Below, in pieces: positions 1-64,000 of a stretch of 64,000 bases of DNA. How positions within the stretch are numbered: the stretch's first letter is position 1; every line of letters starts with the position of its first letter. Source of the DNA: Nitrospirota bacterium (GTDB lineage Bacteria; JACPQY01); contig JACPAV010000033.1 in the NCBI GenBank assembly GCA_016180645.1, positions 1 to 64,000 of the forward strand, read 5' to 3'. The position numbers were made by a program, and so were the translations under genes. The notes under the pieces are model-generated. The model worked only from the letters and a program-made list of their open reading frames with translations, made no database searches and was not told where the DNA came from.

Positions 1-78
1 TTTGACGGCGAAGAGATAGATGAGACCCTGATTCAAACGACCGGGAGGAAGAAGAAAAAGGAGAAACGTATAGGTTGA
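1..78 (+). CDS. C-terminal tail of an unidentified protein (5' end outside window)
   Basis: Frame 1 is open from the first base to a TGA at 76-78 and reads FDGEEIDETLIQTTG followed by a basic run GRKKKKEKRIG. An acidic stretch followed by a lysine-rich tail is typical of the end of a soluble protein, but only 25 residues are visible and no family can be named. The next 20 bases lead straight into a palindromic repeat cluster. It is called because the frame runs in from outside the window and ends cleanly; it could still be a chance open frame. Confidence 0.45.
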   Translation, partial: FDGEEIDETLIQTTGRKKKKEKRIG

Positions 79-100
79 CAAGGCAGCCGCTTTCAGAGAT

Positions 101-226
101 AGGGGAGGGCCTTCAGGCCCTCCCGAAAAGAGGGAGCAATTCGTAGGGGCGGATCTTTAGATCCGCCCGTATTGGGAGCATCTGAAGATGCTCCCCTACG
201 AATCGGCATTCTGTTAGAGGCTCTTA
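101..226. repeat. Palindromic repeat element, three-hairpin copy
   Basis: Three GC-rich hairpins follow one another: GGGAGGGCCTTCAGGCCCTCCC (arms of about 10 bp around TTCA, 104-125), GGGCGGATCTTTAGATCCGCCC (about 146-167) and GGGAGCATCTGAAGATGCTCCC (about 174-195). They are joined by TTCGTAGGGG / CCCTACGAAT linkers. The right end, GGCATTCTGTTAGAGGCTCT (205-224), matches the end of other copies. The left terminal repeat is missing, so this copy is truncated or rearranged. Confidence 0.85.
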
Positions 227-349
227 GGCTGTCCCGATGACGCTACACTATTTCAATACGAGTGGGCCACACGCATCCACGCAATGAGGTTACGCCACAT
301 CAACAAATAGTCATAAATATATCAATAACTTATATGATCCATCGAAGGC

Positions 350-1231
350 ATGGATGTTGCTATGTATTATCTCGGAATGAAAACAGGATCGATAGCAGCA
401 ACGATTGGTTGGATGGTTATGTCCTCAATTGTGGCTTCCTGCGGCGTTGACCCCATTGCCTCCTCCAACGAGCACTTGGCCCTTCTCGATCCACAGGCTA
501 CGCTCCAAGCGGATTCCGTTGACTCGGAATTGGCAATCGGCAAAGCAATTTATCGTGCGTCTTCCCGAGTGGGCGCCTACGAAGGTTTCGAATCCTTTGC
601 CGATGGGTTTTCATTTCCACCGGGGTACTCCAGCAACGGCTTGGCGTATTATGCAAACGCAACCGCGAATAGGGTGACCGCACAGAATCCCATCGCCGGA
701 ACCCGGAGCCTCCAGTTCAGCTCCATCCTTAACGAAGGGTTGTTCATCTTGGTGGAAAACACGCAGGATTTCGGCACGGTCACCGGCGGCTACGTCCGTT
801 ACGCATTCGCCGTGGACAGCGGAGTGACTCAAGTGGACCTCGGCGGGTACAACTTATCCCTCATCGTGAATACCACCGGTCAAGTGGTGCCTTGGAGCTC
901 CGTCTTGGGCGTGGAAGTACCGGCCCACTCCCTGATACTTAGGGATGGAAATCTGGACGTCCTGCTCAGCGAACCCTATGTGACCGGTTCCATCGTTTCG
1001 GTCGAGGCGGTGCCCGTCCTTGCCGATGGATCGGGTGGAACGCTCACGGTCAACGGCAACGTTCTCCAAGGCCTGGGGTCGAATCCATACCAGATCGGAA
1101 CCTTCTCTACTGTCCCCGTCTCCGGATTCACCGGGACAACACTGCGCATTGATGAGATTGAAGTTCTGATCCAAGCTGACACCATCAAGCAGAAGAAAGA
1201 CAAGAAAGACAAGAAGGACAAGAAAAAGTAG
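350..1231 (+). CDS. Probable exported lipoprotein with Lys-rich tail, unknown function
   Basis: The 293-residue frame starts at ATG 350; an internal ATG at 377 (residue 10) is an equally good start. From residue 10 the protein has a short basic N-terminus, a hydrophobic stretch and VASC, which fits a lipobox, so Cys31 or so (350 numbering) may be lipidated and the protein anchored in a membrane. The body is rich in Gly, Ser, Thr and Val with alternating hydrophobic residues, as in secreted beta-sandwich proteins. The last dozen residues are almost only Lys and Asp (KKDKKDKKDKKK). I do not recognise a catalytic motif. It precedes the C25 protease gene and could be co-expressed with it, but 276 bp separate them. 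Confidence 0.6.
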   Translation: MDVAMYYLGMKTGSIAATIGWMVMSSIVASCGVDPIASSNEHLALLDPQATLQADSVDSELAIGKAIYRASSRVGAYEGFESFADGFSFPPGYSSNGLAYYANATANRVTAQNPIAGTRSLQFSSILNEGLFILVENTQDFGTVTGGYVRYAFAVDSGVTQVDLGGYNLSLIVNTTGQVVPWSSVLGVEVPAHSLILRDGNLDVLLSEPYVTGSIVSVEAVPVLADGSGGTLTVNGNVLQGLGSNPYQIGTFSTVPVSGFTGTTLRIDEIEVLIQADTIKQKKDKKDKKDKKK

Positions 1232-1507
1232 GCCGTCCTTCGGGCCCGTCCTCCCCCTCCCCGGTCTCTCGGCTTTGGTTTGTCCTTGGTTGTCCATTCT
1301 GATACTCTTTGGGCTGGAGGATGGGTTGAAGGAATTCCGCAAACCTTCTGTTCATGTGTTTTCAGACCGAGTGTTGAAGAATCACCGAACTGTGGGGAAA
1401 ACTGACAAGGGGCGCGCCGCGGCGGCAGATGGTTTGAAAACGCCTCCGATTCGGGTTCCTTCCTCGGCTCCTAGTGGCGCGCTTCTTGCGCCAGCCTTCG
1501 GATCGGC
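1232..1507. other. Intergenic leader region upstream of the C25 protease gene
   Basis: No convincing gene. A hairpin with 6-bp arms, TGGCGC / GCGCCA around GCTTCTT, lies at 1475-1493, only 15 bases before the start at 1508, and might affect translation. I see no clear Shine-Dalgarno or promoter. The short plus-strand frame at 1275-1511 has no recognisable feature. Confidence 0.4.
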
Positions 1508-4500
1508 ATGAAAAGCTTCGGCGCCTTTGGTCGCACCGCACTCTTGTGTCTCCTTTTCGCGCCCTTCTCCTTTCGGGAAGTTTTGGCGGCGAGCGAGGGG
1601 ATGGCCGCATTTGCAAGCGGAACGAGCACTACCCCCAACCACCGTACGTGGAACTCAACATTCAATAATGACTTGGATGCGGCCACGGCCACGGCCAACG
1701 CCGCGGCGGGGACCATCGAATACTCCGTACTGCGCCGCTGCCCGGTGCGTCGCGAATACATCCTGGGCACGCTCGATTCGGCCGGCACGATCACGATTCA
1801 AACCACTTCTGACGACGGAGCAACTTGGACGGCCCGGGGGTCCTGCTCCACCTGCCAAGGCACGACCAACGACGCCTTCGGCGGGCTCGACATCGCCTAC
1901 GAGCAGTCCTCCGGTGAAGCCCTTATCGTTTTCGAAAATGCTACCGGCAACAACAAGCTCATCCGGTATGACCGGTGGGACGGCACCACGTACACGTCGG
2001 CTTCCACCCTCACCATAACGGGCGGGAACACTACCACGCGCTGGGTTCGCCTCAAGTCCCTTGCGGGAAGTGATCGCATTGCTCTTGCGGTCGCCGGCGC
2101 GAACAGCACCTTGAATGTCTCCGTGTGGAACGGCTCGACATGGGAGAGCACCTCGACCAGCCTGACGGCTTCTCTGGCCGCCGTGACGGTTAGGGCGTTC
2201 GATATCGAGTTCGAACAGTCTACGGGGGACATCTTGGTGGTGTACGGCTCGGGTACCACGCTGAGCCACCACACTTGCCCCGCTCCAGCCGCCTGCACTT
2301 GGAGCGGCGCCACCTCAAACAGCCCCTTCAACCCGGGCGTGGCCGTCAACTGGGTGGAAATGGCCGCCGATCCGGCCACGGACGATATCGCCCTGATCGC
2401 GCATATGAACGGAACCGGCTGCACAACCGCAACCTGCCGGGCTCAACATGACCTTTGGACCGGCGCCGGTTGGGTAGGGGGAACGACGGCCGACACTTCC
2501 GTCAACGTCACGTCCGCCAGCAGCCCCAATATCCCGGTCGCCGTGGCCTGGGAGAAAAGCAGCAGCACCGCCCTTTTCGCCTTCGTAGATGGAAGCTCGA
2601 CCACTGCGGTGGACTACGTTACGGCCGCCGGCTGCTCGGGCGGTTGCACATGGACCCCCGCGACCGGCACAAACCTCACCAACGCCTCAACCACCACCCA
2701 AACCTGGCCGGGAGCAATACCAACGGTCCAGCTCGTCGGCAGCCCCAACGAGAATCAGATCTACCTCCTGGCGGAGAGCGTGGATACGGCCGCACCGGCC
2801 GACTATGAGCTCCAAGCCCTCCTCTGGAGCGGCGGGGCCTTTTCCCAAACCGCCACGCAAAGCCAAGTCTCCATCGACGTTGACTCCAACGCTTTCGCGC
2901 CGTTCAGTTTCGCGTGGTCCTATCCCTTCTTTCAGCAGGCCAACTACCAGTGGTTTCTGAACCAGAGCACCCCGGTGCTGAATCCGGCCGACCCGGGGGA
3001 TCAGTTGGCCACGGACAATAACGTGGCTACGGGCGTCTACACAACGAGAGAAGTGAGGCTCCGCGTCAACTTCACCGCCCGAGGGGGGACGCTGGCATCG
3101 GGGAAAATCCTGCGGCTCCAGTACAGCAGCGATGCGACGAGTTGCACCACCGGCACATGGACCGACATCGGGAGCACCGAGACAACCAACATGATCTGGC
3201 GCGTGATCGGTTCCGGCGGTGTCCTGACGGATGAAACCTCGGTTACGGCCCAACGGGTGGACGGTTCAACCCTGAATGGGCTGTACACCGAGTCGGGAGA
3301 CAGCACGACCGCCGCGTCCTACTCCCTGGGGGACACCCCGGAATGGGACTGGAGCTTCACCAACTTCCAGGCTCCTCCGAATACGGGATATCGATTCCGA
3401 ATGCTCGAAGTGGTCGGCGGAACCCCCACGGTTACCGGGTCCTATTCGTCGAACTGCCCGCAGCTTTCGACCACGGATCCGGACGGATTGGTGGCGTACG
3501 CAACGACCTCGGGCGCCAACGAACCCAAGTATAAGAACTGGACGGGCACCCAGTTCGATGCGTCGGAGTCCGATGCCGGGACGCAGACGAGCACCATCCG
3601 ATATGTGGTGCAGAAAACAGCCAAGGTGGCGAGCAACCTCAAACTCATGGGAACGCTCGACAGCACCGGCGCCATCACCTTCCGCTATTGGAACGGCGCC
3701 TCCTGGGCCGCCCCCGGCGGGAGCTGTACGTGCAGCACCTCGGCTGCGAACAGCGCCTATCGCGGGTTCGATATCGCCTTCGAGTCCAAATCAGGCGAAG
3801 GGCTCATCGTCTGCGATGACGGGACGGCCAACGACAGTGTCAACTACTGCACCACCACCGCAGGCGGGGCGACTCTCTCGAACGCCGGCTCGCTGACCGT
3901 TTCCACCGGCTCGGCCAACGCCAACTGGATCAGGCTCGAGGCCAGCCCGGCGGCCGACTACATCGTGATGGGCGTGTTGAACTCCAATACCACCGCCACG
4001 GGCGCGGTCTGGAACGGGAGCAGTTGGGTGACCAACACCACCTTTTCGGACACGACCAGTTCAGCTACCAACGAGGCCTTCGACGTGGCATGGCACCGTG
4101 TCACCAGCCGAGCCATGATCGCATACGGCACCGGCACTTCTACCAACTACTCCATCTGGCAGTCCGGAACATGGGGAACGCCGGCGGCGGCAGGTAACCC
4201 GGGAGCTGCCGTGAGTTGGCTTCAACTCGATGCGTCCCACGTGAGCGATTACATCCTGGAAGTCACGGTGGACGGCGGCTCGGACGTCGAAACGTTTGCC
4301 TGGAGCGGGAGCGCTTGGAGTACGCCCGGGAGTTGCGCCGATGCAGCCGCCAGCCTGCTCGCCAATCGGTCGATCGATGTGAAATGGGAAACCGTCAGCA
4401 GCGACGCCCTGATTGCCTATGTGGATGCGGCGGGCGGCGGAGGAAACGACAAAGTCACCTACTGGACCTACACGGAGGGTGGGAGTTGCGCGGCGGCGGC

Positions 4501-7500
4501 CACAATCGGAACATTCACGGACGTGCAGACGGTGCAACTCCGGAACTCGCCCGACGGCGACGAGATCATGCTCCTCGCGTTGGACAGCACGAGCGCCATC
4601 AAGGGCTTCATCTGGAGCGGCAGCGCGTTCTCCACGCCTACCGGCAGCGCTCTAACGGCGGCGGCCTCGGCGGCCGCATACGAACCGTTCATGTACGCCT
4701 GGAATGCCGGAGCGCCCACTCTCGTCGAACTCGTCTCCTTCGGGGGGTACAGCAGGAGCCGTGGGCTTCAGCCCGCGTCCGACGGTCCGGTAGGCGCAGG
4801 CTTTATGCCTGCGTCCGAAGACGCACCCGTAAAGGGTGCGGCTACCAGCGCTGGGGGATACGAAGTGGTCTTGGAATGGGAAACGGCGGCGGAACGCTCC
4901 AATGCAGGTTTCTACCTGCATCGGAGCGAGACGCGAGACGCGGGACGCAAGACGCAGGTCAATCAGAAGATGATCCAGGGCCTTGGAACAAGCGCCCGCG
5001 GCAAGAAATACGTCTTCGTCGACGACCTCTCCGATCTCATCACTCATCACTCATCACCCATCACGATTCAGTACTGGCTCGAAGACGTCGAATTCAACGG
5101 CACCCGCACGATGCACGGCCCGGTGGAAGTCCACGTCGGCCTCGATTCGGACGGCGATGGGATGCCGGATGATTGGGAACGCGCGTACGGATGCGCCTCC
5201 GCACTCGGTCGGTCTGCGATTCGTAGGGGCGGATCTTCAGATCCGCCCTCTTGGGGAGACCGTAGGGGAGCATCTTTAGATGCTCCTTCTCTGGGAGGGT
5301 CTAAAGACCCTCCCCTACAATGCCTCGATCCCCTCGTCGCAGACGCCGACGGCGACGCCGACGGAGATGGGATCAGCAACCTCCTCGAGTACCTCAACGG
5401 CACCTCGCCCACCGCCATCGAAAGCGGGGTGTGGATCACGGACCTTTCCGCGTTCAAATCTAGGGGTCAGGGGTCAGGGGCCAGGGGCCAGGAACTAGGA
5501 ACCAGGAACCAGGAACCACCCGCTCACCCTGAGCCCGTCGAAGGGTGGCGGGTGACCAAAGAAGACTCCACCGGTATCGAGATGGAATGCACCGGAGAGG
5601 GTTGCTCCACTCCGGCCCGCCTCGCCGTCCCGCCGGGCGCCAAACTCCACGATTCTCCTGGTGTCGACGCGATTGCCGAAGGCATCTTCCGGGATCAAAC
5701 CATTCTGCGAATAGCTTCAGCGGACAAGGAGGTAACCGGCATTCTCCGTGCGCGTCTGGAATTCGCAGGTCCCCACGTTCCGGTAGCCGCAGGCTTCAGC
5801 CTGCGTCCCGAGCGCACCCTGAAGGGCGCGGCTACCCCGGATCTCACAAGTCTCCTTGATTCCGTCGTCCTGAACAAGTTCCGTTGGGCGTTTGTCAGTA
5901 GGGGAGCATCTTTAGATGCTCCCTTCAACGCGGGCGGATCTAAAGATCCGCCCCTACAAGGCGGAGAGTGGCGATCTCCCTCGCGCTCGACCGGAACATC
6001 GCTGAAAGTTTCCGTGACCGAAACCGGCGTCTACAAAATCACCCGCGACGACATCGCCGACGCCGGCCTCGATCCGAATCTCTTCGATCCGGAAAAGGCG
6101 CAGGTGTGGGTTCCTGGTTCCTTGTTCCTAGTTCCTGGTGGAGAACGATTACAGCCCGTGAATGTTCAAGCGGACGGTGGGGCATTGTATTTCCTTGGGG
6201 AGCCCGCCGACTCGAAATACACCCGCACGAATGCGTATTGGCTTCTCTTGGATCCGTCGAACGTCGAACGTCGAACGTCGAACGAAATCCTGGATTTGAC
6301 TCAACCGGGACCGGCCGACGAACCGTTCCAAGACGCGCTTCGGCTTGATCCCTCTGCTTGCGTCCTGCGTCCTGCGCCCTCCAGGATGGAGCAAGTGCCG
6401 CGAGAGGGCAGGAGCCCGGAGCGGCCGTCCTGCGCCCTCCTTTATTGGCAAGAAATGCCCGGCCCCTCAGACGCGGAACGGTTCTTCTTCGCCCCCGTCC
6501 TCAAGGACGGCGATTCACACGACTACGAGTTCGAGCTGCCTGAACTCGCGAGCAACGAGCAACGAGCAACGAGCAACCTCCAAGTAGGGCTTACCCTTCT
6601 CGGACTGGCCGAATCGAACGTGGCCCAGAGCCACAAAGTCGAAGTCTCGCTGAACGGTCTGACTCTTGGCGAAATGACATGGACCGGCCGGGATCTCTTC
6701 CACTCCTCACTTCGCACTTCGCACTCCGCACTTCGCACCGGACAAAATACAATGACCCTCAAGGTGCTGCTTGCGGAGGGCGCCCAGTTCGATCAAGTTC
6801 TGCTCAAAGGTGCGACGATTCCATACTATCGACCTTCGCGCCTCGCGCTCCCGGTCGTGAACCCATCACTCATCACCCATTACGCATCACGCGGCCTCTT
6901 GGATGCCACCAATCGGGCCGACTACATCATGATTCTGCCGGAGGCAGGGGTCGGCAAATCTGTAGGGGCGGGTCTTCAGACCCGCCCGGAGGGAGCATCT
7001 GAAGATGCTCCCCTACAAGAAGCCCTTCGGCCGCTGGTCGAATACCACGAATCCCACGGGCTCACCGTCAAAGTCGTTTCGCTGGATCAGATCTATGATG
7101 AATTCGGGGCCGGTCTCGCCACGCCGCACGCCATCAAGAATTTCCTCCATTTCGCATTTCACAATTGGCAATCTCCGAAACCCTCCTACGTCCTCCTCGT
7201 CGGCGATGCCTCATACGACTACAAGGGGTATGAGGATGGGGAACAAGTTCCTGGTCCCTCGTTCCTCGTTCCTAGCTATCTTCTCTATACCCCCTTGGGG
7301 GGTGAGGTGCCTTCAGACGCTTGGTTTGTTTCTTTCGATGGAGGGGCGCCCTTCGACAAGCTCAGGGTGAGCGGAGAACAAACCGCTCGTGGTGAGCTTG
7401 TCGAACCACGGGGCAACGAGATCGATCTCTTTCCCGATATGGCAATCGGGAGATTGCCGGCGAGGACTCCCGACGAACTCTCAGCAATGGTGGACAAGAT

Positions 7501-8458
7501 CCTTCACTACGCGGACGACGATCCGGAATCGAATTGGCGCCGGAACGTGCTGCTGGTGGCGGACAACTTTCAATCCGATTTCGAAGGGGTTTCGGAAAGC
7601 CTCTTCGACCTTGCGCCGCCCAGTCTGCTCCTCACCCGAGGCTACCTCTCGCTCCTTCCCTCCGCGAGCGATCTGTCCGGCGCGATCGTCAAGGAGATCA
7701 ATTCGGGCGCCTCCCTCATCAACTACCTGGGCCACGGCTCCGCCGAGTTCTGGGCCGCCGAGAAAGTCTTCGGCTCCGCGCAACTCCCTGCGCTGGAAAA
7801 CCTGGGCCGATATCCTTTCATTTCCACGTTGACCTGTATCAACGGTTACTTTGTCTTCCCGCCGGAGCAGGAGTTTGAGGCCATGGCCGAAGAGTTCGTT
7901 CGGGCCCCCGGCAAAGGTGCGGTGGCATTTTTCGCTCCCAGTGGAATGTCCAGCCCCGCCGTTCACGGCGCGCTCAACCGCGCGCTCTACAAGGCGATCA
8001 CGCAGGACCGAGTCAATCCGATCGGCGCGGCGATTCAGAAAGCCTATCTCGATGTGGCTTCGCAGGTCAGCGCAGGTCGATGGGAATACGTCCCCCAGAT
8101 GTTCGTCCTCTTCGGCGACCCCGCGATGGACTTGGTGCTTCCGACCTCCGATGCCCCCGCGACTCACGACGCACAACGGACGACTGACGATTCCGGTTGC
8201 GGCTGCGCCCACATCGGCGCGCCGGCGGGATGGGCGGGAGGGCTGACGGGGTTCTTTGGACTTCTGGGCCTCTACGCGGTAACGCGGATTCTTCGTCGCC
8301 GGCGCCGAAGGTCTTGGCCTAAGTGCAAGTTCATGCGTATGTGCGGATTCGCAAACGGTGGCGCGGACCCTGAAGGGCCCGCTACAGAGCTCAAATCGTG
8401 TAGCCGAGCCTTCAGGCTCGGCAAGTCAACCCGCACAATGCGTTGTGCGGGTACGTAG
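1508..8458 (+). CDS. Giant secreted C25-family (gingipain-like) cysteine protease with MYXO-CTERM-like tail, riddled with repeats
   Basis: The 2,316-residue frame begins with a signal peptide (about residues 1-27, ending VLAA). Residues about 30-485 and 656-1065 are two related beta-rich repeats of the propeller type with recurring WNG-W and LDS-G-I patterns, separated by a further beta domain. A Ca-binding DSDGDGMPDDW motif lies at 1213-1223. From about 1500 the sequence follows the C25 architecture (LKVSVTETGVYKI), and the peptidase domain spans about 1800-2220 with the catalytic pair His2076 (YLGHGS) and Cys2110 (TCINGYF). The C-terminus carries GCGC (2230-2233), a hydrophobic helix (about 2242-2259) and six Arg (2263-2268), the pattern of MYXO-CTERM sorting signals. 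It is probably exported, anchored and later released. The frame contains at least seven palindromic insertions and about eleven heptamer arrays, all read through. A 48-residue tail after the Arg run is repeat-derived. No close start competitor is seen. Confidence 0.88.
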   Translation: MKSFGAFGRTALLCLLFAPFSFREVLAASEGMAAFASGTSTTPNHRTWNSTFNNDLDAATATANAAAGTIEYSVLRRCPVRREYILGTLDSAGTITIQTTSDDGATWTARGSCSTCQGTTNDAFGGLDIAYEQSSGEALIVFENATGNNKLIRYDRWDGTTYTSASTLTITGGNTTTRWVRLKSLAGSDRIALAVAGANSTLNVSVWNGSTWESTSTSLTASLAAVTVRAFDIEFEQSTGDILVVYGSGTTLSHHTCPAPAACTWSGATSNSPFNPGVAVNWVEMAADPATDDIALIAHMNGTGCTTATCRAQHDLWTGAGWVGGTTADTSVNVTSASSPNIPVAVAWEKSSSTALFAFVDGSSTTAVDYVTAAGCSGGCTWTPATGTNLTNASTTTQTWPGAIPTVQLVGSPNENQIYLLAESVDTAAPADYELQALLWSGGAFSQTATQSQVSIDVDSNAFAPFSFAWSYPFFQQANYQWFLNQSTPVLNPADPGDQLATDNNVATGVYTTREVRLRVNFTARGGTLASGKILRLQYSSDATSCTTGTWTDIGSTETTNMIWRVIGSGGVLTDETSVTAQRVDGSTLNGLYTESGDSTTAASYSLGDTPEWDWSFTNFQAPPNTGYRFRMLEVVGGTPTVTGSYSSNCPQLSTTDPDGLVAYATTSGANEPKYKNWTGTQFDASESDAGTQTSTIRYVVQKTAKVASNLKLMGTLDSTGAITFRYWNGASWAAPGGSCTCSTSAANSAYRGFDIAFESKSGEGLIVCDDGTANDSVNYCTTTAGGATLSNAGSLTVSTGSANANWIRLEASPAADYIVMGVLNSNTTATGAVWNGSSWVTNTTFSDTTSSATNEAFDVAWHRVTSRAMIAYGTGTSTNYSIWQSGTWGTPAAAGNPGAAVSWLQLDASHVSDYILEVTVDGGSDVETFAWSGSAWSTPGSCADAAASLLANRSIDVKWETVSSDALIAYVDAAGGGGNDKVTYWTYTEGGSCAAAATIGTFTDVQTVQLRNSPDGDEIMLLALDSTSAIKGFIWSGSAFSTPTGSALTAAASAAAYEPFMYAWNAGAPTLVELVSFGGYSRSRGLQPASDGPVGAGFMPASEDAPVKGAATSAGGYEVVLEWETAAERSNAGFYLHRSETRDAGRKTQVNQKMIQGLGTSARGKKYVFVDDLSDLITHHSSPITIQYWLEDVEFNGTRTMHGPVEVHVGLDSDGDGMPDDWERAYGCASALGRSAIRRGGSSDPPSWGDRRGASLDAPSLGGSKDPPLQCLDPLVADADGDADGDGISNLLEYLNGTSPTAIESGVWITDLSAFKSRGQGSGARGQELGTRNQEPPAHPEPVEGWRVTKEDSTGIEMECTGEGCSTPARLAVPPGAKLHDSPGVDAIAEGIFRDQTILRIASADKEVTGILRARLEFAGPHVPVAAGFSLRPERTLKGAATPDLTSLLDSVVLNKFRWAFVSRGASLDAPFNAGGSKDPPLQGGEWRSPSRSTGTSLKVSVTETGVYKITRDDIADAGLDPNLFDPEKAQVWVPGSLFLVPGGERLQPVNVQADGGALYFLGEPADSKYTRTNAYWLLLDPSNVERRTSNEILDLTQPGPADEPFQDALRLDPSACVLRPAPSRMEQVPREGRSPERPSCALLYWQEMPGPSDAERFFFAPVLKDGDSHDYEFELPELASNEQRATSNLQVGLTLLGLAESNVAQSHKVEVSLNGLTLGEMTWTGRDLFHSSLRTSHSALRTGQNTMTLKVLLAEGAQFDQVLLKGATIPYYRPSRLALPVVNPSLITHYASRGLLDATNRADYIMILPEAGVGKSVGAGLQTRPEGASEDAPLQEALRPLVEYHESHGLTVKVVSLDQIYDEFGAGLATPHAIKNFLHFAFHNWQSPKPSYVLLVGDASYDYKGYEDGEQVPGPSFLVPSYLLYTPLGGEVPSDAWFVSFDGGAPFDKLRVSGEQTARGELVEPRGNEIDLFPDMAIGRLPARTPDELSAMVDKILHYADDDPESNWRRNVLLVADNFQSDFEGVSESLFDLAPPSLLLTRGYLSLLPSASDLSGAIVKEINSGASLINYLGHGSAEFWAAEKVFGSAQLPALENLGRYPFISTLTCINGYFVFPPEQEFEAMAEEFVRAPGKGAVAFFAPSGMSSPAVHGALNRALYKAITQDRVNPIGAAIQKAYLDVASQVSAGRWEYVPQMFVLFGDPAMDLVLPTSDAPATHDAQRTTDDSGCGCAHIGAPAGWAGGLTGFFGLLGLYAVTRILRRRRRRSWPKCKFMRMCGFANGGADPEGPATELKSCSRAFRLGKSTRTMRCAGT
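4757..4848. repeat. In-frame palindromic repeat insertion in the C25 gene
   Basis: Three hairpins in series: GTGGGCTTCAGCCCGC, GGCGCAGGCTTTATGCCTGC and GCACCCGTAAAGGGTGC. The host protein reads LVELVSFGG before it and EVVLEWETAAERSNAG after it, a pairing usual in such surface proteins without the intervening segment, so the block looks inserted. Confidence 0.8.
4928..4956. repeat. Heptanucleotide tandem repeat (GAGACGC-type, about 4 units)
   Basis: Units GAGACGC, GAGACGC, GGGACGC, AAGACGC run head to tail inside the C25 gene and encode ETRDAGRKTQ. A 7-bp unit is not a multiple of three, so gain or loss of one unit would shift the frame. Confidence 0.8.
5036..5065. repeat. Heptanucleotide tandem repeat (CATCACT-type, about 4 units)
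   Basis: Units CTCATCA, CTCATCA, CTCATCA, CCCATCA follow one another inside the C25 gene and are translated as LITHHSSPIT. Confidence 0.8.
5218..5321. repeat. In-frame palindromic insertion splitting a Ca-binding motif in the C25 gene
   Basis: Three hairpins: GGGCGGATCTTCAGATCCGCCC, GGGGAGCATCTTTAGATGCTCC and GGGAGGGTCTAAAGACCCTCCC, with the usual GTAGGGG / CCCCTAC joints. The sequence falls between DDWERAYG (ends residue 1228) and LDPLVADADGD (starts 1273), which are contiguous in ordinary proteins of this kind. Confidence 0.88.
5462..5517. repeat. Heptanucleotide tandem repeat, 8 units (GGGGTCA to GGAACCA)
   Basis: Eight consecutive 7-bp units: GGGGTCA x2, GGGGCCA x2, GGAACTA, GGAACCA x3. 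Total 56 bp. It is translated within the C25 gene as a Gly/Gln/Arg/Glu-rich linker (GSGARGQELGTRNQEP). Confidence 0.92.
5526..5546. repeat. Short palindrome ACCCTGAGCCCGTCGAAGGGT in the C25 gene
   Basis: ACCCT and AGGGT arms surround GAGCCCGTCGA. It is related to one arm of the larger TTCGACAAGCTCA palindrome at 7349-7411 and encodes HPEPVEGW. Confidence 0.65.
5783..5836. repeat. In-frame palindromic insertion (GGTAGCCGCAGGCTTCAGCC type)
   Basis: GCAGGCTTCAGCCTGC followed by GCGCACCCTGAAGGGCGC, flanked by GGTAGC / GCTACC. It is the same module as at 4757-4848 and 18115-18297. It encodes PVAAGFSLRPERTLKGAAT within the C25 gene. Confidence 0.82.
5899..5958. repeat. In-frame palindromic insertion, two hairpins
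   Basis: GTAGGGGAGCATCTTTAGAT and its complement, then GGGCGGATCTAAAGATCCGCCC and CCCCTAC. The outer GTAGGGG / CCCCTAC ends pair with each other. It encodes SRGASLDAPFNAGGSKDPPL. Confidence 0.88.
6110..6138. repeat. Heptanucleotide tandem repeat (GTTCCTG-type, 4 units)
   Basis: GTTCCTG, GTTCCTT, GTTCCTA, GTTCCTG inside the C25 gene, encoding VPGSLFLVPGG. The unit is the reverse complement of the GGAACCA-type array at 5462-5517. Confidence 0.85.
6257..6284. repeat. Heptanucleotide tandem repeat (TCGAACG x4)
   Basis: Four identical TCGAACG units inside the C25 gene, translated as SNVERRTSN. Confidence 0.9.
6357..6381. repeat. Heptanucleotide tandem repeat (TGCGTCC-type, 3 units)
   Basis: TTGCGTCC, TGCGTCC, TGCGCCC inside the C25 gene, encoding ACVLRPAPS. 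Confidence 0.7.
6548..6577. repeat. Heptanucleotide tandem repeat (GAGCAAC x4)
   Basis: Four exact GAGCAAC units inside the C25 gene, encoding ASNEQRATSNL. Confidence 0.9.
6700..6738. repeat. Heptanucleotide tandem repeat (GCACTTC-type, 5 units)
   Basis: CACTCCT, CACTTCG, CACTTCG, CACTCCG, CACTTCG in the C25 gene, encoding HSSLRTSHSALRTG. Confidence 0.85.
6862..6892. repeat. Degenerate heptanucleotide repeat (CATCACC-type)
   Basis: CCCATCA, CTCATCA, CCCATTA, CGCATCA inside the C25 gene, encoding PSLITHYASRG; same family as 5036-5065. Confidence 0.7.
6959..7016. repeat. In-frame palindromic insertion at the start of the C25 peptidase domain
   Basis: GTAGGGGCGGGTCTTCAGAC and its complement, then GGGAGCATCTGAAGATGCTCCC and CCCTAC. 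It falls between YIMILPEA and EALRPLVEYH, so a conserved part of the peptidase domain is interrupted by about 20 extra residues. Confidence 0.88.
7247..7275. repeat. Heptanucleotide repeat (GTTCCTC-type, 4 units)
   Basis: GTTCCTG, GTCCCTC, GTTCCTC, GTTCCTA inside the C25 gene, encoding VPGPSFLVPS; same family as 6110-6138. Confidence 0.75.
7349..7411. repeat. In-frame palindrome TTCGACAAGCTCA ... TGAGCTTGTCGAA
   Basis: A 13-bp perfect inverted repeat separated by about 27 bases. It encodes PFDKLRVSGEQTARGELVEP, between WFVSFDG and NEIDLFPDMAIGRLPA of the C25 peptidase domain. A half-like copy lies at 5526-5546 and a diverged one near 8484. Confidence 0.88.
8159..8193. repeat. Degenerate heptanucleotide repeat (ACGACTC-type, about 5 units)
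   Basis: GCGACTC, ACGACGC, ACAACGG, ACGACTG, ACGATTC just before the GCGC sorting signal of the C25 protein. Confidence 0.65.
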
Positions 8459-8505
8459 AATCGGTTTTACAACCGTTCTCACGTGGTTCGACGGGTTCAC
8501 CACGA
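8359..8505. repeat. Palindrome cluster bridging the C25 gene and the TMTC-like gene
   Basis: Successive hairpins: GACCCTGAAGGGCCC; GCCGAGCCTTCAGGCTCGGC (8403-8422); CCCGCACAA / TTGTGCGGG (8430-8451); GGTTTTACAACC; and CGTGGTTCGACGGGTTCACC (from 8482). The C25 frame reads into the cluster and stops at 8458. The next gene's frame opens inside it at 8483. Confidence 0.8.
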
Positions 8506-10555
8506 ACGATCCTCAGCTCACAAATCCTCCGTTCGCCCTGGACCTGCCGAAGCGCGGAGAAACGGGCTTGAGGCCGGTTCTGGGCGCGCCTCTCTGACCC
8601 TGTACTCCTGCGCACTGTTGTTGCTGGTTGCACTCCCCTATCTCAATACGTTTCGGGTCCCTTTCTACGAGGATGACAGACCACACATCACCAACAACCC
8701 TTCCGTGGTTGGAATGGGCGACCTTTCAGCGAAGCGCCTTTGGGATGCTGCTTTCACAAGCCCGCTGCCAAGTCGCCCGGTTCCGAACCTGACTCTCGGG
8801 CTCAACTACTATTTGCACGGCTTCAGCCTGCCTGGATACCATGCTTTCAATCAGCTTGTTCACTCGCTTTGCGTGGTCTTGCTCTTCCATGTCTTCTTTC
8901 TTCTCCTGACTTTCCACGAGAATCAGATCCTGATTCGGAACCGGCGAATGGTTGCGTTTCTCGCGGCCTTGTTGTGGGGGGTCCACCCTATTCACACGCA
9001 GGTGGTGACATACATCGTTCAGCGCATGACGTCCATGGCTGCGCTGTTCTATCTGTCATCTTTCAGGAGCTTCTTGATCTATCGAAATGAAGCTTCCAAG
9101 CATCCGAGTATTCATCGGATCCTATCCTGCCTATTCTATGTTCTCGCACTGGGGTCCAAGGAAACTTCGTTGACGCTTCCCCTATTGGTCCTGATCTACG
9201 AACTCTTGCTCGTCCCGGGCAAGCCCGGCCAGGCTCTCTGGAGGAGATTTTCCGGAACCTTCTTGTTCGGTGGATTGGCCGCAGGCGCATCCGTCTTCTA
9301 CACCATCTTCTACGCAACCGGGTTCAACAAGTTCCAGGTTGCCCTTGGCGTTGAGTCTTTTCCGGGGATTCAAGCTTCACTGGGCATGCTGGTTTCGAGA
9401 GCATTGACGAACTGTCGCGCGTTGTTTTTCTACTTGGAGCTGTTGGGTACTCCCTCCCCAAAGAATCTGAGCCTCTTTCGGGAGTTCGAGGCTTCCCGCT
9501 CTCTCTTCGAACCTCCGACAACAACGCTCGCCTTGCTGGCCACGGCAGGTCTTGTCTGGGCTTGCGTCTCGCTTCGCAAGTCGAACCCGCTTGCCGTGTT
9601 TCTTGTACTCTGGTTTCCGGTGCACTTGAGCGTGGAAGGGGCCATGGCTGGACTCAGAGCCGTTTTCGATCATCGAATGTATCTCTCTTCGGCCGGCGTC
9701 GTCCTGTTATGTGTTGGCCTGCTCGCGCCCAGAATCCTTAGGAACAGAGCGGTCCTGCTCATGGGTCTGGCATCGGTCAGCCTTGCGTTGGGAACAATGA
9801 CGTTACTCAGAAACAGGATTTGGGCAGATCCAGAAACCTTTTGGCAATTGGCGGTGAAAAATAGCCCCTCGCAGCCCGGCGCTTGGAACAATCTTGGCAT
9901 CGTCTACGCGGAGAAAGGCCGCTACGAAGAAGCCTTGGGCTACTACGAAGAGAGCTTGCACAGGAACCCCAACTACCTGTTTGCTCACCAGAACCGGGCG
10001 CATGCCTTTATCCAATTGGGAGAATACGAGAAAGCACTGACAGCCGCTGAATTTGTGCTGTCGATCGATTCCGGTTGGGCAAAAAGCCACGAAATCGCCG
10101 CGATGGCCTGCGAAAAGCTGGGAGATAGCGCCCAAGCACTCTCCCACTACGAGAAGGCCGCCGCCCTCTCCAAGACTGCGCATAGCTATGCCCTGTTGGG
10201 CAGTTACCTGAGCAGGTTGGCTGAGTGGCAGGAAGCTGCCCACGCCTACCAAAAGGCCCTCGACCGAGACCCGAGGTACGAAGACGTTTACGTCAACCTA
10301 GGTGCGCTTTACCTGCTTAATCTGAACAAGCCCACGGAGGCTCGCAAGATCGCGGAAAAAGGTCTCGATCACTCCCCAGAAGACCCCGATCTTCTGGTTA
10401 TTGCGGGCCTCTCGCACTGTCAACTCCTGGACTTTCCTGTCGCGCTAACCCTCCTGTGGAGAGCCAAGGGGCTTACCTCCCCCGGGTATCCGAGATTAGG
10501 ACTCCTTGAGGATGGACTGGCCAAGGCTTCGAATGGAATCCGATGTTTCAGATAG
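8483..10555 (+). CDS. TMTC-like polytopic membrane protein with C-terminal TPR repeats
   Basis: The 690-residue frame opens at GTG 8483, but the first ~37 residues are encoded by repeat DNA and the true start may lie nearer to 8600, just before the first membrane helix. About ten hydrophobic segments occupy residues ~38-440. YEDDRPHITNNPSV and HPIHTQVVTYIVQRMTSMAA are hallmarks of the TMTC / GT39-like family, membrane proteins that in eukaryotes transfer mannose to proteins. Residues ~463-640 form four to five tetratricopeptide repeats (WNNLGIVYAEKGRYEEALGY and successors) for protein contacts. It probably works in surface glycosylation or polysaccharide export, in line with the Wzc-like gene 2.4 kb away, but the substrate is unknown. 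It ends 20 bp before the convergent minus-strand gene. Confidence 0.75.
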   Translation: MVRRVHHERSSAHKSSVRPGPAEARRNGLEAGSGRASLTLYSCALLLLVALPYLNTFRVPFYEDDRPHITNNPSVVGMGDLSAKRLWDAAFTSPLPSRPVPNLTLGLNYYLHGFSLPGYHAFNQLVHSLCVVLLFHVFFLLLTFHENQILIRNRRMVAFLAALLWGVHPIHTQVVTYIVQRMTSMAALFYLSSFRSFLIYRNEASKHPSIHRILSCLFYVLALGSKETSLTLPLLVLIYELLLVPGKPGQALWRRFSGTFLFGGLAAGASVFYTIFYATGFNKFQVALGVESFPGIQASLGMLVSRALTNCRALFFYLELLGTPSPKNLSLFREFEASRSLFEPPTTTLALLATAGLVWACVSLRKSNPLAVFLVLWFPVHLSVEGAMAGLRAVFDHRMYLSSAGVVLLCVGLLAPRILRNRAVLLMGLASVSLALGTMTLLRNRIWADPETFWQLAVKNSPSQPGAWNNLGIVYAEKGRYEEALGYYEESLHRNPNYLFAHQNRAHAFIQLGEYEKALTAAEFVLSIDSGWAKSHEIAAMACEKLGDSAQALSHYEKAAALSKTAHSYALLGSYLSRLAEWQEAAHAYQKALDRDPRYEDVYVNLGALYLLNLNKPTEARKIAEKGLDHSPEDPDLLVIAGLSHCQLLDFPVALTLLWRAKGLTSPGYPRLGLLEDGLAKASNGIRCFR

Positions 10556-10564
10556 ACTTATCGC

Positions 10565-10582
10565 CGCCATGCTTTCATGGCG
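10565..10582. terminator. Possible bidirectional hairpin between convergent genes
   Basis: A perfect 7-bp stem, CGCCATG / CATGGCG, around CTTT, lies just after the stop at 10555 and overlaps the TGA of the minus-strand gene. No T-run follows, so termination is only suggested by position. Confidence 0.3.
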
Positions 10583-12723
10583 CCGCGGCACGTGCAAGGT
10601 ATATATCTCCATCCTGTTCCCATGCGACAGTGACATTTCGGTCAGAATCCACGTGGATGGCAGGTCTAGTGTGGAATCGGCCACTGGAGAGTGAAACAGT
10701 GGGACCAAAAGTAGCGCCACCGTTCGAAGAGCGTCGTAGCCCGATGGAAGATGAGAGCAAGGATCCCACAGGGGGAAAAACTTCGGCCACAACGTAAACA
10801 TTCCCCGCATTGTCGGCATCGACATCGGGTTCACCTCCGGACACTCCCGTCCCAAATATGTCCACCGGGATTGAGAATGTCGCGCCGCTGTCTAGGGAAC
10901 GGCTAAACAAGAGTCTATAGGGGCAGGTGCTATTGGTACGGTCGCAGTCGCGCCAAATCGCATAGGTGCCTGTGCTGGCAGATGAAGTTGCTGGTATCTC
11001 GGACCACCCTGGATTATTGGATACATTTACGGGCGGGGAAAAGCTGACACCACTGTCAGCCGAGCGAATGAAGAAAATGTCGCGTTGCGTTTCCCAAGAT
11101 CCTATGGGATAGCTCGCGACTACAGAGACAGCGCCTGGACCCGGGCCTGTCGCGACATCGGTGAAGGCTGGACCTCCCAGCGGCAGTTGCACGGCCGGCA
11201 GGAAGCTGGATTCAGCATCAGTTGAGCGTCTCAGCTTGATGGCCCCCGTAGCCAGTTCATTGTAAGTCACGTACACGGTTCCAATCACCTGCGTATCGGC
11301 TGCCACGATTATGTGGACCGGTCGCACGCCAGGAGTGGAGATGGAGATGGGTAAGGAAAAGGTACTCCCTCCGTCCAGCGAGCGGCGGAAGAGCACCTCT
11401 CCGGTGACTTGGTTGCGCGTCGCAACAAAGACCTGGCCTGCTGCATTCGCCGCTACGGATGGGGTGGACTCTAGATACTCCACCGTGAGGCCGGCGAGCG
11501 CCGTAAGGTCCATAGCAGGCGAGAAACCTACGCCTCCATCGGTTGACTTGGTGAACATGATGTGGACCTCGCCCCCCCCCAAATGTTGCTGCCATATTAC
11601 GTAAATTGTACTCGGGGCAACACTTGCTACGGCTGCGAAACCTTTGCCTATGAGAGGCGTACCTGAAACGTTAATAGGGGTGGAAAACACCAGAGGGCAT
11701 GTCCCGCAATCACTTGAACAAGATGAGCAGGTTTCCGCTGGCGCATCACAAACGCTCTGAGAGGTCGCGTTGGGCGAAAAGAGCACGCTTGGGGCAACAC
11801 CCGAAACGTAGGTCCAGAGATACCCGAGCGAGGCCGAGGTTTGCTCCAGATCGCTGGAATGCACCCCGATGAGTTGAGTCGCTGGAAACCGGCTGGAATC
11901 TGCATCCGCGACAGCCGTTGGTGCCGTGTTCGTGGCACAAGCAGAGGTCCCCACACTTGGGGTAACGGGAGATGTCCCGTTGTTGTTTCCGACAACTTGG
12001 AAGTTCCGTAACTTCCCACCGGAGCCTATTGTAATACTCCCTGTGAAGTTTCCACCAACAAAGATATTCTCCACTGTCGAACCACCTTGGATGAAAATAT
12101 CGCCGCTGAGGTTACCGTCGATCACGATGCTTTTCACCTCCGCGGGCCAAGATACCGTAATTCCGCTTCCAGGGTTCAGATTTCCGGTGATGTGAAGTGT
12201 ACTTACGTCGGCGGAAATGTTTATGGGCTGATTTACATTTCCCGTGATATCAACGGTGCCTGTTGGGGCATCAATGTTCCAAGTGTTGGTGACAGCAGTC
12301 AATCCCCCCAACACGGCCAGCGAGCCAAGAGGGCCATCGATCGTCCCGACACCGAGAAAAGGACCACCCAGAACAATTTCGTGTAGAGTTCCCCCCATGA
12401 GTACTTCACGCGCGTGTCCTTTGACGCTGATCGAGGTGTGCGGGCCGACTGCGGAGGAGAGAATCTCGTCGACGTTACCTCTTGCGATAATCTGGATCGA
12501 GCGGTCGTTGGAACCCAATACCACCAGTCTTGCGACATGGTGCGGGATCGAAACGACTTGAGAAGAGATCAGGGAGATATCAATTGTAACGTCCTTCGGA
12601 GGGCCAATTGGAATACCCCCCCCCCCCCGCTGACACAATTCCGCCCACGTCGACCAGTCCAACAAAACCAATAACGGCTGCAAGAATCCAAGGCTTGATT
12701 CCAGACGCTCCTGAATGTTTCAC
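10575..12723 (-). CDS. Secreted beta-helix / Asp-box repeat protein with frame broken at a poly-G tract
   Basis: The 5' part (GTG at 12723, preceded by AAGGAGGTG) encodes VKHSGASGIKPWILAAVIGF, a signal peptide, then Gly residues from a G13 tract (12616-12628). With 13 G the frame runs into a stop at 12580. With 12 or 15 it would join the long frame that continues to 10575. The mature protein would have ~250 residues of Gly/Val/Ile-rich short repeats resembling a right-handed beta-helix. A Cys-rich spacer follows (TCSSCSSDCGTC), then about five Asp-box-like sialidase repeats (S-DGG--FS) making a propeller of ~350 residues. It is likely surface-exposed and phase-variable, although a homopolymer sequencing error would look the same. 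An alternative start, GTG 12816 with its own AGGAGG, adds 31 residues containing a G10 tract. Confidence 0.65.
11572..11580. repeat. C9 homopolymer (G9 on coding strand) inside the beta-helix/Asp-box gene
   Basis: Nine C at 11572-11580 encode LGGGE on the minus strand and are in frame as given. It is shorter than the G13 tract but still a candidate slippage site. Confidence 0.7.
12616..12628. repeat. C13 homopolymer (G13 on coding strand) at the signal-peptide junction
   Basis: Thirteen C lie directly after the predicted signal peptide of the minus-strand gene. A tract length of 3n (12 or 15) joins signal peptide and mature protein; 13 puts them out of frame. Confidence 0.9.
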
Positions 12724-12798
12724 TGTTTCACCTCCTTCATTTCGCTTGGCTAGCGGCCCGCCATGTCGAGAGCTCCCCTCCCCCCGATGATACGCAAA

Positions 12799-12808
12799 CC
12801 CCCCCCCC
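12799..12808. repeat. C10 homopolymer (G10 on coding strand) after an upstream start codon
   Basis: Ten C lie three codons after GTG 12816, which has AGGAGG eight bases upstream. At 10 G the upstream start is in frame with the GTG at 12723. Confidence 0.85.
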
Positions 12809-12836
12809 TTTTGCACTAATCCAACCTCCTACGGCT

Positions 12837-12865
12837 TTCCTATGAGGTTCCCTTCTGTTTGTCAA
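12837..12865 (-). promoter_or_regulatory. Predicted sigma-70-type promoter of the poly-G gene
   Basis: On the minus strand TTGACA (12865-12860) is followed after 17 bases by TAGGAA (12842-12837). Transcription would start near 12830, so the G10 tract would lie in the transcript leader or N-terminal extension. Confidence 0.45.
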
Positions 12866-12935
12866 GCTTGAAGTGTTTTCATGCGCTGAGGCTAATGCCG
12901 CTCGACCACCCAGGGGAATCCTACAGTCTTACCTA

Positions 12936-15203
12936 CTACACCGCGGAACCGTTCGCGCGACTGACCGTGGGACGCTCCGTCTTTCGACGCCGCAGCCCCC
13001 ACGCTCCCCCACGCCGTTTCCGAAGGGGAGCCGGCGCGCCGTAGGTGTATCGCTGGTAGTAGTAGTATTGCGAGGACATTCCCTTCAGATCGATGGCGTT
13101 CACCAGCACCCCGGCCAGATTGATGCGGTGGTCGCGCAGCACCTGCACACACCGCTGAAGCGTCTCGCGCGGCGCGCGGCCGGCCCGGTAGACGAGAATC
13201 GCCACGTCCGCTTTCTGTCCCACGATCGTCGCATCGGCGACGGCCATGACCGGCGGAGTATCCACAATCACAACATCGAACTGTGCTCGGAGATCGTCGA
13301 AGAAAGACGTGGCGATCAGTTGTTCCAGGCTTTCGGCGGGATGAGCATCGATCCCTCCCGAGGGAATGATCCGGAAATAGTCCAACCCCGGCCCGCTCGT
13401 CAGCATCTTTGAACTGATTCCCTGGGCGAAAAGATCGGAAACGCCCAGCGCGGCCTCGGACCACAGCCGCCCCTCATGGATGACGCTTCTCAAGCCATCC
13501 ACCTCTTTCAACCCGAGGGTTTTCGCCAGAACGGGTCGGCGCATGTTGCATTCGACATAAATGGCCCGAAGCCCCGTCTGCGCAAAAGCCAGCGTCAGGC
13601 CCATCGAAATCATGCTCTTGCCCTCCTGCGGAGTGGCCGAACACACCATGATCATCCTGTTGCGCCCGAATTCGCGAAGGAGACGGGTCCGCAGGGAGCG
13701 GAACGACTCCGAGATCGTCGCCTTCGGCTCGGTGTGGACGACCCAGTAAGCCCGGCGATTTCGCGATTCTGCGTCCTCACCTTCCCCGGAACCCGGCTCA
13801 GGTTGGTAGTAGGGGACGACCCCCAAGACGATCGAGCCCAGGAGGGCCTCGATATCCAGGATGTTCGTGAGCGAGAAATCAAAACTTTCCCGCACGAGGG
13901 CAAGCCCAATGCCCACGATCAATCCCAGGATGACCGCGACGAGTTGAGGCCGCACCTGCTGCTTCCCGAACCGGGGGGTTCTGGGAAGGATGGCCGGTTG
14001 AATGATTTCGGCTCTCGAAACCGTGTAGGCGCTCTTGATCCGGTTTTCCTGGTACTCCTTCTCCAGAAAGATGGACATTTCTTCGATGACGGTCACCTCT
14101 TTCTCGAGTTTGTAGAGCTGGGATTCGAGGTCAAGGAGCGCGCGGTTCTGCTCCCGATACCTCTGGATCTGTTCCTCGAGTCGGGCGTCGTCCTCCAAGA
14201 GCGAGCGAAGAAGTCCCTCAAGACTTTGCACCAGGCTCCGGCGGGAGTTCTCGAGCCGGCCCATGGCCGATTTGACCGACGGATGGTTCGGGGTCTGGTC
14301 GTTCGAAAGGTCGATGACTTCGCGCAGGGAGGCGCGGATGTCATTCTCGGCTGCGGCCAGATCCGGATCGATCTTGCGGATCCGGAGTTCTTCCAGCATC
14401 TGGAGAGTGACCGCGCCCTTGTCCAGCGTATTCAAGGCCGTCGCCGTCTGCGCCCTCTTCACCTCCAGGGATTCCTTCTGGCGAATAAGCGCCTCGTGCC
14501 CTGCCACCGCTGCCGCGATCTGGGGCTGCAGACTCAGAAAGTTGTTTTGGAGTTTGAATTCGTTGAGCTTCCGCTGGGCATCATCGAGCGATCGCGCAAG
14601 CTCCTGTTTCTGTCCCCGGACAAACTTCAGGACCTCTTCGTTGGATTTCTGCGAACTCTGCGAGTAGTACTCCACGTAGGCTTGGGCAACGGCGTTGGCC
14701 AAGTCGCGGGCCCTCGGCGGCGAGGGGTCTACAACCGTCAGGGTAAGGATCGCGGAATTCTCCACGCGCGAGACCTTCAGCTTCCCCCTCAAATCGGTCA
14801 GGAGTCCGAGCCACTGCTCCGAGCTGCTTACCGTTTCCCAACCGATGTCGGGGGGAATCACGCCGACCTTTTTCAGTGCCTCCGTGAGGAGAGGGAAACT
14901 TTGAACCACCTGTACCTGGCCCTGGGCCTCGGCGGCCGCGCTGTATTCGACGAACCCCATCTCCTTCTCAAATTGCCCCTTGATTTCAACGCTGGCCTGG
15001 GCTTCGTAGACGGGCTCTCGGGCCGGTTTGAAAAAGAAGCTGGCTCCAAAAGACGCCAGCACCGTGAGGGCGACGATATACCGGCGACGATAGAGGATGC
15101 CCATGAAGCGCCGGATGTCCATCCCGGCCCCGGCGGGTTGCATGTGATGCACCACGGGCGGCGGTGTGGGGCGTGGAATGGCGGGCAGAACGGGGTCAGT
15201 CAC
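12936..15203 (-). CDS. Wzc-like polysaccharide co-polymerase / BY-kinase
   Basis: A 755-residue inner-membrane protein of the PCP-2a type. The N-terminus has a Wzz-like domain with a first membrane helix (about residues 36-58, YIVALTVLASFGASFF). A long periplasmic coiled coil (about 180-400) and a second helix (about 425-442, AVILGLIVGIGLALV) follow. The cytosolic kinase has Walker A ATPQEGKS (Lys529), a Walker A' segment VECNMRRP and Walker B VVIVDTPP, and the C-terminus has a tyrosine cluster (SQYYYYQRYTYG) for autophosphorylation. Length and order match Wzc/GumC-type proteins, which control capsule or exopolysaccharide chain length. No other polysaccharide polymerisation gene is adjacent. 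The start is GTG 15203 with no Shine-Dalgarno; the upstream space is an octamer repeat. Confidence 0.9.
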   Translation of the reverse strand: MTDPVLPAIPRPTPPPVVHHMQPAGAGMDIRRFMGILYRRRYIVALTVLASFGASFFFKPAREPVYEAQASVEIKGQFEKEMGFVEYSAAAEAQGQVQVVQSFPLLTEALKKVGVIPPDIGWETVSSSEQWLGLLTDLRGKLKVSRVENSAILTLTVVDPSPPRARDLANAVAQAYVEYYSQSSQKSNEEVLKFVRGQKQELARSLDDAQRKLNEFKLQNNFLSLQPQIAAAVAGHEALIRQKESLEVKRAQTATALNTLDKGAVTLQMLEELRIRKIDPDLAAAENDIRASLREVIDLSNDQTPNHPSVKSAMGRLENSRRSLVQSLEGLLRSLLEDDARLEEQIQRYREQNRALLDLESQLYKLEKEVTVIEEMSIFLEKEYQENRIKSAYTVSRAEIIQPAILPRTPRFGKQQVRPQLVAVILGLIVGIGLALVRESFDFSLTNILDIEALLGSIVLGVVPYYQPEPGSGEGEDAESRNRRAYWVVHTEPKATISESFRSLRTRLLREFGRNRMIMVCSATPQEGKSMISMGLTLAFAQTGLRAIYVECNMRRPVLAKTLGLKEVDGLRSVIHEGRLWSEAALGVSDLFAQGISSKMLTSGPGLDYFRIIPSGGIDAHPAESLEQLIATSFFDDLRAQFDVVIVDTPPVMAVADATIVGQKADVAILVYRAGRAPRETLQRCVQVLRDHRINLAGVLVNAIDLKGMSSQYYYYQRYTYGAPAPLRKRRGGAWGLRRRKTERPTVSRANGSAV

Positions 15204-15304
15204 GGTCAGGAAGTGGACAAGCTATCAAGTGATCGAGCGATCGAGGGGTCAAGGGTTCGAGTCCGGCCCTGGACCACTTGACCACTTGTCCACTCGACCA
15301 CTTC
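15204..15304. repeat. Octanucleotide degenerate tandem repeats with inverted ends
   Basis: The whole space between two minus-strand genes has an 8-bp period. Seven units read AGTGGACA, AGCTATCA, AGTGATCG, AGCGATCG, AGGGGTCA, AGGGTTCG, AGTCCGGC (15212-15267). Four more read GGACCACT, TGACCACT, TGTCCACT, CGACCACT (15271-15302). The ends are partly inverted: AGTGGACAAG near 15212 and CTTGTCCACT at 15285-15294. Confidence 0.82.
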
Positions 15305-17041
15305 CTACGCCGCCAGCTGAATGATGCGGAGTTGCGGTGAGGCCCGAAGATCCAGGTATCGGGGTTGGGTCCCGGGCCGCAACTGGGTTTCCACGCGCAC
15401 CACGGGCCTCAGCGGCTCATCAGGGTTGACTTGAACCACCGTTCCCTGGGAACCGCTCGAAAGCAGAACGCGGCTGCCGGGCGGGTACAACGTTACGCAC
15501 CGGAAGGAGGCTTTCCACAGGGCAGAGGAGAATCGGGCGCTCGAGGGATCGCTTCGAGAAGCGAAAAACTCCAGAATGGGCCGTGCGGCGCGCTGGGGCC
15601 GGGGCCGGGCAAGCGCTTCCATCTCGTCGGCCATCCCCACAATCTTGGACCAGGGATGGATCTCCTCCCCCCGGATGGCGTACGGGTAGCCGCTTCCGTC
15701 TTCCCGCTCGTGGTGCTGAACGGCAATGACGGGCAGCAGCGGAAAATCCTTCTCAATGTTGCGGAAGAAGGGCTGGGCCTCCATGGGGTGGATGCGGATC
15801 AGTTTGCGCTCGGGCCCGCGGAGCTCGCGGGGTTCCAGGATGAACGCCCATCGCCGGTCGAGCATCCCGATGTCGTGAAAGAATCCTCCGAGGGCCAACT
15901 CGAAAAGCTCCCAGCGGGATAGACCGAGTTCATGCCCCAGCATGGCGGAGATCAGCCCGACGTTCAGGCAATGATGGAGCTTGAAGCCCCGCTTGTACGA
16001 GGCCGGTGGACAATGAAAAATCCGGTCCAGGTACGCCGAGTTGTTCTCGGGAATGTCGTCGATCACCACTTGGAGGGCCTTTTCAATGGCCGGTGCGATG
16101 AGGAGGGCCTTGTAGGCCGAAGCTTCGGCCATGGTTCGCGTCAGGTGGAATCGCAGATTTTCATAGCGCTGCCCGGCGAGAAAAGATTCGGATTGGAAGT
16201 CTCTTCGCACGGCCGGGGAAAGGGCCGGCGCGAGGGGCGAGGGCACCGGCTGGGGACCGGACGCTGCGGGATGGAGATCTCGGACCGGCGCCGAGAGCCT
16301 CGGGTCCGGCATGCCGATGCCGTATCGCCGGGGTGCGGGGGGAGCCTGGGGGGCGCCGAGGAATGTGGCCAGGCGATTGAAGAGCATGTTCGACCGCTCG
16401 CCCATCTGCTCCGTCGTCTCAAGAACCAGCCGGAGCAGCGCCTTGTTGGATTCCGCATCGCGGCGTTCCACGAATTCATCCGGGGCCGGCTGGGGCCGTT
16501 GCTCGAACGCTCGCGTGATCCGCTCCAGCGTGGATGCGAATTCCTGCCGGCTTTCCTGCGACCGTTCGTCCATTTTCTGCACGGCTTCCAGCATGAGGCG
16601 GCGTGTGTCCCGCCCCTCCTCGGCGGCCCTCGCCGCTTCCTCCTGCGAGGACCGGCGTCGGGATTCCTCCGTGAGAACCGTGATACGTTCGAGCACGCCA
16701 AGAAAATCCTTCCGGTTCTCTTCCGCCCGCTTGTCCATTCGTTCAAGCGACTCCAGCACGAGCCGCCGGGTCTCCCGGGTTTCCTCCCACAGCCGGTTGG
16801 CCGCCTCCTCGTCTCGTTGCGATCGCCGGCCTCCAAGGTCCTGACGGACGGTTTCCACCAGCAGGTCCATCTGCTTGAGCAGCACGTCGCGCATCATGAT
16901 CACGGATGCTGGGGCCGAGACCGCATGACTCTTTTGGCCGGCTTCAGTGGAGGCTGTGGATGAGGTTGGTGTGGCAGGAGGAGAAACCGACGGTTCGTCG
17001 GCGGTGCGAGAATCTTTTCCCCGATCGTCTTGAGCGCTCAT
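15305..17041 (-). CDS. HD-GYP-domain protein with N-terminal coiled-coil repeats
   Basis: A 578-residue soluble protein. Residues ~45-240 hold three imperfect ~40-residue repeats of the type TRRLVLESLERMDKRAEENR, predicted to form a coiled coil. A Pro-rich linker follows. Residues ~300-520 are an HD-type hydrolase with FHDIGM (His389-Asp390), QHHEREDGSGYP and GYP at 451-453, so it belongs with HD-GYP phosphodiesterases that cleave cyclic di-GMP or related dinucleotides. The last ~70 residues look like a small beta domain (PilZ-like position, not proven). ATG 17041 follows a weak AAGG. Lying just upstream of the Wzc-like gene, it may link second-messenger turnover with exopolysaccharide output. 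Confidence 0.8.
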   Translation of the reverse strand: MSAQDDRGKDSRTADEPSVSPPATPTSSTASTEAGQKSHAVSAPASVIMMRDVLLKQMDLLVETVRQDLGGRRSQRDEEAANRLWEETRETRRLVLESLERMDKRAEENRKDFLGVLERITVLTEESRRRSSQEEAARAAEEGRDTRRLMLEAVQKMDERSQESRQEFASTLERITRAFEQRPQPAPDEFVERRDAESNKALLRLVLETTEQMGERSNMLFNRLATFLGAPQAPPAPRRYGIGMPDPRLSAPVRDLHPAASGPQPVPSPLAPALSPAVRRDFQSESFLAGQRYENLRFHLTRTMAEASAYKALLIAPAIEKALQVVIDDIPENNSAYLDRIFHCPPASYKRGFKLHHCLNVGLISAMLGHELGLSRWELFELALGGFFHDIGMLDRRWAFILEPRELRGPERKLIRIHPMEAQPFFRNIEKDFPLLPVIAVQHHEREDGSGYPYAIRGEEIHPWSKIVGMADEMEALARPRPQRAARPILEFFASRSDPSSARFSSALWKASFRCVTLYPPGSRVLLSSGSQGTVVQVNPDEPLRPVVRVETQLRPGTQPRYLDLRASPQLRIIQLAA

Positions 17042-17090
17042 CCTTGTCGCTCCCGGGCCCGGTCAAAGGACCGTCCCAAAAGTTCACAAC

Positions 17091-17118
17091 ATACTACCAG
17101 TAATTCTCAAAAAGTCAA
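17091..17118 (-). promoter_or_regulatory. Predicted promoter of the HD-GYP gene
   Basis: Minus-strand TTGACT (17118-17113), a 16-base spacer, TAGTAT (17096-17091), with a leader of about 45 bases before ATG 17041. It is in the only AT-rich part of this intergenic region. Confidence 0.45.
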
Positions 17119-17169
17119 TCGGGAGGCGGGATTGGTGGTTGTCCTGAAGTTCGGAAACACGGGCAACCT

Positions 17170-18114
17170 TCACGCTTCATTCCCTTTAGGCCGGAATCGC
17201 GCGGCGGCGTGCGACGTCAAATCCCGTCCAAGGTGCGCGGCAATTTTCCAGGCCGCCCTCGCCGCCGCCGCGGCATCCACCGACACGCGCGCCCCGGAAT
17301 TCTCGAGCGCGAAAACGACGTCTTCTGTGGCCACGTTTCCCGTCGCGCCGGGAGCATAGGGACATCCCCCCAATCCTCCTGCTGAGGTGTCAAAGGTCCG
17401 GATTCCATATTCTTCCCAGGCCGCCAGGATGTTGCTGATGGAAGTGCCATAGGTGTCGTGGAAATGGAGGGCCAGGACGCCGGGGGCAGTTCGCGTCAGG
17501 AGTTTGTCGAGAAGGGATCGAACGTCATTCGGGACCGCCTTGCCGATGGTGTCACCGATCGAGATCTCCAACACGCCCAAGTCGACGAGCATTCCGGCAA
17601 CCTCCACAATCTTGGATGGGTCGATCTTCCCCTCGAATGGGCAGTAGAAGGCGGTCGAAACGTAGGCCCGCACCGGAAGGTCCTCCCGTTTGGCTCGTTC
17701 CACCACGGGACGGAATCGATCGATCGATTCCGCAATCGACGCATTGATGTTTTTCCGATTGAAGGTCTCGGAGGCAGCGGTGAACACCGCGATCTTGTCG
17801 ACGTGGCATTCGAGCGCCCGCTCGAAGCCTTTCTCGTTCGGGACAAGCGCCGAGTATTTCACACCGGCCACACGAAGGATCGACTTGAGGACCTCTGCCG
17901 AATCGGCGAGCTGAGGGATCCACTTGGGCGAGACGAACGACCCCGCCTCGATTTCCACGACGCCCGTCCGCCCCAACTCGTTGATGAAATCGACCTTGGC
18001 GGCGGTGGGGACAATTCGGGATTCGTTTTGGAGACCATCCCGTGGGCCGACCTCGACGATCCGGATCGGTTGGACGGTTGACGATTGGACTGCTGATGCC
18101 GCGTCTCGTTCCAT
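17170..18114 (-). CDS. mvaB: Hydroxymethylglutaryl-CoA lyase
   Basis: From ATG 18114 the protein has 314 residues, the normal length. The open frame extends upstream to 18420, but that part is repeat DNA and was left out. It cleaves HMG-CoA to acetyl-CoA and acetoacetate, the last step of leucine degradation. The TIM barrel starts with VGPRDGLQNE (metal and substrate residues Arg and Asp) and continues with ISIGDTIGKA, HFHDTYG (metal-binding His pair) and GGLGGCPYAPGATGN, whose Cys is the catalytic one. The enoyl-CoA hydratase gene just upstream fits the same pathway. No clear Shine-Dalgarno precedes the start because the repeat cluster abuts it. Confidence 0.9.
   Translation of the reverse strand: MERDAASAVQSSTVQPIRIVEVGPRDGLQNESRIVPTAAKVDFINELGRTGVVEIEAGSFVSPKWIPQLADSAEVLKSILRVAGVKYSALVPNEKGFERALECHVDKIAVFTAASETFNRKNINASIAESIDRFRPVVERAKREDLPVRAYVSTAFYCPFEGKIDPSKIVEVAGMLVDLGVLEISIGDTIGKAVPNDVRSLLDKLLTRTAPGVLALHFHDTYGTSISNILAAWEEYGIRTFDTSAGGLGGCPYAPGATGNVATEDVVFALENSGARVSVDAAAAARAAWKIAAHLGRDLTSHAAARFRPKGNEA
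18067..18091. repeat. Heptanucleotide repeat near the 5' end of mvaB
   Basis: About three to four degenerate ACGGTTG-type units (GGTTGGA, CGGTTGA, CGATTGG) in the first 20 codons of mvaB, before the conserved VGPRDG. The region is probably a non-conserved N-terminal extension. Confidence 0.6.
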
Positions 18115-18297
18115 CCCGGTAGCCGCGGGCTTCAGCCCGCGTCCGAAGAGGACGCTGTAGGGGAGCAGCCTTGGCTGCTCCCTCTTGTTGGGAGGACCTG
18201 AAGGCCATGTTCCATGCCGCGCCATCCCTGGCGCGGCGACATTGCATGGCCCCGTGCCCTCCGTGGCACGGGGTCCTCCCCTACGAAGACGCCGCCC
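18115..18297. repeat. Nested palindromic repeat cluster between mvaB and the hydratase gene
   Basis: Hairpins GCGGGCTTCAGCCCGC, GGAGCAGCCTTGGCTGCTCC, GCCGCGCCA / TGGCGCGGC and CCCCGTGCC / GGCACGGGG. The third and fourth sit inside a broken GGAGGACCTGAAGG ... GGTCCTCCCCTACG hairpin, as if later insertions had landed in it. The stop codon of the hydratase gene lies in its edge. Confidence 0.82.
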
Positions 18298-19069
18298 GTT
18301 TCCACAAAGGCGCGCGCTTCTCCAGAAACGCCCGGAGCCCTTCCTGGCCCTCGGGGGAGACACGAATCTTCGCGATGGCGTCTGCGCAAAGGGGCAGGGC
18401 CTGATCCAAACCAAGGCCACTCTCGGCCCGGACCAGTTTCTTGATGTCGCGCACCGCCTGCGGACTGTTCTTCAACAGCAACTCGGTGAGGCGCCGGATC
18501 TCCCCGTCCAGATTCGCGGCATCGGTGACGTGATGAACCAGTCCTATGAACAGCGCGGCGTCGGCCGGCAGAATTTCACCCGTAAGGAAGAACCGCCGTG
18601 CGTTGCCCTCGCCAATCTTCCGGATAACGAAGGGGGAGACGACGGCGGGAATCAGGCCGACCTTCACTTCGGTAAATCCGAAGGTCGCTTCGGTGGAGGC
18701 CACCACGATGTCGCACACGGCGACCACTCCCGCCCCACCCCCGTAGGCGGCCCCTTGCACGCGTCCGATCACGGGGTGTGGGCACTCATTGATGATCCGG
18801 AACATTTGGGCTACGCGGCGCGCGTCCTCCCGGTTCTGCTCGAAGGAGTAGCCGGCGCATTCCTTCATCCAGTTCAGATCGGCCCCCGCGCAAAACACGT
18901 TCCCCTCCGAGCGGAGGACCACGACTCGAACGGTTTCGTCTTTCGCGATCTCCGTGAAGGCCCGCGCCAGATCGGTGATCAGCTCGGCGTTGAAGGCGTT
19001 CTTGACTTCCGGCCGGTTGAGGACCACCTCAACAACGTCACCCGTCCGCCTTCGCTCGATCCCGGCCAC
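18281..19069 (-). CDS. Enoyl-CoA hydratase, methylglutaconyl-CoA hydratase type
   Basis: GTG 19069 gives 262 residues, the family norm; the frame is open further upstream but would overlap the preceding gene. Crotonase fold: LNRPEVKNAFN at the N-terminus, oxyanion-hole sequences CAGADLNWMKE and GAAYGGGAGVV, and the catalytic-Glu region ATFGFTEVKVGLIPA. The ADLNWMK wording is typical of 3-methylglutaconyl-CoA hydratases (LiuC/AUH). The HMG-CoA lyase downstream in the same direction supports a role in leucine/isovalerate catabolism. The start lies 11 bp after the stop of the DUF35-SCP2 gene, so the two are probably co-transcribed. Confidence 0.85.
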   Translation of the reverse strand: MAGIERRRTGDVVEVVLNRPEVKNAFNAELITDLARAFTEIAKDETVRVVVLRSEGNVFCAGADLNWMKECAGYSFEQNREDARRVAQMFRIINECPHPVIGRVQGAAYGGGAGVVAVCDIVVASTEATFGFTEVKVGLIPAVVSPFVIRKIGEGNARRFFLTGEILPADAALFIGLVHHVTDAANLDGEIRRLTELLLKNSPQAVRDIKKLVRAESGLGLDQALPLCADAIAKIRVSPEGQEGLRAFLEKRAPLWKRAASS

Positions 19070-19080
19070 GGCCTGTCGAA

Positions 19081-20094
19081 CTACGCCCCGCGCTCTTTTC
19101 TTTCCCTGGCCAGCGACCGCGCCATCCGGTCCAGCTTGAAGATCGTGTTGAACTCGATGTTCTTGCTGATCCAGAGTTTTTTCGTGACCACCGAATCCGT
19201 GATGGCGCCTTTGTAGTTGAGGCCGTCCAGGAGAACCTTGAGGTCCTCGCAGGCCAACACGAAGTCCACCTTGGGGGTTTTGCCTTCTTTGACCTTGAAA
19301 TCGCCGTTGTTGATGATCATGGCGCACTGGCCCGACTTGGTCTTGACGGCGACGTTTCGTTTCCAACCTTCAATGGCCTTCCGGGCGCGTTTCGACTTGT
19401 TGAGCTCTTTGGCCAGCGACTCAAGCTCTTTGTAGGATTTCTTAAACGCGGCCGCCTCTTCCTTCGAGGCCTTGCCGTACTTCGGCTCAACCGGCGAAGC
19501 CCAATTCAGCTCGGATTCGACCACGCCCTTCTTCGAAGCGAGTTTGGGAGACAGTTCCGAAAGGGGCACGGCGAAGATGTCGCTGATTTCGCCGATCCGA
19601 TGGTCCTTGAAAATGATCTTCACCTCCGTCCCCTTCCTGATGAGCCCTGGCGTGAGAATTCCCGTGGTCGTGTAGAGCATGACGCTGAGGGCCGTGTCCG
19701 CCCCCTTGAGTACGACTCTCCCCCGGCCGAACGGGGCCTTGTCCAGGAAAAGGGAATTGGCGAAATACGTGACGGGAGGCGTACTGAGCATGACGCCCGT
19801 CTGTTCCACCTCAACCGACTCGGTGGGGGCGAAATTGCAGTCCGTGCAGTGCGTCACGAATGGGGGGCATCGCACGATCCCGCACTTCGTGCACTTGCAG
19901 GCGAGGATTGTTTTCTCATCCCGCATCGCGACGAAGAAGGGTGAGAACTCGCCGATGCTTCTCTCGTAGAAGGTGAACATGGCGTCGTTCATAACGAGGT
20001 ACTCTTTCCCACCGATCTTCTGAAATCGGCCTTCACGGTTCGGAATGAATCCGAACGGAATCACTTTTTCTTTTTTTTGCTCCTTTTTTCCCAT
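19081..20094 (-). CDS. DUF35 (acyl-CoA-associated OB-fold/zinc ribbon) fused to an SCP2-like domain
   Basis: A 337-residue protein. Residues ~65-90 form a zinc ribbon, CKCTKCGIVRCPPFVTHCTDC in outline (paired Cys), followed by an OB-fold half (~95-190): the DUF35 architecture that accompanies thiolases. The C-terminal ~110 residues (NVAVKTKSGQCAMIINNGDF onward) look like a sterol-carrier-protein-2 lipid-binding fold. ATG 20094 has GGAGG seven bases upstream. It lies 14 bp after the thiolase-like gene. DUF35 proteins channel acyl-CoA to the partner thiolase or aldolase; the extra SCP2 domain suggests a long or polycyclic acyl chain. Confidence 0.78.
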   Translation of the reverse strand: MGKKEQKKEKVIPFGFIPNREGRFQKIGGKEYLVMNDAMFTFYERSIGEFSPFFVAMRDEKTILACKCTKCGIVRCPPFVTHCTDCNFAPTESVEVEQTGVMLSTPPVTYFANSLFLDKAPFGRGRVVLKGADTALSVMLYTTTGILTPGLIRKGTEVKIIFKDHRIGEISDIFAVPLSELSPKLASKKGVVESELNWASPVEPKYGKASKEEAAAFKKSYKELESLAKELNKSKRARKAIEGWKRNVAVKTKSGQCAMIINNGDFKVKEGKTPKVDFVLACEDLKVLLDGLNYKGAITDSVVTKKLWISKNIEFNTIFKLDRMARSLARERKERGA

Positions 20095-20108
20095 CGTCGT
20101 TCCTCCGA

Positions 20109-21305
20109 CTACTCGTGTTCGAGAACCATGGCGACACCGTATTGGCAGATGGTGCTGCCCGTGCCGTGGACGAGACCGCCGCGATAGTTCTTCTTGATCA
20201 TCTCATTACGGCAGGCCCAGGCGGACATGATGTTGCTGGCCCCAACCGCGTGGCCGCAGTAGATCAAGCCGCCGCTCGGGTTCACCGAAAGCGGGCCGCC
20301 GGGCATCATGATTCCATCCTCCACGAGGGAGTCGGCCTTTCCGATGGGCACGAATCCCATCTCCGCCATGCTGATTTCGAGCTGATGCACGAAGGCATCG
20401 TGGAGTTCCACCACCTGGATCGACTTGAGGGGATTCTCGATGCCCGCCATCTTGTAGGCCATCTTGGCCGCGGCGTGGTGCGACATGATCCGGCCCCAGT
20501 TGTTCTGGTTCTTGCCCGCAAACGAGGTCTCATTGGCCTCGCCCATGCCCGTGATCCAGATGACGGGTTGCCCCGTGTTCTTCGAAATCGCCTTTGCCGT
20601 ATTCTCTTCCGCGAAAATGACGGCGGCGGCGCCTTCACTGTAGACGCAGATTTCGAGTTCCTTGAGAGGATACACGATGTAGCGCGAGTTCATCACTTCT
20701 TCAGGCGTGCACTGATCGAACTGGCGCTGCGCGAACGTATTGCCTTTGACCTGAAGGCTGAGCTGCGACGAGATTTTCGCGGTGATTTCGGGCTTGAGGT
20801 CGCCCGGATGCTGGTCCATGTAGGCGAGGATCACTTCGGAATAGCTGTCCGACGCGGTCCAGCCGATTTTCTGCTCGAAGAAACTGTCGCCCGACCAGCC
20901 GATGACCTTGATTACCTCCGGCGTGGAGGACATGGAGGTGAAATCGAAGCAGTCCGTGGCCTTCTCCACGCCGAGGACCATGACGCTGTCGTATCGGCCC
21001 GCGGCGACATACGCGTGGGCGGCCGACATCGCGTAGGCGCCCGTGGCGCCTCCGTTCGTCACCCGAAGTCCGGGCTTGTTCTGCATCCCGATGACGCCTT
21101 GAAGCGGATGCTCGGGGATGCACGTCCGCTCGAAGATGTCGTTGTAGATGCCGTAGACGACGGCGTCGACCTCCTTGGTGGTGATGGCCGCGTCCTTGAG
21201 GGCGTCCCGCACCGCCATCTGGGCGAGTTCGTAGTACGTCTTTTCGTACCACTTGCTTTTGAACGGCGTTACCGCCGCACCGACGATTCCGACTCTTCTT
21301 CCCAT
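20109..21305 (-). CDS. Thiolase-superfamily protein lacking the nucleophilic cysteine (SCP-x / Ltp2-like)
   Basis: A 398-residue thiolase fold: N-terminal GRRVGIVGAAVTPF, C-terminal YCGHAVGASN and a terminal GTGSTICQYGVA. At the position of the usual ENACASG nucleophile loop it reads TNGGATGA (residues 83-90), with Gly86 in place of Cys. HDAF, characteristic of SCP2-type thiolases, is present. Without that Cys it cannot do ordinary thiolysis. Ltp2-type retro-aldolases of steroid side-chain degradation are thiolase-like, lack this Cys and need a DUF35 partner, exactly the gene next door. ATG 21305 is preceded by AAGGAGG. It is the first gene of the operon. Confidence 0.82.
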   Translation of the reverse strand: MGRRVGIVGAAVTPFKSKWYEKTYYELAQMAVRDALKDAAITTKEVDAVVYGIYNDIFERTCIPEHPLQGVIGMQNKPGLRVTNGGATGAYAMSAAHAYVAAGRYDSVMVLGVEKATDCFDFTSMSSTPEVIKVIGWSGDSFFEQKIGWTASDSYSEVILAYMDQHPGDLKPEITAKISSQLSLQVKGNTFAQRQFDQCTPEEVMNSRYIVYPLKELEICVYSEGAAAVIFAEENTAKAISKNTGQPVIWITGMGEANETSFAGKNQNNWGRIMSHHAAAKMAYKMAGIENPLKSIQVVELHDAFVHQLEISMAEMGFVPIGKADSLVEDGIMMPGGPLSVNPSGGLIYCGHAVGASNIMSAWACRNEMIKKNYRGGLVHGTGSTICQYGVAMVLEHE

Positions 21306-21456
21306 CTCGCCTCCTTCGTTTGGGCGGCATCCTATCGGCGGCGTCCCACCGGGTCAAGCCAGGCTTCGGAATCTTCCATGGATGCTTGTAGAGTGGGCTT
21401 GTCATGGAGCGGCGTATGATGCCATCATTGCCTGAATCGGAGAAAGGAGACCAAGG

Positions 21457-22530
21457 ATGAACAATCCCCATCGTATTCGACGGGCGCTCTTCGGAACCCT
21501 GCTCGTCGCTTTACCATTGCACTCAATGACGGCCGAGGCAAAAGCGGAGGAGTACCCGAAAGCCAAGCTCGTCGCAAAAGGATTCATGGGGTATGGCCAT
21601 GATTTCACCGATGGGGCGATGGACAAGAACGAGTTCGAGATCACACGGATGTATTTGGGCGCAAAGTTCGATTTTTCCGAAAATATGCGGGCCGCCATCA
21701 TCCCTGATCTGGCGCCTTGGCGGGTTCCCGGCGTGACCGTCAAGGATGACGGCACACCCTTCTCCGCTACGGAGGACAAGGTGCGGGGCGATTTCAGTCC
21801 AACCCTCAAGGCCGCATACCTTGAATATGGCAATCTCCTGAACGTCATGGACACGCCCGTCATCAAGGCCGTCCGGTTCGGTCAGGCGGATCTGTGGATT
21901 CCGTTCGCCGAGGGGGCCTGGAAATATCGGTTCGTTCAGAAGATCATCCTCGACCAGGAAGGCAAGATGTTGTCGACCGACCTCGGTTTGTTTCTGGAAG
22001 GAGACATGCCCTCGAAGTTCGGAGGATACCATCTCGCGGTGGTGAACGGCGAAGGATGGCATGCCCCCGAGGCCAACAAGTTCAAACACGTCTATGCTCG
22101 GTTTACGCTGGTCCCCGCCCCCTGGATTGATCTCCTTGCCAAGTTGAGCTTGAGCGGAATGCTGTTCGTAGGCGACAAGGAGAAGGACAAGGAGGTCAAC
22201 CGCTTTGCGGGCCTCATCAGCTACGCCTACGCCCCCGTCAGTGTGGGGTTCGAGCCTGCATGGACGAGCGACGCCGGCACGAAGGGCTTTGGCTGGAGCG
22301 CCTTCGGCGAGGTTGCCTTACCGGCGGACCTCTCCGTATTCGGACGCTTCCAAAGTTGGGATGCCGACACGGAGAAAGACCGTGATGCCTACAGCCGGAT
22401 CGTGGCCGGCGTGGCGCACAGGTACAACGCTTATGTGAGGACGGCCCTCGACTACCAAGGGCGCATTTTCCAGGACGATGGCAAGAAGACCGAGCATGGA
22501 CTGTTTGTCCATACCGAGCTCGTATATTAG
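21457..22530 (+). CDS. Outer-membrane beta-barrel (porin-like) protein
   Basis: A 357-residue protein with a signal peptide (~1-31, ending AEAKAEE) and a body of alternating hydrophobic/polar strands rich in Tyr, Trp, Phe and Gly. It ends in ELVY, a C-terminal aromatic as in outer-membrane barrels. The strong ribosome-binding site AAAGGAGACC lies before ATG. It is divergent from the thiolase operon (151 bp apart). The sequence resembles phosphate-selective or short-chain porins in style, but no family-defining motif is visible. The stop codon directly touches the next palindromic element. Confidence 0.7.
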   Translation: MNNPHRIRRALFGTLLVALPLHSMTAEAKAEEYPKAKLVAKGFMGYGHDFTDGAMDKNEFEITRMYLGAKFDFSENMRAAIIPDLAPWRVPGVTVKDDGTPFSATEDKVRGDFSPTLKAAYLEYGNLLNVMDTPVIKAVRFGQADLWIPFAEGAWKYRFVQKIILDQEGKMLSTDLGLFLEGDMPSKFGGYHLAVVNGEGWHAPEANKFKHVYARFTLVPAPWIDLLAKLSLSGMLFVGDKEKDKEVNRFAGLISYAYAPVSVGFEPAWTSDAGTKGFGWSAFGEVALPADLSVFGRFQSWDADTEKDRDAYSRIVAGVAHRYNAYVRTALDYQGRIFQDDGKKTEHGLFVHTELVY

Positions 22531-22632
22531 GAGCGTCTAACAGACTGCGTAGGGGAGGGTCTTCAGACCCTCCCGACAAGAGACAGCATCTGAAGATGCT
22601 CCCCTACGAATCGGCATTCTGTTAGAGGCTCT
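22531..22632. repeat. Full-length palindromic element with terminal inverted repeats
   Basis: GAGCGTCTAACAGACTGC at the left pairs with GGCATTCTGTTAGAGGCTC at the right. Between are the hairpins GGGAGGGTCTTCAGACCCTCCC and AGCATCTGAAGATGCT joined by GACAAGAG. It begins directly after the stop codon of the porin-like gene. Confidence 0.92.
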
Positions 22633-22678
22633 GGGGCAACTCCGTGCTTCGATCGCATGGGGAAGCCGATCGCGGAGC

Positions 22679-23851
22679 TCAGTGTGCGGTGGACGCGCAG
22701 AAGGCTTCGTAGTCGATCAGCTTGTGGATGCTGGCTTCAGGCCCGCAAACGGGGCACTTGGAATCCCGGTGCAGCTTGACGGTCCGGAACGACATTTTCT
22801 TTGCATCGTAGAGGAGCAGCCGGTTCTTGAGCGGTTCCCCGATGTTGAGAAGAACTTTCAGGGCCTCGGTCGCCTGGATTGTCCCGATCACGCCCGGTAG
22901 GACGCCGAGCACGCCTGCCTCGGCGCAATTCGGCGCGAGATCGGGCGGCGGCGGCGCCGGATAGAGGCAGCGATAGCACGGCGTGTCGAACGGAACGAAC
23001 ACGGAGGCCTGCCCCACAAAACGCTCGATCGCGCCGTAGATCACCGGCTTCCTCAGCAGCACACAGGCGTCGTTCACCAGGTATCGGGTGGGAAAATTGT
23101 CGCTCCCGTCCACCACCAGGTCGTAGTCCTTGAAAATCTCCATGGTGTTCTCGCTGGAGAGCCGCTCCTGATAACCCACGACTTTCACATCCGGGTTGAG
23201 GGCGACCAAAGTCTCTTTGGCGGACTGGACCTTCGGTCGTCCCGCGTCGAACGTTGAGTGGAGGATTTGCCGCTGGAGATTGGATTCATCCACCACGTCG
23301 AAGTCGATGATCCCCAGTGTGCCCACACCTGCGGCCGCTAGGTAGTACGCCGCCGGGCAACCCAGACCACCCGCGCCGATCAGGAGAACTTTGCTCTTGA
23401 GAAGCTTCTTCTGCCCGGCCTCGCCGATCTCGGGGAGCTTGATGTGCCGGTCGTAGCGGCTGAAGAACTTGTCCTGATTGCCGTTGGTCTCCGTCATTTC
23501 GAAGGGGAATCCCGAACGTTTCCAGAGTCCGAACCCCCCGGACATGGAAAGTACATTCGTGTATCCGAGGTCCTGCATCGCCTTGGCCGCCATGGCGGAC
23601 CGCACACCGCCCTGGCAGTAAACGATCACCGGACTCTCCTTGTCCGGGATGGCATCCTCGACCTTGATCTCCAGGAAACCGCGGGGGATGAACAGGGCCC
23701 CTTTCACATGACCCGCGTCGAATTCATCCTTCTCGCGAACGTCGAGCAAATGGACAGGCGTTCCCTCTCCAAGCTGCCGGTTCACCTGGGCAGGAGGGAC
23801 CTCGCGAATGGAGGCCCGAACCTGTCTCATCAAGTCTTCAAACTTGGACAT
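22679..23851 (-). CDS. Rhodanese-E1 (MoeB/ThiF-type) fusion, sulfur-carrier adenylyltransferase
   Basis: 390 residues. Residues ~10-118 are a rhodanese domain (HLLDVREKDEFDAGHV; active-site Cys79 in VYCQGGVRS). Residues ~128-385 are an E1-like adenylation domain with GAGGLGCP (159-166), the Arg-finger region SNLQRQILH, the catalytic-Cys region and a zinc site formed by CYRC and CPVC. Such proteins activate small ubiquitin-like sulfur carriers (MoaD, ThiS, CysO) and transfer sulfur for molybdopterin, thiamine or cysteine. The usual MOCS3/MoeZ order is E1 then rhodanese; here it is reversed. It is followed by a palindromic element and the sigma/anti-sigma pair. Confidence 0.88.
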   Translation of the reverse strand: MSKFEDLMRQVRASIREVPPAQVNRQLGEGTPVHLLDVREKDEFDAGHVKGALFIPRGFLEIKVEDAIPDKESPVIVYCQGGVRSAMAAKAMQDLGYTNVLSMSGGFGLWKRSGFPFEMTETNGNQDKFFSRYDRHIKLPEIGEAGQKKLLKSKVLLIGAGGLGCPAAYYLAAAGVGTLGIIDFDVVDESNLQRQILHSTFDAGRPKVQSAKETLVALNPDVKVVGYQERLSSENTMEIFKDYDLVVDGSDNFPTRYLVNDACVLLRKPVIYGAIERFVGQASVFVPFDTPCYRCLYPAPPPPDLAPNCAEAGVLGVLPGVIGTIQATEALKVLLNIGEPLKNRLLLYDAKKMSFRTVKLHRDSKCPVCGPEASIHKLIDYEAFCASTAH

Positions 23852-23899
23852 AACAAGAAAATATCACAAAGGAGGCTGGAGAGGAATCCCGGCAGGCGC

Positions 23900-23988
23900 G
23901 GCACACCGCGCCCCTACGAAGCATCCCGTAGGGGAGCAGCTTTAGCTGCTCCCTCTTCTTGGGAGGACCTGAAGGTCCTCCCCTACGA
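23900..23988. repeat. Palindromic element, two hairpins without terminal repeats
   Basis: GGGAGCAGCTTTAGCTGCTCCC and GGGAGGACCTGAAGGTCCTCCC with GTAGGGG / CCCCTACG outer ends, plus half a joint (GCCCCTACGAAGC) to the left. It touches the stop codon of the anti-sigma gene at 23983. Confidence 0.85.
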
Positions 23989-24237
23989 CCGGAAGATCTT
24001 TTCGATCTTTTCCCGGCACTCGGCCGGGATGCCCTTCGACTGCTCCAGGATCCGCGCTTTGTCGACGGCCTTGTGGGTGACGCGGAGGCTCTCGATCCAT
24101 CGTTCGCAGGGGGGGCACTTCTTGAGGTGCAGCCGGACTCGGAATCGGCGCAGGAACGACATGCGGCCTTCGAGATAGTCGCTGATCTGTTGCGCCGTTT
24201 CCTTGCAGGTTCCCGCAAGGACTGAAGGCATGATCAT
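23983..24237 (-). CDS. Zinc-finger (zf-HC2) anti-sigma factor
   Basis: 84 residues with the HxxxCxxC zinc motif LHLKKCPPCERW and an upstream Cys (TCKETAQQISDYLEG): the ASD/zf-HC2 pattern of anti-sigma factors. It has no membrane segment, so it would be cytosolic. Its start overlaps the stop of the sigma factor gene by 4 bp (ATGA type), implying coupled translation and a stoichiometric pair. The ligand or redox signal is unknown. Confidence 0.85.
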   Translation of the reverse strand: MIMPSVLAGTCKETAQQISDYLEGRMSFLRRFRVRLHLKKCPPCERWIESLRVTHKAVDKARILEQSKGIPAECREKIEKIFRS

Positions 24238-24794
24238 GTCCCTTCTCCTTTTGCCCAGGCCACCAATCGGTCTCGGAGGTGCAGTCGGGCTCTGTGGAGC
24301 AAAACCCTGAGATGAGTGTTGGTGATGCCGAGGGCGTTACAGATCTCCTCCGGATCCCACTCTTCGATGTATCGGAGGTGAAACGCGCTTCGCTGGAGGG
24401 GCGGTAACCGGTCGATCTGGGCGCGCACTTCGTCGGCGGATTCTTTCCGGAGTAGGATCTCCTCGGCGTTCCCGGCGTCCATCGGCGCGGAAGTGACGGG
24501 ATGCCCGTCCGCGCTGAACTGGTCGTCGGGTGGGTAAGGCTCCTCGCCGATCGGTTCTTCACGCCACCCCTCGCGCCGCATCTCCCGGATGACGTTGTGG
24601 AGTATCCCGAACAGCCACGTTCGAACTTTGGATTGGCCCGCGAACTTCTCCGCGTTTTCGAGGCAACGGAGGGCGGTCCGGGCGACGGCTTCCTCGGAAT
24701 CCTGGGGTGACCCGGTCATGCGGAGCGCGTAGCGATACAGCGCAGGGGCTTCCGCCAGGAAAATTTGGCCGATTTCTTCGCGGGTCAGGGGCAT
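24234..24794 (-). CDS. ECF-family RNA polymerase sigma factor
   Basis: 186 residues. Region 2 spans ~10-75 (LYRYALRMTGSPQDSEEAV, then KVRTWLFGILHNVIREMRR). Region 4 spans ~125-178 (LPPLQRSAFHLRYIEEWDPEEICNAL, with a helix-turn-helix ending THLRVLLHRARLHLRD). Between them is a variable acidic linker. ATG 24794 is preceded by GGGAGTAGGA and lies 5 bp after the RF-like gene stop. The overlapping zf-HC2 anti-sigma gene is its likely regulator. Confidence 0.9.
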   Translation of the reverse strand: MPLTREEIGQIFLAEAPALYRYALRMTGSPQDSEEAVARTALRCLENAEKFAGQSKVRTWLFGILHNVIREMRREGWREEPIGEEPYPPDDQFSADGHPVTSAPMDAGNAEEILLRKESADEVRAQIDRLPPLQRSAFHLRYIEEWDPEEICNALGITNTHLRVLLHRARLHLRDRLVAWAKGEGT

Positions 24795-24798
24795 GGTC

Positions 24799-25215
24799 CT
24801 ACTCCCAATCGGAGAGGGTTACGGGCGCTCGCCCCGCCTTCTTTTCGGACTGCGCATGCTTGTCCCTCAGCACCTTCTCCTTGGCTCGCCGGGATCGGCG
24901 CCTCTTCTGCCGGCGCATTTTCGCGACGCGGCGTTGCTCCTCCGACTTCCGCCCAAGAATACGATTCTCGATCTTGTCGGCCAGCAGACGCCGGGCGAGA
25001 AACCGGTTGAGGGCCTGCGATCTCTCCTGCTGGCATCGCACGGTGATGCCGGTCGGCTGGTGCCGCAGGACCACGCACGTGGCCGAACGGTTGACGTGCT
25101 GGCCGCCGGGTCCGGAGGAGGGGACGAAGCTCTCGCTCAGGTCTTCTTCAAAGATTCCCAACCGGGCCATACGCTCCGCAAGGGCCTTCTCTTTGGATTG
25201 ACCGACGGGGAACAT
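24799..25215 (-). CDS. Peptide chain release factor-like protein (GGQ domain, ribosome rescue)
   Basis: 138 residues from ATG 25215. The catalytic motif PSSGPGGQHVNRS is followed by the conserved VVLRHQPTGITVRCQQERSQ and a long very basic C-terminal tail (MRRQKRRRSRRAKEK). This is the layout of ArfB/PrfH/mtRF-R-type proteins: a GGQ domain without a codon-recognition domain that releases peptides from stalled ribosomes. The start directly abuts the right end of a palindromic element (GTTAGAGGCTCTTG). It precedes the ECF sigma gene by 5 bp. Confidence 0.85.
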   Translation of the reverse strand: MFPVGQSKEKALAERMARLGIFEEDLSESFVPSSGPGGQHVNRSATCVVLRHQPTGITVRCQQERSQALNRFLARRLLADKIENRILGRKSEEQRRVAKMRRQKRRRSRRAKEKVLRDKHAQSEKKAGRAPVTLSDWE

Positions 25216-25218
25216 CAA

Positions 25219-25316
25219 GAGCCTCTAACAGAATGCCGATTCGTAGGGGAGCATCTTCAGATGCTCCCTCTTGTCGGGAGGGTCTGAAGACCCTCCCCTA
25301 CGCATTCTGTTAGACG
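25219..25316. repeat. Full-length palindromic element (opposite orientation)
   Basis: GAGCCTCTAACAGAATGCC ... GCATTCTGTTAGACG enclosing hairpins AGCATCTTCAGATGCT and GGGAGGGTCTGAAGACCCTC. It is nearly identical to the copy at 36211-36307 and the reverse of 22531 and 39073. Confidence 0.93.
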
Positions 25317-25337
25317 GGGTCCGGCCTCCGAGAGGAA

Positions 25338-26846
25338 TCAGATCGCGGGGGAGAGGACCGCCTCGGGCTGTGAATTCCGCTGCCTGATATCCCTCGTCAG
25401 CGATCCGCCTTCCACCATGCCCCGAGGAAATTTCTGGAAAACGAGGCAGAGGATGTCCGAAAGAGTCCGGCGCTCTTGAGGCGGCAGGCCGGCGCCCTCC
25501 TTCGCCGCCTTGGCTTGCCAATCCGCCATGTTGTTCGCCTGGCCGTCCTGGCCCAGCCACCACAGAGCCACCTCGAGGAAAAGGGCGGCCACGGGACAGT
25601 GGTAGAGTTTCCACAGTCCGAACCACTGTCTGACGGCATTCTCCGGACGCCCCTCAATGGCGTCCAAAAGAGGGAGCATGGATCGGCGGACAGGTTCGTG
25701 GGTGGGACTGCACTCCGCCGCGAACAAGCCTCGGGCTTGGGACAGTTTCTCGTCGAAATTCCGTTTCAGTGAGCCATCCCGGGCGTCGGCGGTCTGGAGG
25801 GCCATGTTCAGGAGGGAGCGCCCGAGAAGGAATCGCGCATCACGAGGGTGGAGAGGGGGCTCCGCGGATGGATCCATGGCGCGGGTGACGAGAGATGCAA
25901 GTTGAAGGCCGCGGACCGGCAATGTGTGGCGTTCCTGGATGCTCTGCCAGCCGGCCAGAGCGATCGAGAGGCGTTGCTCATCGTGCTCCAGAAAGTAACG
26001 GATTTGGTCGAGCGCATCCTCCACGTCGTTGCACCGATAGAAGGCGAAATGCTCGCCCTCCCGGAACAATTGGAGCAAGTCGGAGGCGGGAGAATCAGCC
26101 AGGTGCATGGCGCCGTGGCCCATCGCGTCGAACACGCGCCCATTCAATCCCACGGCGTGAGGTTGAGGATGGAGCGGGTCCGGGACATAGGCCCATGCGG
26201 GACGGGTTGTGAAGTTGATCACGATTTTTGCCTGTGAGTAGATACTGCCGACCGGTCCCTCGTGCCGGCCCAGCAGAACGCGATACCGGTTCTTGAGGCG
26301 CTCGGCCAATCTCTGCATGAAGTCCACGCGGTGGGGCATGGCGAGCGGATTCATCGAGCCGATGAAGGCGACATCGATGGGACGCCTGGAATAGGGGGGG
26401 TGATGGCGGACCTCCTCCGCCGTGCCGTGGAAACAGGGCGGGCACCAGAGGATCGAATTGGGGTTGTTTCTCCAGAAGTAGGGCGCTGCGCTGTGGACCT
26501 CGAGAACCGTGGTGTGGAACAGCGGAGCGAGTTCAGCTTGCCAGGTGAAGGCGTAGTGGGAATCGATGAAATGGCCGATGCTGCGGCTCGGAAGCGCCTC
26601 CCAACCTTCGTAATCTCCCGCGAGGCTCGGATTCCAGAAGTAGTACAGATCAGGATCGAGACCGGATTCGGCGACCCGACGCAGAAGTTCCGGGAGGCGG
26701 AGTCTGTCCTGTCCAGCCCGGAGGAACTCTTCCGCATATCGAAGATCGAAATGAGCTTCCAAGCCCATCAAGAGCGGCGCGCCTTCGCCACCCCTGCCCC
26801 CGATCCAGAGAATGCGGGGCTTTGGACGAGACTCGGGTTCAGTCAT
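25338..26846 (-). CDS. CgeB-like glycosyltransferase with helical C-terminal extension
   Basis: 502 residues. The N-terminus (RILWIGGRGGEGAPLL) resembles a Rossmann-like GT-B half. Residues ~100-320 match CgeB/YkvP-type transferases: FYFWNPSLAGD-like sequence, FIDSHYAF, IDVAFIGSMNPL, KIVINFTTRP and the nucleotide-binding region GLNGRVFDAMGHGAMHLAD followed by an Asp/Glu-rich loop. The last ~150 residues are mostly helical and rich in Leu and Ala (WFGLWKLYHCPVAALFLEVA). It probably glycosylates a surface component, but donor and acceptor cannot be read from sequence. It is divergent from the MerR gene. Confidence 0.75.
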   Translation of the reverse strand: MTEPESRPKPRILWIGGRGGEGAPLLMGLEAHFDLRYAEEFLRAGQDRLRLPELLRRVAESGLDPDLYYFWNPSLAGDYEGWEALPSRSIGHFIDSHYAFTWQAELAPLFHTTVLEVHSAAPYFWRNNPNSILWCPPCFHGTAEEVRHHPPYSRRPIDVAFIGSMNPLAMPHRVDFMQRLAERLKNRYRVLLGRHEGPVGSIYSQAKIVINFTTRPAWAYVPDPLHPQPHAVGLNGRVFDAMGHGAMHLADSPASDLLQLFREGEHFAFYRCNDVEDALDQIRYFLEHDEQRLSIALAGWQSIQERHTLPVRGLQLASLVTRAMDPSAEPPLHPRDARFLLGRSLLNMALQTADARDGSLKRNFDEKLSQARGLFAAECSPTHEPVRRSMLPLLDAIEGRPENAVRQWFGLWKLYHCPVAALFLEVALWWLGQDGQANNMADWQAKAAKEGAGLPPQERRTLSDILCLVFQKFPRGMVEGGSLTRDIRQRNSQPEAVLSPAI

Positions 26847-26925
26847 CGGACGCGTGGAAGAAAGTTGCGCGCGGGAGCGGTCATATTACACACCAGTATT
26901 CGAAATCGGCTGGATGGGGTGGATC

Positions 26926-26952
26926 TTGACAGATTAGATCGATTGCTATAAT
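26926..26952 (+). promoter_or_regulatory. Predicted promoter of the MerR-type gene
   Basis: TTGACA at 26926-26931 and a perfect TATAAT at 26947-26952, spacer 15 bases. Transcription would begin near 26959, about five bases before ATG 26964. The spacer is shorter than the usual 17, which would weaken basal activity. Confidence 0.6.
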
Positions 26953-26953
26953 A

Positions 26954-26979
26954 ATTCTAGATCATGATGATTTTAGAAT
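26954..26979. promoter_or_regulatory. Possible autoregulatory operator overlapping the merR start
   Basis: ATTCTA and TAGAAT arms are separated by 14 bases across the -10 and start-codon region. MerR proteins usually bind between -35 and -10, so this position suggests repression of its own gene if it is used. Confidence 0.3.
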
Positions 26980-27461
26980 CAGAATCAGTACTTACAATAG
27001 GCACAGTTGCCTCGAAAGTGGGGGTCAGCACCCATGCGGTTCGGCTCTACGAAAAGGAGGGACTCCTGCGCCCCAAGAAGACACCAAAGGGGCAGCGGGT
27101 CTACGCCGGTTCGGACGTCGATCTCTTGATGGCCACTCGACGTCTGCTGGCGACGGGGCTCAACTTTGCGGGCATTCGCCGACTCTACGCGACGCTGCCC
27201 TGCCATCTCTACAAACCTTGCTGCATTCCGCGACTCGGCCACTGCACCATTCAAGATCGGCCGGGCGAGCCCTGTTGGAGTATCCCCGATTCTTGGTGTA
27301 GATTGACTCACCAAGACTGCCAATCGTGCAAGGTATATTTTCTGGCCGCACGGATCGACACGGTGCGCGAGACGTGGGGCCAGTCTCAGATTCAGCCGAG
27401 GCCCGCGGTGTTCACACCCCGGGAAGGAAACGGCGCCCCGGCCGCGGTTGAAGGGAGTTGA
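26964..27461 (+). CDS. MerR-family regulator with Cys-rich effector domain
   Basis: 165 residues. Residues ~10-78 form the MerR winged helix-turn-helix (LTIGTVASKVGVSTHAVRLY, then KEGLLRPKKTPKGQRVYA). The C-terminal part has eight Cys (80, 86, 87, 94, 104, 112, 119, 122), too many for a mercury-type site and suited to an Fe-S or other redox cluster. It lies 8 bp upstream of the nitrite/sulfite reductase, in the same direction, and is probably its regulator, sensing sulfur, nitrogen or redox state. No Shine-Dalgarno is visible and the promoter is nearly leaderless. Confidence 0.82.
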   Translation: MMILESESVLTIGTVASKVGVSTHAVRLYEKEGLLRPKKTPKGQRVYAGSDVDLLMATRRLLATGLNFAGIRRLYATLPCHLYKPCCIPRLGHCTIQDRPGEPCWSIPDSWCRLTHQDCQSCKVYFLAARIDTVRETWGQSQIQPRPAVFTPREGNGAPAAVEGS

Positions 27462-27469
27462 AGCGAACG

Positions 27470-29335
27470 ATGGAACCTGGTCAGACACAAAACGCGGGGA
27501 CCGTTCCCGCCACGCGACTGCCGGACCCCAAAAAAGGTGAGGGGTCCACGCCCCAGGCGGCGGCGGAAATCATGGCGCCCCTGTGGGCCTCCTACAAGAC
27601 GGACGAGTGGGGAACCGCGCGGGGCGCGATTTCGGAGCTCCAGAACCAGGAGATCGCCAATCTCGAAAGCTACATTCAGCGCTTCCTGGAAGGCCGGATG
27701 GACGAAAACATGTTCAAGCCCATGCGGCTCTACATGGGGATCTACGGCCAGCGGCAGGGCGGCACGAACCAGATGGTCCGGATCAAGATTCCCTTCGGCC
27801 GATTGAATGCCGACCAACTGGAGCGGATCGCCGACGTGGCGGACACGTTTGCCCCACGAAAAATTGCGCATGTCACCACGCGTCAGGATTTTCAGCTCCA
27901 TTTCGTCCAGTTGAAGAACGTGCCGGCGCTGCTTCGTCGGCTCGCGGAAGCCGGCGTGACCACCCGCGAGGCGTGCGGGAATACCGTTCGAAACGTGACC
28001 GGTTGCCACCGCCTCGGAGTCTGCCCGACGGAACCGTTCGACCTTTCGCCGTACGCGGACGTCGTTTCGAAGTTTTTCCTGCGGAACCCCCATTGCAAGA
28101 ACCTTCCCCGGAAATTCAAGATTGCCTTCTCCGGCTGCCCGCACGACTGCGCCGCCGCGAGCATTCACGACATCGGCATCTTCGCTAAATCGAGGGACGT
28201 GGACGGAAAGAAGGAGTACGGGTTCCGAATCCTCGCAGGAGGCGGTCTCGGCGCGGCGCCGCGGTCCGCCAAACTCCTGGAGGAGTTCATTCCTGTGGAG
28301 ATGCTTCTCCCGACGTGCGCCGCGCTCGTTCGCGTCTTCAATCGCACGGGGAACCGCAAGAATCGATACCGGGCCCGGATGAAGTTTGTGATCCAGACCC
28401 TTGGTTGGGAGAAGTTTGTTCAGGAAGTGAGGAAGGAAAGGGATGCGGTCCTGAAGGAAACCTTGCCCACGCTACCGGTTCAGGTGCCTAACCCCCTTTT
28501 GGCCGGGGGATCAAACGGAGCAGGCCGCGCGGTTCCCGCCGGAGTGGATCTCATGTGGTTTCAGAAAGCATGCAGCTCCCAGCGCCAGTCGGGTCAATTC
28601 CTCGTCAATCTTCATCTCTTCCGGGGAGACGTGACCGTGGCCCAGATGCGGGGTCTGGTTGCGCTACTCCGGCGCAACCCCGAGATCGAACTCCGGTTGA
28701 CGTTCCAGCAGAACATGGCGCTCCGCAACGTGGGCGGGGGCAAGCTGAAAGCGGTTCACTCCGAGCTTTCCGCGCTCGGCCTGGCCCGCGCCGATGCGGA
28801 ATCGACCATGGATGTGACGGTTTGTCCCGGAGCGGATACCTGCAATCTGGCCAAGACGCACTCGTACGGCTTGGCCTCCCAGCTTACGGCGCAGCTCAAG
28901 GACAATCCGACGGTGAACGGGTATCGGATCAAGATCAGCGGGTGCGAGAACGCCTGCGGTCAACATCAGGTGGCCGACTTGGGATTCTATGGGTGCATTC
29001 GCAGGGCGGGGGGCCGGATCGTTCCCCACTACGTCATCCAATTGGGGGGCGGAACCTCCGAGGATGGCGCCGTCTTTGGCCGCGAAATCGTGAAGGTTCC
29101 GGCCCGGCGAATCGCGGAAGCGGTTCGCCGACTGGCCGAGATGTATCAGAAGGAGAAAGCGAACGGAGAAAAATTCTCGGGCTTCTTGCGGAGGGTCGAC
29201 AAGGAGCACGTGAAAGAGTCGATCCGGGATCTGATCGCGCTTCCCACCTTTGAGGAAAATCCCGATGCGTATCGCGATGTGGGCGAGGAAAAGGACTACG
29301 AATTCCTCGAAAAAGAGGGCGAGTGCGCCGCGTAG
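27470..29335 (+). CDS. Ferredoxin-type sirohaem nitrite/sulfite reductase
   Basis: 621 residues from ATG 27470 (an upstream TTG at 27458 is possible). Two half-repeats of the NiR/SiR fold follow the usual order. The first half has TTREACGNTVRNVTGCHR and FSGCPHDCAAA. The second has CPGADTCNLAKT (Cys452, Cys458) and ISGCENACGQH (Cys492, Cys496), the four Cys that bind the 4Fe-4S cluster and, through the last one, the sirohaem. It performs six-electron reduction of nitrite to ammonia or sulfite to sulfide; the sequence alone does not separate the two. The Cys-rich MerR gene upstream and the anion transporter downstream make an assimilation unit likely. Confidence 0.88.
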   Translation: MEPGQTQNAGTVPATRLPDPKKGEGSTPQAAAEIMAPLWASYKTDEWGTARGAISELQNQEIANLESYIQRFLEGRMDENMFKPMRLYMGIYGQRQGGTNQMVRIKIPFGRLNADQLERIADVADTFAPRKIAHVTTRQDFQLHFVQLKNVPALLRRLAEAGVTTREACGNTVRNVTGCHRLGVCPTEPFDLSPYADVVSKFFLRNPHCKNLPRKFKIAFSGCPHDCAAASIHDIGIFAKSRDVDGKKEYGFRILAGGGLGAAPRSAKLLEEFIPVEMLLPTCAALVRVFNRTGNRKNRYRARMKFVIQTLGWEKFVQEVRKERDAVLKETLPTLPVQVPNPLLAGGSNGAGRAVPAGVDLMWFQKACSSQRQSGQFLVNLHLFRGDVTVAQMRGLVALLRRNPEIELRLTFQQNMALRNVGGGKLKAVHSELSALGLARADAESTMDVTVCPGADTCNLAKTHSYGLASQLTAQLKDNPTVNGYRIKISGCENACGQHQVADLGFYGCIRRAGGRIVPHYVIQLGGGTSEDGAVFGREIVKVPARRIAEAVRRLAEMYQKEKANGEKFSGFLRRVDKEHVKESIRDLIALPTFEENPDAYRDVGEEKDYEFLEKEGECAA

Positions 29336-29359
29336 TGAAGCGCACGCTCACCGCGCATC

Positions 29360-30937
29360 ATGACCGAAGGGGAGAACCCGCCGCAGTCTGACCCTCCGGC
29401 GTCCGGCGACGACGCCTTTCCACTCAACACGGTCATCGTAGGATCCACCGGCCCGGGCGCACCGGGATCGGGACGGCGTCGCGCTTCGCCCTCACACGTC
29501 TGGGAGCGCCTGACCCATCTCCTCACGGAGCGCGGCCTCGTTCGCGCCCTTTCGTTTCTGCTGCGACGGTTGCACAAACCGCTGGTTCTGCTGGGCGCCT
29601 TGATTCTGTACCGCGTGGTCTCGTCCTCCTCCCTGCTTCAGGGTCTGGATGACACGGGCCGAAAAACATTGGCCGTCTTCGGAGTGGCGGTGCTCCTGTG
29701 GATGACGGGCGTTCTCCCCATGATGGTCACGAGTCTCCTCGTGCTTCTCCTTCTCCCTTCACTCGACATCCTGACGCCGAGGGAGACCTTCGCCCTTTTC
29801 ACGAATGACGCCTCGATTTTCATCCTCGGGGTTTTCATCCTGAGCGGGGCATTGATTGAAACCGGGATCACCCGCCGGATTGCGCTCCTCCTCATGCGGC
29901 GATTCGGACAATCCCCGCTCTCTCTTCTCTTCGTCGTATTCATCACCAATTCCGCGCTGTCGTTCTTCATTTCGGAGCATGCGGTGGCGGCGATGATGTT
30001 TCCCATCCTTCTGGAGCTGGCCCACGCCATCCAGATGGTCTCCCCCTCCGCTTCGTACACGCGCGCCCTCGTTCTCTGCGCGGCATGGGGGACCACCACC
30101 GGAGGGATTCTCACCCTCCTGGGCGGCGGCCGCGCCCCGTTGGCGCTTGGAATCCTTCGCGAAACCACCGGCCAGTCGATTGGATTCTTCGAATGGATCA
30201 AGTTCTCTCTGCCCGTGACCGTGGCCATGATCGCGGCGGCCTTCCTGACGCTGCGCATTTTCCTGAAATCGGATCTCCAGAGCATGGCCGGGGCGCGTCA
30301 ATATCTGGAGCACCGGGCCAAGGAGTTGGGGCACGTTCGGCTGCGTGAAGTGATCTGCCTGGGAATTCTGGTCTTGTGCATCGCCCTGTGGGCAATCCTG
30401 GGTGAGAAGCACGGGATGGCCTCCATCGCCCTCCTGGGCGCCGTGCTCGTTTTTGTTTTCGGCGTGTCGCACTGGCGGGATGTCGAGGCCAACGTGAACT
30501 GGGGGATCTTTGTGATGTACGGCGGCGCGATCTGCCTCGCCCAAGCCCTGAACAAGACCGGCGTGGCGGGATGGGTCTCTCAGAACGTGGTGGTCGGATT
30601 TGGGCAGTCTCCCGCAGCCGTGCTCGTCCTCGTCATTCTGATGGCACTGGTGCTCACGGAGTTCATGAGCAATGCCGCGGTGGTGGCCGTATTGCTTCCA
30701 GTGGCGCTTCCTCTGGCCGCTCCCCTTGGCCTCGATCCGAAGATTCTGACTCTTGCCACCGCGTTGCCCGCTGGGCTCAACTTCATCTTTCCTATCGCAA
30801 CACCCGCGAACGCCATCGCTTTCTCCTCAGGCTTCCTCCGCATCAGGGACGTCTTCCTTCCAGGCCTGCTCCTCGACCTCACGGCGTTCAGTGTACTGGT
30901 CGTGACGGCCCTCTACATCTGGCCCCACCTCTCCTAG
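29360..30937 (+). CDS. SLC13/DASS-family anion:sodium symporter
   Basis: 525 residues with about 11-12 membrane segments from residue ~70 onward and a 65-residue polar N-terminus. DASS features are visible: an early FVLFTNDASIFILGVF-like helix, a hairpin region NSALSFFISEHAVAAMMFPI, and near the end TEFMSNAAVVAVLLPVALPL and LPAGLNFIFPIATPANAIAF, which match the SNT / NPA-type substrate-site motifs. The family carries sulfate, thiosulfate or dicarboxylates with sodium. Position 24 bp after the reductase suggests sulfate or another assimilated anion. Confidence 0.82.
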   Translation: MTEGENPPQSDPPASGDDAFPLNTVIVGSTGPGAPGSGRRRASPSHVWERLTHLLTERGLVRALSFLLRRLHKPLVLLGALILYRVVSSSSLLQGLDDTGRKTLAVFGVAVLLWMTGVLPMMVTSLLVLLLLPSLDILTPRETFALFTNDASIFILGVFILSGALIETGITRRIALLLMRRFGQSPLSLLFVVFITNSALSFFISEHAVAAMMFPILLELAHAIQMVSPSASYTRALVLCAAWGTTTGGILTLLGGGRAPLALGILRETTGQSIGFFEWIKFSLPVTVAMIAAAFLTLRIFLKSDLQSMAGARQYLEHRAKELGHVRLREVICLGILVLCIALWAILGEKHGMASIALLGAVLVFVFGVSHWRDVEANVNWGIFVMYGGAICLAQALNKTGVAGWVSQNVVVGFGQSPAAVLVLVILMALVLTEFMSNAAVVAVLLPVALPLAAPLGLDPKILTLATALPAGLNFIFPIATPANAIAFSSGFLRIRDVFLPGLLLDLTAFSVLVVTALYIWPHLS

Positions 30938-31092
30938 ACCGGCTACATCACCATGGCGGCCGACACCGGGGGCCGTGCGTCAATCGGACAACGATTCTGA
31001 AGCTCGGCCGCCCGCGTTTTCGCATTCTCAAGCGGTGAGTAAGACTCCTTATCCTCCAGTACATTTTGACGAACGTCGATGTGGGAAAGTCT

Positions 31093-32748
31093 ATGGGTGT
31101 GAGAATCGGCGTCACCGTCAACCACGCAGTCAATGCCCTCAACCGGCATGCGGCTGCGGCTCAGCACAGCATCGAGAAGCTCTCATCGGGCCGCCGGGTC
31201 GTCCGCGCGGCGGATGACGTCGCCAATCTAGGAAAGATCAACCGGTTCACCGTGGACGCGGCGGCGCGGGGCGTGGCCGTCCAAAATGCCAACTCGCTCA
31301 TCAATGTGCTCCAGATCGCGGACCAAACGCTGGCGGACACCGTGGAAAAAATGAACAAGATGAGGACGCTCCTGCTCCAAGCGGCGAACGGGACGGTCTC
31401 ATCCGAGGCAAAGGTCTCGCTTCAGAACGAGCTGGCAAGTTTGCTTTCGGAAATCAACCGCGGCGCGAGAGGGGCCAGATACGGAAGCAACTATCTGATG
31501 GCGCCGGAGATCCGGGATTTTGACAGCCGGACGCCGGTCATGACGTTCGTGGATTCAGTCCAGGCGTCCGTCTCCTCCGGATCGGCCTACAAAGCGTTGA
31601 AGGCGAGACTTCCACAGATGATCACGGGTTCGATCAACAGGGTCTACGGCACGCTGGGCATTCTCCCTCCCTCAAACACACCGATGACGGTGACGCTTCA
31701 GGATGATCCTAACGGCGGCGATGGAGAGCAAGGGATACTGGCGACGGGCGGCGGGGGCATGGCGCCCGCGATGACGCTGGTTATCGATGTGGACGACTTC
31801 CTGAACCTCAATGGAGGAACGGCCACGGTGAGCGACGATTCCTCCACCGGCGCGACCTTCACTCCGGAAATGATTGTTGTCCACGAAATGGTGCACGCGG
31901 TTACGGCCACCATCGGGGCCGGTCCGGGCGTCGGCGGCGATTCGGATTGGGGGAATCACATACTCGCCAACTGGGTATCCGGGGAAGGCGGGATGCGCAC
32001 GAAGGGCGACCCTGCGGGAACTTCGGCTGAGATGGCGGACGGCATCTACGACTGGGCCGGCTCCTCGTCGGACTACACGCAGAACGCACTCATCGGGCAG
32101 TTTCTCGCCAAGGATCTGGGAGCCGAGCGGTTCGAAAGGATCATCCGGTACGTTCAGGCCGTGGGCGCGGGGGCCACGCTCTGGCGGGACGCCGTTCTCA
32201 GCTCAGTCTCCGACACATACGCCGGGTCCGCTGCTCTCCAGACCGCCGTCCAAGCCTACGCCACGGACTACATCAACAACCAACTCTACAACCGGCTGGA
32301 GCAGGTGGGCATGGGCTGGACGTCCGATTTCGACGGCGGCACGCCGGGGACGGTCATCCAGTCTGTCTACAGCCCCACCGCCGATCGGATCGTGGAGTTC
32401 AACATACCCTACGCCACCGCGGGAGCGATCAACTACCTCGCCCTCGTGGATGGATCCACTTCAGATCTCGCGCAGCTCTCACTGGCGACGGTGGACGAAG
32501 CGCTGGAATCGGTGGCGTTCGAACGCGGACAACTCGGAGCCCAGATGGGGATGCTTCAGGAAGCCGCCCGCGCGTTGGAGAACGAACAGACAACGCTGAC
32601 CTCGGCCCTGTCGAGTCTCGCCGACGTGGATACGGCGGACGAGATCACGGAGTTCACCCGGAGGTCCCTGCTCACACAGTCCTCCACCGCGTTCCTGGCC
32701 CAGGCACAGAACCTGGACCGGGAAATCGTTCTGGGGTTGTTGACCTAG
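31093..32748 (+). CDS. Flagellinolysin: flagellin with an embedded zinc metalloprotease
   Basis: 551 residues from ATG 31093; an upstream TTG at 31066 is less likely. The N-terminal ~130 residues are flagellin D0/D1 (NHAVNALNRHAAAAQHSIEK, SSGRRVVRAADDVANLGK) and the C-terminal ~100 are the matching D1/D0 (LENEQTTLTSALSSLADVDT onward, ending REIVLGLLT). In the variable centre is HEMVH (His264, Glu265, His268) with a Glu (298) 30 residues on in ANWVSGEGG, the gluzincin zinc site. This is the architecture of proteolytic flagellins that build enzymatically active filaments. No other flagellar gene is in the window. It overlaps the convergent thiolase gene by 4 bp. Confidence 0.88.
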   Translation: MGVRIGVTVNHAVNALNRHAAAAQHSIEKLSSGRRVVRAADDVANLGKINRFTVDAAARGVAVQNANSLINVLQIADQTLADTVEKMNKMRTLLLQAANGTVSSEAKVSLQNELASLLSEINRGARGARYGSNYLMAPEIRDFDSRTPVMTFVDSVQASVSSGSAYKALKARLPQMITGSINRVYGTLGILPPSNTPMTVTLQDDPNGGDGEQGILATGGGGMAPAMTLVIDVDDFLNLNGGTATVSDDSSTGATFTPEMIVVHEMVHAVTATIGAGPGVGGDSDWGNHILANWVSGEGGMRTKGDPAGTSAEMADGIYDWAGSSSDYTQNALIGQFLAKDLGAERFERIIRYVQAVGAGATLWRDAVLSSVSDTYAGSAALQTAVQAYATDYINNQLYNRLEQVGMGWTSDFDGGTPGTVIQSVYSPTADRIVEFNIPYATAGAINYLALVDGSTSDLAQLSLATVDEALESVAFERGQLGAQMGMLQEAARALENEQTTLTSALSSLADVDTADEITEFTRRSLLTQSSTAFLAQAQNLDREIVLGLLT

Positions 32749-33908
32749 TTCTGCCCGAGGACGACGACGCAGGAAACCGCGCCGGGGCCGCCCACGTTGT
32801 GTGCGAGGGCATAGGGACGGCCGTTGTTCACTTGATTCTTGGCTGCGCGCCCCTGGAGTTGGCGGGTGGCCTCCACGATCATTCGGACGCCGCTCGCGCC
32901 GATGGGATGTCCGAACGATTTCAGACCGCCGCTGGCGTTCACCGGGATGTCGCCGTCGAGCGCCGTCCGCCCCTCTTCAATCAATCGCCAACCCTCCCCC
33001 TTTTTCGCGAATCCGAGATCCTCGTAGTTCGAGATCTCGGTCCAAGTGAAGCAATCATGCACTTCGGCGCAACGGATCTCCTTCGCCGGCTCCTTGATCC
33101 CCGCCTGCTCGTAGGCCTGCTGGGCGGCGAGTTGGGTGGCTTTGAATCCGAGATAGTCGAATTGGGAATCGTTGTAGGGGCGACCGCTGGTTACGGCGAG
33201 GCCGACGCCTTTGAGAAGCACGTAGTCCTTGCGGAACTGCTTGGCCATGTCCGCCCGGCAGATGATCGCTGCCGCGGCGCCGTCCGTCGTCGGACAGCAA
33301 TCGAACAATCCGAAAGGCGAGGCGATCAATGGGGCTTTCATGACCTGATCCAAGGTGACTTCCATCTGGAAATGTGCCTTGGGATGGAGCGAGCCGTTGT
33401 GGTGGTTCTTCACGGCCACTTTGGCGAGGGTCTCCTTCTTCACGCCGAACGTGTGCATGTACCGGTTGGCTGCAAGGGCGAAAATGCCGGGAGCGGTATT
33501 GCCGCGTCCGAGCAGGGGGTGGCCGTAGTCGCGCGCGATGCCGCGTCCGCCGCGGTCCTTCATTTTCTCCGCGCCGAGCGCGAGGACAACGTCGTACATG
33601 CCGGAGGCTACGGCAAAGGCGGCATTCCGAAACGCTTCCATGCCGGTGGCGCAGAAATTCTCGACGCGTGTGATGGGGATATTGTAAAGGCGCAAGGGGT
33701 CGGCGAGGCTCACGCCGGCCTTTCCGCCGTGCGCTCCCGGGTTGTACGTTCCAATCCAGGCCGCCTGGATACGATCCGGCTCAATCCCCGCTTCCGCGAT
33801 CGCCTCGAAACCGGCCTCCACGACGAGTTCGTCAAACCCGGCGTCGAACCGATCGCCGAACTTGCAACACCCCGTTCCGATCACGGCGACCTTGTCGGTA
33901 ATACTCAT
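32745..33908 (-). CDS. Acetyl-CoA acetyltransferase / thiolase, DUF35-associated type
   Basis: 387 residues with the usual thiolase nucleophile loop ENFCATG (Cys86), HDCF and GHPIGASG near the C-terminus and NVGGPGAVSCVVVLG at the end. It belongs with the short archaeal/SCP-x-type thiolases that act with DUF35 proteins. It is the third gene of a minus-strand operon: ATG 33908, GGGAGG upstream, 17 bp after the HMG-CoA-synthase-like-DUF35 gene. A catalytic role in acyl-CoA cleavage or condensation is likely. Confidence 0.88.
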   Translation of the reverse strand: MSITDKVAVIGTGCCKFGDRFDAGFDELVVEAGFEAIAEAGIEPDRIQAAWIGTYNPGAHGGKAGVSLADPLRLYNIPITRVENFCATGMEAFRNAAFAVASGMYDVVLALGAEKMKDRGGRGIARDYGHPLLGRGNTAPGIFALAANRYMHTFGVKKETLAKVAVKNHHNGSLHPKAHFQMEVTLDQVMKAPLIASPFGLFDCCPTTDGAAAAIICRADMAKQFRKDYVLLKGVGLAVTSGRPYNDSQFDYLGFKATQLAAQQAYEQAGIKEPAKEIRCAEVHDCFTWTEISNYEDLGFAKKGEGWRLIEEGRTALDGDIPVNASGGLKSFGHPIGASGVRMIVEATRQLQGRAAKNQVNNGRPYALAHNVGGPGAVSCVVVLGQN

Positions 33909-33925
33909 CTTCTACCTCCCGTCGA

Positions 33926-35344
33926 TCACGCTCGCGCGGGTCGGGCTTTCCAGAAGTAGTTCCGGAAGCCGCCGCCATCGTGGAACCAGCGCAGCGACAT
34001 CTCCACCGGCATTCCAATTTCGAACTTGTCGGCATCGCAATCGGTCGCTTGGGTGTATACGCGTCCGCCACCCTCCAAGTCGACAACGGCCATCAATTGG
34101 GGAGACAGGGTGCCTTCGAAGAGATAATCCTTGGTCATGGTGAAAACCTTCCCCCGGCGGGAAAGCCGCTTTTCCTCCATTTGATCCTTGGTCCGACATC
34201 CCTGGCAGACGCGTGCTTGAGGGAAGTGAACGAAACCGCATTTCTTGCAACGGCTCCCGTGGAGTTGAAGGTTTTGCGCGTGTTCCTTCTGCGCCAGCAC
34301 GTTCGTGACATTCGGCGCGGGAATGCTCGGCCCGAGGATCCCCTGGACTTTCAGGTATTCCTCGTAGTTTTTCATCTCGCGCCGAAAGCCGAGGATCTTT
34401 TCCAGGTCCAACTTCTTCTTGAGGTCGTTGATCCTATCCGTCGTGCGCAGCAGAAGGATGTCGCATCCATCTCCGTAGCCGACCATGGCGTAGCGCTGAT
34501 CGGGTTTAGACTTGGCCAGCGCGGCGGCGAGTCCCAAAAAGATATGCGGGGTTCCCGTGAAGCCGGTCTTGTCCGCAAATACCTCCTGATACTGCCGGGC
34601 AGGATCGAGCCCGAGGCTCTTCGCGAATCCTTGCCCCGTCTTGGCATTCGCCGCCGGCAGAATGATCCCGTCCAAGTCGGCTGCCTTGAAGCCGTCGGCT
34701 TTGGAGAGTGCTCCAAAGGCCTGCTTGAGAACGCGCCCCATGCCGTACTGCTGGCCGAACCGTGTCTCGTCACCCGCGATGAATTCGTCCGATTCCTTTC
34801 GCCACTCGTCCAGGAAATCATCGGTCCAGGTGGAGACCTTCTCGATTTCGACGGCGATATTCTCGTTGGAGATCAGGAATGCCGCCGCCGCATCACCCGA
34901 GGTGGATTCCTGCGGAGTTTCCGGCTCGGTGGGACGCCTGTCCGCGGCCACCACGAGGATCGATTCGGCCGATCCGGCGAGAATCGCGTTGCGCGCGCCG
35001 CGGAGAGCGCTTGTTCCTCCGCGCAGACTCCCCGCGAAATCAATCGTGTCCATTTGGGCGGGAAGGTCGCACGCGGCGGCGATCACACTCGCCGCCTGCT
35101 TCTGGAGATACGGGGAGGTCGTGGAGGCGAAGTAGAGGCCGTCGATCGACTTGCGCGTAGGCTCGCCCAAGGCGGCCAAAGCCGCTTCGGCGCCGAGCGT
35201 CAGCGCGTCCTCGTCAAAATTGGCGACCGCCTTCTCGCCGCCGCCGCTCTTCCCACCCCAAGCGCGGGCGATCTCCTCCCGCTTCAGCCGGAAGGCTGGG
35301 ACGTAGACGCCGATATCCGAAATGCCGACCGGAGTGGACGCCAC
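33926..35344 (-). CDS. HMG-CoA-synthase-like domain fused to DUF35
   Basis: 472 residues. Residues ~5-330 have the ketosynthase/HMG-CoA-synthase fold (GISDIGVYVPAFRLKREEIA; later GYGDGCDILLLRTT). The nucleophile region reads GSLRGGTSAL where active enzymes have ACYGGT, so Leu107 stands where the Cys should be. Residues ~360-465 are a DUF35 unit: zinc ribbon CKKCGFVHFPQARVCQGC then an OB fold. The start is GTG 35344, 3 bp after the SDR gene. It may serve as a scaffold that feeds acyl-CoA to the Cys-containing thiolase downstream. Confidence 0.75.
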   Translation of the reverse strand: MASTPVGISDIGVYVPAFRLKREEIARAWGGKSGGGEKAVANFDEDALTLGAEAALAALGEPTRKSIDGLYFASTTSPYLQKQAASVIAAACDLPAQMDTIDFAGSLRGGTSALRGARNAILAGSAESILVVAADRRPTEPETPQESTSGDAAAAFLISNENIAVEIEKVSTWTDDFLDEWRKESDEFIAGDETRFGQQYGMGRVLKQAFGALSKADGFKAADLDGIILPAANAKTGQGFAKSLGLDPARQYQEVFADKTGFTGTPHIFLGLAAALAKSKPDQRYAMVGYGDGCDILLLRTTDRINDLKKKLDLEKILGFRREMKNYEEYLKVQGILGPSIPAPNVTNVLAQKEHAQNLQLHGSRCKKCGFVHFPQARVCQGCRTKDQMEEKRLSRRGKVFTMTKDYLFEGTLSPQLMAVVDLEGGGRVYTQATDCDADKFEIGMPVEMSLRWFHDGGGFRNYFWKARPARA

Positions 35345-35347
35345 TCG

Positions 35348-36193
35348 CTACTCCATCATGATCTTCTTGATGTTCTGCTGGATTTCCGGGGCTGACCAGA
35401 TACCGGAATCCTTCCGGACACCGTTGGACACGGCCATCTTGTATTCGAACAGATGCCGACCCTGAGTGCCGAAGATTTTTCCGGTGATATCGGCGGAGAG
35501 ATCCGACGCGAGAAAAAGAACGATGGGCGTAATGTGTTGGGGGCCGAGCTCCTCCTCGCTGACGCCCTGGAACATCGCGAGGTCCGATGTCATCCGGGTG
35601 AGGGCGGCGGGGGCGATCGCATTCACGGTGATGGCGTATTTCATTCCTTCCATCGAAACGGTGCGGGTGAACCCGTAAATGCCGGCCTTGGCCGAGCTGT
35701 AGTTGGCCTGGCCGAAGTTCCCCATCAAACCCGATACCGAAGTGGTGTTAATGATGCGGCCGCCCTTGCCGTTTTCCTTCATCCACGTAAATACGGGCTG
35801 GGTGACGCAGAACGTGCCCTTGAGGTGGACGGCGATGACAGCGTCCCATTCGGCTTCGCTCATTTTCGCCAGCGATTTGTCACGCAGGATGCCCGCGTTG
35901 TTGACCAAGATGTCGACCTTCCCGAATGCGCTCAACGCCGACTTGAGAATGTTTTGACCGCCCTCCACCGTGGCCACGTTGTCGTAGCTGGGCGCGGCCG
36001 CCCCGCCGGCTTTCTTGATTTCATCGACCACCGTATCGGCCGCCATCTTCCCGCCGCCGCCGCCGGATCGGTCGCCACCGAGGTCGTTCACAACAACCTT
36101 GGCACCCTCTTTCGCAAACGCCAGGCAGTGGCTCCGGCCGATGCCGTTCGCTCCGCCCGTGATAATTGCTACTTTTCCGTCGAGTAGTCCCAT
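35348..36193 (-). CDS. Short-chain dehydrogenase, MFE-2 (3-hydroxyacyl-CoA) type
   Basis: 281 residues. The NAD-binding motif TGGANGIG is near the N-terminus, NNAG at ~100 and the catalytic Ser/Tyr/Lys set in NTTSVSG and YSSAKAG. GLLDGKVAIITGG and KVVVNDLGGDRSG are characteristic of the dehydrogenase part of peroxisomal multifunctional enzyme type 2, which oxidises 3-hydroxyacyl-CoA. It is the first gene of the operon, with AAGGAGG just before ATG 36193. With the thiolase two genes on it makes a beta-oxidation-like pair. Confidence 0.85.
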   Translation of the reverse strand: MGLLDGKVAIITGGANGIGRSHCLAFAKEGAKVVVNDLGGDRSGGGGGKMAADTVVDEIKKAGGAAAPSYDNVATVEGGQNILKSALSAFGKVDILVNNAGILRDKSLAKMSEAEWDAVIAVHLKGTFCVTQPVFTWMKENGKGGRIINTTSVSGLMGNFGQANYSSAKAGIYGFTRTVSMEGMKYAITVNAIAPAALTRMTSDLAMFQGVSEEELGPQHITPIVLFLASDLSADITGKIFGTQGRHLFEYKMAVSNGVRKDSGIWSAPEIQQNIKKIMME

Positions 36194-36210
36194 GGGAAAC
36201 CTCCTTCTAA

Positions 36211-36307
36211 GAGCCTCTGACAGAATGCCGATTCGTAGGGGAGCATCTTCAGATGCTCCCTCTTGTCGGGAGGGTCTGAAGACCCTCCCCTACGCATTCT
36301 GTTAGAC
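36211..36307. repeat. Full-length palindromic element upstream of the SDR operon
   Basis: GAGCCTCTGACAGAATGCC ... GCATTCTGTTAGAC with the two standard hairpins. It is almost identical to 25219-25316. It lies 18 bp before the start of the operon's first gene, so the operon promoter must be in it or beyond it. Confidence 0.93.
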
Positions 36308-36632
36308 AGGTTGTGCGGATTGGTCCTCCCTTATGTGGGGCGCTCGGCCCTTGCTTCAGTATCCTGCACACGCGGGGGAGCATAGGACAGGAACGGGAGG
36401 GAGGTCAAGAGGAACATAACGCATTGCGTCGAACCCGCCGTGGGCGTGAGGCGGTTGACCGTCGCCCCGTCGCGCCGCGTATGGCGTGGCTTCACGGGCT
36501 CGCCCCAGTTGGCTGCAATGTCTATTGTCAAGTACGTCCCCGAAAAACCGTTCCATACCGCACCGTAGCCGATGGACACCGCGCAAGAAGCGCCCCCCGC
36601 CGCGCGGAGATCACATCCCGCCGCACCGGCCG
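36308..36632. other. 325-bp intergenic stretch without a recognisable gene
   Basis: Short minus-strand frames of 76-82 codons exist (36331-36586), but neither shows a domain or a convincing ribosome-binding site. Nothing else was seen; it may be a decayed gene. Confidence 0.35.
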
Positions 36633-38525
36633 CTACTTGAGAAGGAGAGGAAACTCCTGGAGAAGCTCGAAATCGCCCTCAGGTGGAGCGGCCAACAGTT
36701 GCACCCGGAGATCGGCCCCGAGGTCCGCCTTGCGAAGTCCCCGTGGGCAGAAGAGATCGAGGCGGTGGAGGGCGAAGGGCCCCGGCGCCTTGTCCGGAGG
36801 CGAAAGATCCACGGTCTCCCAAGGCTGGCCGCCCTTCAGAAACGTCGCACGGTAGCGAAGATCAGAAGGGAGGATTCTGCCGAGCGATCTGACGCCGATG
36901 GCAAGTGAAATGTACGCGAAACCTCCCTGGTCCACCTTGCGGGCTCGCTCACCCGGCTGGGCCTGAGCTGAAATGGCTTTTCGGCCGGTGTTCGGCGTCC
37001 ATACGAACCCCCGCTCGCCGCCTTCGGTCTCCACGTCCAGCCATTCCCCCGCTTCCTTGCTGATTCGAAGCAGAACGCCGGGACCCAGCTCTTCCACAAG
37101 ATCGTGCTCAATCCCCGGGCCGGACCGCAGCCGGGTCTTGCTGGTCGTGACGGCCATGCCCTTGGGGAGGCCGAGCGGCGTTTCGGTTGCCAGATCGCTC
37201 CACGCGGGTTCAGGTGGTTTCGGGGGGGGGGCGGCCTCACCGATGGCGGGAGCGGGCTCCGAGACGCGGGGGAGCGCTTGGATATCGGGTGCGACCGTTC
37301 TGGGAAGGGTGTCTGCCAAGCGGTCGAAACTGCTCTGAACGGCCGCGAACTGCTGTTGGAGTTGATCCACTTGTTTCTGCGTCGTGACGCTTCGCCGTTC
37401 CCATTGAGCGTTCTCGACGGCGAAATAGGAAAGACCGGCCACGGAGATCGCCAATACGGCCGAGGTCGCAAGCGACTTCGGTGAGATCCGGGTGGACACG
37501 AAAGGAATGTTTTTTTCCTCCGGTTTGCCCGCTCCCTTGGCGGCAGGTAGAGCGTCGGCTTGCTGGCGGGCTTTCAGGGTTTCGATTTCGCTTTCCAGGG
37601 CGAGTTTCACCTTGACCATCGGCTCAAGCTCCCGGTTGCGGCGTCGAAGTTTGGAAACCTCCTCCTGAAGGTCGTCGATCTCCTGCTTGAGTTCGAGAAT
37701 CTCGCTCGCGTCCCGCTGGACGGAGGGCGGCGCCGTGAGTGGTTCTGGGGGAATGACGCTGGGTGGCGGTTGAGCCGTGGTGACCGGTTCCTGAACGGCT
37801 TCGATGGTCAACGGCGGCGCCACCACCGCGGGAACCGGCCCCGATGGGGGCAACGTCGCTCTTGGCGCAGGGGCTTCGGCCTCATCATCCTCCTTCCACC
37901 AGAAAGTGAATTTTCCCTCCTCTTGGGCCATCGTGAAAGGCTCGGGCGGTGGAGGAGCGGTGCGCATGGTTTCATCCCAGACGGGCGCGGAGGGCTTCGA
38001 TGGGGTGGCCGCGGCGCGCGGGGTCCCGGCCGGAGCCGGGGATGTTTCCGCGGAAAGGTCGTCGGAAGGCGGAGGGATGATCATGGGCGCCGGGCTCTCG
38101 GATGAGCCCATTCCTCCCTCGCGGAAATTGACCCGCAGGTTGCGGTGCATGAGCGCTTTTCGGGCCACGTCGCGAATCTGGTACTCCTCCACGGGTGTGG
38201 ACAGGTAGTCAAAGGCACCGATCTTGAGGGCCTCCCACTTCGTGTCCTGGCTGGGGGATTCGGTTAGAACGATAATTTCAGACAGGGGCGCCGACTGCTT
38301 GATGTCCCGCAAAACCTGCAATCCGGTCGAGTCTTCCAGCTTGAGCCCGGTGATGATGATTTCATATTCCTGCCGGCCCAGTTCGCGCAACGCTTCCTGC
38401 CGGCCGGCGGCAGGCCGGAGGGCAAACCCGTCCTTCAAGAGGGCTTTTCCTATGTTGGCCCACATGGGGCCACCCTCTTCTATCAGGAGGATTGAACGTT
38501 GCGTGCCCTTCCGTTCTGTCGCCAT
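36633..38525 (-). CDS. Membrane protein with degenerate receiver domain, coiled coil and SH3 domain
   Basis: 630 residues. Residues ~10-125 are a response-regulator receiver fold (SILLIEEGG; VLTESP; AFDYLSTPV). The phosphoacceptor position reads IIITGLKLED, with Gly60 for Asp, and the conserved Lys is Thr110, so it should not be phosphorylated. A Pro/Ala-rich linker (~130-260), a coiled coil (~265-320) and one membrane helix (~358-378, SLATSAVLAISVAGLSYF) follow. Then come a second short coiled coil, an SH3b domain (~455-510, RLRSGPGIEHDLVEEL, GEWLDVE) and a ~100-residue beta domain. A cytosolic pseudo-receiver thus connects with an outside SH3 domain, perhaps sensing cell wall. Codon use looks like its neighbours'. 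Confidence 0.75.
   Translation of the reverse strand: MATERKGTQRSILLIEEGGPMWANIGKALLKDGFALRPAAGRQEALRELGRQEYEIIITGLKLEDSTGLQVLRDIKQSAPLSEIIVLTESPSQDTKWEALKIGAFDYLSTPVEEYQIRDVARKALMHRNLRVNFREGGMGSSESPAPMIIPPPSDDLSAETSPAPAGTPRAAATPSKPSAPVWDETMRTAPPPPEPFTMAQEEGKFTFWWKEDDEAEAPAPRATLPPSGPVPAVVAPPLTIEAVQEPVTTAQPPPSVIPPEPLTAPPSVQRDASEILELKQEIDDLQEEVSKLRRRNRELEPMVKVKLALESEIETLKARQQADALPAAKGAGKPEEKNIPFVSTRISPKSLATSAVLAISVAGLSYFAVENAQWERRSVTTQKQVDQLQQQFAAVQSSFDRLADTLPRTVAPDIQALPRVSEPAPAIGEAAPPPKPPEPAWSDLATETPLGLPKGMAVTTSKTRLRSGPGIEHDLVEELGPGVLLRISKEAGEWLDVETEGGERGFVWTPNTGRKAISAQAQPGERARKVDQGGFAYISLAIGVRSLGRILPSDLRYRATFLKGGQPWETVDLSPPDKAPGPFALHRLDLFCPRGLRKADLGADLRVQLLAAPPEGDFELLQEFPLLLK
37222..37231. 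repeat. G10 homopolymer (C10 on coding strand) in the pseudo-receiver gene
   Basis: Ten consecutive G encode an Ala-Pro-Pro-Pro run (EAAPPPKPP) in the linker before the SH3 domain. It is in frame as given; slippage would remove the SH3 and C-terminal domains. Confidence 0.8.
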
Positions 38526-38574
38526 TTACAGGTCTGTTTTTGCGAGGCCCATTTTAGGCGAAGCATTTGAAAAG

Positions 38575-38991
38575 TCAAGAAGATTCGGGTGATTTTTGAA
38601 TCCATCCTGCTTTGGCCAGGAACCAGAGGGCAACCAGCGTGACTGCCAGTGATATTCCGTATACCACGGAGGAGGACATGTGTTTGAGGAAAAAGAATCC
38701 TCGTTCCGCGCTGGGGAGGGGAAGACCGAGCAGGATGGCGGCAATCGCGAGCGCCCGAAGTCCGACGAAAACGGAAAGGAGGCGTGCGAACCAGCGATGA
38801 CCCTTGAACAGGAGATATGGAAACAGGAGCGTGATGAGGAGCCCGACGGTGAGGAAGAAGGCTGCGTACACCTTCGAAAGGCCCGGCGGGAGACCGTGGC
38901 TCACGATCTTTTGGAGGGCGAATCCCTCGTAGAGGAGACCGTAGACCAAATAGGCGATTGCGGCTTGCGTGAAGGGCTTCCGCAGGTCCAT
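38575..38991 (-). CDS. Small four-helix membrane protein, unknown function
   Basis: 138 residues from ATG 38991 (the frame is open to 39027). Four hydrophobic segments (AAIAYLVYGLLYEGF; KVYAAFFLTVGLLITLLFPYL; LSVFVGLRALAIAAILLGL; SVVYGISLAVTLVALWFLA) with short polar loops and a Lys/Ser C-terminus. No motif recognised. It lies 50 bp upstream of the pseudo-receiver gene in the same direction and could be co-transcribed. Confidence 0.6.
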   Translation of the reverse strand: MDLRKPFTQAAIAYLVYGLLYEGFALQKIVSHGLPPGLSKVYAAFFLTVGLLITLLFPYLLFKGHRWFARLLSVFVGLRALAIAAILLGLPLPSAERGFFFLKHMSSSVVYGISLAVTLVALWFLAKAGWIQKSPESS

Positions 38992-39072
38992 GGCGCCATG
39001 GTACGCCGTGTGGCGACGCGACGCCATGGAGCGTTTTGACTTGGTGGATGCGCTTCGGTACGGTGATTCAGT

Positions 39073-39172
39073 GCGTCCAACAGAATGCGTAGGGGAGGGT
39101 CTTCAGACCCTCCCGACAAGAGGGAGCATCTGAAGATGCTCCCCTACGAATCGGCATTCTGTTAGAGGCTCT
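39073..39172. repeat. Full-length palindromic element upstream of the DNA polymerase gene
   Basis: GCGTCCAACAGAATGC ... GCATTCTGTTAGAGGCTC with the two standard hairpins. The start codon of the polymerase is 4 bp beyond its end (GTTAGAGGCTCTTATTATG), so AGAGG of the element may act as its ribosome-binding site. Confidence 0.93.
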
Positions 39173-39176
39173 TATT

Positions 39177-41432
39177 ATGCCCGAGTCGACGACCGAGGGC
39201 TGGAAATCGAATCCCCTTCTTTTCGGCCACGACCCTACGCCCGGCATTGTGGCGGTCGAAATCGAACACGGCGCCGAGCGGGTTCGAGTTTTCCGGCGGG
39301 AGGCCGGGAGGTCAGGTACCGAATCCATTCCCTTCGAGCCGTTCATTCTCCTTCGCGACAAGGATCTGCTGGCGGGCTACAAAGGCGAAACCCGATCGGA
39401 GAAGTTGACGGGAAGTCACCCCCTCGCATGGCGGATTACGCTCCCCAACGGGTTGGCGCTCGAAAACCTGCGGAAGCACCTCCAGAAAAAAACGGACCGC
39501 GTCCCCTCCGCGCTCGACGCGCCCTACCTCTACATCTCCGATATGGTCCAGCAGTATCTTCTCGCCTCGGGCCGGACCCAGTTCAAGGGAATGGGCTTCG
39601 GCGATCTCGTTCGCATGCAGATCGACATCGAAACCTGGTGCGCCCCCGGCTACGAATTTCCGAACGCGAAGCGGGAGTCGGACCGGATGATCTCCATCGC
39701 GCTGTCCGATACCACGGGTTGGGAGCACGTTCTCTTCGGAAAAGACATGAAGGAATCGGAGATGATCGAGCAACTCAACACGCTCATTCGGGAGCGGAAC
39801 CCGGATGTGATCGAAGGCCACAATCTCTTCCGATTCGATCTGGAATACATTCAGACCCGCGCGAAACGATACGGCGTGAAGCTCCTGTGGGGGCGGGGAG
39901 GGGAGCCGATGGAGAGCCACCCCTCCCGGATGCAAATCGGCGAGCGGTCGATCACCTACACCAAGTTCGAGATCTTCGGACGGCACACGGTGGACACGTT
40001 CATTCTCGTTCAGCACTACGACATCGCCACACGGGAGTTGGAGAGCCTGGGGCTCAAGGAGGTGGCCGTCCACTTCGGGATCGCCTCCAAGGATCGGATC
40101 TATCTCCCCGCCGACCAGATCAATTCGGCATACGAGAAGGATCCCGAAAAACTGCGTGAATACAACCTGGACGACGTGCGGGAGACGCGGATGCTGAGCG
40201 ACATCCTTCTTCCAAGTTACTTCGTACAGGCGCAGATCTTTCCGATCGGATTCCAAAGTACGATGCTTCGAGGAAACGCCGTGAAGATCGATTCGCTTTT
40301 CCTCCGCGAGTATCTCCATCGCGGCCATTCCCTTCCGTTGGCAAGTCCCGCGTCGCCCATCCAGGGGGGCTACACGGACATCCTTTTTCACGGCATTGCG
40401 AAGAACGTTCTCCATTGTGACATTACGTCACTGTACCCGTCGGTCATGCTGGTGCACCGGTGCTTTCCGAAGAGCGACGAACTGGGCGTCTTTCCCAACT
40501 TGCTCGAAGACCTGCGCGCCTTCCGGATTCGGGCCAAGGAGCAGGTGAAAGCGGCGCAAGATCCCCAGGAGCGGAACTTCGCCAACGCACTCCAATCGAC
40601 CTTCAAAATTCTCATCAATTCGTTCTATGGCTATCTCGGTTTCGACATGGCCCATTTCAACGACTATGAACAGGCCAATCGCGTTACGCAGATCGGACGC
40701 GATACGATCCAGGCCATCATGAAGGCACTCGAAGCGGAGGGCTGCCGGGTGATCGAAGTGGATACGGACGGAATTTACTTCATGCCGTCAAGTCCGCTCC
40801 CGGAGAGGGACGAAGCGGCCCTGATGGGCCGGGTCACGGCGAACCTGCCGGAAGGGATACACCTGGAATTGGATGGTCGATTCCCCGCGATGCTCAGTTA
40901 CAAGATGAAAAACTACGCGCTTCTAAAGGCGAAGGGCGAGCTCCTGATCAAAGGCTCCGGTCTCAAGTCGAGGGGACTGGAGCGTTTTCAGCGCCAGTGG
41001 ATGGAGGAGATGTTCCTCCTTCTCCTGCATGGTCGCCGGGACGCGGTGGAGAAGCTCTACCGGGATTTCCGCGATCGCATCGAGCGTCACGAATTCCCGG
41101 TCAAGCTCTTTATGAAAACCGAGACGCTTCAGGAATCACCCCAGAGCTACCAGGAGAAGGTAAGGGCCAAGAAACGGAACGTCGCGGCTTCGTACGAGCT
41201 GGCGTTGCGGTCCACCAAGAACTATCAGGCGGGCGATCAAGTGTCGTACTACGTGACGGGAACCTCGCGGAAGGTTAAAGTACATCAGGCGTGCAAGCTC
41301 GCCGCCGAATGGGATCCGAAGAATCCCGACGAAAATGCCGATTACTATCTGTCCAAGCTGGAGGAATTGCATGAGAAGTTCAGGCCCTACATCGAGGCCG
41401 AACCGGGCCAGGCTGTCGCCGTGGATGAGTAG
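39177..41432 (+). CDS. Family B DNA polymerase with 3'-5' exonuclease
   Basis: 751 residues. Exonuclease motifs: Exo I QIDIET (Asp150, Glu152), Exo II NLFRFDLEYI, Exo III YNLDDVRET. Polymerase motifs: A CDITSLYPSV (Asp415), B KILINSFYGYLG, C VIEVDTDGIYF (Asp529, Asp531). All catalytic acids are present. It synthesises DNA with proofreading. It is shorter than the E. coli PolB type (783) but has a full fingers/palm set. Bacterial family B polymerases are usually accessory, for lesion bypass or repair; no phage or plasmid gene is near. ATG 39177 directly follows the palindromic element. Confidence 0.93.
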   Translation: MPESTTEGWKSNPLLFGHDPTPGIVAVEIEHGAERVRVFRREAGRSGTESIPFEPFILLRDKDLLAGYKGETRSEKLTGSHPLAWRITLPNGLALENLRKHLQKKTDRVPSALDAPYLYISDMVQQYLLASGRTQFKGMGFGDLVRMQIDIETWCAPGYEFPNAKRESDRMISIALSDTTGWEHVLFGKDMKESEMIEQLNTLIRERNPDVIEGHNLFRFDLEYIQTRAKRYGVKLLWGRGGEPMESHPSRMQIGERSITYTKFEIFGRHTVDTFILVQHYDIATRELESLGLKEVAVHFGIASKDRIYLPADQINSAYEKDPEKLREYNLDDVRETRMLSDILLPSYFVQAQIFPIGFQSTMLRGNAVKIDSLFLREYLHRGHSLPLASPASPIQGGYTDILFHGIAKNVLHCDITSLYPSVMLVHRCFPKSDELGVFPNLLEDLRAFRIRAKEQVKAAQDPQERNFANALQSTFKILINSFYGYLGFDMAHFNDYEQANRVTQIGRDTIQAIMKALEAEGCRVIEVDTDGIYFMPSSPLPERDEAALMGRVTANLPEGIHLELDGRFPAMLSYKMKNYALLKAKGELLIKGSGLKSRGLERFQRQWMEEMFLLLLHGRRDAVEKLYRDFRDRIERHEFPVKLFMKTETLQESPQSYQEKVRAKKRNVAASYELALRSTKNYQAGDQVSYYVTGTSRKVKVHQACKLAAEWDPKNPDENADYYLSKLEELHEKFRPYIEAEPGQAVAVDE

Positions 41433-41441
41433 GCTTGCAGC

Positions 41442-43028
41442 ATGACATCGGTCACAACCGATCACATTCGCAAGGTCAAGGGAACGGTTAGGGAAGGGGT
41501 CCGCGTTTTTGGCCGCCGAAAACCGGGATTCGAATACGCGGATGTCCGCTTGGAAATCGAAGAGAGCCGCTGGGGAATGAGCGAGTGCGGCGAGCCTCGA
41601 ATGGCCGAGCAGGACGTGGAGATCAGCCTCGGTGTGAGAGTCCTTGCCCGAGGCTCCGCAGCGCCCGATTCCCCGGTTGCTCCCGGCTATTACGGAATGC
41701 GCTTGGGACCGGGCGACGTAGGGCGGATCTCAAGAGTCTTGAAGCCCGCATTGAGCCACGCGTACGAACGGGCGCGTGCGGGGGCCAAGGCCAAGGAGGC
41801 GTCAAAGGCATCGTTCGGTCCGTTGGGCGACTCCCTTTGGTCTTGCGAACTCGCAAAGGCCCCGGTGGCCGAGGCGGTCATCCCCGCGAGGTTCAAACAC
41901 GACCCGCGAAAAGTGCCGCTGAAGGAAGTTTTGGAGACGGCTCGGGACGCGGCGGCAGGGGCCATGGCGAAGGGGAAGGCGGTGAAATATGCGTATTCCG
42001 CTGCCATGATCGCGCTGCGCCGCCAGCTTTTCGTGAATTCGGCCGGTTCCTGCGTCGATCAGTCGTGGGCCTTGGCGGAAGGGGATGCGTACGTTGTGGC
42101 GGAAAAGGACGGCGTCACGCAGGAGTCCTACGATACTCTGGGATCGAATGTGGGGTGGGAGCTTCTTTCCGACGGGATGAAGACGGATTACGAACGCTTC
42201 CCCCGATTCAAAGATTTCATGGGCGTTCTCGCCGATGATGTGGTTCAACTCTGCTCGGCGCCGCGGCTCCCGGTGTCGGAAAAGCCGGTGGTGGTGGTGA
42301 CGGACCCTCACTACAACACGCTGCTTGTGCACGAGATCGTCGGTCATCCGGTGGAACTGGACCGCGCGCTCAAGATGGAGACGGCGTACGCGGGGCGGAC
42401 ATGGCTGTTCGGCTCGGCGAAGGACAATCTCCTCGGCCGGCGCATCGCGTCCGAAAAACTTTCGGCCTATTCCGACCCCTCGTTGCCCGGCTACGGCTAT
42501 TACGCCTACGATGACGAAGGCGTACCGGGGGGGAAAGTCATGCACGTGGAGAACGGAATTTTCCGTGGTTTCATGAACAGTCTGCAGACCTCGGCGATGC
42601 TGCGTGGCGCCGGACTGGTCTCGACGCCCAACGGCCACTACAAGGCGACTTCCGCGCCGATGGTCCCGCTCATCCGGATGTCGACGACCGTCTTCGCACC
42701 CGGTCAGGACGATCCAAAGTCCATCCTCGGCGACGTGGAGCACGGCTACTATCTCGTCGGGCACAAGATCCCGTCGATCTCGGAGTCGCGTGAAAACTTT
42801 CGGATCTCAGCGCGGAAAGTCTACGAAATCCGCAACGGCAAGATCGGACAACTTTACCGGGATGGTGGAATGTTCTCTGATAGCCGCGAGTTCTTCATGA
42901 ACGTCGACGCCGTGGGCAATGACTTCCGTATTTATCCCGTTCCCAACTGCGGCAAGGGCCAGCCGATGCAGACGAAACGCCTGGGGAATGGCGGTCCCAC
43001 CCTCCGCTCCCGCGCCCGGCTGATTTAA
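41442..43028 (+). CDS. TldD/PmbA-family metalloprotease
   Basis: 528 residues. The zinc site HEIVGHPVELD (His297, Glu298, His302) is the TldD signature. The N-terminal half has the TldD-type beta-rich domain and the C-terminus the glycine-rich strands typical of the family (GLVSTPNGHYKATSAP). TldD works with TldE to degrade unfolded peptides and mature some small peptides; no TldE/PmbA partner is visible in this window. It starts 9 bp after the polymerase gene. Confidence 0.88.
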   Translation: MTSVTTDHIRKVKGTVREGVRVFGRRKPGFEYADVRLEIEESRWGMSECGEPRMAEQDVEISLGVRVLARGSAAPDSPVAPGYYGMRLGPGDVGRISRVLKPALSHAYERARAGAKAKEASKASFGPLGDSLWSCELAKAPVAEAVIPARFKHDPRKVPLKEVLETARDAAAGAMAKGKAVKYAYSAAMIALRRQLFVNSAGSCVDQSWALAEGDAYVVAEKDGVTQESYDTLGSNVGWELLSDGMKTDYERFPRFKDFMGVLADDVVQLCSAPRLPVSEKPVVVVTDPHYNTLLVHEIVGHPVELDRALKMETAYAGRTWLFGSAKDNLLGRRIASEKLSAYSDPSLPGYGYYAYDDEGVPGGKVMHVENGIFRGFMNSLQTSAMLRGAGLVSTPNGHYKATSAPMVPLIRMSTTVFAPGQDDPKSILGDVEHGYYLVGHKIPSISESRENFRISARKVYEIRNGKIGQLYRDGGMFSDSREFFMNVDAVGNDFRIYPVPNCGKGQPMQTKRLGNGGPTLRSRARLI

Positions 43029-43603
43029 CGCTCCTTCCGACCACGCTCCAGTTCTTTTCGCTTCCGGTCGTTATACCGGCGGGCCGCTCGCGGTGCATCG
43101 ACAAGATCGTATACAAAGAGGGCGAACCACCCAATGCCTGCAAACGCGGCAATCGTGCCCAGCGATTTGTCATCGGCAATAAGTGCCGCTGGGGCCACAG
43201 CGACCATCGTTCCAAATAGCCCGAGGCGAAGCCCTGAGAAAACAAGCGCGTGGCGGTATTCCTTGGCATAGATATGTCCCGCGCTTGGGGTAACCGCTAT
43301 CGACAAGGCCATGGGTGGGATAGAGTAGTAATTCCATCCGTCATGCTTGAAAAAAAGTCTGTCATTGAGTGCTGCAATCCCCCAGAATCCGAGAATGGAT
43401 CCCACCGCCAATCCGCCAGCCAGGTAGGGGCTTTTGGGTTCGAACTTTTGCCTGGGCGAGGGCTTAAGATCCGAATTATTTGCGGAAGAAATCCAAGCGT
43501 TGTGCTCGATGTCGATCGGTGAATCTTGGGCGCCCGCAGGTCGAACAAGGCAAGCGGCAAAAAGAAACGTCATGCCCATGGCTCCCCACTTCACGTCGGT
43601 CAT
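43025..43603 (-). CDS. Membrane protein with signal peptide, unknown function
   Basis: 192 residues from ATG 43603 (a TTG at 43618 would add five). A cleavable signal (MTFLFAACLVRPAGAQ) is followed by a polar stretch of about 45 residues, three to four membrane segments (YLAGGLAVGSILGFWGIAAL; ALVFSGLRLGLFGTMVAVAP; IAAFAGIGWFALFVYDLVD) and a basic C-terminus (RRYNDRKRKELERGRKER). VTPSAGHIYAKEYRHAL resembles small bacterial membrane proteins of the DUF5683 style, but identity is not established. It overlaps the convergent TldD gene by 4 bp. Confidence 0.6.
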   Translation of the reverse strand: MTDVKWGAMGMTFLFAACLVRPAGAQDSPIDIEHNAWISSANNSDLKPSPRQKFEPKSPYLAGGLAVGSILGFWGIAALNDRLFFKHDGWNYYSIPPMALSIAVTPSAGHIYAKEYRHALVFSGLRLGLFGTMVAVAPAALIADDKSLGTIAAFAGIGWFALFVYDLVDAPRAARRYNDRKRKELERGRKER

Positions 43604-43705
43604 GCTACCAGTTGACAAGAGGGGGCGTCAAAGACTATTAAGGCGGGGGCGTAAGAGCAGGAAAAAGCCGTTCGGAGCCCGCAACTAATCCAGAAGGAGT
43701 GATTC

Positions 43706-46147
43706 ATGGTAAAACCACGCATCGCCGCCATCGTTCGAACCCTAGCGGCCATTCTCGCCGTCATGCTGCTGCCCGTTCTCCCCGCCCTCGCGGGCGAGGC
43801 CGATCTCAAACTTCCGCCTCTCGACTCCGTCAGTTTCAATGTCCTCGGAACCAGCGTATCGGGAATGTCGTTGCTTTATCTCGGCCTCGTCATTTGTGTC
43901 ATCGGCGCGATCTTCGGCGTGATCCAGTACAAGCAGACGAAGGCCCTTCCCGTGCACAAGGCGATGGGCGACGTGTCGAACATGATCTGGGAAACCTGCA
44001 AAACGTACCTTACGCAGCAGGGTAAGTTCCTTGCGATTCTGTGGGCGCTGATCGCACTCTGCATGGGCTATTACTTCGTCGGCCTTCAAGGGGCGCCCAT
44101 CGGCAATCTCGTGGTCATCCTGGCTTGCTCCGTTCTCGGCATCCTCGGGTCGTACGGCGTGGCGTGGTTCGGCATTCGGATCAATACGGTTGCAAACTCC
44201 CGTACGGCGTTCGCCTCCCTCTATAAGAAACCACTCGATGTCCTCGCGATCCCGCTGCAATCCGGAATGAGTGTTGGGCTGCTTCTCGTCAGCGTCGAAC
44301 TTTTCTTCATGATCTGCATTCTGTCATTCCTGCCCCAGGAATTGGCGGGACCGTGCTTCATCGGATTCGCCATCGGCGAATCGCTCGGCGCGAGCGTCCT
44401 CCGCATCTGCGGCGGCATTTTCACCAAGATCGCGGACATCGGATCGGACCTTATGAAAATCGTTTTCCACCTGCCGGAAGATGATCCGAAGAATCCCGGA
44501 GTAATCGCCGACTGCACGGGCGACAACGCGGGCGACAGCGTCGGCCCCACCGCGGACGGATTCGAAACCTACGGTGTCACCGGTGTGGCGCTCATCGCTT
44601 TTCTCGCGCTCGCCCTGGTCGGCAAGCCGGAAATCTGCGGCCAGCTCATCGTGTGGATCTTTGTCATGCGCATCCTGATGATCCTGACCTCGCTCGTGTC
44701 CTACTTTGCGAACAATGCCGTGAATCGCGCGCTCTTGGGCGACAAGAAGGAAATCGATTTCGAAGTGCCGCTCACCCGGCTGGTGTGGCTCACCTCCGCG
44801 ATCTCGATCGCTGTCACGTTTATCGCCAGCTACCTCTTGCTGGGTGACTACGGCGATCTCTGGTGGGTGCTTGCGGTCATCATCTCCTGCGGCACGGCGG
44901 CCGGCGCGCTGATTCCGGAATTCACCAAGATCTTTACAAGTACAAACTCGGGACACGTCCGCGAGGTCGTCAACTCCGCGCGCCAGGGAGGCGCATCGCT
45001 CAACATTCTGTCCGGACTCGTCGCCGGGAATTTCTCGGCTTTCTGGGAAGGACTGCTGATCCTGATTCTCATGCTGATCGCGTATCTGGTCTCGCAACAG
45101 CCCTCGCTCCTCGCGATCATGCCGGCCGAATATAGCTTCGCCGCGCCGATCTTCGCCTTCGGCCTCGTGGCCTTCGGGTTCCTGGGCATGGGGCCGGTGA
45201 CAATCGCAGTCGACAGCTACGGCCCGGTGACGGACAACGCGCAATCCGTTTACGAACTCTCGATGATCGAGAAGATTCCCGGCGTAAAGCAGGAGATCAA
45301 AAAGGAGTTCGGAATCGAGGCCAGCTTGGAACATGCGAAGGATCTTCTCGAAAAAGGGGATGGCGCGGGCAATACGTTCAAAGCCACGGCCAAGCCGGTC
45401 CTCATCGGTACGGCCGTCGTCGGCGCCACCACCATGGTCTTCGGCATCATCCTCCTTCTCGAACACATGTTCGGGAACGCAGCGCTCCGATTGAGTCTCG
45501 TGCAGGGTGAGGTCATCCTCGGACTCCTCATGGGCGGCGCGGTCATCTACTGGTTCACCGGCGCCTCGATGCAGGCGGTGGTGACGGGTTCCTACCGGGC
45601 GGTCGTGTACATCAAGGAGAACATCAAGCTTGATGCCACGAAAGCCTCTATTGCGGACAGCAAGAAAGTTGTGGAGATTTGCACGATCTACGCGCAAAAA
45701 GGCATGATCAATATTTTCATCGTCATCTTCTGCATGACCTTGGCTTTGGCGTTCTTCAACCCCTACTTCTTCATCGGTTACCTTGTCGCCATGGCATTCT
45801 TCGGCCTCTTCCAGGCGATCTTCATGGCCAACGCGGGCGGCGCATGGGACAACGCCAAGAAGGTTGTGGAGGTGGATCTGAAACAAAAGAACACGCCGCT
45901 GCATGAGGCGACCGTGGTCGGCGATACCGTGGGTGATCCGTTCAAGGATACTTCGTCCGTCGCGCTGAACCCGGTCATCAAGTTCACCACTCTCTTCGGT
46001 CTGCTTGCGGTCGAGATCGCGGTGACGATGCAATCGCAGAACCTGAAATGGGCCATTGGCTCGGTCTTTTTCCTCGTGGCGCTCGTGTTCGTTTATCGGT
46101 CGTTCTACGGCATGCGCATTCCGGAGGAAGCCAAGGCCGCCAAGTAA
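43706..46147 (+). CDS. hppA: Membrane-bound ion-translocating pyrophosphatase
   Basis: 813 residues, longer than the usual 660-700, with about 16 membrane segments. PPi-site motifs are present in the usual order: GGIFTKIADIGSDL, EDDPKNPGVIADCTGDNAGD, AGGAWDNAKK and VVGDTVGDPFKDTS. GNTFKATAKP has Lys where K+-dependent forms have Ala, so it is probably K+-independent. The canonical DVGADLVGKVE loop reads DIGSDLMKIVF, dropping the Lys-Val-Glu triad that normally binds Mg-PPi, so it belongs to a divergent branch. It would pump H+ and/or Na+ using PPi hydrolysis. A short signal-like stretch precedes the first helix. The RBS AAGGAGTG is upstream. Confidence 0.88.
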   Translation: MVKPRIAAIVRTLAAILAVMLLPVLPALAGEADLKLPPLDSVSFNVLGTSVSGMSLLYLGLVICVIGAIFGVIQYKQTKALPVHKAMGDVSNMIWETCKTYLTQQGKFLAILWALIALCMGYYFVGLQGAPIGNLVVILACSVLGILGSYGVAWFGIRINTVANSRTAFASLYKKPLDVLAIPLQSGMSVGLLLVSVELFFMICILSFLPQELAGPCFIGFAIGESLGASVLRICGGIFTKIADIGSDLMKIVFHLPEDDPKNPGVIADCTGDNAGDSVGPTADGFETYGVTGVALIAFLALALVGKPEICGQLIVWIFVMRILMILTSLVSYFANNAVNRALLGDKKEIDFEVPLTRLVWLTSAISIAVTFIASYLLLGDYGDLWWVLAVIISCGTAAGALIPEFTKIFTSTNSGHVREVVNSARQGGASLNILSGLVAGNFSAFWEGLLILILMLIAYLVSQQPSLLAIMPAEYSFAAPIFAFGLVAFGFLGMGPVTIAVDSYGPVTDNAQSVYELSMIEKIPGVKQEIKKEFGIEASLEHAKDLLEKGDGAGNTFKATAKPVLIGTAVVGATTMVFGIILLLEHMFGNAALRLSLVQGEVILGLLMGGAVIYWFTGASMQAVVTGSYRAVVYIKENIKLDATKASIADSKKVVEICTIYAQKGMINIFIVIFCMTLALAFFNPYFFIGYLVAMAFFGLFQAIFMANAGGAWDNAKKVVEVDLKQKNTPLHEATVVGDTVGDPFKDTSSVALNPVIKFTTLFGLLAVEIAVTMQSQNLKWAIGSVFFLVALVFVYRSFYGMRIPEEAKAAK

Positions 46148-46151
46148 CTCC

Positions 46152-46853
46152 TTGCTCCCCGCAGCCAATCGCCTCATCTTCCCGGCCACGCGCTGGCTGA
46201 CGTTCGACTGCTACGGAACGCTCATCGACTGGAAGTCAGGCATCCAGGGGGCGTTCCGGCGGTTTCTCGCCCGAAAGGACCGCGAGACCGATCTCGACGA
46301 ACTGTTCCGGAAATGGGAGCGCATCCAATTCGGACTTCTGAGGCCCTATCGGCCCTACCGCGATGTCATGAAAGAGAGTTTTGCGAAAGTCATGCGCGGA
46401 CTTCGCTTGAAGCCAAGTTCGCGAGACGCGAATGATTTCGTGGTCTCACTGAAGACTTGGGAGCCGTTCCCGGACGTCCGCCCCGCCCTGGAGCGACTCA
46501 AGAATCGCTATCTGATCGCGCTGGTGACGAACATGGACGACGACCTGGTGAAACTGACTCAAAAGCGATTGGGGGTTTTCTTCAACGTCGTCGTCACGGC
46601 CGAGCAGGTGCAATGCTACAAGCCCAACCCCAAGCACTTCAAGAAGCTGCTGGAGGCGACGACGACACCACCCGAAGAGATGATCCACTGTGCCTTCGGA
46701 ACGAAATACGATCTGTTTCCTGCCCACCGACTGGGGTTCAAGACCGCCTTGATCGAGCGTGGGCCGGTCCCCAGGACGTCCGTCGTCCCCGACTACCGAT
46801 TTGCCAACCTGACCGAAATGGCCGACCTCTTCCTCGCCCAGTTCAGGGCGTAG
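46152..46853 (+). CDS. HAD-superfamily hydrolase (haloacid dehalogenase type II)
   Basis: 234 residues from TTG 46152, right after the hppA stop; the frame is open farther into hppA but conserved sequence begins here. Motif I TFDCYGTLIDW has the nucleophile Asp. Motif II is ALVTNMDDD, motif III Lys lies in QVQCYKPNPKHF and motif IV is CAFGTKYDLFPA. The cap region is of the type II dehalogenase kind (FRKWERIQFGLLRPYRPY). Substrate unknown: either 2-haloacids or a phosphate ester. It may be co-transcribed with the pyrophosphatase. Confidence 0.8.
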   Translation: MLPAANRLIFPATRWLTFDCYGTLIDWKSGIQGAFRRFLARKDRETDLDELFRKWERIQFGLLRPYRPYRDVMKESFAKVMRGLRLKPSSRDANDFVVSLKTWEPFPDVRPALERLKNRYLIALVTNMDDDLVKLTQKRLGVFFNVVVTAEQVQCYKPNPKHFKKLLEATTTPPEEMIHCAFGTKYDLFPAHRLGFKTALIERGPVPRTSVVPDYRFANLTEMADLFLAQFRA

Positions 46854-46861
46854 GAAATAAC

Positions 46862-46905
46862 AGTGACAGTATACTTAATTTATAGAAATAGAGTATACTG
46901 TCACC
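46862..46905. repeat. Hairpin with 13-bp arms, AGTGACAGTATAC / GTATACTGTCAC
   Basis: AGTGACAGTATACT and AGTATACTGTCACC flank a 16-base AT-rich loop between two convergent genes. It could be a bidirectional terminator or a small mobile palindrome; no T-run follows. Confidence 0.75.
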
Positions 46906-46921
46906 GAAAATCACAGGCTTG

Positions 46922-47875
46922 TCAGGGGATCGGCTCCAGGGCGTGGAGAGTGACGTACAGGGCTTCCAGTTCCATGTCCTCCAGTTGCCCCATCGCGCGC
47001 CAGGGCATGGTGTCTTTCATCACTTGGCCATCGGGCGTGACGCCGGTCCGCATGGCCTTGAAAAAATCCTCTTTGGACCAGCGGGGCATGATGAGCGTCA
47101 GATTCGGCGCCGGAGGATTCGGAGGAGGAGCGCGGCCATCCAATTTCGGTCCGTGACACCCATCGCAACTGACGAAATCCAACACGTATTTTCCGTACTC
47201 TGGCGTCACGGCCCTCGGAGGCGCGGCCCGTTCCACGGCCGGCGCGGGGTCGATGGGCATGAGCCCGGCGCCGATGAAGAGCGCAAGGAGGAGCGTGGGG
47301 CGGTAGGCTGGGGTCTCATTCTGGACGCTCTGGGCCGACCTCAGATAAGCGACTAGGCATTCGGTGTCCTCGTCGCTCAACAGTCGCGAACCGAGCATCG
47401 ACATCACCGTGCTGCGGCCTTCGCGATTCACGCCTGTGCGAATCACCCGAAAAAGCTCGGCGTCGGTCCAGTCCTGAATCGTGCCACCGGGAGTGACGTT
47501 GGGTGGGTAGACGTCGCCCAGCGGAAGTCCGGCGTCATCCGACAGGCTCCGGCCGCCGCTCAAGGGAAGGCCGCCGTTGGTCGCATGGCATGCCGCGCAG
47601 AGGGAGGCGGCGATCATCTGCCCGCGAGCGACCCGCCCGGGTGTAATTTCAATCGGTCGGATCGCGGGGAGCGGGCTGTGGCGGGCGTAGAGCTTATAAG
47701 TGCCTCTGGCGCCCACGACGACCAGGCAACCCATGAGCAGGGTGAAAATCCCCGCGAGGGCGACTCCCGGCCATTTGAGCCAAGCTCGATGCGCGAGCCA
47801 AGCCCGACGCGCCAGCCAACCGAAAAGGACGGCGAGAGCCGCGACGATGATCAGTGAAATAATCAGTGTTGCCAT
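46922..47875 (-). CDS. Membrane-anchored dihaem cytochrome c
   Basis: 317 residues from ATG 47875. An N-terminal helix (IISLIIVAALAVLFGWLAR), a second helix (~40-58) and two CxxCH haem sites: CAACH (Cys93-His97) and CDGCH (Cys237-His241). Between the two cytochrome domains there is a third hydrophobic stretch (TLLLALFIGAGLMP). Met ligands are available in each domain (TVMSMLGSR; DTMPWRAMG). It would carry electrons at the outer face of the inner membrane. No oxidase or dehydrogenase partner is adjacent. Confidence 0.85.
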   Translation of the reverse strand: MATLIISLIIVAALAVLFGWLARRAWLAHRAWLKWPGVALAGIFTLLMGCLVVVGARGTYKLYARHSPLPAIRPIEITPGRVARGQMIAASLCAACHATNGGLPLSGGRSLSDDAGLPLGDVYPPNVTPGGTIQDWTDAELFRVIRTGVNREGRSTVMSMLGSRLLSDEDTECLVAYLRSAQSVQNETPAYRPTLLLALFIGAGLMPIDPAPAVERAAPPRAVTPEYGKYVLDFVSCDGCHGPKLDGRAPPPNPPAPNLTLIMPRWSKEDFFKAMRTGVTPDGQVMKDTMPWRAMGQLEDMELEALYVTLHALEPIP

Positions 47876-47927
47876 GGGCAAAATATACTGAGGGGACGCA
47901 CAGTCTGCTTGACCGTTTTGATGGTCG

Positions 47928-48869
47928 CTACTCGGCGGGGAGGGGTTCCGGGGAGAGACGGCCTTTCACCACGGGAATATGTAGTTCGGCCGAGAAGGGT
48001 AGGCGGGCTTGCCTTTCGGCGGCCTCCGGATAGAGCCAAGGCTCGGGAGGTGTTTCGTACACATCAAAGAACCGGTCGTCGCGCCACGCATAGGGTCCAG
48101 GCATCATCCATCCGATGGCAAAGCGGTGCCAGAAATCCTCCAACTCCTCCACCCTCCCAAAGAAGCTCACTACCGCATCCGTTCCGCCCGGCAGGTCCTG
48201 AACGGCCACTTGGTCATTGCCTTCAAATTCCGGCTCTACGGTGATGCCGGCATCGTAGCGGACGCGAGCCGAATCCGTGAGAACGGAGGGGTTTTCATAG
48301 TGCAGGGAGACCATCCTTCCCGCCGCCTTCGCCCAGCCTTGATCGCGGGCCAGGCGAAGCAACCGCGGCCAGATCGTTCCGGCCCCCAGAGTCGGGCCGA
48401 CGAATCGAATGAAGGCCACCCGCCATGAAGGACGCTCGACGAGCCGAACAGGAAGGTTGACCGCCCGTCTTTGAAAGTCTTCGGCAGCGCCTCGCCGGCA
48501 CTCCCGGTAGGCTTGCGGCGATTTCCCGTAGGTTCGGTGGAAGGCTCGCGTGAAACCCTCATGACTGTCGAAGCCGCAAGACAGGGCGATGTCCAGCACC
48601 GGATCGCGGGTGAACGTCAGAAACATCGCCGCCCGTTCGAGACGCAACCTCCGAATGTAGCGCGCGAGGGGCTCCCCGAGGGCTCGGCGCAATCGGGCGC
48701 GGAAGTGAACGACCGATAGCTCGGCGACTTCAGCCAGGTCGGCAGTTTCGATTTCTTCATGGATGTGTCTTTCGATGTGGACAAGCGTGCGGGTGAGTGT
48801 GGAATCGGCCAGTACGATGTCTCGCTTCCCGGCGCGTCGGTTTCTCCGAAACTTGATCCCTCCGGCCAC
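47928..48869 (-). CDS. AraC-family regulator with GyrI-like effector domain
   Basis: 313 residues. Residues ~25-130 hold two helix-turn-helix units of the AraC type (IETADLAEVAELSVVHFRAR; VLDIALSCGFDSHEGFTRAF, then YGKSPQAYRE). Residues ~150-310 resemble the GyrI-like ligand-binding fold found at the C-terminus of Rob/SoxS-like regulators. GTG 48869. The inducer and targets are unknown; the neighbouring cytochrome gene, 52 bp downstream in the same direction, is the obvious candidate. Confidence 0.8.
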   Translation of the reverse strand: MAGGIKFRRNRRAGKRDIVLADSTLTRTLVHIERHIHEEIETADLAEVAELSVVHFRARLRRALGEPLARYIRRLRLERAAMFLTFTRDPVLDIALSCGFDSHEGFTRAFHRTYGKSPQAYRECRRGAAEDFQRRAVNLPVRLVERPSWRVAFIRFVGPTLGAGTIWPRLLRLARDQGWAKAAGRMVSLHYENPSVLTDSARVRYDAGITVEPEFEGNDQVAVQDLPGGTDAVVSFFGRVEELEDFWHRFAIGWMMPGPYAWRDDRFFDVYETPPEPWLYPEAAERQARLPFSAELHIPVVKGRLSPEPLPAE

Positions 48870-48916
48870 CCTGGGAGCTTAGCCGAACGGCCCTGCGATT
48901 CAACGTCGGACGAGGA

Positions 48917-49444
48917 TCATCTTGTGGTGTGTCGCACTCGCCTCGGTATCGCGGGCTTCCTGCCCGCCGAAATCGTCGCGAGTACGGCCGGCATCACGCC
49001 GGACCGCATCGCCTCGTACAGCACGATGCCGGCGGCGGTGGAGAGGTTGAGAGATCGTGCGGAAGGCCGAATGGGGATCCGATAGAAACGGTTGCGGAAT
49101 TGCCGGTGGAGCGCGGACGGCAGCCCTTTTGATTCGCTTCCGAAAATCAGGAAGCTGTCGCGCTCGTACGGGGCGTTCCAAAATAGGGGCTTCGCTTTGG
49201 CGGAGAAGAACAGGAGCGAAGCATCGGTGGGCAGGGCACGGAGAAAGGCGTCGAAGTCTTTGTGATGCTGCCATCTGAGATTCGGCCAGTAGTCGAGCCC
49301 CGCGCGGCGGATTTCCTTCGATTCAATCCTGAAACCCAGCTTGCCGACAAGATGGAGCGTTGCGCCAACGGCAACGCACGTCCGCCCGATGTTTCCCGTG
49401 TTCCAGGGAATCTCGGGGTTGAGGAGAACGACGTTTAGGGGCAC
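48917..49444 (-). CDS. trmL: tRNA (cytidine(34)-2'-O)-methyltransferase
   Basis: 175 residues, a SPOUT-class trefoil-knot methyltransferase. NPEIPWNTGNIGRTC at the N-terminus, FGSESKGLP and RSLNLSTAAGIVLYEA are the three TrmL/SpoU-type motifs. It methylates the wobble 2'-OH of some leucine tRNAs with S-adenosylmethionine. About twenty residues after the knot (ISAGRKPAIPRRVRHTTR) form a basic tail longer than in E. coli. Just upstream is a small palindrome, then the NuoB-D gene. Confidence 0.9.
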   Translation of the reverse strand: MPLNVVLLNPEIPWNTGNIGRTCVAVGATLHLVGKLGFRIESKEIRRAGLDYWPNLRWQHHKDFDAFLRALPTDASLLFFSAKAKPLFWNAPYERDSFLIFGSESKGLPSALHRQFRNRFYRIPIRPSARSLNLSTAAGIVLYEAMRSGVMPAVLATISAGRKPAIPRRVRHTTR

Positions 49445-49459
49445 GGCCGTTGAGAAATT

Positions 49460-49484
49460 CCCGCAGGCTAAAGCCTGCGCCTAC
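49460..49484. repeat. Mini palindrome GCAGGCTAAAGCCTGC
   Basis: A single hairpin followed by GCCTAC, the same module type as GCAGGCTTCAGCCTGC in the larger clusters, here alone between nuoBD and trmL. Confidence 0.7.
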
Positions 49485-49503
49485 CCATGACCTGCTTGGA
49501 GAC

Positions 49504-51225
49504 CTATCGGTCGATCTCGCCCAAGACGATGTCGAGCGAGCCGATGCAGGTGATCACGTCCGAGAGCAACCGGCCCTCCACCATCTTGGGAAGAATTTGG
49601 AGATTGATATAGGAAGGAGAACGAATGCGGAGCCTGTAGGGAATGGCGCCGCCACTCCCGATGATCCCGAAACCGAGCTCACCCTTCGGATTCTCGATGC
49701 CGTGGTAGACCTCGATGCCCTCGGGACCGTGGTAGCCCTCCGAGGCGATCTTGAAATGGTGGATGAGCGCTTCCATTTCGGCGTACACACGGTCCCGCTT
49801 GGGAAGCGTCACGTTCGGGATGTCCGCCATGTACTCGCCTTGCGGTAGTTTCTCCAGACACTGACGGACGATCTGGAGGCTCTGTCGCATCTCCTCGACG
49901 CGGACGAGATAGCGCGAAAAGGCGTCCCCCTCGTAGGCGATCGGGACTTCGAAATCGAGATCGTTGTAGACCAGGTACGGTTTGGCTCGCCGCAGGTCGT
50001 ACGGAACCCCAGAGCCTCGGAGGTTCGGCCCGGTCAGGCTGTAGGCCACGGCTTCCTCCTTGGAGATCACGCCCACATCGCGGGCGCGCTCCAGGAAGAC
50101 TTTGTTTCCGGTGACCAGCCGGTCCAGCTCGTCGATCTTCGCAGGAAACTCGGCCAAGAATTTCCGGATCAAGGCCTCGGCTTCGGGCGTGAGGTCGCGC
50201 TCCACGCCGCCCGCCCTCGTGTAACTTGTGGTCATGCGGGTGCCGGTGATCTTCTCGAAAATGGTGTACAGCTCTTCACGATCGCGAAACGTCAGGAAGA
50301 AGACCGAAAGAGCTCCGAGATCGAGCAGGTGGGTTCCGATGCCGAGCAGATGGGCCGAAATCCGCGCGAGCTCGCAGCAGATTGTCCGGATGTACTGGGC
50401 CCGCGGCGGAGCCTCGACGCCCAGCAGTTTCTCCACGGCGAGGATGTACGCCACGTTGTTGGATAGAGGCGCCAGATAGTCAAGCCGGTCGGTGTAGGTG
50501 ACGAACTGGGTGTGTGTTCGGTTTTCGGCCAACTTTTCGAATCCTCGATGGAGGTAGCCCAGATCCGGAATGCACCGGAGCACGCGCTCGCCATCGAGTT
50601 CGAGAATGAGTCGAAGCACGCCGTGAGTCGCCGGATGGGAGGGCCCCATGTTCAGGATCATGATGTTGTCGCCTTCCCTCGGCTCGATCTGCCGAAGGCC
50701 GGGAAGCGGCACTTTGATGGATTCGTCTTTGGGCGGCAGTTTCTCCACGAGACCCTGCCCGTTGCTCTTGGACACTTTGTCCTGAATTTTCTGGATGGCG
50801 TAGATGAGGCCTTCCGGTCGGGGAGGGCACCCCGGAACGTAGATGTCCACCGGGACGACTTTGTCGAGTCCCTGCACCACCGGATAGCTGTCGAACATCC
50901 CGCCCGTGCAGAGGCAGGTGCCCATGGCCACCACCCACTTCGGCTCGGGCATTTGTTCGTAGAGTTGGCGGACGGCGTTGGCCATCTTGTAGGTGAGAGT
51001 GCCGGCCACGATCATGAGGTCCGATTGGCGGGGGGAGAAGCGCAGGACTTCGGCGCCAAAACGCGAGACGTCAAATTTGGGCGCGAGCATGCCCATCATT
51101 TCGATGGCGCAGCAGGAAATGCCGATAGGGAGCGGCCAGAGGGAGTTCTTTCGGCCCCAGTTCCGCACTTCATCCAATCGAGTGAGGATGACTTCCGAGG
51201 GCTGGCCGGTCATTACTTCAGGCAT
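49504..51225 (-). CDS. NADH-quinone oxidoreductase NuoB-NuoD fusion
   Basis: 573 residues. Residues 1-150 are NuoB with the N2 cluster Cys: SCC (38, 39), MGTC (104) and VPGC (133). A ~35-residue linker follows, then residues ~188-573 are NuoD ([38 protein letters not shown]; ending [10 protein letters not shown]). NuoC, normally encoded between them, is missing from the fusion. Complex I quinone chemistry sits at the NuoB/NuoD interface, so the fusion is structurally sensible. No other nuo gene lies in the window. ATG 51225 overlaps the Nfu gene by 8 bp. Confidence 0.9.
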
Positions 51226-51463
51226 GATTCTCCGCTCTGGGTTCGAGATTCACCACGCGGGTGACCTCCGGGATGTTTTCCTTGATGCTCTTCTCGATGG
51301 CGTATTGCAGCGTCATCCCGATGCTGGGGCACACCGTACACGCGCCTTGAAGCCGTATTTTCACTACACCGCCTTCTTCCACGGCAACGAGTTCGACATC
51401 GCCGCCGTCCATCTGCAGCGCCGGTCGGATCTTTTCGATCGCTGCCTGCACTTTGTCGAGCAT
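51218..51463 (-). CDS. Nfu-type iron-sulfur cluster scaffold protein
   Basis: 81 residues: [20 protein letters not shown], then [14 protein letters not shown] with the CxxC that holds a 4Fe-4S cluster between two monomers. It is a stand-alone NifU C-terminal domain. ATG 51463 follows GAAGGAGG; the open frame upstream was not used. Overlap with the complex I gene suggests it helps supply the N2 cluster or other clusters. Confidence 0.9.
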
Positions 51464-51752
51464 GGGGCCTCCTTCTCCCGCGGATGATGGGCACTTGCCG
51501 TTCCAGCGCCGCCCGTCCCTGGGACGGCTCTCCGTGGCGGCAAGTACCGCACCGTCCATGGCTGGAATCAGGACGACGGGACTCAGGCCCCCGGCAGAGG
51601 TTAGTCCCAAGCTCAAACCTCACTCGCCGTTGAAATGCCTCACTATCCTGCTCGGCTTGGTGCGGCGAGTACCGCACCATCCATGGCTGGCACCCCTTGA
51701 CGGCGGAATAAGGGCCTAACTTGATGCTATCAACTGGGTCGCCCATGTCAAC
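51464..51752. repeat. Intergenic region with two 29-bp direct repeats
   Basis: GCGGCAAGTACCGCACCGTC... at 51537-51565 and GCGGCGAGTACCGCACCATC... at 51662-51690 differ at two positions and each ends in CCATGGCTGG. A short inverted relation (GGGCACTTGCCG) precedes the first. No coding sequence is evident in this stretch. Confidence 0.65.
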
Positions 51753-52508
51753 CTACGGTCGGAGTGCGGATTTCAGGAAACCCGGTCGGTTGGAGATGAT
51801 CCCTTTGCATCCGGCACGGAGTAGGGCCAGAGCTCGGTCGGGATCGTCTACCGTGTAGGGCATCAAGAAATAGCTCGTGTCCGGCGCGGGCACCTTCTCG
51901 AAATTTTCATGGTAGGGGAGAACGATGTTGGCTCCGAGTGTTCGCGCCTTGGCGAAGGACCAATCCCAGTGATCATCCCCGGTGAGGACTCCGATCTCGC
52001 CGACCCAGCCCTTCGATCTTGCCAGGTCCAGAAACTTCGGTGAGAAGCAACTCAGGTAGAGGCGGAGGCGGGGCGCGTACGGCCGGACCGTCCGGAGGGT
52101 GGTTTCAACGAGGGGCTCGGGCTCCGGGGTTTCGGATTTCATCTCAACGTCGACCACGGCACCGTCCGGCAGGATCGCGAGAACTTCGTCCAAAGTGGGG
52201 ATCTTCTCTCCGGCGAAGGAGCGGTTGAAGCGGGATCCGGCGTCCAACGCCCGCAATTCCGCGAAGGTCATCGCGGTGAGCTTGCCCTCGCCGTTGGTGG
52301 TCCGCGATAGAAGTTCGTCGTGAAATACCATGAGGGCGCCATCGCGGCTGAGTTGGACGTCCAGCTCCACGCCGTCGGCGCCGAGATCCATCGCGCGGCG
52401 GAAAGAGGGGATAGTGTTTTCCGGCGCTTCGAGCGGCGCGCCGCGGTGGCCGAGGATCAGGGGAAGTTCGCCCGGAGCGAGCCGGCGGATGAAAGATTCG
52501 GCGGGAAT
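51753..52508 (-). CDS. Glycerophosphodiester phosphodiesterase with unusual start
   Basis: The catalytic motif LILGHRGAPLEAPENT (His, Arg, Glu of the GDPD active site) lies upstream of the first ATG (52391), so the gene must begin earlier. In that frame no ATG, GTG or TTG is found back to the metF stop; ATT at 52508, 11 bases after an AAAAGG, is the best candidate and gives 251 residues, the family length. Other parts match: ELDVQLSRDGALMVFHDELL (metal ligands), MTFAELRALDAG and KGIISNRPG at the end. It hydrolyses glycerophosphodiesters to glycerol-3-phosphate and an alcohol. Confidence 0.78.
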   Translation of the reverse strand: MPAESFIRRLAPGELPLILGHRGAPLEAPENTIPSFRRAMDLGADGVELDVQLSRDGALMVFHDELLSRTTNGEGKLTAMTFAELRALDAGSRFNRSFAGEKIPTLDEVLAILPDGAVVDVEMKSETPEPEPLVETTLRTVRPYAPRLRLYLSCFSPKFLDLARSKGWVGEIGVLTGDDHWDWSFAKARTLGANIVLPYHENFEKVPAPDTSYFLMPYTVDDPDRALALLRAGCKGIISNRPGFLKSALRP

Positions 52509-52510
52509 CG

Positions 52511-53380
52511 CTAACCGGCCTTTTCGAGAATTTGAAGAGCGGCCTTGGCGCTCGACAGCGTCATGAGGTGAACGCCCGGGCTGTCCTTTTTGAAGGCCCG
52601 GAAAAGTTCGGCCGCGAGCTTGACGCCCTCCTTCCTGGGATTGGGCGACTTCTCAAGGCGATCGATCGTGTCCTGGGGGAGCTCGACGCCGGGGACCATC
52701 TGTGCCGCGCGCCGCGCACCCTCCGCGGATTTCAGGTACAGAATGCCGGGGAGGATAGCCGCATGATTGAGGTACGCCGCCTGCCGCCTGAAACTCTCGT
52801 ATTGGGCCAGGCTGAAGATCGGCTGCGTCTGGATGAATTTCGCACCGGCGGCCAGCTTGCGTTCGAGTTTCTTGATGTGGGGCTCGATATTGCCGACCGA
52901 AATATTGAGCGCGGCCCCGGCGAAGAAGCCGGTCGCGCCGCGGAGCTCGTGGCCGGAGAGATCCTTCCCGGAATTGAGCGTCTCAATGGTCTTCAAGAGG
53001 CGGATCGAATTCATCTCGAACACGCCTTTCGCTTCCTTCTGGTCGCCGAACACGACGCCATCGCCCGTGAGGGCCAGAACGGTCTTGATCCCATGCGCCC
53101 AGAGACCCAGGAGGTCGGCTTGGAGGGCGATCCGGTTGCGGTCGCGGCAGGTCAGTTGACAGATCGGTTCCACCCCTCCGCGCAGCACTTCCAGGGCCGC
53201 CGCCCAAGAGCTCATCCGCATGACGGCGAGTTGACAGTCTGTCAAGTTCACGGCGTGGACGTGCCCGCGGACCATCTCGACCCTTTGGCGGAGGACGGAG
53301 AGGTCCGCCCCTTTCGGGGGGGCGAACTCCGCGGTAACCACGAATTCGCCGGATTTCAGGGCTTCCTGGAAGGGCAACAT
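52511..53380 (-). CDS. metF: Methylenetetrahydrofolate reductase family protein
   Basis: 289 residues from ATG 53380, the family's normal size; the frame is open 19 codons further. TIM-barrel motifs: VVTAEFAPPKGADLSVL (the Glu region), QLTCRDRNRIALQADLLGL, LALTGDG and AAGAKFIQTQPIFSL. The enzyme makes 5-methyl-THF using reduced flavin. The sequence resembles the shorter actinobacterial/clostridial branch rather than E. coli MetF, so the electron donor may differ. It overlaps into the GDPD gene region and is divergent from the SRPBCC gene. Confidence 0.82.
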   Translation of the reverse strand: MLPFQEALKSGEFVVTAEFAPPKGADLSVLRQRVEMVRGHVHAVNLTDCQLAVMRMSSWAAALEVLRGGVEPICQLTCRDRNRIALQADLLGLWAHGIKTVLALTGDGVVFGDQKEAKGVFEMNSIRLLKTIETLNSGKDLSGHELRGATGFFAGAALNISVGNIEPHIKKLERKLAAGAKFIQTQPIFSLAQYESFRRQAAYLNHAAILPGILYLKSAEGARRAAQMVPGVELPQDTIDRLEKSPNPRKEGVKLAAELFRAFKKDSPGVHLMTLSSAKAALQILEKAG

Positions 53381-53436
53381 GCCGAAATGACTTTTCCTCC
53401 TGCGTCCGATCCTATATAATAGTACGACTGCTTTCA
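53381..53436. promoter_or_regulatory. Divergent promoter region metF / SRPBCC gene
   Basis: A perfect TATAAT at 53415-53420 serves the plus-strand gene, with a poor -35 (TTTTCC at 53392). The transcript would be nearly leaderless (start ~53426, ATG 53437). The minus-strand promoter is not clear. Confidence 0.4.
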
Positions 53437-53895
53437 ATGATTGAACTTACGGGAGAATCCAAGAAAACGGTTGAGATCGATGCGGACCCGGAGGACGTTT
53501 TCGCCCTCCTCACGAACTACCCGAAATCCGCCAAACACCTGCCAGGGGTGCGGAAATTTTCGAAGGTCAAACCCGATGTCTATCGATGGGAGTTCGAACC
53601 GAAGGGTCCCGGCAAGTACGCCATTGAGGTGGCGTACGAGACGAAGTTTTCAACGGTCAAGAACAAGGAGGTACGCTGGCAGAGCATCCCGGGCTCCGGG
53701 AATGCCGAGGTTGAGGGGTCGTTCACCCTCGAACCCAAGGGGAAAGGAACACTGCTGACGCTGGAGCTCAACGTCGAATCCCAGTTGGACATCACGCGCC
53801 TGCTGAAGCTGGTCGCCCAGAAGATGGCGCGGGCCGAGCTGGAGAAGACGGTGTCCTCCTACCTGAGCAACCTCAAGGACGCTCTTGAAGCCTGA
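53437..53895 (+). CDS. SRPBCC-family (START-like) protein
   Basis: 152 residues with the START/polyketide-cyclase-like pattern: an N-terminal strand KKTVEIDADPEDVFALL, helix NYPKSAKHLPGVRKF, five to six antiparallel strands and a long C-terminal helix (KLVAQKMARAELEKTVSSYL). The family binds hydrophobic ligands; no catalytic residues are recognised. Confidence 0.7.
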   Translation: MIELTGESKKTVEIDADPEDVFALLTNYPKSAKHLPGVRKFSKVKPDVYRWEFEPKGPGKYAIEVAYETKFSTVKNKEVRWQSIPGSGNAEVEGSFTLEPKGKGTLLTLELNVESQLDITRLLKLVAQKMARAELEKTVSSYLSNLKDALEA

Positions 53896-53997
53896 GTCCT
53901 CCACCCATCCCGGAACAGAGGTCCCCCGGCTGAATCGCATGCGGCGCGGAATTCGCGCGGGCGGCGAATCTATCGGCCGCCGCCTTGAGCAGGCCCG

Positions 53998-54807
53998 GTG
54001 GGTTGGAGGTGGACCCTTGTGGCCGGATTGCCTTCGATCCTGAAGAGGCCCCGGGCCTTTCTCCTCGGGCTTGTGCCGCTCGTCGCGGTCGTATCCCTCG
54101 CGCAAGCAGATTCGCCTTTGAAATATCAACTTCTCGGATACCCGGCGGAGGAGGCCGTCCTCCTGGCCAACCACTCGGACCTCTACTACTTGGACCGCTA
54201 TTTTGAGCTGAATCGGAACCGGCCCACGATGCTCCTTCGAGGGTTGGGGCATCCGCGTTTTGCGCCTTCGCTTCAGATCTACGGCATGCTTCTTCAGGTC
54301 CGCGGTGATGACGATGCGCAGAAGATCGTATCCGCGATCCTCAACTACATTTCGACGCTCCCGCAGCCGGGAAAGACCTACGCTTCGATCCGGACCTATT
54401 CGGAGCGGGTGGATCAGTTCGGGGAAGACATCCGCGACTGCAACCGGGCGCACGGACTTCCGGTCACGCTCATCAAGGCGATTATCATCCAGGAGTCCAC
54501 CGGGAATCCGATCGACGTTTCACGCGCGGGCGCCATGGGGCTGATGCAGCTCATGCCGGAGACGGCCCGCAAGATGGGGGTGCGGAATCCCTTCAATCCC
54601 AGGGAGAACATCTGCGGCGGCATCCGGTATTTCAAGGAAATGCTGGACCGGTTCAATTGGGATGTCACGCTGGCCCTCGCCGCGTACAACGCGGGCCCGG
54701 AAAAGGTGGTGGCCTACAACGGAGTTCCGCCGTATCGTGAGACGCAGGGATACGTGCGCTCGGTGAAGTGGATCAAGAACTATCTGGATGCGTATGCGAG
54801 GAACTAG
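53998..54807 (+). CDS. Lytic transglycosylase (SLT family)
   Basis: 269 residues from GTG 53998. Signal/anchor segment ~15-38 (AFLLGLVPLVAVVSLAQA). The SLT domain covers ~150-265: catalytic Glu in QESTGNP, then SRAGAMGLMQLMPETA, NICGGIRYF and AYNAGPEKVVAYNG. It cleaves murein glycan strands to 1,6-anhydro products in the periplasm. It lies directly upstream of the TolB-like gene; they overlap by 20 bp if the latter's upstream ATG is used. Confidence 0.9.
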   Translation: MGWRWTLVAGLPSILKRPRAFLLGLVPLVAVVSLAQADSPLKYQLLGYPAEEAVLLANHSDLYYLDRYFELNRNRPTMLLRGLGHPRFAPSLQIYGMLLQVRGDDDAQKIVSAILNYISTLPQPGKTYASIRTYSERVDQFGEDIRDCNRAHGLPVTLIKAIIIQESTGNPIDVSRAGAMGLMQLMPETARKMGVRNPFNPRENICGGIRYFKEMLDRFNWDVTLALAAYNAGPEKVVAYNGVPPYRETQGYVRSVKWIKNYLDAYARN

Positions 54808-54808
54808 A

Positions 54809-55870
54809 ATGGCGATCAGCTTTCAGCGGTCAGCGGTCAGCTTTGGGGTCGGACTGGTGGCGCTGCTGCTTCTTGGGGGCGTCGAAGCCAACGCTCAACT
54901 GTTGGATCCGCCGGAGGGGAAGGTCCACTGGAGGCAGGAAGCGGCAAGCGGACCGCCGCTCTCCGATGTAACACAGATCATCGCGGCAGAGGATTTGGCC
55001 GAGCCGAAATGGGCGCCGGGCATGCGGTACATCGGAGTGACGCGGAAGAACCGCCGGGGCCTGTGGGTGATCCGGCTGACCGACGGCAAAGTTCTCCGGA
55101 TTTCGCCGGCGTACGGATCGGGTCGGGACTACGCCTTTTCCTTTGACGGCACGAAAATCATCTTCAACATCCGCGAGCCCAAGGACATGGCCGCCCTACA
55201 CGATGGACCGCCGCATTGGACGTTCATGATCGTGGATCTGGACAAGGAGAGGATCGACTACCGCGGACCGGTGGAAAAGGGCTTCCTTCATCTCTCCTGG
55301 TTTCGTCCCACCGAGTTCCAGACCGTGGTGAGGTACGATCGCACGCTCGAGGTACGCCACTACATGTCATCCGATCGCGTTCCGGCCTTCGAAAAAGGGC
55401 GAATGCAGCGGTGGGGTGTGGTGGGTGTGACGGAGGCCGCGGGCACGCTTTGGAAAATGCGGGCCGACCACACGCGGCGCGGATACCGATTCGAACTTCC
55501 TCCCGATCTCTTGAATCCCAATCTTTCCCACAACCAGCGCGTCATCGCGGCTCAGAGCGATGAAGGTCGCGCCTACCTGATCGGTACGGCCACAGACTTC
55601 GTGGTGGATTTGGGCGAAGGGCAAAACGTCCGTTGGGGATGGTGGTATGACAAGGCCGTTTTCGAGCGGGTGCAGAAGGCCGGGGATGAGGTGGTTTCCT
55701 CGGAAATCATCCTGGCGGATCTGAAAAAATTGAAATCGTACAATCTGACCCAGACGCCGGGAGTCATCGAGCGATATCCGGATCTATCGTTGAATCAGAA
55801 GTGGGTGACCTACGTGTCGCCGGAAGGCCTGTTTGTGGGCCGTGTTCCCCCTCTGGAGGGAAAGAAATAG
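54809..55870 (+). CDS. Periplasmic TolB-like beta-propeller protein
   Basis: 353 residues from ATG 54809, two bases after the transglycosylase stop, with GCGAGGA upstream. A signal peptide (GVGLVALLLLGGVEANAQ) and repeated strands of the WD40-like PD40 type (GLWVIRLTDGKVLRIS; YAFSFDGTKIIFNI; WTFMIVDLDKERI) form a propeller of about six blades. The first residues, AISFQRSAVSF, are encoded by four 7-bp repeats. It probably binds a partner in the envelope, like the neighbouring OmpA-family protein. Confidence 0.72.
   Translation: MAISFQRSAVSFGVGLVALLLLGGVEANAQLLDPPEGKVHWRQEAASGPPLSDVTQIIAAEDLAEPKWAPGMRYIGVTRKNRRGLWVIRLTDGKVLRISPAYGSGRDYAFSFDGTKIIFNIREPKDMAALHDGPPHWTFMIVDLDKERIDYRGPVEKGFLHLSWFRPTEFQTVVRYDRTLEVRHYMSSDRVPAFEKGRMQRWGVVGVTEAAGTLWKMRADHTRRGYRFELPPDLLNPNLSHNQRVIAAQSDEGRAYLIGTATDFVVDLGEGQNVRWGWWYDKAVFERVQKAGDEVVSSEIILADLKKLKSYNLTQTPGVIERYPDLSLNQKWVTYVSPEGLFVGRVPPLEGKK
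54817..54844. repeat. Heptanucleotide repeat CAGCTTT / CAGCGGT, 4 units, in a signal-peptide region
   Basis: CAGCTTT, CAGCGGT, CAGCGGT, CAGCTTT from codon 3 of the TolB-like gene. The array is itself roughly symmetrical. One unit more or less would shift the frame before the signal peptide. Confidence 0.85.
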
Positions 55871-55887
55871 AAGACCGGCAGAACGCA

Positions 55888-58161
55888 ATGCCCCCATTTC
55901 GTCGTCTAACTTTCATTGTTGCCATCCTCTTGGCGCTGCCGTTGGAGACGGCCTTCGCCCAGAAGGAGTTCATTTCCCGAACCTTCCGCAAGCGGGGCAA
56001 AGAGACGCCGCTCCTGGGGCCGACGCTCATCGGTCAAACGGGACTCTACGATGTTTATTCCGCCGACCGCTTTCCCAAAGGGGGCGTGGGGGTAAGCCTC
56101 TTCTCGACCTATTTCAAGCAGGACCAATTTCTATCTCCGACCATCAACCACGCCAAGCAGGATGCCTTTCTCTCCTTCACGGTAGCCCCGTTTGAGACAA
56201 CGGAGCAGCTCGGCATGGAATCCGGCTTCGAATTCTCCCTCATGGGGAAGGTCACCTCCGATCGCGTGAAGGACACGCAGGTCAACGAGAGCCGCCAGGT
56301 TCAGGCCGCGGGCGACGTCGCGGTGGGATTCAAGTACTCGCTCAACCCCTGGGGGCCGCTCTACACCGGTATCAACGCATTCGGGTTTTTTCTGACGGGA
56401 GAGGAATCCGGTTCCTACGATGGGTCTGCCACCGGCGGCGCGGGGAGGGCGCTCATCACGCTCGACTTTGCCGAGGGGAAATCCGAGGAATCGATCGGTT
56501 TCCGGGTGCACCTGAACGGGGGCTATGCAATGGATCGGAGCGAGAACCTGCTGGCGAAGCGCAAGTTTCCCGTTCCGATGTCCGAGCGTTTCGCCCTGGG
56601 CGTGAACGGGGAGGACCAGTATCTGGCCGGCGCGGGGTTCGAGGTCATCCGCACTCCTGTGGCGTTCGTGGCGGAGGGGTCGCTGTCGTACGACACGGAT
56701 TCCACGATCCTCGACGATGACGAACAGCCCTTCAAGATCCAATTCCGGAACAACCCGCTCTACTTGACCCCGGGACTGCGACTGCTGCCGTTCGAGAACC
56801 TTGTGATTGACCTGGCTGTGCGGCTCGGCCAGCTCACGGAGCCGATTGCCTTCACAGAGGAGCGATCGGAAAAACTGGTGCCCGACCTCACCTATGTTTT
56901 CGGCATGAGCTACACGGACCTACCGAAGCGGGCTCGCGTGAAACGTGTCGTCAAGAAACTCGCCCAAATCCGAGGGATCGTGACGGATGAGGCGACGCAG
57001 GCGCCCGTAGGAGGCGCCGTCATCAGCTTCGTGGATCCGCCGGACATACCGGCCGTGGCCAGCGATCCCGAGAAGGGGACGTACCTCGTGCAGAACCTCA
57101 AGCCGGGGGCCTACAGCATGAAGATCGAGCGGCCCGGGTACCACCCGCAGAACGCCGAGGCGGAGATCAAAGCCACTGAAACGGTTGAACTCAACATTCA
57201 GATCGCGAAGATTCCCGACATTGTCCTGGGTACGCTCGAAGGGCGCGTGGAAGATCCGAACGGGAATCCGCTCGTGGCGGTCATCACCGTGGATCGGGAC
57301 CGGGGGCGAACGGGGACGAGTCCGGCCACAGGCCAGTTCTCAATCGCGCTTGAGGAAGGCGATCACTCGGTCATGGCCGAGAGCCAGGGGTTCAAACCTT
57401 ACGTGAAAGACGTTGCGATTCAGACCGACAAGCCGACCCAGATCCTCATTGTCCTTGAGCCCAGGGAGAAAGTCCGCGTCACCCAGGACAAGATCGTCAT
57501 CTATGAAAAGGTTAATTTCCGCACCGGGGCGGCGGACATTCTGCCTGTGTCGTATTCCATCCTGGATGCCGTGGTGGACGTCATGAAGAAGTATCCGCAG
57601 TTCCGCGTGCGCGTGGAAGGGCACACGGACAACGTGGGCGGCCGGAAACGGAATATTGAGCTCTCGCAGGATCGAGCGGAGGCCGTGACGAAGTACTTGG
57701 AGTCCAAGGGTGTGGATGAATCGCGCTTGGAAGCAAAGGGGTATGCGGATACGGTTCCCCTCGCCGACAACGAATCGGCGGAAGGGCGGAGCAAGAATCG
57801 CCGAGTGGAGTTTACGATTCTCGCCGGTCAATCCGCCCCGCCCGATTCCCGGCCTGCCGCCCCGGCAGCGCCTCCAACGACGCCCGCGCCGGGCGCCCCT
57901 TCTCCCGCGCCCACGCCATCGGCAACTCCGGCGGGCCCGGCGGCTCCATCAGGTCCGCTTGTGGAAATCGTAGATAAGAAACCCGTGGAGGCATTCTCTG
58001 TTCCGGGCGGACCGCTCACCGGCGGAAGTGTCGTCGGAACGGTGAAGCCGAAATCGAAAGTGCCGCTACTCGATCAGAAAGGTGACTGGCTCAAGGTGCG
58101 ACTGCCCAACGGCCAGGAGGGCTGGATCAACAAGCGTTCGACGCGCCCGCTCGTCAGGTAG
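55888..58161 (+). CDS. Outer-membrane OmpA-family protein with beta-barrel, two CarboxypepD-like domains and SH3 domain
   Basis: 757 residues from ATG 55888. Signal peptide ~1-23 (ILLALPLETAFAQ). Residues ~30-335 are a barrel-like region (Tyr/Phe strands, GVNGEDQYLAGAGFEV). Two carboxypeptidase-regulatory-like beta-sandwiches follow (~355-435, RGIVTDEATQAPVGGAVI; ~440-520, GTLEGRVEDPNGNPLVAV). The OmpA domain (~535-645) has VEGHTDNVGG, NIELSQDRAEAV and SKNRRVEFTIL, for peptidoglycan binding. A Pro/Ala linker leads to a C-terminal SH3b domain (~700-755, GTVKPKSKVPLLDQKGDWLK). It ties the outer membrane to the wall. Confidence 0.85.
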   Translation: MPPFRRLTFIVAILLALPLETAFAQKEFISRTFRKRGKETPLLGPTLIGQTGLYDVYSADRFPKGGVGVSLFSTYFKQDQFLSPTINHAKQDAFLSFTVAPFETTEQLGMESGFEFSLMGKVTSDRVKDTQVNESRQVQAAGDVAVGFKYSLNPWGPLYTGINAFGFFLTGEESGSYDGSATGGAGRALITLDFAEGKSEESIGFRVHLNGGYAMDRSENLLAKRKFPVPMSERFALGVNGEDQYLAGAGFEVIRTPVAFVAEGSLSYDTDSTILDDDEQPFKIQFRNNPLYLTPGLRLLPFENLVIDLAVRLGQLTEPIAFTEERSEKLVPDLTYVFGMSYTDLPKRARVKRVVKKLAQIRGIVTDEATQAPVGGAVISFVDPPDIPAVASDPEKGTYLVQNLKPGAYSMKIERPGYHPQNAEAEIKATETVELNIQIAKIPDIVLGTLEGRVEDPNGNPLVAVITVDRDRGRTGTSPATGQFSIALEEGDHSVMAESQGFKPYVKDVAIQTDKPTQILIVLEPREKVRVTQDKIVIYEKVNFRTGAADILPVSYSILDAVVDVMKKYPQFRVRVEGHTDNVGGRKRNIELSQDRAEAVTKYLESKGVDESRLEAKGYADTVPLADNESAEGRSKNRRVEFTILAGQSAPPDSRPAAPAAPPTTPAPGAPSPAPTPSATPAGPAAPSGPLVEIVDKKPVEAFSVPGGPLTGGSVVGTVKPKSKVPLLDQKGDWLKVRLPNGQEGWINKRSTRPLVR

Positions 58162-58424
58162 AAGTATACTTCCTAGTCGTCAAGAACAAGTTACAAGTAG
58201 CTGTAATCAGACAAATATCAATTCGTGCCATAGTACATATTGGTAAGTGTATATACTTATAAGTATTTGTAGTTTATTGGAATATTAGCATTGCATTGTT
58301 GTGTATATTATATATACATCATGCGTGTTCGATCGGCCGAAAGATCAATATGCGCATGGTATATAATGTAATTATAGATAATTACAGGCTTGGCGCGTGT
58401 TGATGTGGCATCCGCATTGCATTT
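58162..58424. other. AT-rich intergenic island
   Basis: About 260 bases with far lower GC than everything around it, including TATATACTTATAAGTATTTG and GTATATTATATATACATCAT. It starts with a perfect 12-bp palindrome, GAAGTATACTTC (58163-58174). No reading frame or RNA gene was recognised. It may hold promoters of the lipase gene or be a protein-binding or horizontally acquired segment. Confidence 0.6.
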
Positions 58425-59396
58425 ATGTTCTTCATGAACATGAAGAGCTGGACGAAGGCAATCGGAATCGCGATGATGGCGGTGTCTCTCATGAACGCTT
58501 CGGAAGGCAGTTGCGGAGGCGGAACGACTCCGACCCCGACTCAGCCCAAGAATAAGTATCCGATCGTTTTCGTCCACGGCTTCGGCGGCTTCGATTTCCT
58601 CGCGGGTATTCCGTATTTCTACGGCGTCGAGAATCTTCTGAAGGCGCAGGGCTATCAGGTATTCATGACCGAAGAGAGTTCGTTCAACAGCGTTGAAGTT
58701 CGCGCGAAGCAGCTTTCCACGCAGGTCGAGAAGATCCTGGCGATCACGGGCGCCAAGAAAGTGCATCTGGTCGGACACAGCATGGGCGGGTTGGACATCC
58801 GGTACGCCGCCACGCTGCTTCTGGGGAAGGACAAAGTGGCGTCGGTGACGAGCATCGCAGCCCCCCACCACGGGACCAAGATCGCCGACCTCGCCTGGGA
58901 GGCCGTCCGATTTGGAAAATACACTCCGGTCCTCAACGCGTTCATCAGCAGCATCGGTGGAACAATCACGAACGGCCGGATCGATCTTCCGCAGGACGTG
59001 GTGACGGCGCTCTGGAACCTGACAAGCGACTTCACCGACGGCGGCGGCACCAACACCGGCGCCGCATTCAACGAGATTGTGAAAGACCTGCCCGGCGTGC
59101 CGTACTTTTCCTACGCGGGCGTGACGACGTTTCATTTGACCCTCGACCCCGCCGATATTCTCCTGGCAGGTACGTCAGTGATTTTCCTGCCGGAAAAGAG
59201 CGACGGGATGGTGGAGCAATCTTCGACCCACTGGGGCACGGTGGTGAGCGACAAGTTGCCGGCGAATCACTTGGACGAGACCAACCACCTGCTCGGCGAC
59301 TCCGGCGAGTTCGATGCGGCGGGCTTCTACACGTCCCTCGCAAGCAAGCTGGCCACGACCGAAGCGTCCTTCTCCACGCTCATCGCTTCGAAGTAG
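58425..59396 (+). CDS. Secreted triacylglycerol lipase-like alpha/beta hydrolase
   Basis: 323 residues from ATG 58425 (Met4 or Met6 also possible). Hydrophobic N-terminus ~8-27. Oxyanion-hole sequence VFVHGFGG (~48-55), nucleophile elbow GHSMGG (Ser119), acid likely Asp in PEKSDGMV and His in LDETNHLLG. This is the lipase family I pattern. GSC at ~28-30 lacks a good lipobox, so a free or signal-anchored form is likely. Directly upstream is the AT-rich island; downstream is a palindromic element. Confidence 0.85.
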   Translation: MFFMNMKSWTKAIGIAMMAVSLMNASEGSCGGGTTPTPTQPKNKYPIVFVHGFGGFDFLAGIPYFYGVENLLKAQGYQVFMTEESSFNSVEVRAKQLSTQVEKILAITGAKKVHLVGHSMGGLDIRYAATLLLGKDKVASVTSIAAPHHGTKIADLAWEAVRFGKYTPVLNAFISSIGGTITNGRIDLPQDVVTALWNLTSDFTDGGGTNTGAAFNEIVKDLPGVPYFSYAGVTTFHLTLDPADILLAGTSVIFLPEKSDGMVEQSSTHWGTVVSDKLPANHLDETNHLLGDSGEFDAAGFYTSLASKLATTEASFSTLIASK

Positions 59397-59450
59397 GTTT
59401 CGAGGTCGAAACCGAGAGCAGCTATCGAGGCTTGGCCTCTATGGGAACTT

Positions 59451-59573
59451 AGAGCCTCTAGCAGAATGCGTAGGGGAGGGTCTTCAGACCCTCCCGACAA
59501 GAGGGAGCAACCAAGAGGGAGCACCTGAAGGTGCTCCCCTACGAGGAGGCAAGGACAAGAGTAGAGGCTCTTA
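59451..59573. repeat. Palindromic element with an added hairpin, overlapping the desaturase stop
   Basis: GAGCCTCTAGCAGAATGC, GGGAGGGTCTTCAGACCCTC, then a partial hairpin GGGAGCAACCAAGAGGGAGC and GGGAGCACCTGAAGGTGCTC, ending GTAGAGGCTCTTA. The last TTA is the complement of the TAA stop codon of the desaturase gene. Confidence 0.88.
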
Positions 59574-60602
59574 CGCCGGGACGGGAACGGGGAGTACGGC
59601 GACCCATTGATCGTAGGCCCGCTGCATCCGGTCCATGAACTCCGAAACGACCTTCTCGCAATGGGGCTGCATTTCGGATTGGAGCTTGAAATAGCCTCGC
59701 TCGAGATTGCGCATGCCTTCGGCGAGGTGTCCGGCGAGTCGAATCCGTTTTTCGGGAAGGCTGAGCTTGGAATCCCCGGCGAGATGATGAAGCGTTTCAG
59801 TCCATAGCTGAAGCGTACTCTCCATCCGGCCGATCCATCGGACGGACTTGATTTCCGCGTAGCTTCGATCCCGGACGTAGATGGCGCCCGCCAGCCCCGC
59901 TTTGCGGAGAGCGTGGACGGCCGTCCAACCGAGATCGAATTCCCACCAGTGTTCCGAGAATCGGGCCGACCGGGGGTAGCGGTGATGATTGTTGTGCAGC
60001 TCCTCACCCCCGGCCACGATTGCCCAAGGCCAGAGGTTGCGGCTGGCGTCGTCCGTGGGGTGATTGCGATAGCCGAAGTAATGCCCCACGCCGTTGATCA
60101 GGCTGTTGCCGAGGAAGGGATGCCAGAGAATTTGGATCAGCCACGCGATGAGACCGGGGAGCCACCCGAAAACCGCGCAGCAGATCGCGAGGAGAAGCAG
60201 GACGCCAACGATATTAAGAGGGGTGTAGATTCTTTTTTCGATCCAATCTTCCGGTGTTCCGCGGCCATATTTCTCGAGGACCTCCGGATCGCGGCTGGCG
60301 CGGCGGTAGTAGACCACGCCTCTCAAGAAAATGTTCCAGAACCCTTCCACCTTGGGGGAATGAGGATCGCCCTCGCGATCGACAAACGCGTGGTGCTTGC
60401 GGTGAACGGCGACCCACTCCTTCGTCACCATTCCCGTCGTGAGCCAGATCCAGAAGCGCATGAAATGAGCGGCGGCCGGATGGAGGTCCAAGGACCGGTG
60501 CGCCATGCACCGATGAAGAAAAACCGTTGCCGAAATGTTATTGAGCTGAGCGGAAATCAGCGCAGAAACGATCGCGGCCGTCCAATGGTCGCCGTTGAAC
60601 AT
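59571..60602 (-). CDS. Membrane fatty-acid (acyl-CoA/acyl-lipid) desaturase
   Basis: 343 residues. Three His boxes in the usual order: HRCMAH (30-35), HRKHH (67-71) and HNNHH (203-207), which bind the di-iron centre. Hydrophobic segments at ~8-28, ~45-62, ~128-160. The C-terminal ~130 residues are a long helical extension (LQLWTETLHHLAGDSKLSLP ... ERGYFKLQSEM). It is of the stearoyl-CoA Delta9 desaturase type. It introduces a cis double bond, probably for membrane fluidity. Its stop codon is supplied by the adjacent palindromic element. Confidence 0.9.
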   Translation of the reverse strand: MFNGDHWTAAIVSALISAQLNNISATVFLHRCMAHRSLDLHPAAAHFMRFWIWLTTGMVTKEWVAVHRKHHAFVDREGDPHSPKVEGFWNIFLRGVVYYRRASRDPEVLEKYGRGTPEDWIEKRIYTPLNIVGVLLLLAICCAVFGWLPGLIAWLIQILWHPFLGNSLINGVGHYFGYRNHPTDDASRNLWPWAIVAGGEELHNNHHRYPRSARFSEHWWEFDLGWTAVHALRKAGLAGAIYVRDRSYAEIKSVRWIGRMESTLQLWTETLHHLAGDSKLSLPEKRIRLAGHLAEGMRNLERGYFKLQSEMQPHCEKVVSEFMDRMQRAYDQWVAVLPVPVPA

Positions 60603-60630
60603 CTAGGAGTCATCCTACCCCATTCAGCCA

Positions 60631-61336
60631 ATGTGGACAAGGGCAGTCCACTTGCGCCGATCCGAGGATAGGGATGCTTCGTTGATTGTCGCCGGGACGG
60701 CTTGGGGCTTTTGGCAGGGCATCGGTTCGAGCGTGGCGGCCGACGCGAAGAATCGTCAGATTGCCGGGGCGAGCTTCGTGGGTACATCGACCGCCGGTTT
60801 GATTTCGATGGGCGCGGCCCTCAGGCTGGATGTACCGCCGATGAAAACGGCGCTTGCCGTGAGCGGTGGATTTTGGGGGGGCGTGGATTCCGTTTTGGGG
60901 CGGAATCGCGGGGGAACTGTCTTCGCGTCGAATTACGACGCTATGCCTCGCGGGAAGTGACATCGGCTTAGTGGGTGCTTCGTTGGCGATGGCCGGCAGC
61001 GAAAGATCGGTGCGGGGGCTTCAAATCATGAATGTTGGGGGCTTGTCGGGCGCTGCGTTGGGAAGCGTAGTTGCGGGAATCGCCACTGTCCGGGCGAAGC
61101 CGGTGGCGGCCGCGACATCCATTGGAAGCGGAGCGGGATTGTTCATCGGCGCGATTGTGGCCGGCGCCACCGAGGGGCAAGGTAGGGATTCTGACGACGG
61201 GAGAATCGAGTTTTGGCGACGGAGGGGCCATTCGCTCTGGAACCACGTGGGCTATTTCCCGGTCTATGAGCCGGATTGGAATGGATCCGGCCGGCCGATG
61301 CTTGGCTTCAGCGCGTTCGCCAGTATGGGGAAGTAG
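60631..61336 (+). pseudogene. Frame-broken glycine-rich membrane protein gene
   Basis: From ATG 60631 the frame gives TAWGFWQGIGSSVAADAKNR and repeats of small residues up to a stop at 60960. Another frame continues the same kind of sequence (SDIGLVGASLAMAGSERSVR ...) to 61336. The switch lies at about 60920-60945, where the second frame picks up at LAGSDIGLVG. Together they would make ~230 residues of Gly/Ala/Val-rich helical hairpins, resembling C-terminal membrane-like modules of myxobacterial proteins. Either a real frameshift (dead gene) or a sequencing error. Confidence 0.55.
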
Positions 61337-61405
61337 CCGTTTGCCATCGGTTCCGCGCCACCTGCCGCCTGGCGAAGCACCCAGTCGGATTCCGCTGATT
61401 TAGGT

Positions 61406-61575
61406 ATTGAGAGCGTCTAACAGAATGCGAAGGGGAGGGTCTTCAGACCCTCCCGACAGGAGGGAGCAACCAAGAGGGAGCACCTGAAGGTGCTCCCCTA
61501 CGAGGAGGCAAGGACAGGAGGGAGCATCTGAAGATGCTCCCCTACGAATCGGCATTCCGTTAGACGCTCTCAATG
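61406..61575. repeat. Longest palindromic element, ~22-bp terminal inverted repeats and nested copies
   Basis: The ends pair as ATTGAGAGCGTCTAACAGAA and its complement TTCCGTTAGACGCTCTCAAT with one mismatch. Inside are GGGAGGGTCTTCAGACCCTC, GGGAGCACCTGAAGGTGCTC and GGGAGCATCTGAAGATGCTC hairpins with the CCAAGAGGGAGC and GAGGAGGCAAGGACA linkers also seen at 59451. It looks like one element inserted into another. Confidence 0.9.
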
Positions 61576-61606
61576 CCACGCCTGACCTTCGGCCTACTCG
61601 TACGAC

Positions 61607-62938
61607 CTATCTGTGGCGGCGGCGCGCGCGGAACCTGGACCGCCCGAAACGGCCATGGAACCCGCCGCCGGGGCTTTTCCCCGGCTCAGGCTGTCGCGGG
61701 TGGCTTGGCGCGTGGGACGGCTGCGCCGCGTGGAGGGGCTTCCCGCCGGGGTGACCGGGGGCGCGCCTAGGTGGGTGCGTTGGATGGGCCGCGCGCGCGG
61801 GGGCGGCGGACTGCTTGGCGGAATAATCGAACCCCTCGATCTTTCGGCGCTCGAGGCGTGCGCCCAGCGCTCGCTCGATGTCGCGCACCATGGACTCGTC
61901 CTGATGGGTCACCAGCGTGAAGGCATCGCCGGTCTTTGCGGCGCGGCCCGTGCGACCGATGCGGTGGGTGTAGGCATCGGTCGTGTCGGGAACGTCGAAA
62001 TTGATCACGTGCGTAATCTGGGAGATGTCGATGCCGCGCGAGGCGATGTCGGTGGCGACGAGGATATTGTAGCGACCCTCCCGGAAGCCATCGAGCGCGG
62101 CCTTTCGCCGGTTCTGCGAGAGATTACCCTGCAAGCAGGCAACCTCCCGGCCCTTGTCCTGAAGATTCCTTGCCAGACGCTTGGCGCGGTGCTTGGTGCG
62201 AGTGAAAACCAGCACGGACGACCCGGCGGTCTGCTCCAGCAGCCTCGCCAGCAGCGCGGGCTTCAGGTGCTCGACCACCGGGTAAAGGGCGTGGGAAACC
62301 GTCGCCAGTGGCACGGTATGGTCGACTTGGACGGTGACCGGTTGGCGGAGGATCTCGTGCGCGAGCCGGCGGATGTCGTCCGGCATCGTGGCCGAGAAGA
62401 GCAACGTCTGCCGATTGGCCGGGAGTTGCTTGAGGATTCGGCGGATGTCGGGCAGGAAGCCCATGTCAAACATGCGGTCGGCTTCATCGATCACGAGGAC
62501 ATCCAGGTGCGATGGCTTGAAGGCACCGTGCTGCATATGGTCGAGCAGGCGCCCCGGGCAGGCCACGACGATTTCGACGCCGTTCCCGAGGCCGGTGACC
62601 TGGGGGCCGGCGCCGACCCCGCCGTACACCGTCAGGCTGCGCAGTCCCGTCTGCCGGCCGAGCTCGCGAAAAACATCCGCGATCTGGTCGGCCAGCTCGC
62701 GCGTTGGCGCGAGGATCAGCGCCCGGGTGACGCCGCGCGGGCCCGTAAGCAGGTGCTGAAGTATGGGGAGGGCGAAGGCCGCGGTCTTTCCGGTCCCCGT
62801 CTGCGCCAGGCCCATGACGTCGCGGCCCTGGAGGATGGGTGCGATGGATTGCAGCTGGATGGGCGTCGGTTTGGAATAGCCCAGCGCGCGGATGCCCGCA
62901 ACGATCCTGGGATCGAAGTCAAAAGAAGAGAAGCTCAT
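61607..62938 (-). CDS. rhlE: DEAD-box ATP-dependent RNA helicase, RhlE type
   Basis: 443 residues. Q motif (FSSFDFDPRIVAGIRALGYSKPTPIQ), motif I AQTGTGKT, Ia PTRELADQ, II DEAD, III SAT, V RGIDI and VI HRIGRTGR. The C-terminal ~75 residues are rich in His, Pro, Gly and Arg (APGHPGGKPLHAAQPSH; GRFGRSRFRARRRHR), an RNA-binding tail typical of RhlE. It remodels RNA in ribosome biogenesis and decay, often important in the cold. The ATG at 62938 has no unusual signal. Confidence 0.95.
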   Translation of the reverse strand: MSFSSFDFDPRIVAGIRALGYSKPTPIQLQSIAPILQGRDVMGLAQTGTGKTAAFALPILQHLLTGPRGVTRALILAPTRELADQIADVFRELGRQTGLRSLTVYGGVGAGPQVTGLGNGVEIVVACPGRLLDHMQHGAFKPSHLDVLVIDEADRMFDMGFLPDIRRILKQLPANRQTLLFSATMPDDIRRLAHEILRQPVTVQVDHTVPLATVSHALYPVVEHLKPALLARLLEQTAGSSVLVFTRTKHRAKRLARNLQDKGREVACLQGNLSQNRRKAALDGFREGRYNILVATDIASRGIDISQITHVINFDVPDTTDAYTHRIGRTGRAAKTGDAFTLVTHQDESMVRDIERALGARLERRKIEGFDYSAKQSAAPARAAHPTHPPRRAPGHPGGKPLHAAQPSHAPSHPRQPEPGKSPGGGFHGRFGRSRFRARRRHR

Positions 62939-63241
62939 GGTGTCACCCTTTCTATCTGTACGCGACCGGGAATTCCCGCATCAGCGAGCAAACGGCTTGT
63001 CCACGATGGGACTTGTCGGCGGCCTTGCAGAGGTGGGAGCGCCCTCGGCCGCTGTCTATTGTCTAACACATTCGGAGGCGGCCAACCCAACGTCGGCATG
63101 GCCATCCGCTAACCGTCATAGTATTATTTTGGAAACTTCTCAAACGAAGCGCTGATGGAGTACACTGTCCGGGCTCATGATTCACTGCGGCCCAGATCCT
63201 GACGATGTCATGATTGATGGCAGATATACATCTTTGACCTT
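62939..63241. other. Divergent intergenic region, rhlE / GT4 gene
   Basis: About 300 bases. The first 50 are the leader of rhlE; the middle contains short open frames that I do not support. I see no clear promoter or hairpin. Confidence 0.4.
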
Positions 63242-64000
63242 ATGAAGCCCCGTTCCGAAATCCGCACGATCGCCTTTGTAGGGAACTACCTGCCCCGGCT
63301 CTGCGGTATCGCCACCTTCACAACGGATTTGTGCACGTCCGTGACGGCCCAGTTCCCGAAGGTACAGTGCTTCGCCGTGCCCGTGAACGACATCGAGGGG
63401 GGCTACGACTACCCCCACGATGTCCGTTTTGAAATTGAGGAGCAGAACTTGGCCTCGTATCGGCGGGCGGCGGATTTTTTGGGTATCAGCGACGTGGATG
63501 TGCTTTGTGTCCAACATGAGTACGGTATTTACGGAGGACCGGCGGGCGGGTACCTTCTAGCGCTCCTGCGCGAAGTGGATCTGCCTATCGTCACCACGCT
63601 CCACACCGTGCTCAAAGGACCCAACGCCGATCAAAAACGGGTGATGCAGGAACTGATCCAGCTCTCCACCCGCGTGGTGGTGATGTCCCATAAGGCGGAG
63701 GAATTCCTGAAGGGAGTTTACCATGCCCCCGCCGCCAAAATAGACATGATTCCCCACGGCATTCCCGAGACCTCTTTTGTGGATTCCGCTTTCTACAAGG
63801 ATCTCTTCGGCGTGGAAGGCAAGCAGGTTCTCTTGACGTTCGGTCTGCTTTCTCCCAACAAGGGAATTGAGAACATGCTTAACGCCCTTCCCAAGATCGT
63901 GGCGGAACGCCCCGACGTGGTTTACATCATCTTGGGAGCCACCCATCCGCACCTTTTGCGGGAGACGGGCGAGTCCTACCGCCTGGGCCTGGAATTGCTG
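63242..64000 (+). CDS. GT4-family glycosyltransferase (N-terminal part; continues beyond window)
   Basis: From ATG 63242 the frame is open to the last base (253 codons). Rossmann-like N-terminus IRTIAFVGNYLPRLCGIATF, the conserved VQHEYGIYGGPAGGYLLALL, LHTVLKGPNADQ, a helix-and-turn MSHKAEEFL, IPHGIPE and, at the start of the C-terminal half, LTFGLLSPNKGIENML. This is the GT-B/GT4 layout, with IPHGI near the donor-binding half. Such proteins in this subgroup are often found with mannoside phosphorylases, which cannot be tested here. No Shine-Dalgarno was found. Confidence 0.88.
   Translation, partial: MKPRSEIRTIAFVGNYLPRLCGIATFTTDLCTSVTAQFPKVQCFAVPVNDIEGGYDYPHDVRFEIEEQNLASYRRAADFLGISDVDVLCVQHEYGIYGGPAGGYLLALLREVDLPIVTTLHTVLKGPNADQKRVMQELIQLSTRVVVMSHKAEEFLKGVYHAPAAKIDMIPHGIPETSFVDSAFYKDLFGVEGKQVLLTFGLLSPNKGIENMLNALPKIVAERPDVVYIILGATHPHLLRETGESYRLGLELL

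Follow-up and report, generated by a model that had tools for sequence, protein, structure and literature searches.

Palindromic and heptameric repeats accumulated in frame within a C25 protease gene of a Nitrospirota bacterium

A single uninterrupted open reading frame of 2316 codons, encoding a secreted PorU/gingipain-like C25 protease of 2316 amino acids, carries 15 repeat blocks between positions 4750 and 7412, amounting to about 0.8 kb in total and confined to the second half of the gene. The gene occupies positions 1508–8458 on the forward strand of the window, by which we mean the whole stretch of 64,000 nucleotides that was analysed (contig JACPAV010000033.1, positions 1 to 64,000). 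The blocks range from 27 to 107 bp in size and comprise GTAG-tagged REP palindromes of two families, palindromes of a third family, and 9–11 arrays with a period of 7 bp; none of these repeats is found in the first half of the gene, and further REP palindromes lie in its 3' tail. We consider it probable that insertion is widespread, through REPs mobilised by RAYTs and through a separate process that generates heptamers, and that purifying selection retains those inserts that are stop-free, preserve the frame, and lie in tolerant loops.

Family A consists of GTAGGGG-headed hairpins, mostly arranged as inverted dimers, and is represented in the gene by three REPs at 5216–5322 and by inverted dimers at 5896–5962 and 6960–7019. 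Family B, headed by GTAGCCGC/GTAGGCGC, contributes a cluster of palindromes of the GTAGSCGCAGGC type at 4750–4855 and GTAG REPs at 5776–5840, and family C, composed of CCCTTCGACAAGCTCAGGG palindromes, contributes a CACCCTGAGCCCGTCGAAGGGTG palindrome at 5520–5546 and a CCCTTCGACAAGCTCAGGG / GTGGTGAGCTTGTCGAACCAC pair at 7344–7412. The period-7 arrays are built from the units GACGCGA (4925–4949), CTCATCA (5034–5065), TTCCTGG (6107–6140), CGTCGAA (6253–6286), GCGTCCT (6355–6382), CGAGCAA (6547–6579), CTTCGCA (6701–6738) and GTTCCTC (7248–7276), together with two adjoining arrays at 5459–5520, of GGGGTCA/GGGGCCA and then GGAACCA, and a degenerate array related to CTCATCA at 6859–6892; all of these coordinates refer to the forward strand. 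Nine arrays pass a strict scan, and the splitting of 5461–5520 into two and the inclusion of the degenerate 6859–6892 bring the count to about eleven, the number given in an earlier note on this DNA. The palindromic blocks also lie where that note put them, the one at 8359 (8359–8424) belonging to the 3' tail, past the conserved protein and outside the region conserved in a paralogue. The segment SVGAGLQTRPEGASEDAPLQE is an example of a peptide predicted to be encoded by REP or heptamer DNA.

The Pfam Peptidase_C25 domain spans residues 1835–2209 (7010–8134, forward strand) with an E value of 3.6e-83 and a score of 280 bits against a cut-off of 23. As the earlier note had claimed, the frame is open throughout and the catalytic residues His2076 and Cys2110 are intact, occupying alignment columns that are at least 90% conserved and are invariant across a 16-sequence alignment. 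The protein resembles PorU and gingipain C25 proteases in its catalytic domain with His and Cys, and the fold of the C-terminal half of the paralogue is matched best by gingipain RgpB and PorU; it differs in its N-terminal half and has a sorting-like C-terminal tail. Assignment to PorU, the T9SS sortase, was dropped, as the match to NCBIfam NF033707 scores 204.8 of the 420 bits required, and the MYXO-CTERM sorting signal TIGR03901 falls slightly under its cut-off (18.3 against 20 bits). The end of the conserved protein is Arg-rich, and positions 8327–8458 form a 3' tail beyond it that the paralogue lacks. The gene may have been modified at this end. An out-of-frame TAA is present at 8320, and the tail with its palindromes extends beyond a Cys-rich, MYXO-CTERM-like end (8320–8458). 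At the end of the upstream open reading frame, a 9-bp tandem repeat at 1193–1225 encodes a Lys/Asp-rich tail, KKDKKDKK.

The paralogue, in the same genome (G000:C2:78389-85330), is colinear with the window gene throughout and has hardly any of the blocks, which identifies them as insertions. This copy, whose protein is 54% identical to that of the window gene across the C-terminal half, served as the comparison for want of close orthologues, no match having been found in one genome of the same family and none in two scans of named genomes; it is distant, and junctions are unreadable to the base. The palindrome cluster at 4750–4855 is mostly missing from it, and it has inserts of its own: where the window gene holds the CTCATCA array it has a REP dimer, and where the window gene holds the three REPs it has an 8-bp array, so that the same loops have taken different repeats in the two copies. 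At a third place, corresponding to 4925–4949, a GACGCRG-type array is common to both. The paralogue is of equal length at the 6701 heptamer block, which is thus not a simple added insert and may have overwritten native sequence. Identity between the two genes at codon positions 1, 2 and 3 is 0.62, 0.70 and 0.37 (716 codons of the C-terminal half), a pattern of purifying selection showing that both copies have evolved as proteins. Together with the largely empty sites in the paralogue, this supports the proposal that repeats were inserted without loss of frame.

The family-A pattern GTAGGGGNGNNTCTTNAGANNCNCCC occurs in 255 copies genome-wide, and its reversed control in none; among the other genomes searched, one of the same family has 12 copies, another has a single copy, and the rest have none. 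The location of repeats was examined in a 1.24 Mb sample taken in stretches, about a quarter of the genome, with 1016 genes called by a simple hexamer-based script, such that intragenic and intergenic totals are approximate. In this sample 153 of 178 GTAG-REPs are intergenic and 22 are intragenic, eight of the latter in the window gene, and REPs are mainly intergenic on the rest of the contig as well, in line with the earlier note, which placed repeats of this type elsewhere in the window mostly at gene ends. The elements fit the published definition of GTAG REPs, with a GTAG next to a short imperfect palindrome, a high copy number, a mostly intergenic location, and the formation of inverted dimers. 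There are seven Y1 transposase genes in the genome, and two RAYTs are flanked by cognate REPs: that at C5:35110 (L049:14773-15903 = G000:C5:34773-35903) is embedded in 13 family-A REPs, and a second, at C5:105800, is adjoined by four family-B REPs. A RAYT embedded in its cognate REPs is an arrangement termed a REPtron. The first of these genes probably gave rise to the GTAGGGG repeats, and REPs, both singletons and inverted dimers, would most likely be mobilised by such resident RAYT (Y1/HUH) transposases. A 1756-residue RCC1-repeat protein that adjoins a RAYT (L053:6277-11544, minus strand) carries two REPs and two heptamer arrays.

Period-7 arrays number 75 in the 1.24 Mb, compared with at most 19 for every other period from 4 to 21, an excess far beyond chance; 30 are inside genes, nine of these in the window gene. 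As dispersed tandem arrays of 7-bp units they resemble STRR-type repeats. Their units recur, with 101 identical unit pairs compared with 2.5 for random units, and are related to one another, 35 of 43 distinct units falling into one network of single changes (shuffled units give a mean of 8 and a maximum of 21); many include CTC/GAG. An exact 21-mer search located CTCATCA and ATCTCAA in four unrelated genomes of about 290 (loci L090, L092, L096, L118, L120 and L121), mostly inside long open frames. Genic and intergenic arrays are equally degenerate, with periodicities of 0.846 and 0.849, and their length classes in genes and intergenic DNA show no clear frame signature in the 1.24 Mb sample. 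This class is the least explained part of the finding. It is conceivable, if on balance doubtful, that the arrays represent a distinct class of spreading element rather than ordinary slippage, related heptamers being written into unrelated bacteria as tracts of 3–5 copies that would enter coding genes, including those for tRNA-modification enzymes, cheaply as stop-free tracts readable in any of the three frames; 7 and 3 have no common factor, and a heptamer array without stops is for this reason open whichever frame is read.

All 30 genic arrays are free of stops on the sense strand, compared with 18 of 30 on the antisense strand and roughly one in two intergenic arrays on any one strand. Given the frames in which each block is open and odds of one in three that its length fits, the probability that 15 blocks of random phase, orientation and length would all be open and in frame is approximately 1e-11, which points to purging and not luck. 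On the explanation that we prefer, two independent genome-wide processes, one adding REP palindromes and the other period-7 arrays, would insert short DNA broadly across the genome; inserts that shift the frame or bear stops would cost the cell the protein and be purged with it, and the survivors would be stop-free on the sense strand, a multiple of three in net length, and outside the catalytic core. The blocks would then be accumulated tolerated passengers, not functional domains, with loops and inter-domain linkers of the secreted protease presumably tolerating the added peptide. Such tolerance is the best supported of three options raised earlier: when the protein of the window gene is modelled with AlphaFold (mean pLDDT 69), seven of the nine C-terminal-half blocks fall on segments of pLDDT below 50, and most blocks overlap predicted disorder; the heptamer blocks at 6547 and 6701 are predicted to form strand or helix with moderate to high pLDDT, and in the model these count against loop tolerance.

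Similar inserts are found in housekeeping enzymes. MnmG (L038:3621-5618) has three arrays, one of them inside a 36-residue insert that is missing in Escherichia coli; MnmE (L039:13322-14740) has an 8-residue array insert directly after DTAGLR; and GcvT (L053:4187-5569, minus strand) has a 60-residue insert of several family-B REPs, placed precisely between residues that are neighbours in Bacillus subtilis GcvT. The process thus extends beyond secreted proteases. These in-frame inserts rule out the idea that secreted proteins alone are affected, and the requirement for secretion that had been attached to the tolerance option is not needed.

The window gene is a true density outlier, with 2.5 repeats per kb as against 0.07 in other genes of at least 1000 residues, from which it differs about 35-fold, and an intergenic mean of 1.2. 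Tolerance alone does not predict a density above the intergenic mean, and this excess keeps alive a further account, in our judgment an unlikely one, in which existing repeats or local DNA features such as hairpins and replication stalling draw in more REPs and heptamers, so that targeting is combined with tolerance. The densest 3.7 kb of the gene, with 18 elements (4.9 per kb), ranks first in the 1.24 Mb, and only a RAYT-linked array with 16 comes near, the next window having 8; the paralogue is also raised, sharing second rank among genes by the number of internal REPs; and outside the window gene 22 of 66 heptamer arrays lie near REPs, above a random mean of 10. Set against such a hotspot, a search found no RAYT on the contig of the window gene, none of these repeats lies in the gene's own first half, and intergenic DNA is itself constrained, which makes its mean an imperfect measure of the neutral rate.

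It is much less probable that selection favours the repeats as a means to diversify or phase-vary a surface protease, with a change of one 7-bp unit shifting the frame and acting as a switch. Nine period-7 arrays in one open reading frame for a secreted protease are suggestive in this respect, and heptanucleotide phase variation is reported elsewhere (PMC8262952, PMC13001214), but the arrays here are short and no less degenerate than intergenic ones, and similar arrays occur in MnmG and MnmE, where switching makes little sense; for diversifying selection, which the earlier note had offered as another option, we found no positive evidence. A decaying pseudogene or assembly artefact, left open by chance, is scarcely credible, for although there is a single genome assembly in 65 contigs, and the out-of-frame TAA and the tail following the conserved protein suggest that the 3' end has been disturbed, the gene has 2316 stop-free codons despite about 15 inserts, intact catalytic residues and a coding-type substitution pattern, and its repeat copies diverge from one another, unlike assembler duplications.

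The gene is an extreme example, open to checking, of mobile repeats turned into protein sequence: it has some fifteen tolerated inserts, most of which are missing from a relative in the same genome. For MnmG, MnmE and GcvT, solved structures supply exact reference lengths for the inserts. The heptamer arrays, whose units recur and are related, form a poorly described class, and their origin can be tested in this genome. Precedents are already known in intragenic REPs and in the palindromic elements of Rickettsia, although the process is milder there. A 2013 study (PMC3733652) described GTAG REPs and their RAYT/TnpA-REP transposases, covering also REPs within genes and insertions into modular proteins; the present elements share with these REPs the GTAG head, imperfect palindromes of 20–30 bp, more than 100 copies, inverted dimers, a RAYT within its REPs, and a mostly intergenic distribution with some copies in frame in open reading frames, including those of modular proteins. 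In that study there are single or dual insert sites per open reading frame, with clusters encoding up to 82 amino acids, whereas the window gene has about 15 blocks drawn from REP families A and B, family C palindromes, and heptamers. The Rickettsia palindromic elements (RPEs; reviewed in PMC10969869) are the classic in-frame palindromes, and the repeats described here are like them in being inserted in frame and tolerated in unrelated protein-coding genes; RPEs are about 150 bp long, and the REPs and heptamers of this genome are 27–107 bp with up to 15 in a gene, so that they work in an RPE-like manner but are not RPEs. Heptanucleotide repeats include the cyanobacterial STRRs and the G-rich heptamers of Xanthomonas and Nostoc (PMC4692102), with which the present arrays share dispersed short tracts of 7-bp units that are partly intragenic. 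The same source describes heptameric repeats as over-represented in bacteria but little studied, with no detailed literature focused on them, and the G-rich family as under-represented in coding regions; here the unit types number at least 43, single changes connect most of them, and many lie in coding DNA. What is newer in this genome is the repeat load, the mixture of classes, and the recurrence of heptamer units related by single changes, two of which are also present in unrelated genomes.

Follow-up and report, generated by a model that had tools for sequence, protein, structure and literature searches.

Homopolymeric tracts which switch the reading frame of exported proteins are known from several bacteria. 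In Neisseria, the signal-peptide regions of pilC1 and pilC2 contain a homo-G tract (Jonsson et al. 1991, cited in PMC5354566), and the pilC tract ranges from G9 to G20 (PMC5953494). In Helicobacter pylori, CT repeats are located in the signal-peptide region of oipA and vary across hundreds of isolates (PMC10564699). Also, poly-G/C phasomes have been described for Campylobacter (PMC6321876) and Helicobacter canadensis (PMC2823697), and the cut-off for contingency loci applied here follows these studies, i.e. a G/C tract of at least 7–9 nucleotides near the 5′ end of a coding sequence.

In the stretch of DNA analyzed here (64 kb; the window), a tract of 13 G residues (G13) was found on the minus strand at the position where a signal-peptide-like leader meets the coding region of a putative secreted protein. 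The window is part of a 4.7-Mb assembly (G000) consisting of 65 contigs, which is 97% complete and was searched as a whole, while genome-wide gene statistics rest on about 1.24–1.5 Mb of stretches. The features of the locus are as follows:

12825–12830, minus strand: AGGAGG, possible Shine-Dalgarno sequence of GTG 12816, found by direct reading, spacing 8 nt
12580–12816, minus strand: 78-codon ORF P0002 from GTG 12816 as assembled, with GTG 12723 in frame, ending at the stop after G13
12799–12808, minus strand: G10 tract in the leader, 3′ of GTG 12816, of ordinary length for the genome
12728–12737, minus strand: AAGGAGGTGA, very strong Shine-Dalgarno sequence of GTG 12723, found by direct reading, spacing 4 nt
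12629–12723, minus strand: signal-peptide-like leader MKHSGASGIKPWILAAVIGFVGLVDVGGIVSA from GTG 12723 to the tract, recognized by hydropathy
12616–12628, minus strand: G13 tract between the signal-peptide and mature-protein coding parts, splitting their frames
10575–12605, minus strand: intact body P0001 of 676 aa with a probable N-terminal beta-solenoid and a weak BNR-like C-terminal part
11572–11580, minus strand: G9 run within the body, in frame (LGGGE)

An earlier note on this DNA had described G10 after GTG 12816 with its AGGAGG and G13 after GTG 12723, and direct reading confirmed both tracts and both starts as well as the strong Shine-Dalgarno sequence of the second start (AAGGAGGTGA, 12737–12728). 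G13 begins 95 nt downstream of GTG 12723 and is thus a 5′-end G/C tract according to the cut-off given above. The leader has a best 9-residue hydropathy of 3.0 and ends with ...IVSA, the VSA site being located immediately 5′ of G13, which supports the signal peptide proposed to adjoin the tract. At the assembled length, the leader frame runs into a stop at 12582–12580, the third frame past G13 stops at 12571, and the next frame continues without a stop for 679 codons, up to 10575. Because the body is open in this one frame only, leader and body are fused only at tract lengths divisible by three. Tract length therefore decides between the full-length frame and an early stop, and the frames and stops bear out the claim that 13 G residues truncate the protein at 12580 and that multiples of three give the full length.

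From the sequence, we tentatively propose that slipped-strand changes in G13, which closes the signal-peptide coding region, turn translation of a secreted, beta-rich protein ON and OFF, a reading to which we give somewhat less than an even chance. Replication slippage would add Gs to the tract or remove them. A tract length divisible by three would give the exported protein with a glycine run at its start; any other length would yield no more than a peptide of about 47 residues, and the assembled sequence would represent the OFF state. As in pilC, the signal-peptide region of a large, presumably exported protein holds a homo-G tract belonging to the same length class, and non-multiples of three end translation early. 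As in oipA, which encodes an outer-membrane protein, a repeat within the signal-peptide coding region sets the frame. Unlike in pilC, neither Pfam nor NCBIfam found a PilC/PilY1 domain in the body of the protein encoded here, the host possesses MutS and MutL, and a single assembled length is available; unlike oipA, the repeat is a mononucleotide and not a dinucleotide repeat. We regard G13 as a good but unproven candidate for a pilC-type switch.

The body P0001 shows a clear coding frame with a GC3 of 0.57, which corresponds to about the 1st percentile of genes in the genome. In Pfam, only a sub-threshold match to BNR_2 was obtained, and sequence searches in NCBIfam and the PDB gave no match. 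An AF2 prediction from the single sequence of the complete body was not usable (pLDDT 39). For the first 235 residues, pLDDT was 69 overall and 80–88 over residues 110–200, with a regular ladder of short strands, and a Foldseek search with this model retrieved no solved structure at E <0.1. The strand ladder thereby lends weak support to the previously suggested beta-helix protein. Homologues or further alleles of the gene were found neither by plasmid blastn nor by PDB sequence search nor in a scan of GTDB r220 contigs. A set of 60 genomes, including the sister genus and 58 others, contained no close homologue, and none at all was present in the sister genus; the weak matches obtained were confined to the BNR-like part and all came from unrelated genomes. 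The gene is flanked by genes for a Wzc-like exopolysaccharide kinase (12936–15203) and a TPR protein (8483–10555). Further away, at 1508–8458 on the plus strand, the window encodes a 2,316-aa protein, which has a peptidase domain of the C25 (gingipain) family and also matched the type IX secretion sortase PorU below threshold.

The length of G13 was compared with those of all G/C runs of the genome. Runs of exactly 9, 10, and 11 bases occur 79, 110, and 21 times, respectively, and the same ten-base peak is present in the sister-genus genome G001 (139, 185, and 37). Eight runs have at least 12 bases (12, 12, 12, 12, 13, 14, 14, and 33), and the four with at least 13 are located on contigs C7 (14), C16 (33), and C19 (14) and at the locus described here. 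The window contains no G/C run longer than 10 besides G13. G13 is thus a length outlier for this genome and exceeds expectation; G10 is ordinary and does not, ten being the modal length of long runs. Three tracts (G10, G13, and G9) fall within 1.24 kb, but a rough Poisson estimate gives about 0.35 such clusters per genome, so that the clustering by itself carries no significance. Of 42 runs of the G10 class in a 1.24-Mb sample, 34 were in frame within long ORFs, including genes which, judged by eye, we take to be HisF-, PurM-, and XseA-like. A role of every long G tract as a contingency locus was therefore rejected, as such tracts are mostly in frame in long, often conserved genes. Two of the longest tracts, G14 at C7:118741-118754 and G33 plus G11 at C16:79072-79131, are apparently intergenic and are embedded in REP-like inverted repeats (CCTTCCCCC..GGGGGAAGG).

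The genome resembles the phasomes of Campylobacter and Helicobacter canadensis in having many long G tracts with a peak at 9–10 and candidate switches at 5′ ends of genes. In contrast to these phasomes, most of its G10 tracts are read as in-frame codons in genes that are long and often conserved; the genome-wide set is therefore not a phasome, and only a few tracts of at least 12 bases look like candidates. The ten-base runs mostly represent in-frame Gly-Gly-Gly or Pro-Pro-Pro codons. Within genes, their peak exceeds a synonymous-codon null about tenfold for G and fourfold for C, and runs of 6–8 fall below this null. Their 5′ flank is C in 83–89% of cases, compared with about 45% for shorter runs. 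In most of the 58 other genomes, counts fall from 9 to 10 to 11, the clearest exception being G042. In the sister genus, Gly/Pro triplets encoded by runs are, in small numbers, as conserved as other triplets, and the sister gene often has mixed codons at these sites, which argues, within these small numbers, that the ten-base peak is a real property of the genomes. An artefact of base replacement as its cause is accordingly not supported. In ribosomal protein L2 (rplB, C3:264325-265183), a G9 run is read as RSAGGGAQ, an odd substitution inside the run; the sister genus has RGAGTAIQ, and most bacteria have RSAGT.

Loci with a similar layout were sought in the examined DNA of the same genome as starts with a Shine-Dalgarno sequence, a hydrophobic leader, and a tract within 150 nt. 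Seven such loci were detected, and the G13 locus alone is out of frame. The best parallel to it is G14 at C19:109915-109928 (minus strand), which directly follows a short signal-peptide-like start (MKRLVAILCVSHAR) in frame and belongs to the gene of a 1,935-aa secreted-type protein with Big and CARDB domains and PD40 propeller repeats. At C5:95398-95407 and C3:47970-47979, a signal-peptide-like leader is followed by G10, which preserves the frame of an ORF with 607 and 378 codons, respectively. G12 tracts on C4 and C49 are in frame, too. Almost all runs of 10 and 11 in conserved genes keep the frame, and it is broken only where a run has 12 or more bases, as in the single lpxA gene of the genome, which is out of frame at G12 (C17:48271-48282). 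In the sister genus, lpxA is intact with G10 at the same place. The break in lpxA is due either to a consensus error or to a genuine variation of tract length in this lipid A gene, and because of it assembled lengths of at least 12 bases cannot be taken at face value here.

Several observations favor the switch. Leader and body are in different frames at 13 G residues, the body is undamaged over 676 codons, and the frame lesion coincides with the site of the gene that is most mutable, in one of only four runs of at least 13 bases in 4.7 Mb. Furthermore, the locus is the sole one out of frame among the seven, G14 follows a similar, short leader in the gene of the 1,935-aa protein, and the layout is shared with Neisseria pilC and Helicobacter oipA. 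Other observations weaken this reading. Since lpxA is also broken at G12, long tracts may be misassembled; no second allele of the gene was found, the examined part of the genome yielded no further switch candidate that combines a signal peptide with a broken frame, and the organism is known from its assembly alone. Also, MutS and MutL are expected to lower slippage. Both were detected (MutS_V on C43, MutL on C38), which sets the organism apart from a Campylobacter-like phasome host with weak mismatch repair and no mutS/mutL, and missing mismatch repair was thus rejected as an explanation.

A consensus or assembly error is nearly as likely as the switch and has to be taken as a serious possibility, even if its chance is clearly below even. 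In this case, the true tract length would be divisible by three, the gene would be constitutively in frame, and the mature protein would simply begin with the glycine run. Artefacts caused by homopolymers are known (PMC8808543), and the frame break of lpxA at G12 in the same assembly, compared with the intact G10 gene of the sister genus, is consistent with such an error, as is the restriction of breaks in conserved genes to runs of at least 12 bases. The other signal-peptide tracts (G10, G10, and G14) being in frame points in the same direction. However, long tracts are not always wrong, as demonstrated by the in-frame G12 tracts on C4 and C49 and G14 on C19, and the break in lpxA could itself reflect real length variation.

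Recent inactivation, in which a fixed change of +1 or −2 in the tract would have disabled a secreted orphan protein with atypical composition, appears improbable. The broken frame as assembled, the low GC3, and the missing close homologues would fit to such a loss, but a second lesion is absent across all 676 codons, and a lesion at the most mutable site of the gene argues against it as well.

The earlier note had proposed two contingency tracts in series, with G10 varying the N-terminus or the use of starts and G13 switching the gene. Each tract indeed follows a plausible start with a Shine-Dalgarno sequence, and GTG 12816 and GTG 12723 share one frame at the assembled G10. Nevertheless, we consider this arrangement quite improbable, as G10 has the commonest long-run length in the genome's family, where such runs are mostly in-frame codons, and its off-lengths leave the second start free. 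At altered G10 lengths, the upstream ORF stops at 12752 or 12739, both before the second start, the stop at 12739 touching the second ribosome binding site. GTG 12723 is thus usable at every length of G10, which is therefore unable to switch the gene on or off by frame. The weak codon usage of the upstream ORF and the failure to recognize a sigma-70-like site around G10 and G13 also speak against a series of tracts. Unlike the mostly C-flanked G10 class of the genome, this G10 is preceded by A and followed by T; it is located in the gap behind the wzc-like gene. A possible effect is the modulation of the downstream gene via translational coupling. G10 is at most a modifier of a weak upstream ORF ending near the second ribosome binding site and should be dropped from the switch model. 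A promoter-spacer switch was rejected, since G10 lies outside the spacer of TTGACA-N17-TAGGAA, seen by eye upstream of it, and no sigma-70-like site was recognized near the tracts.

Slippage of RNA polymerase or ribosomes on G13, by which some full-length protein would be made at constant DNA sequence, would suit a long homopolymer directly 5′ of an intact, out-of-frame body, but is very unlikely, as A/T runs are the best-documented substrate for such slippage.

With the slipped-strand switch as the preferred reading of G13, a broader view can be formulated for the lineage, which we put forward as a speculation and consider unlikely: this uncultured lineage may maintain in each genome over 100 G tracts of precisely ten bases, most of them serving as in-frame codons, and its few tracts of 12–14, including G13 and G14 on C19 at signal-peptide junctions, may act as switches despite the presence of MutS and MutL. 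If G13 does not vary in length, the locus would serve as a warning that assembled homopolymers of at least 12 bases can imitate contingency loci, and lpxA points in this direction. If length variation is shown, an uncultured lineage would possess a poly-G switch of the pilC type for an exported protein, which would widen the known bacterial range of such switches.
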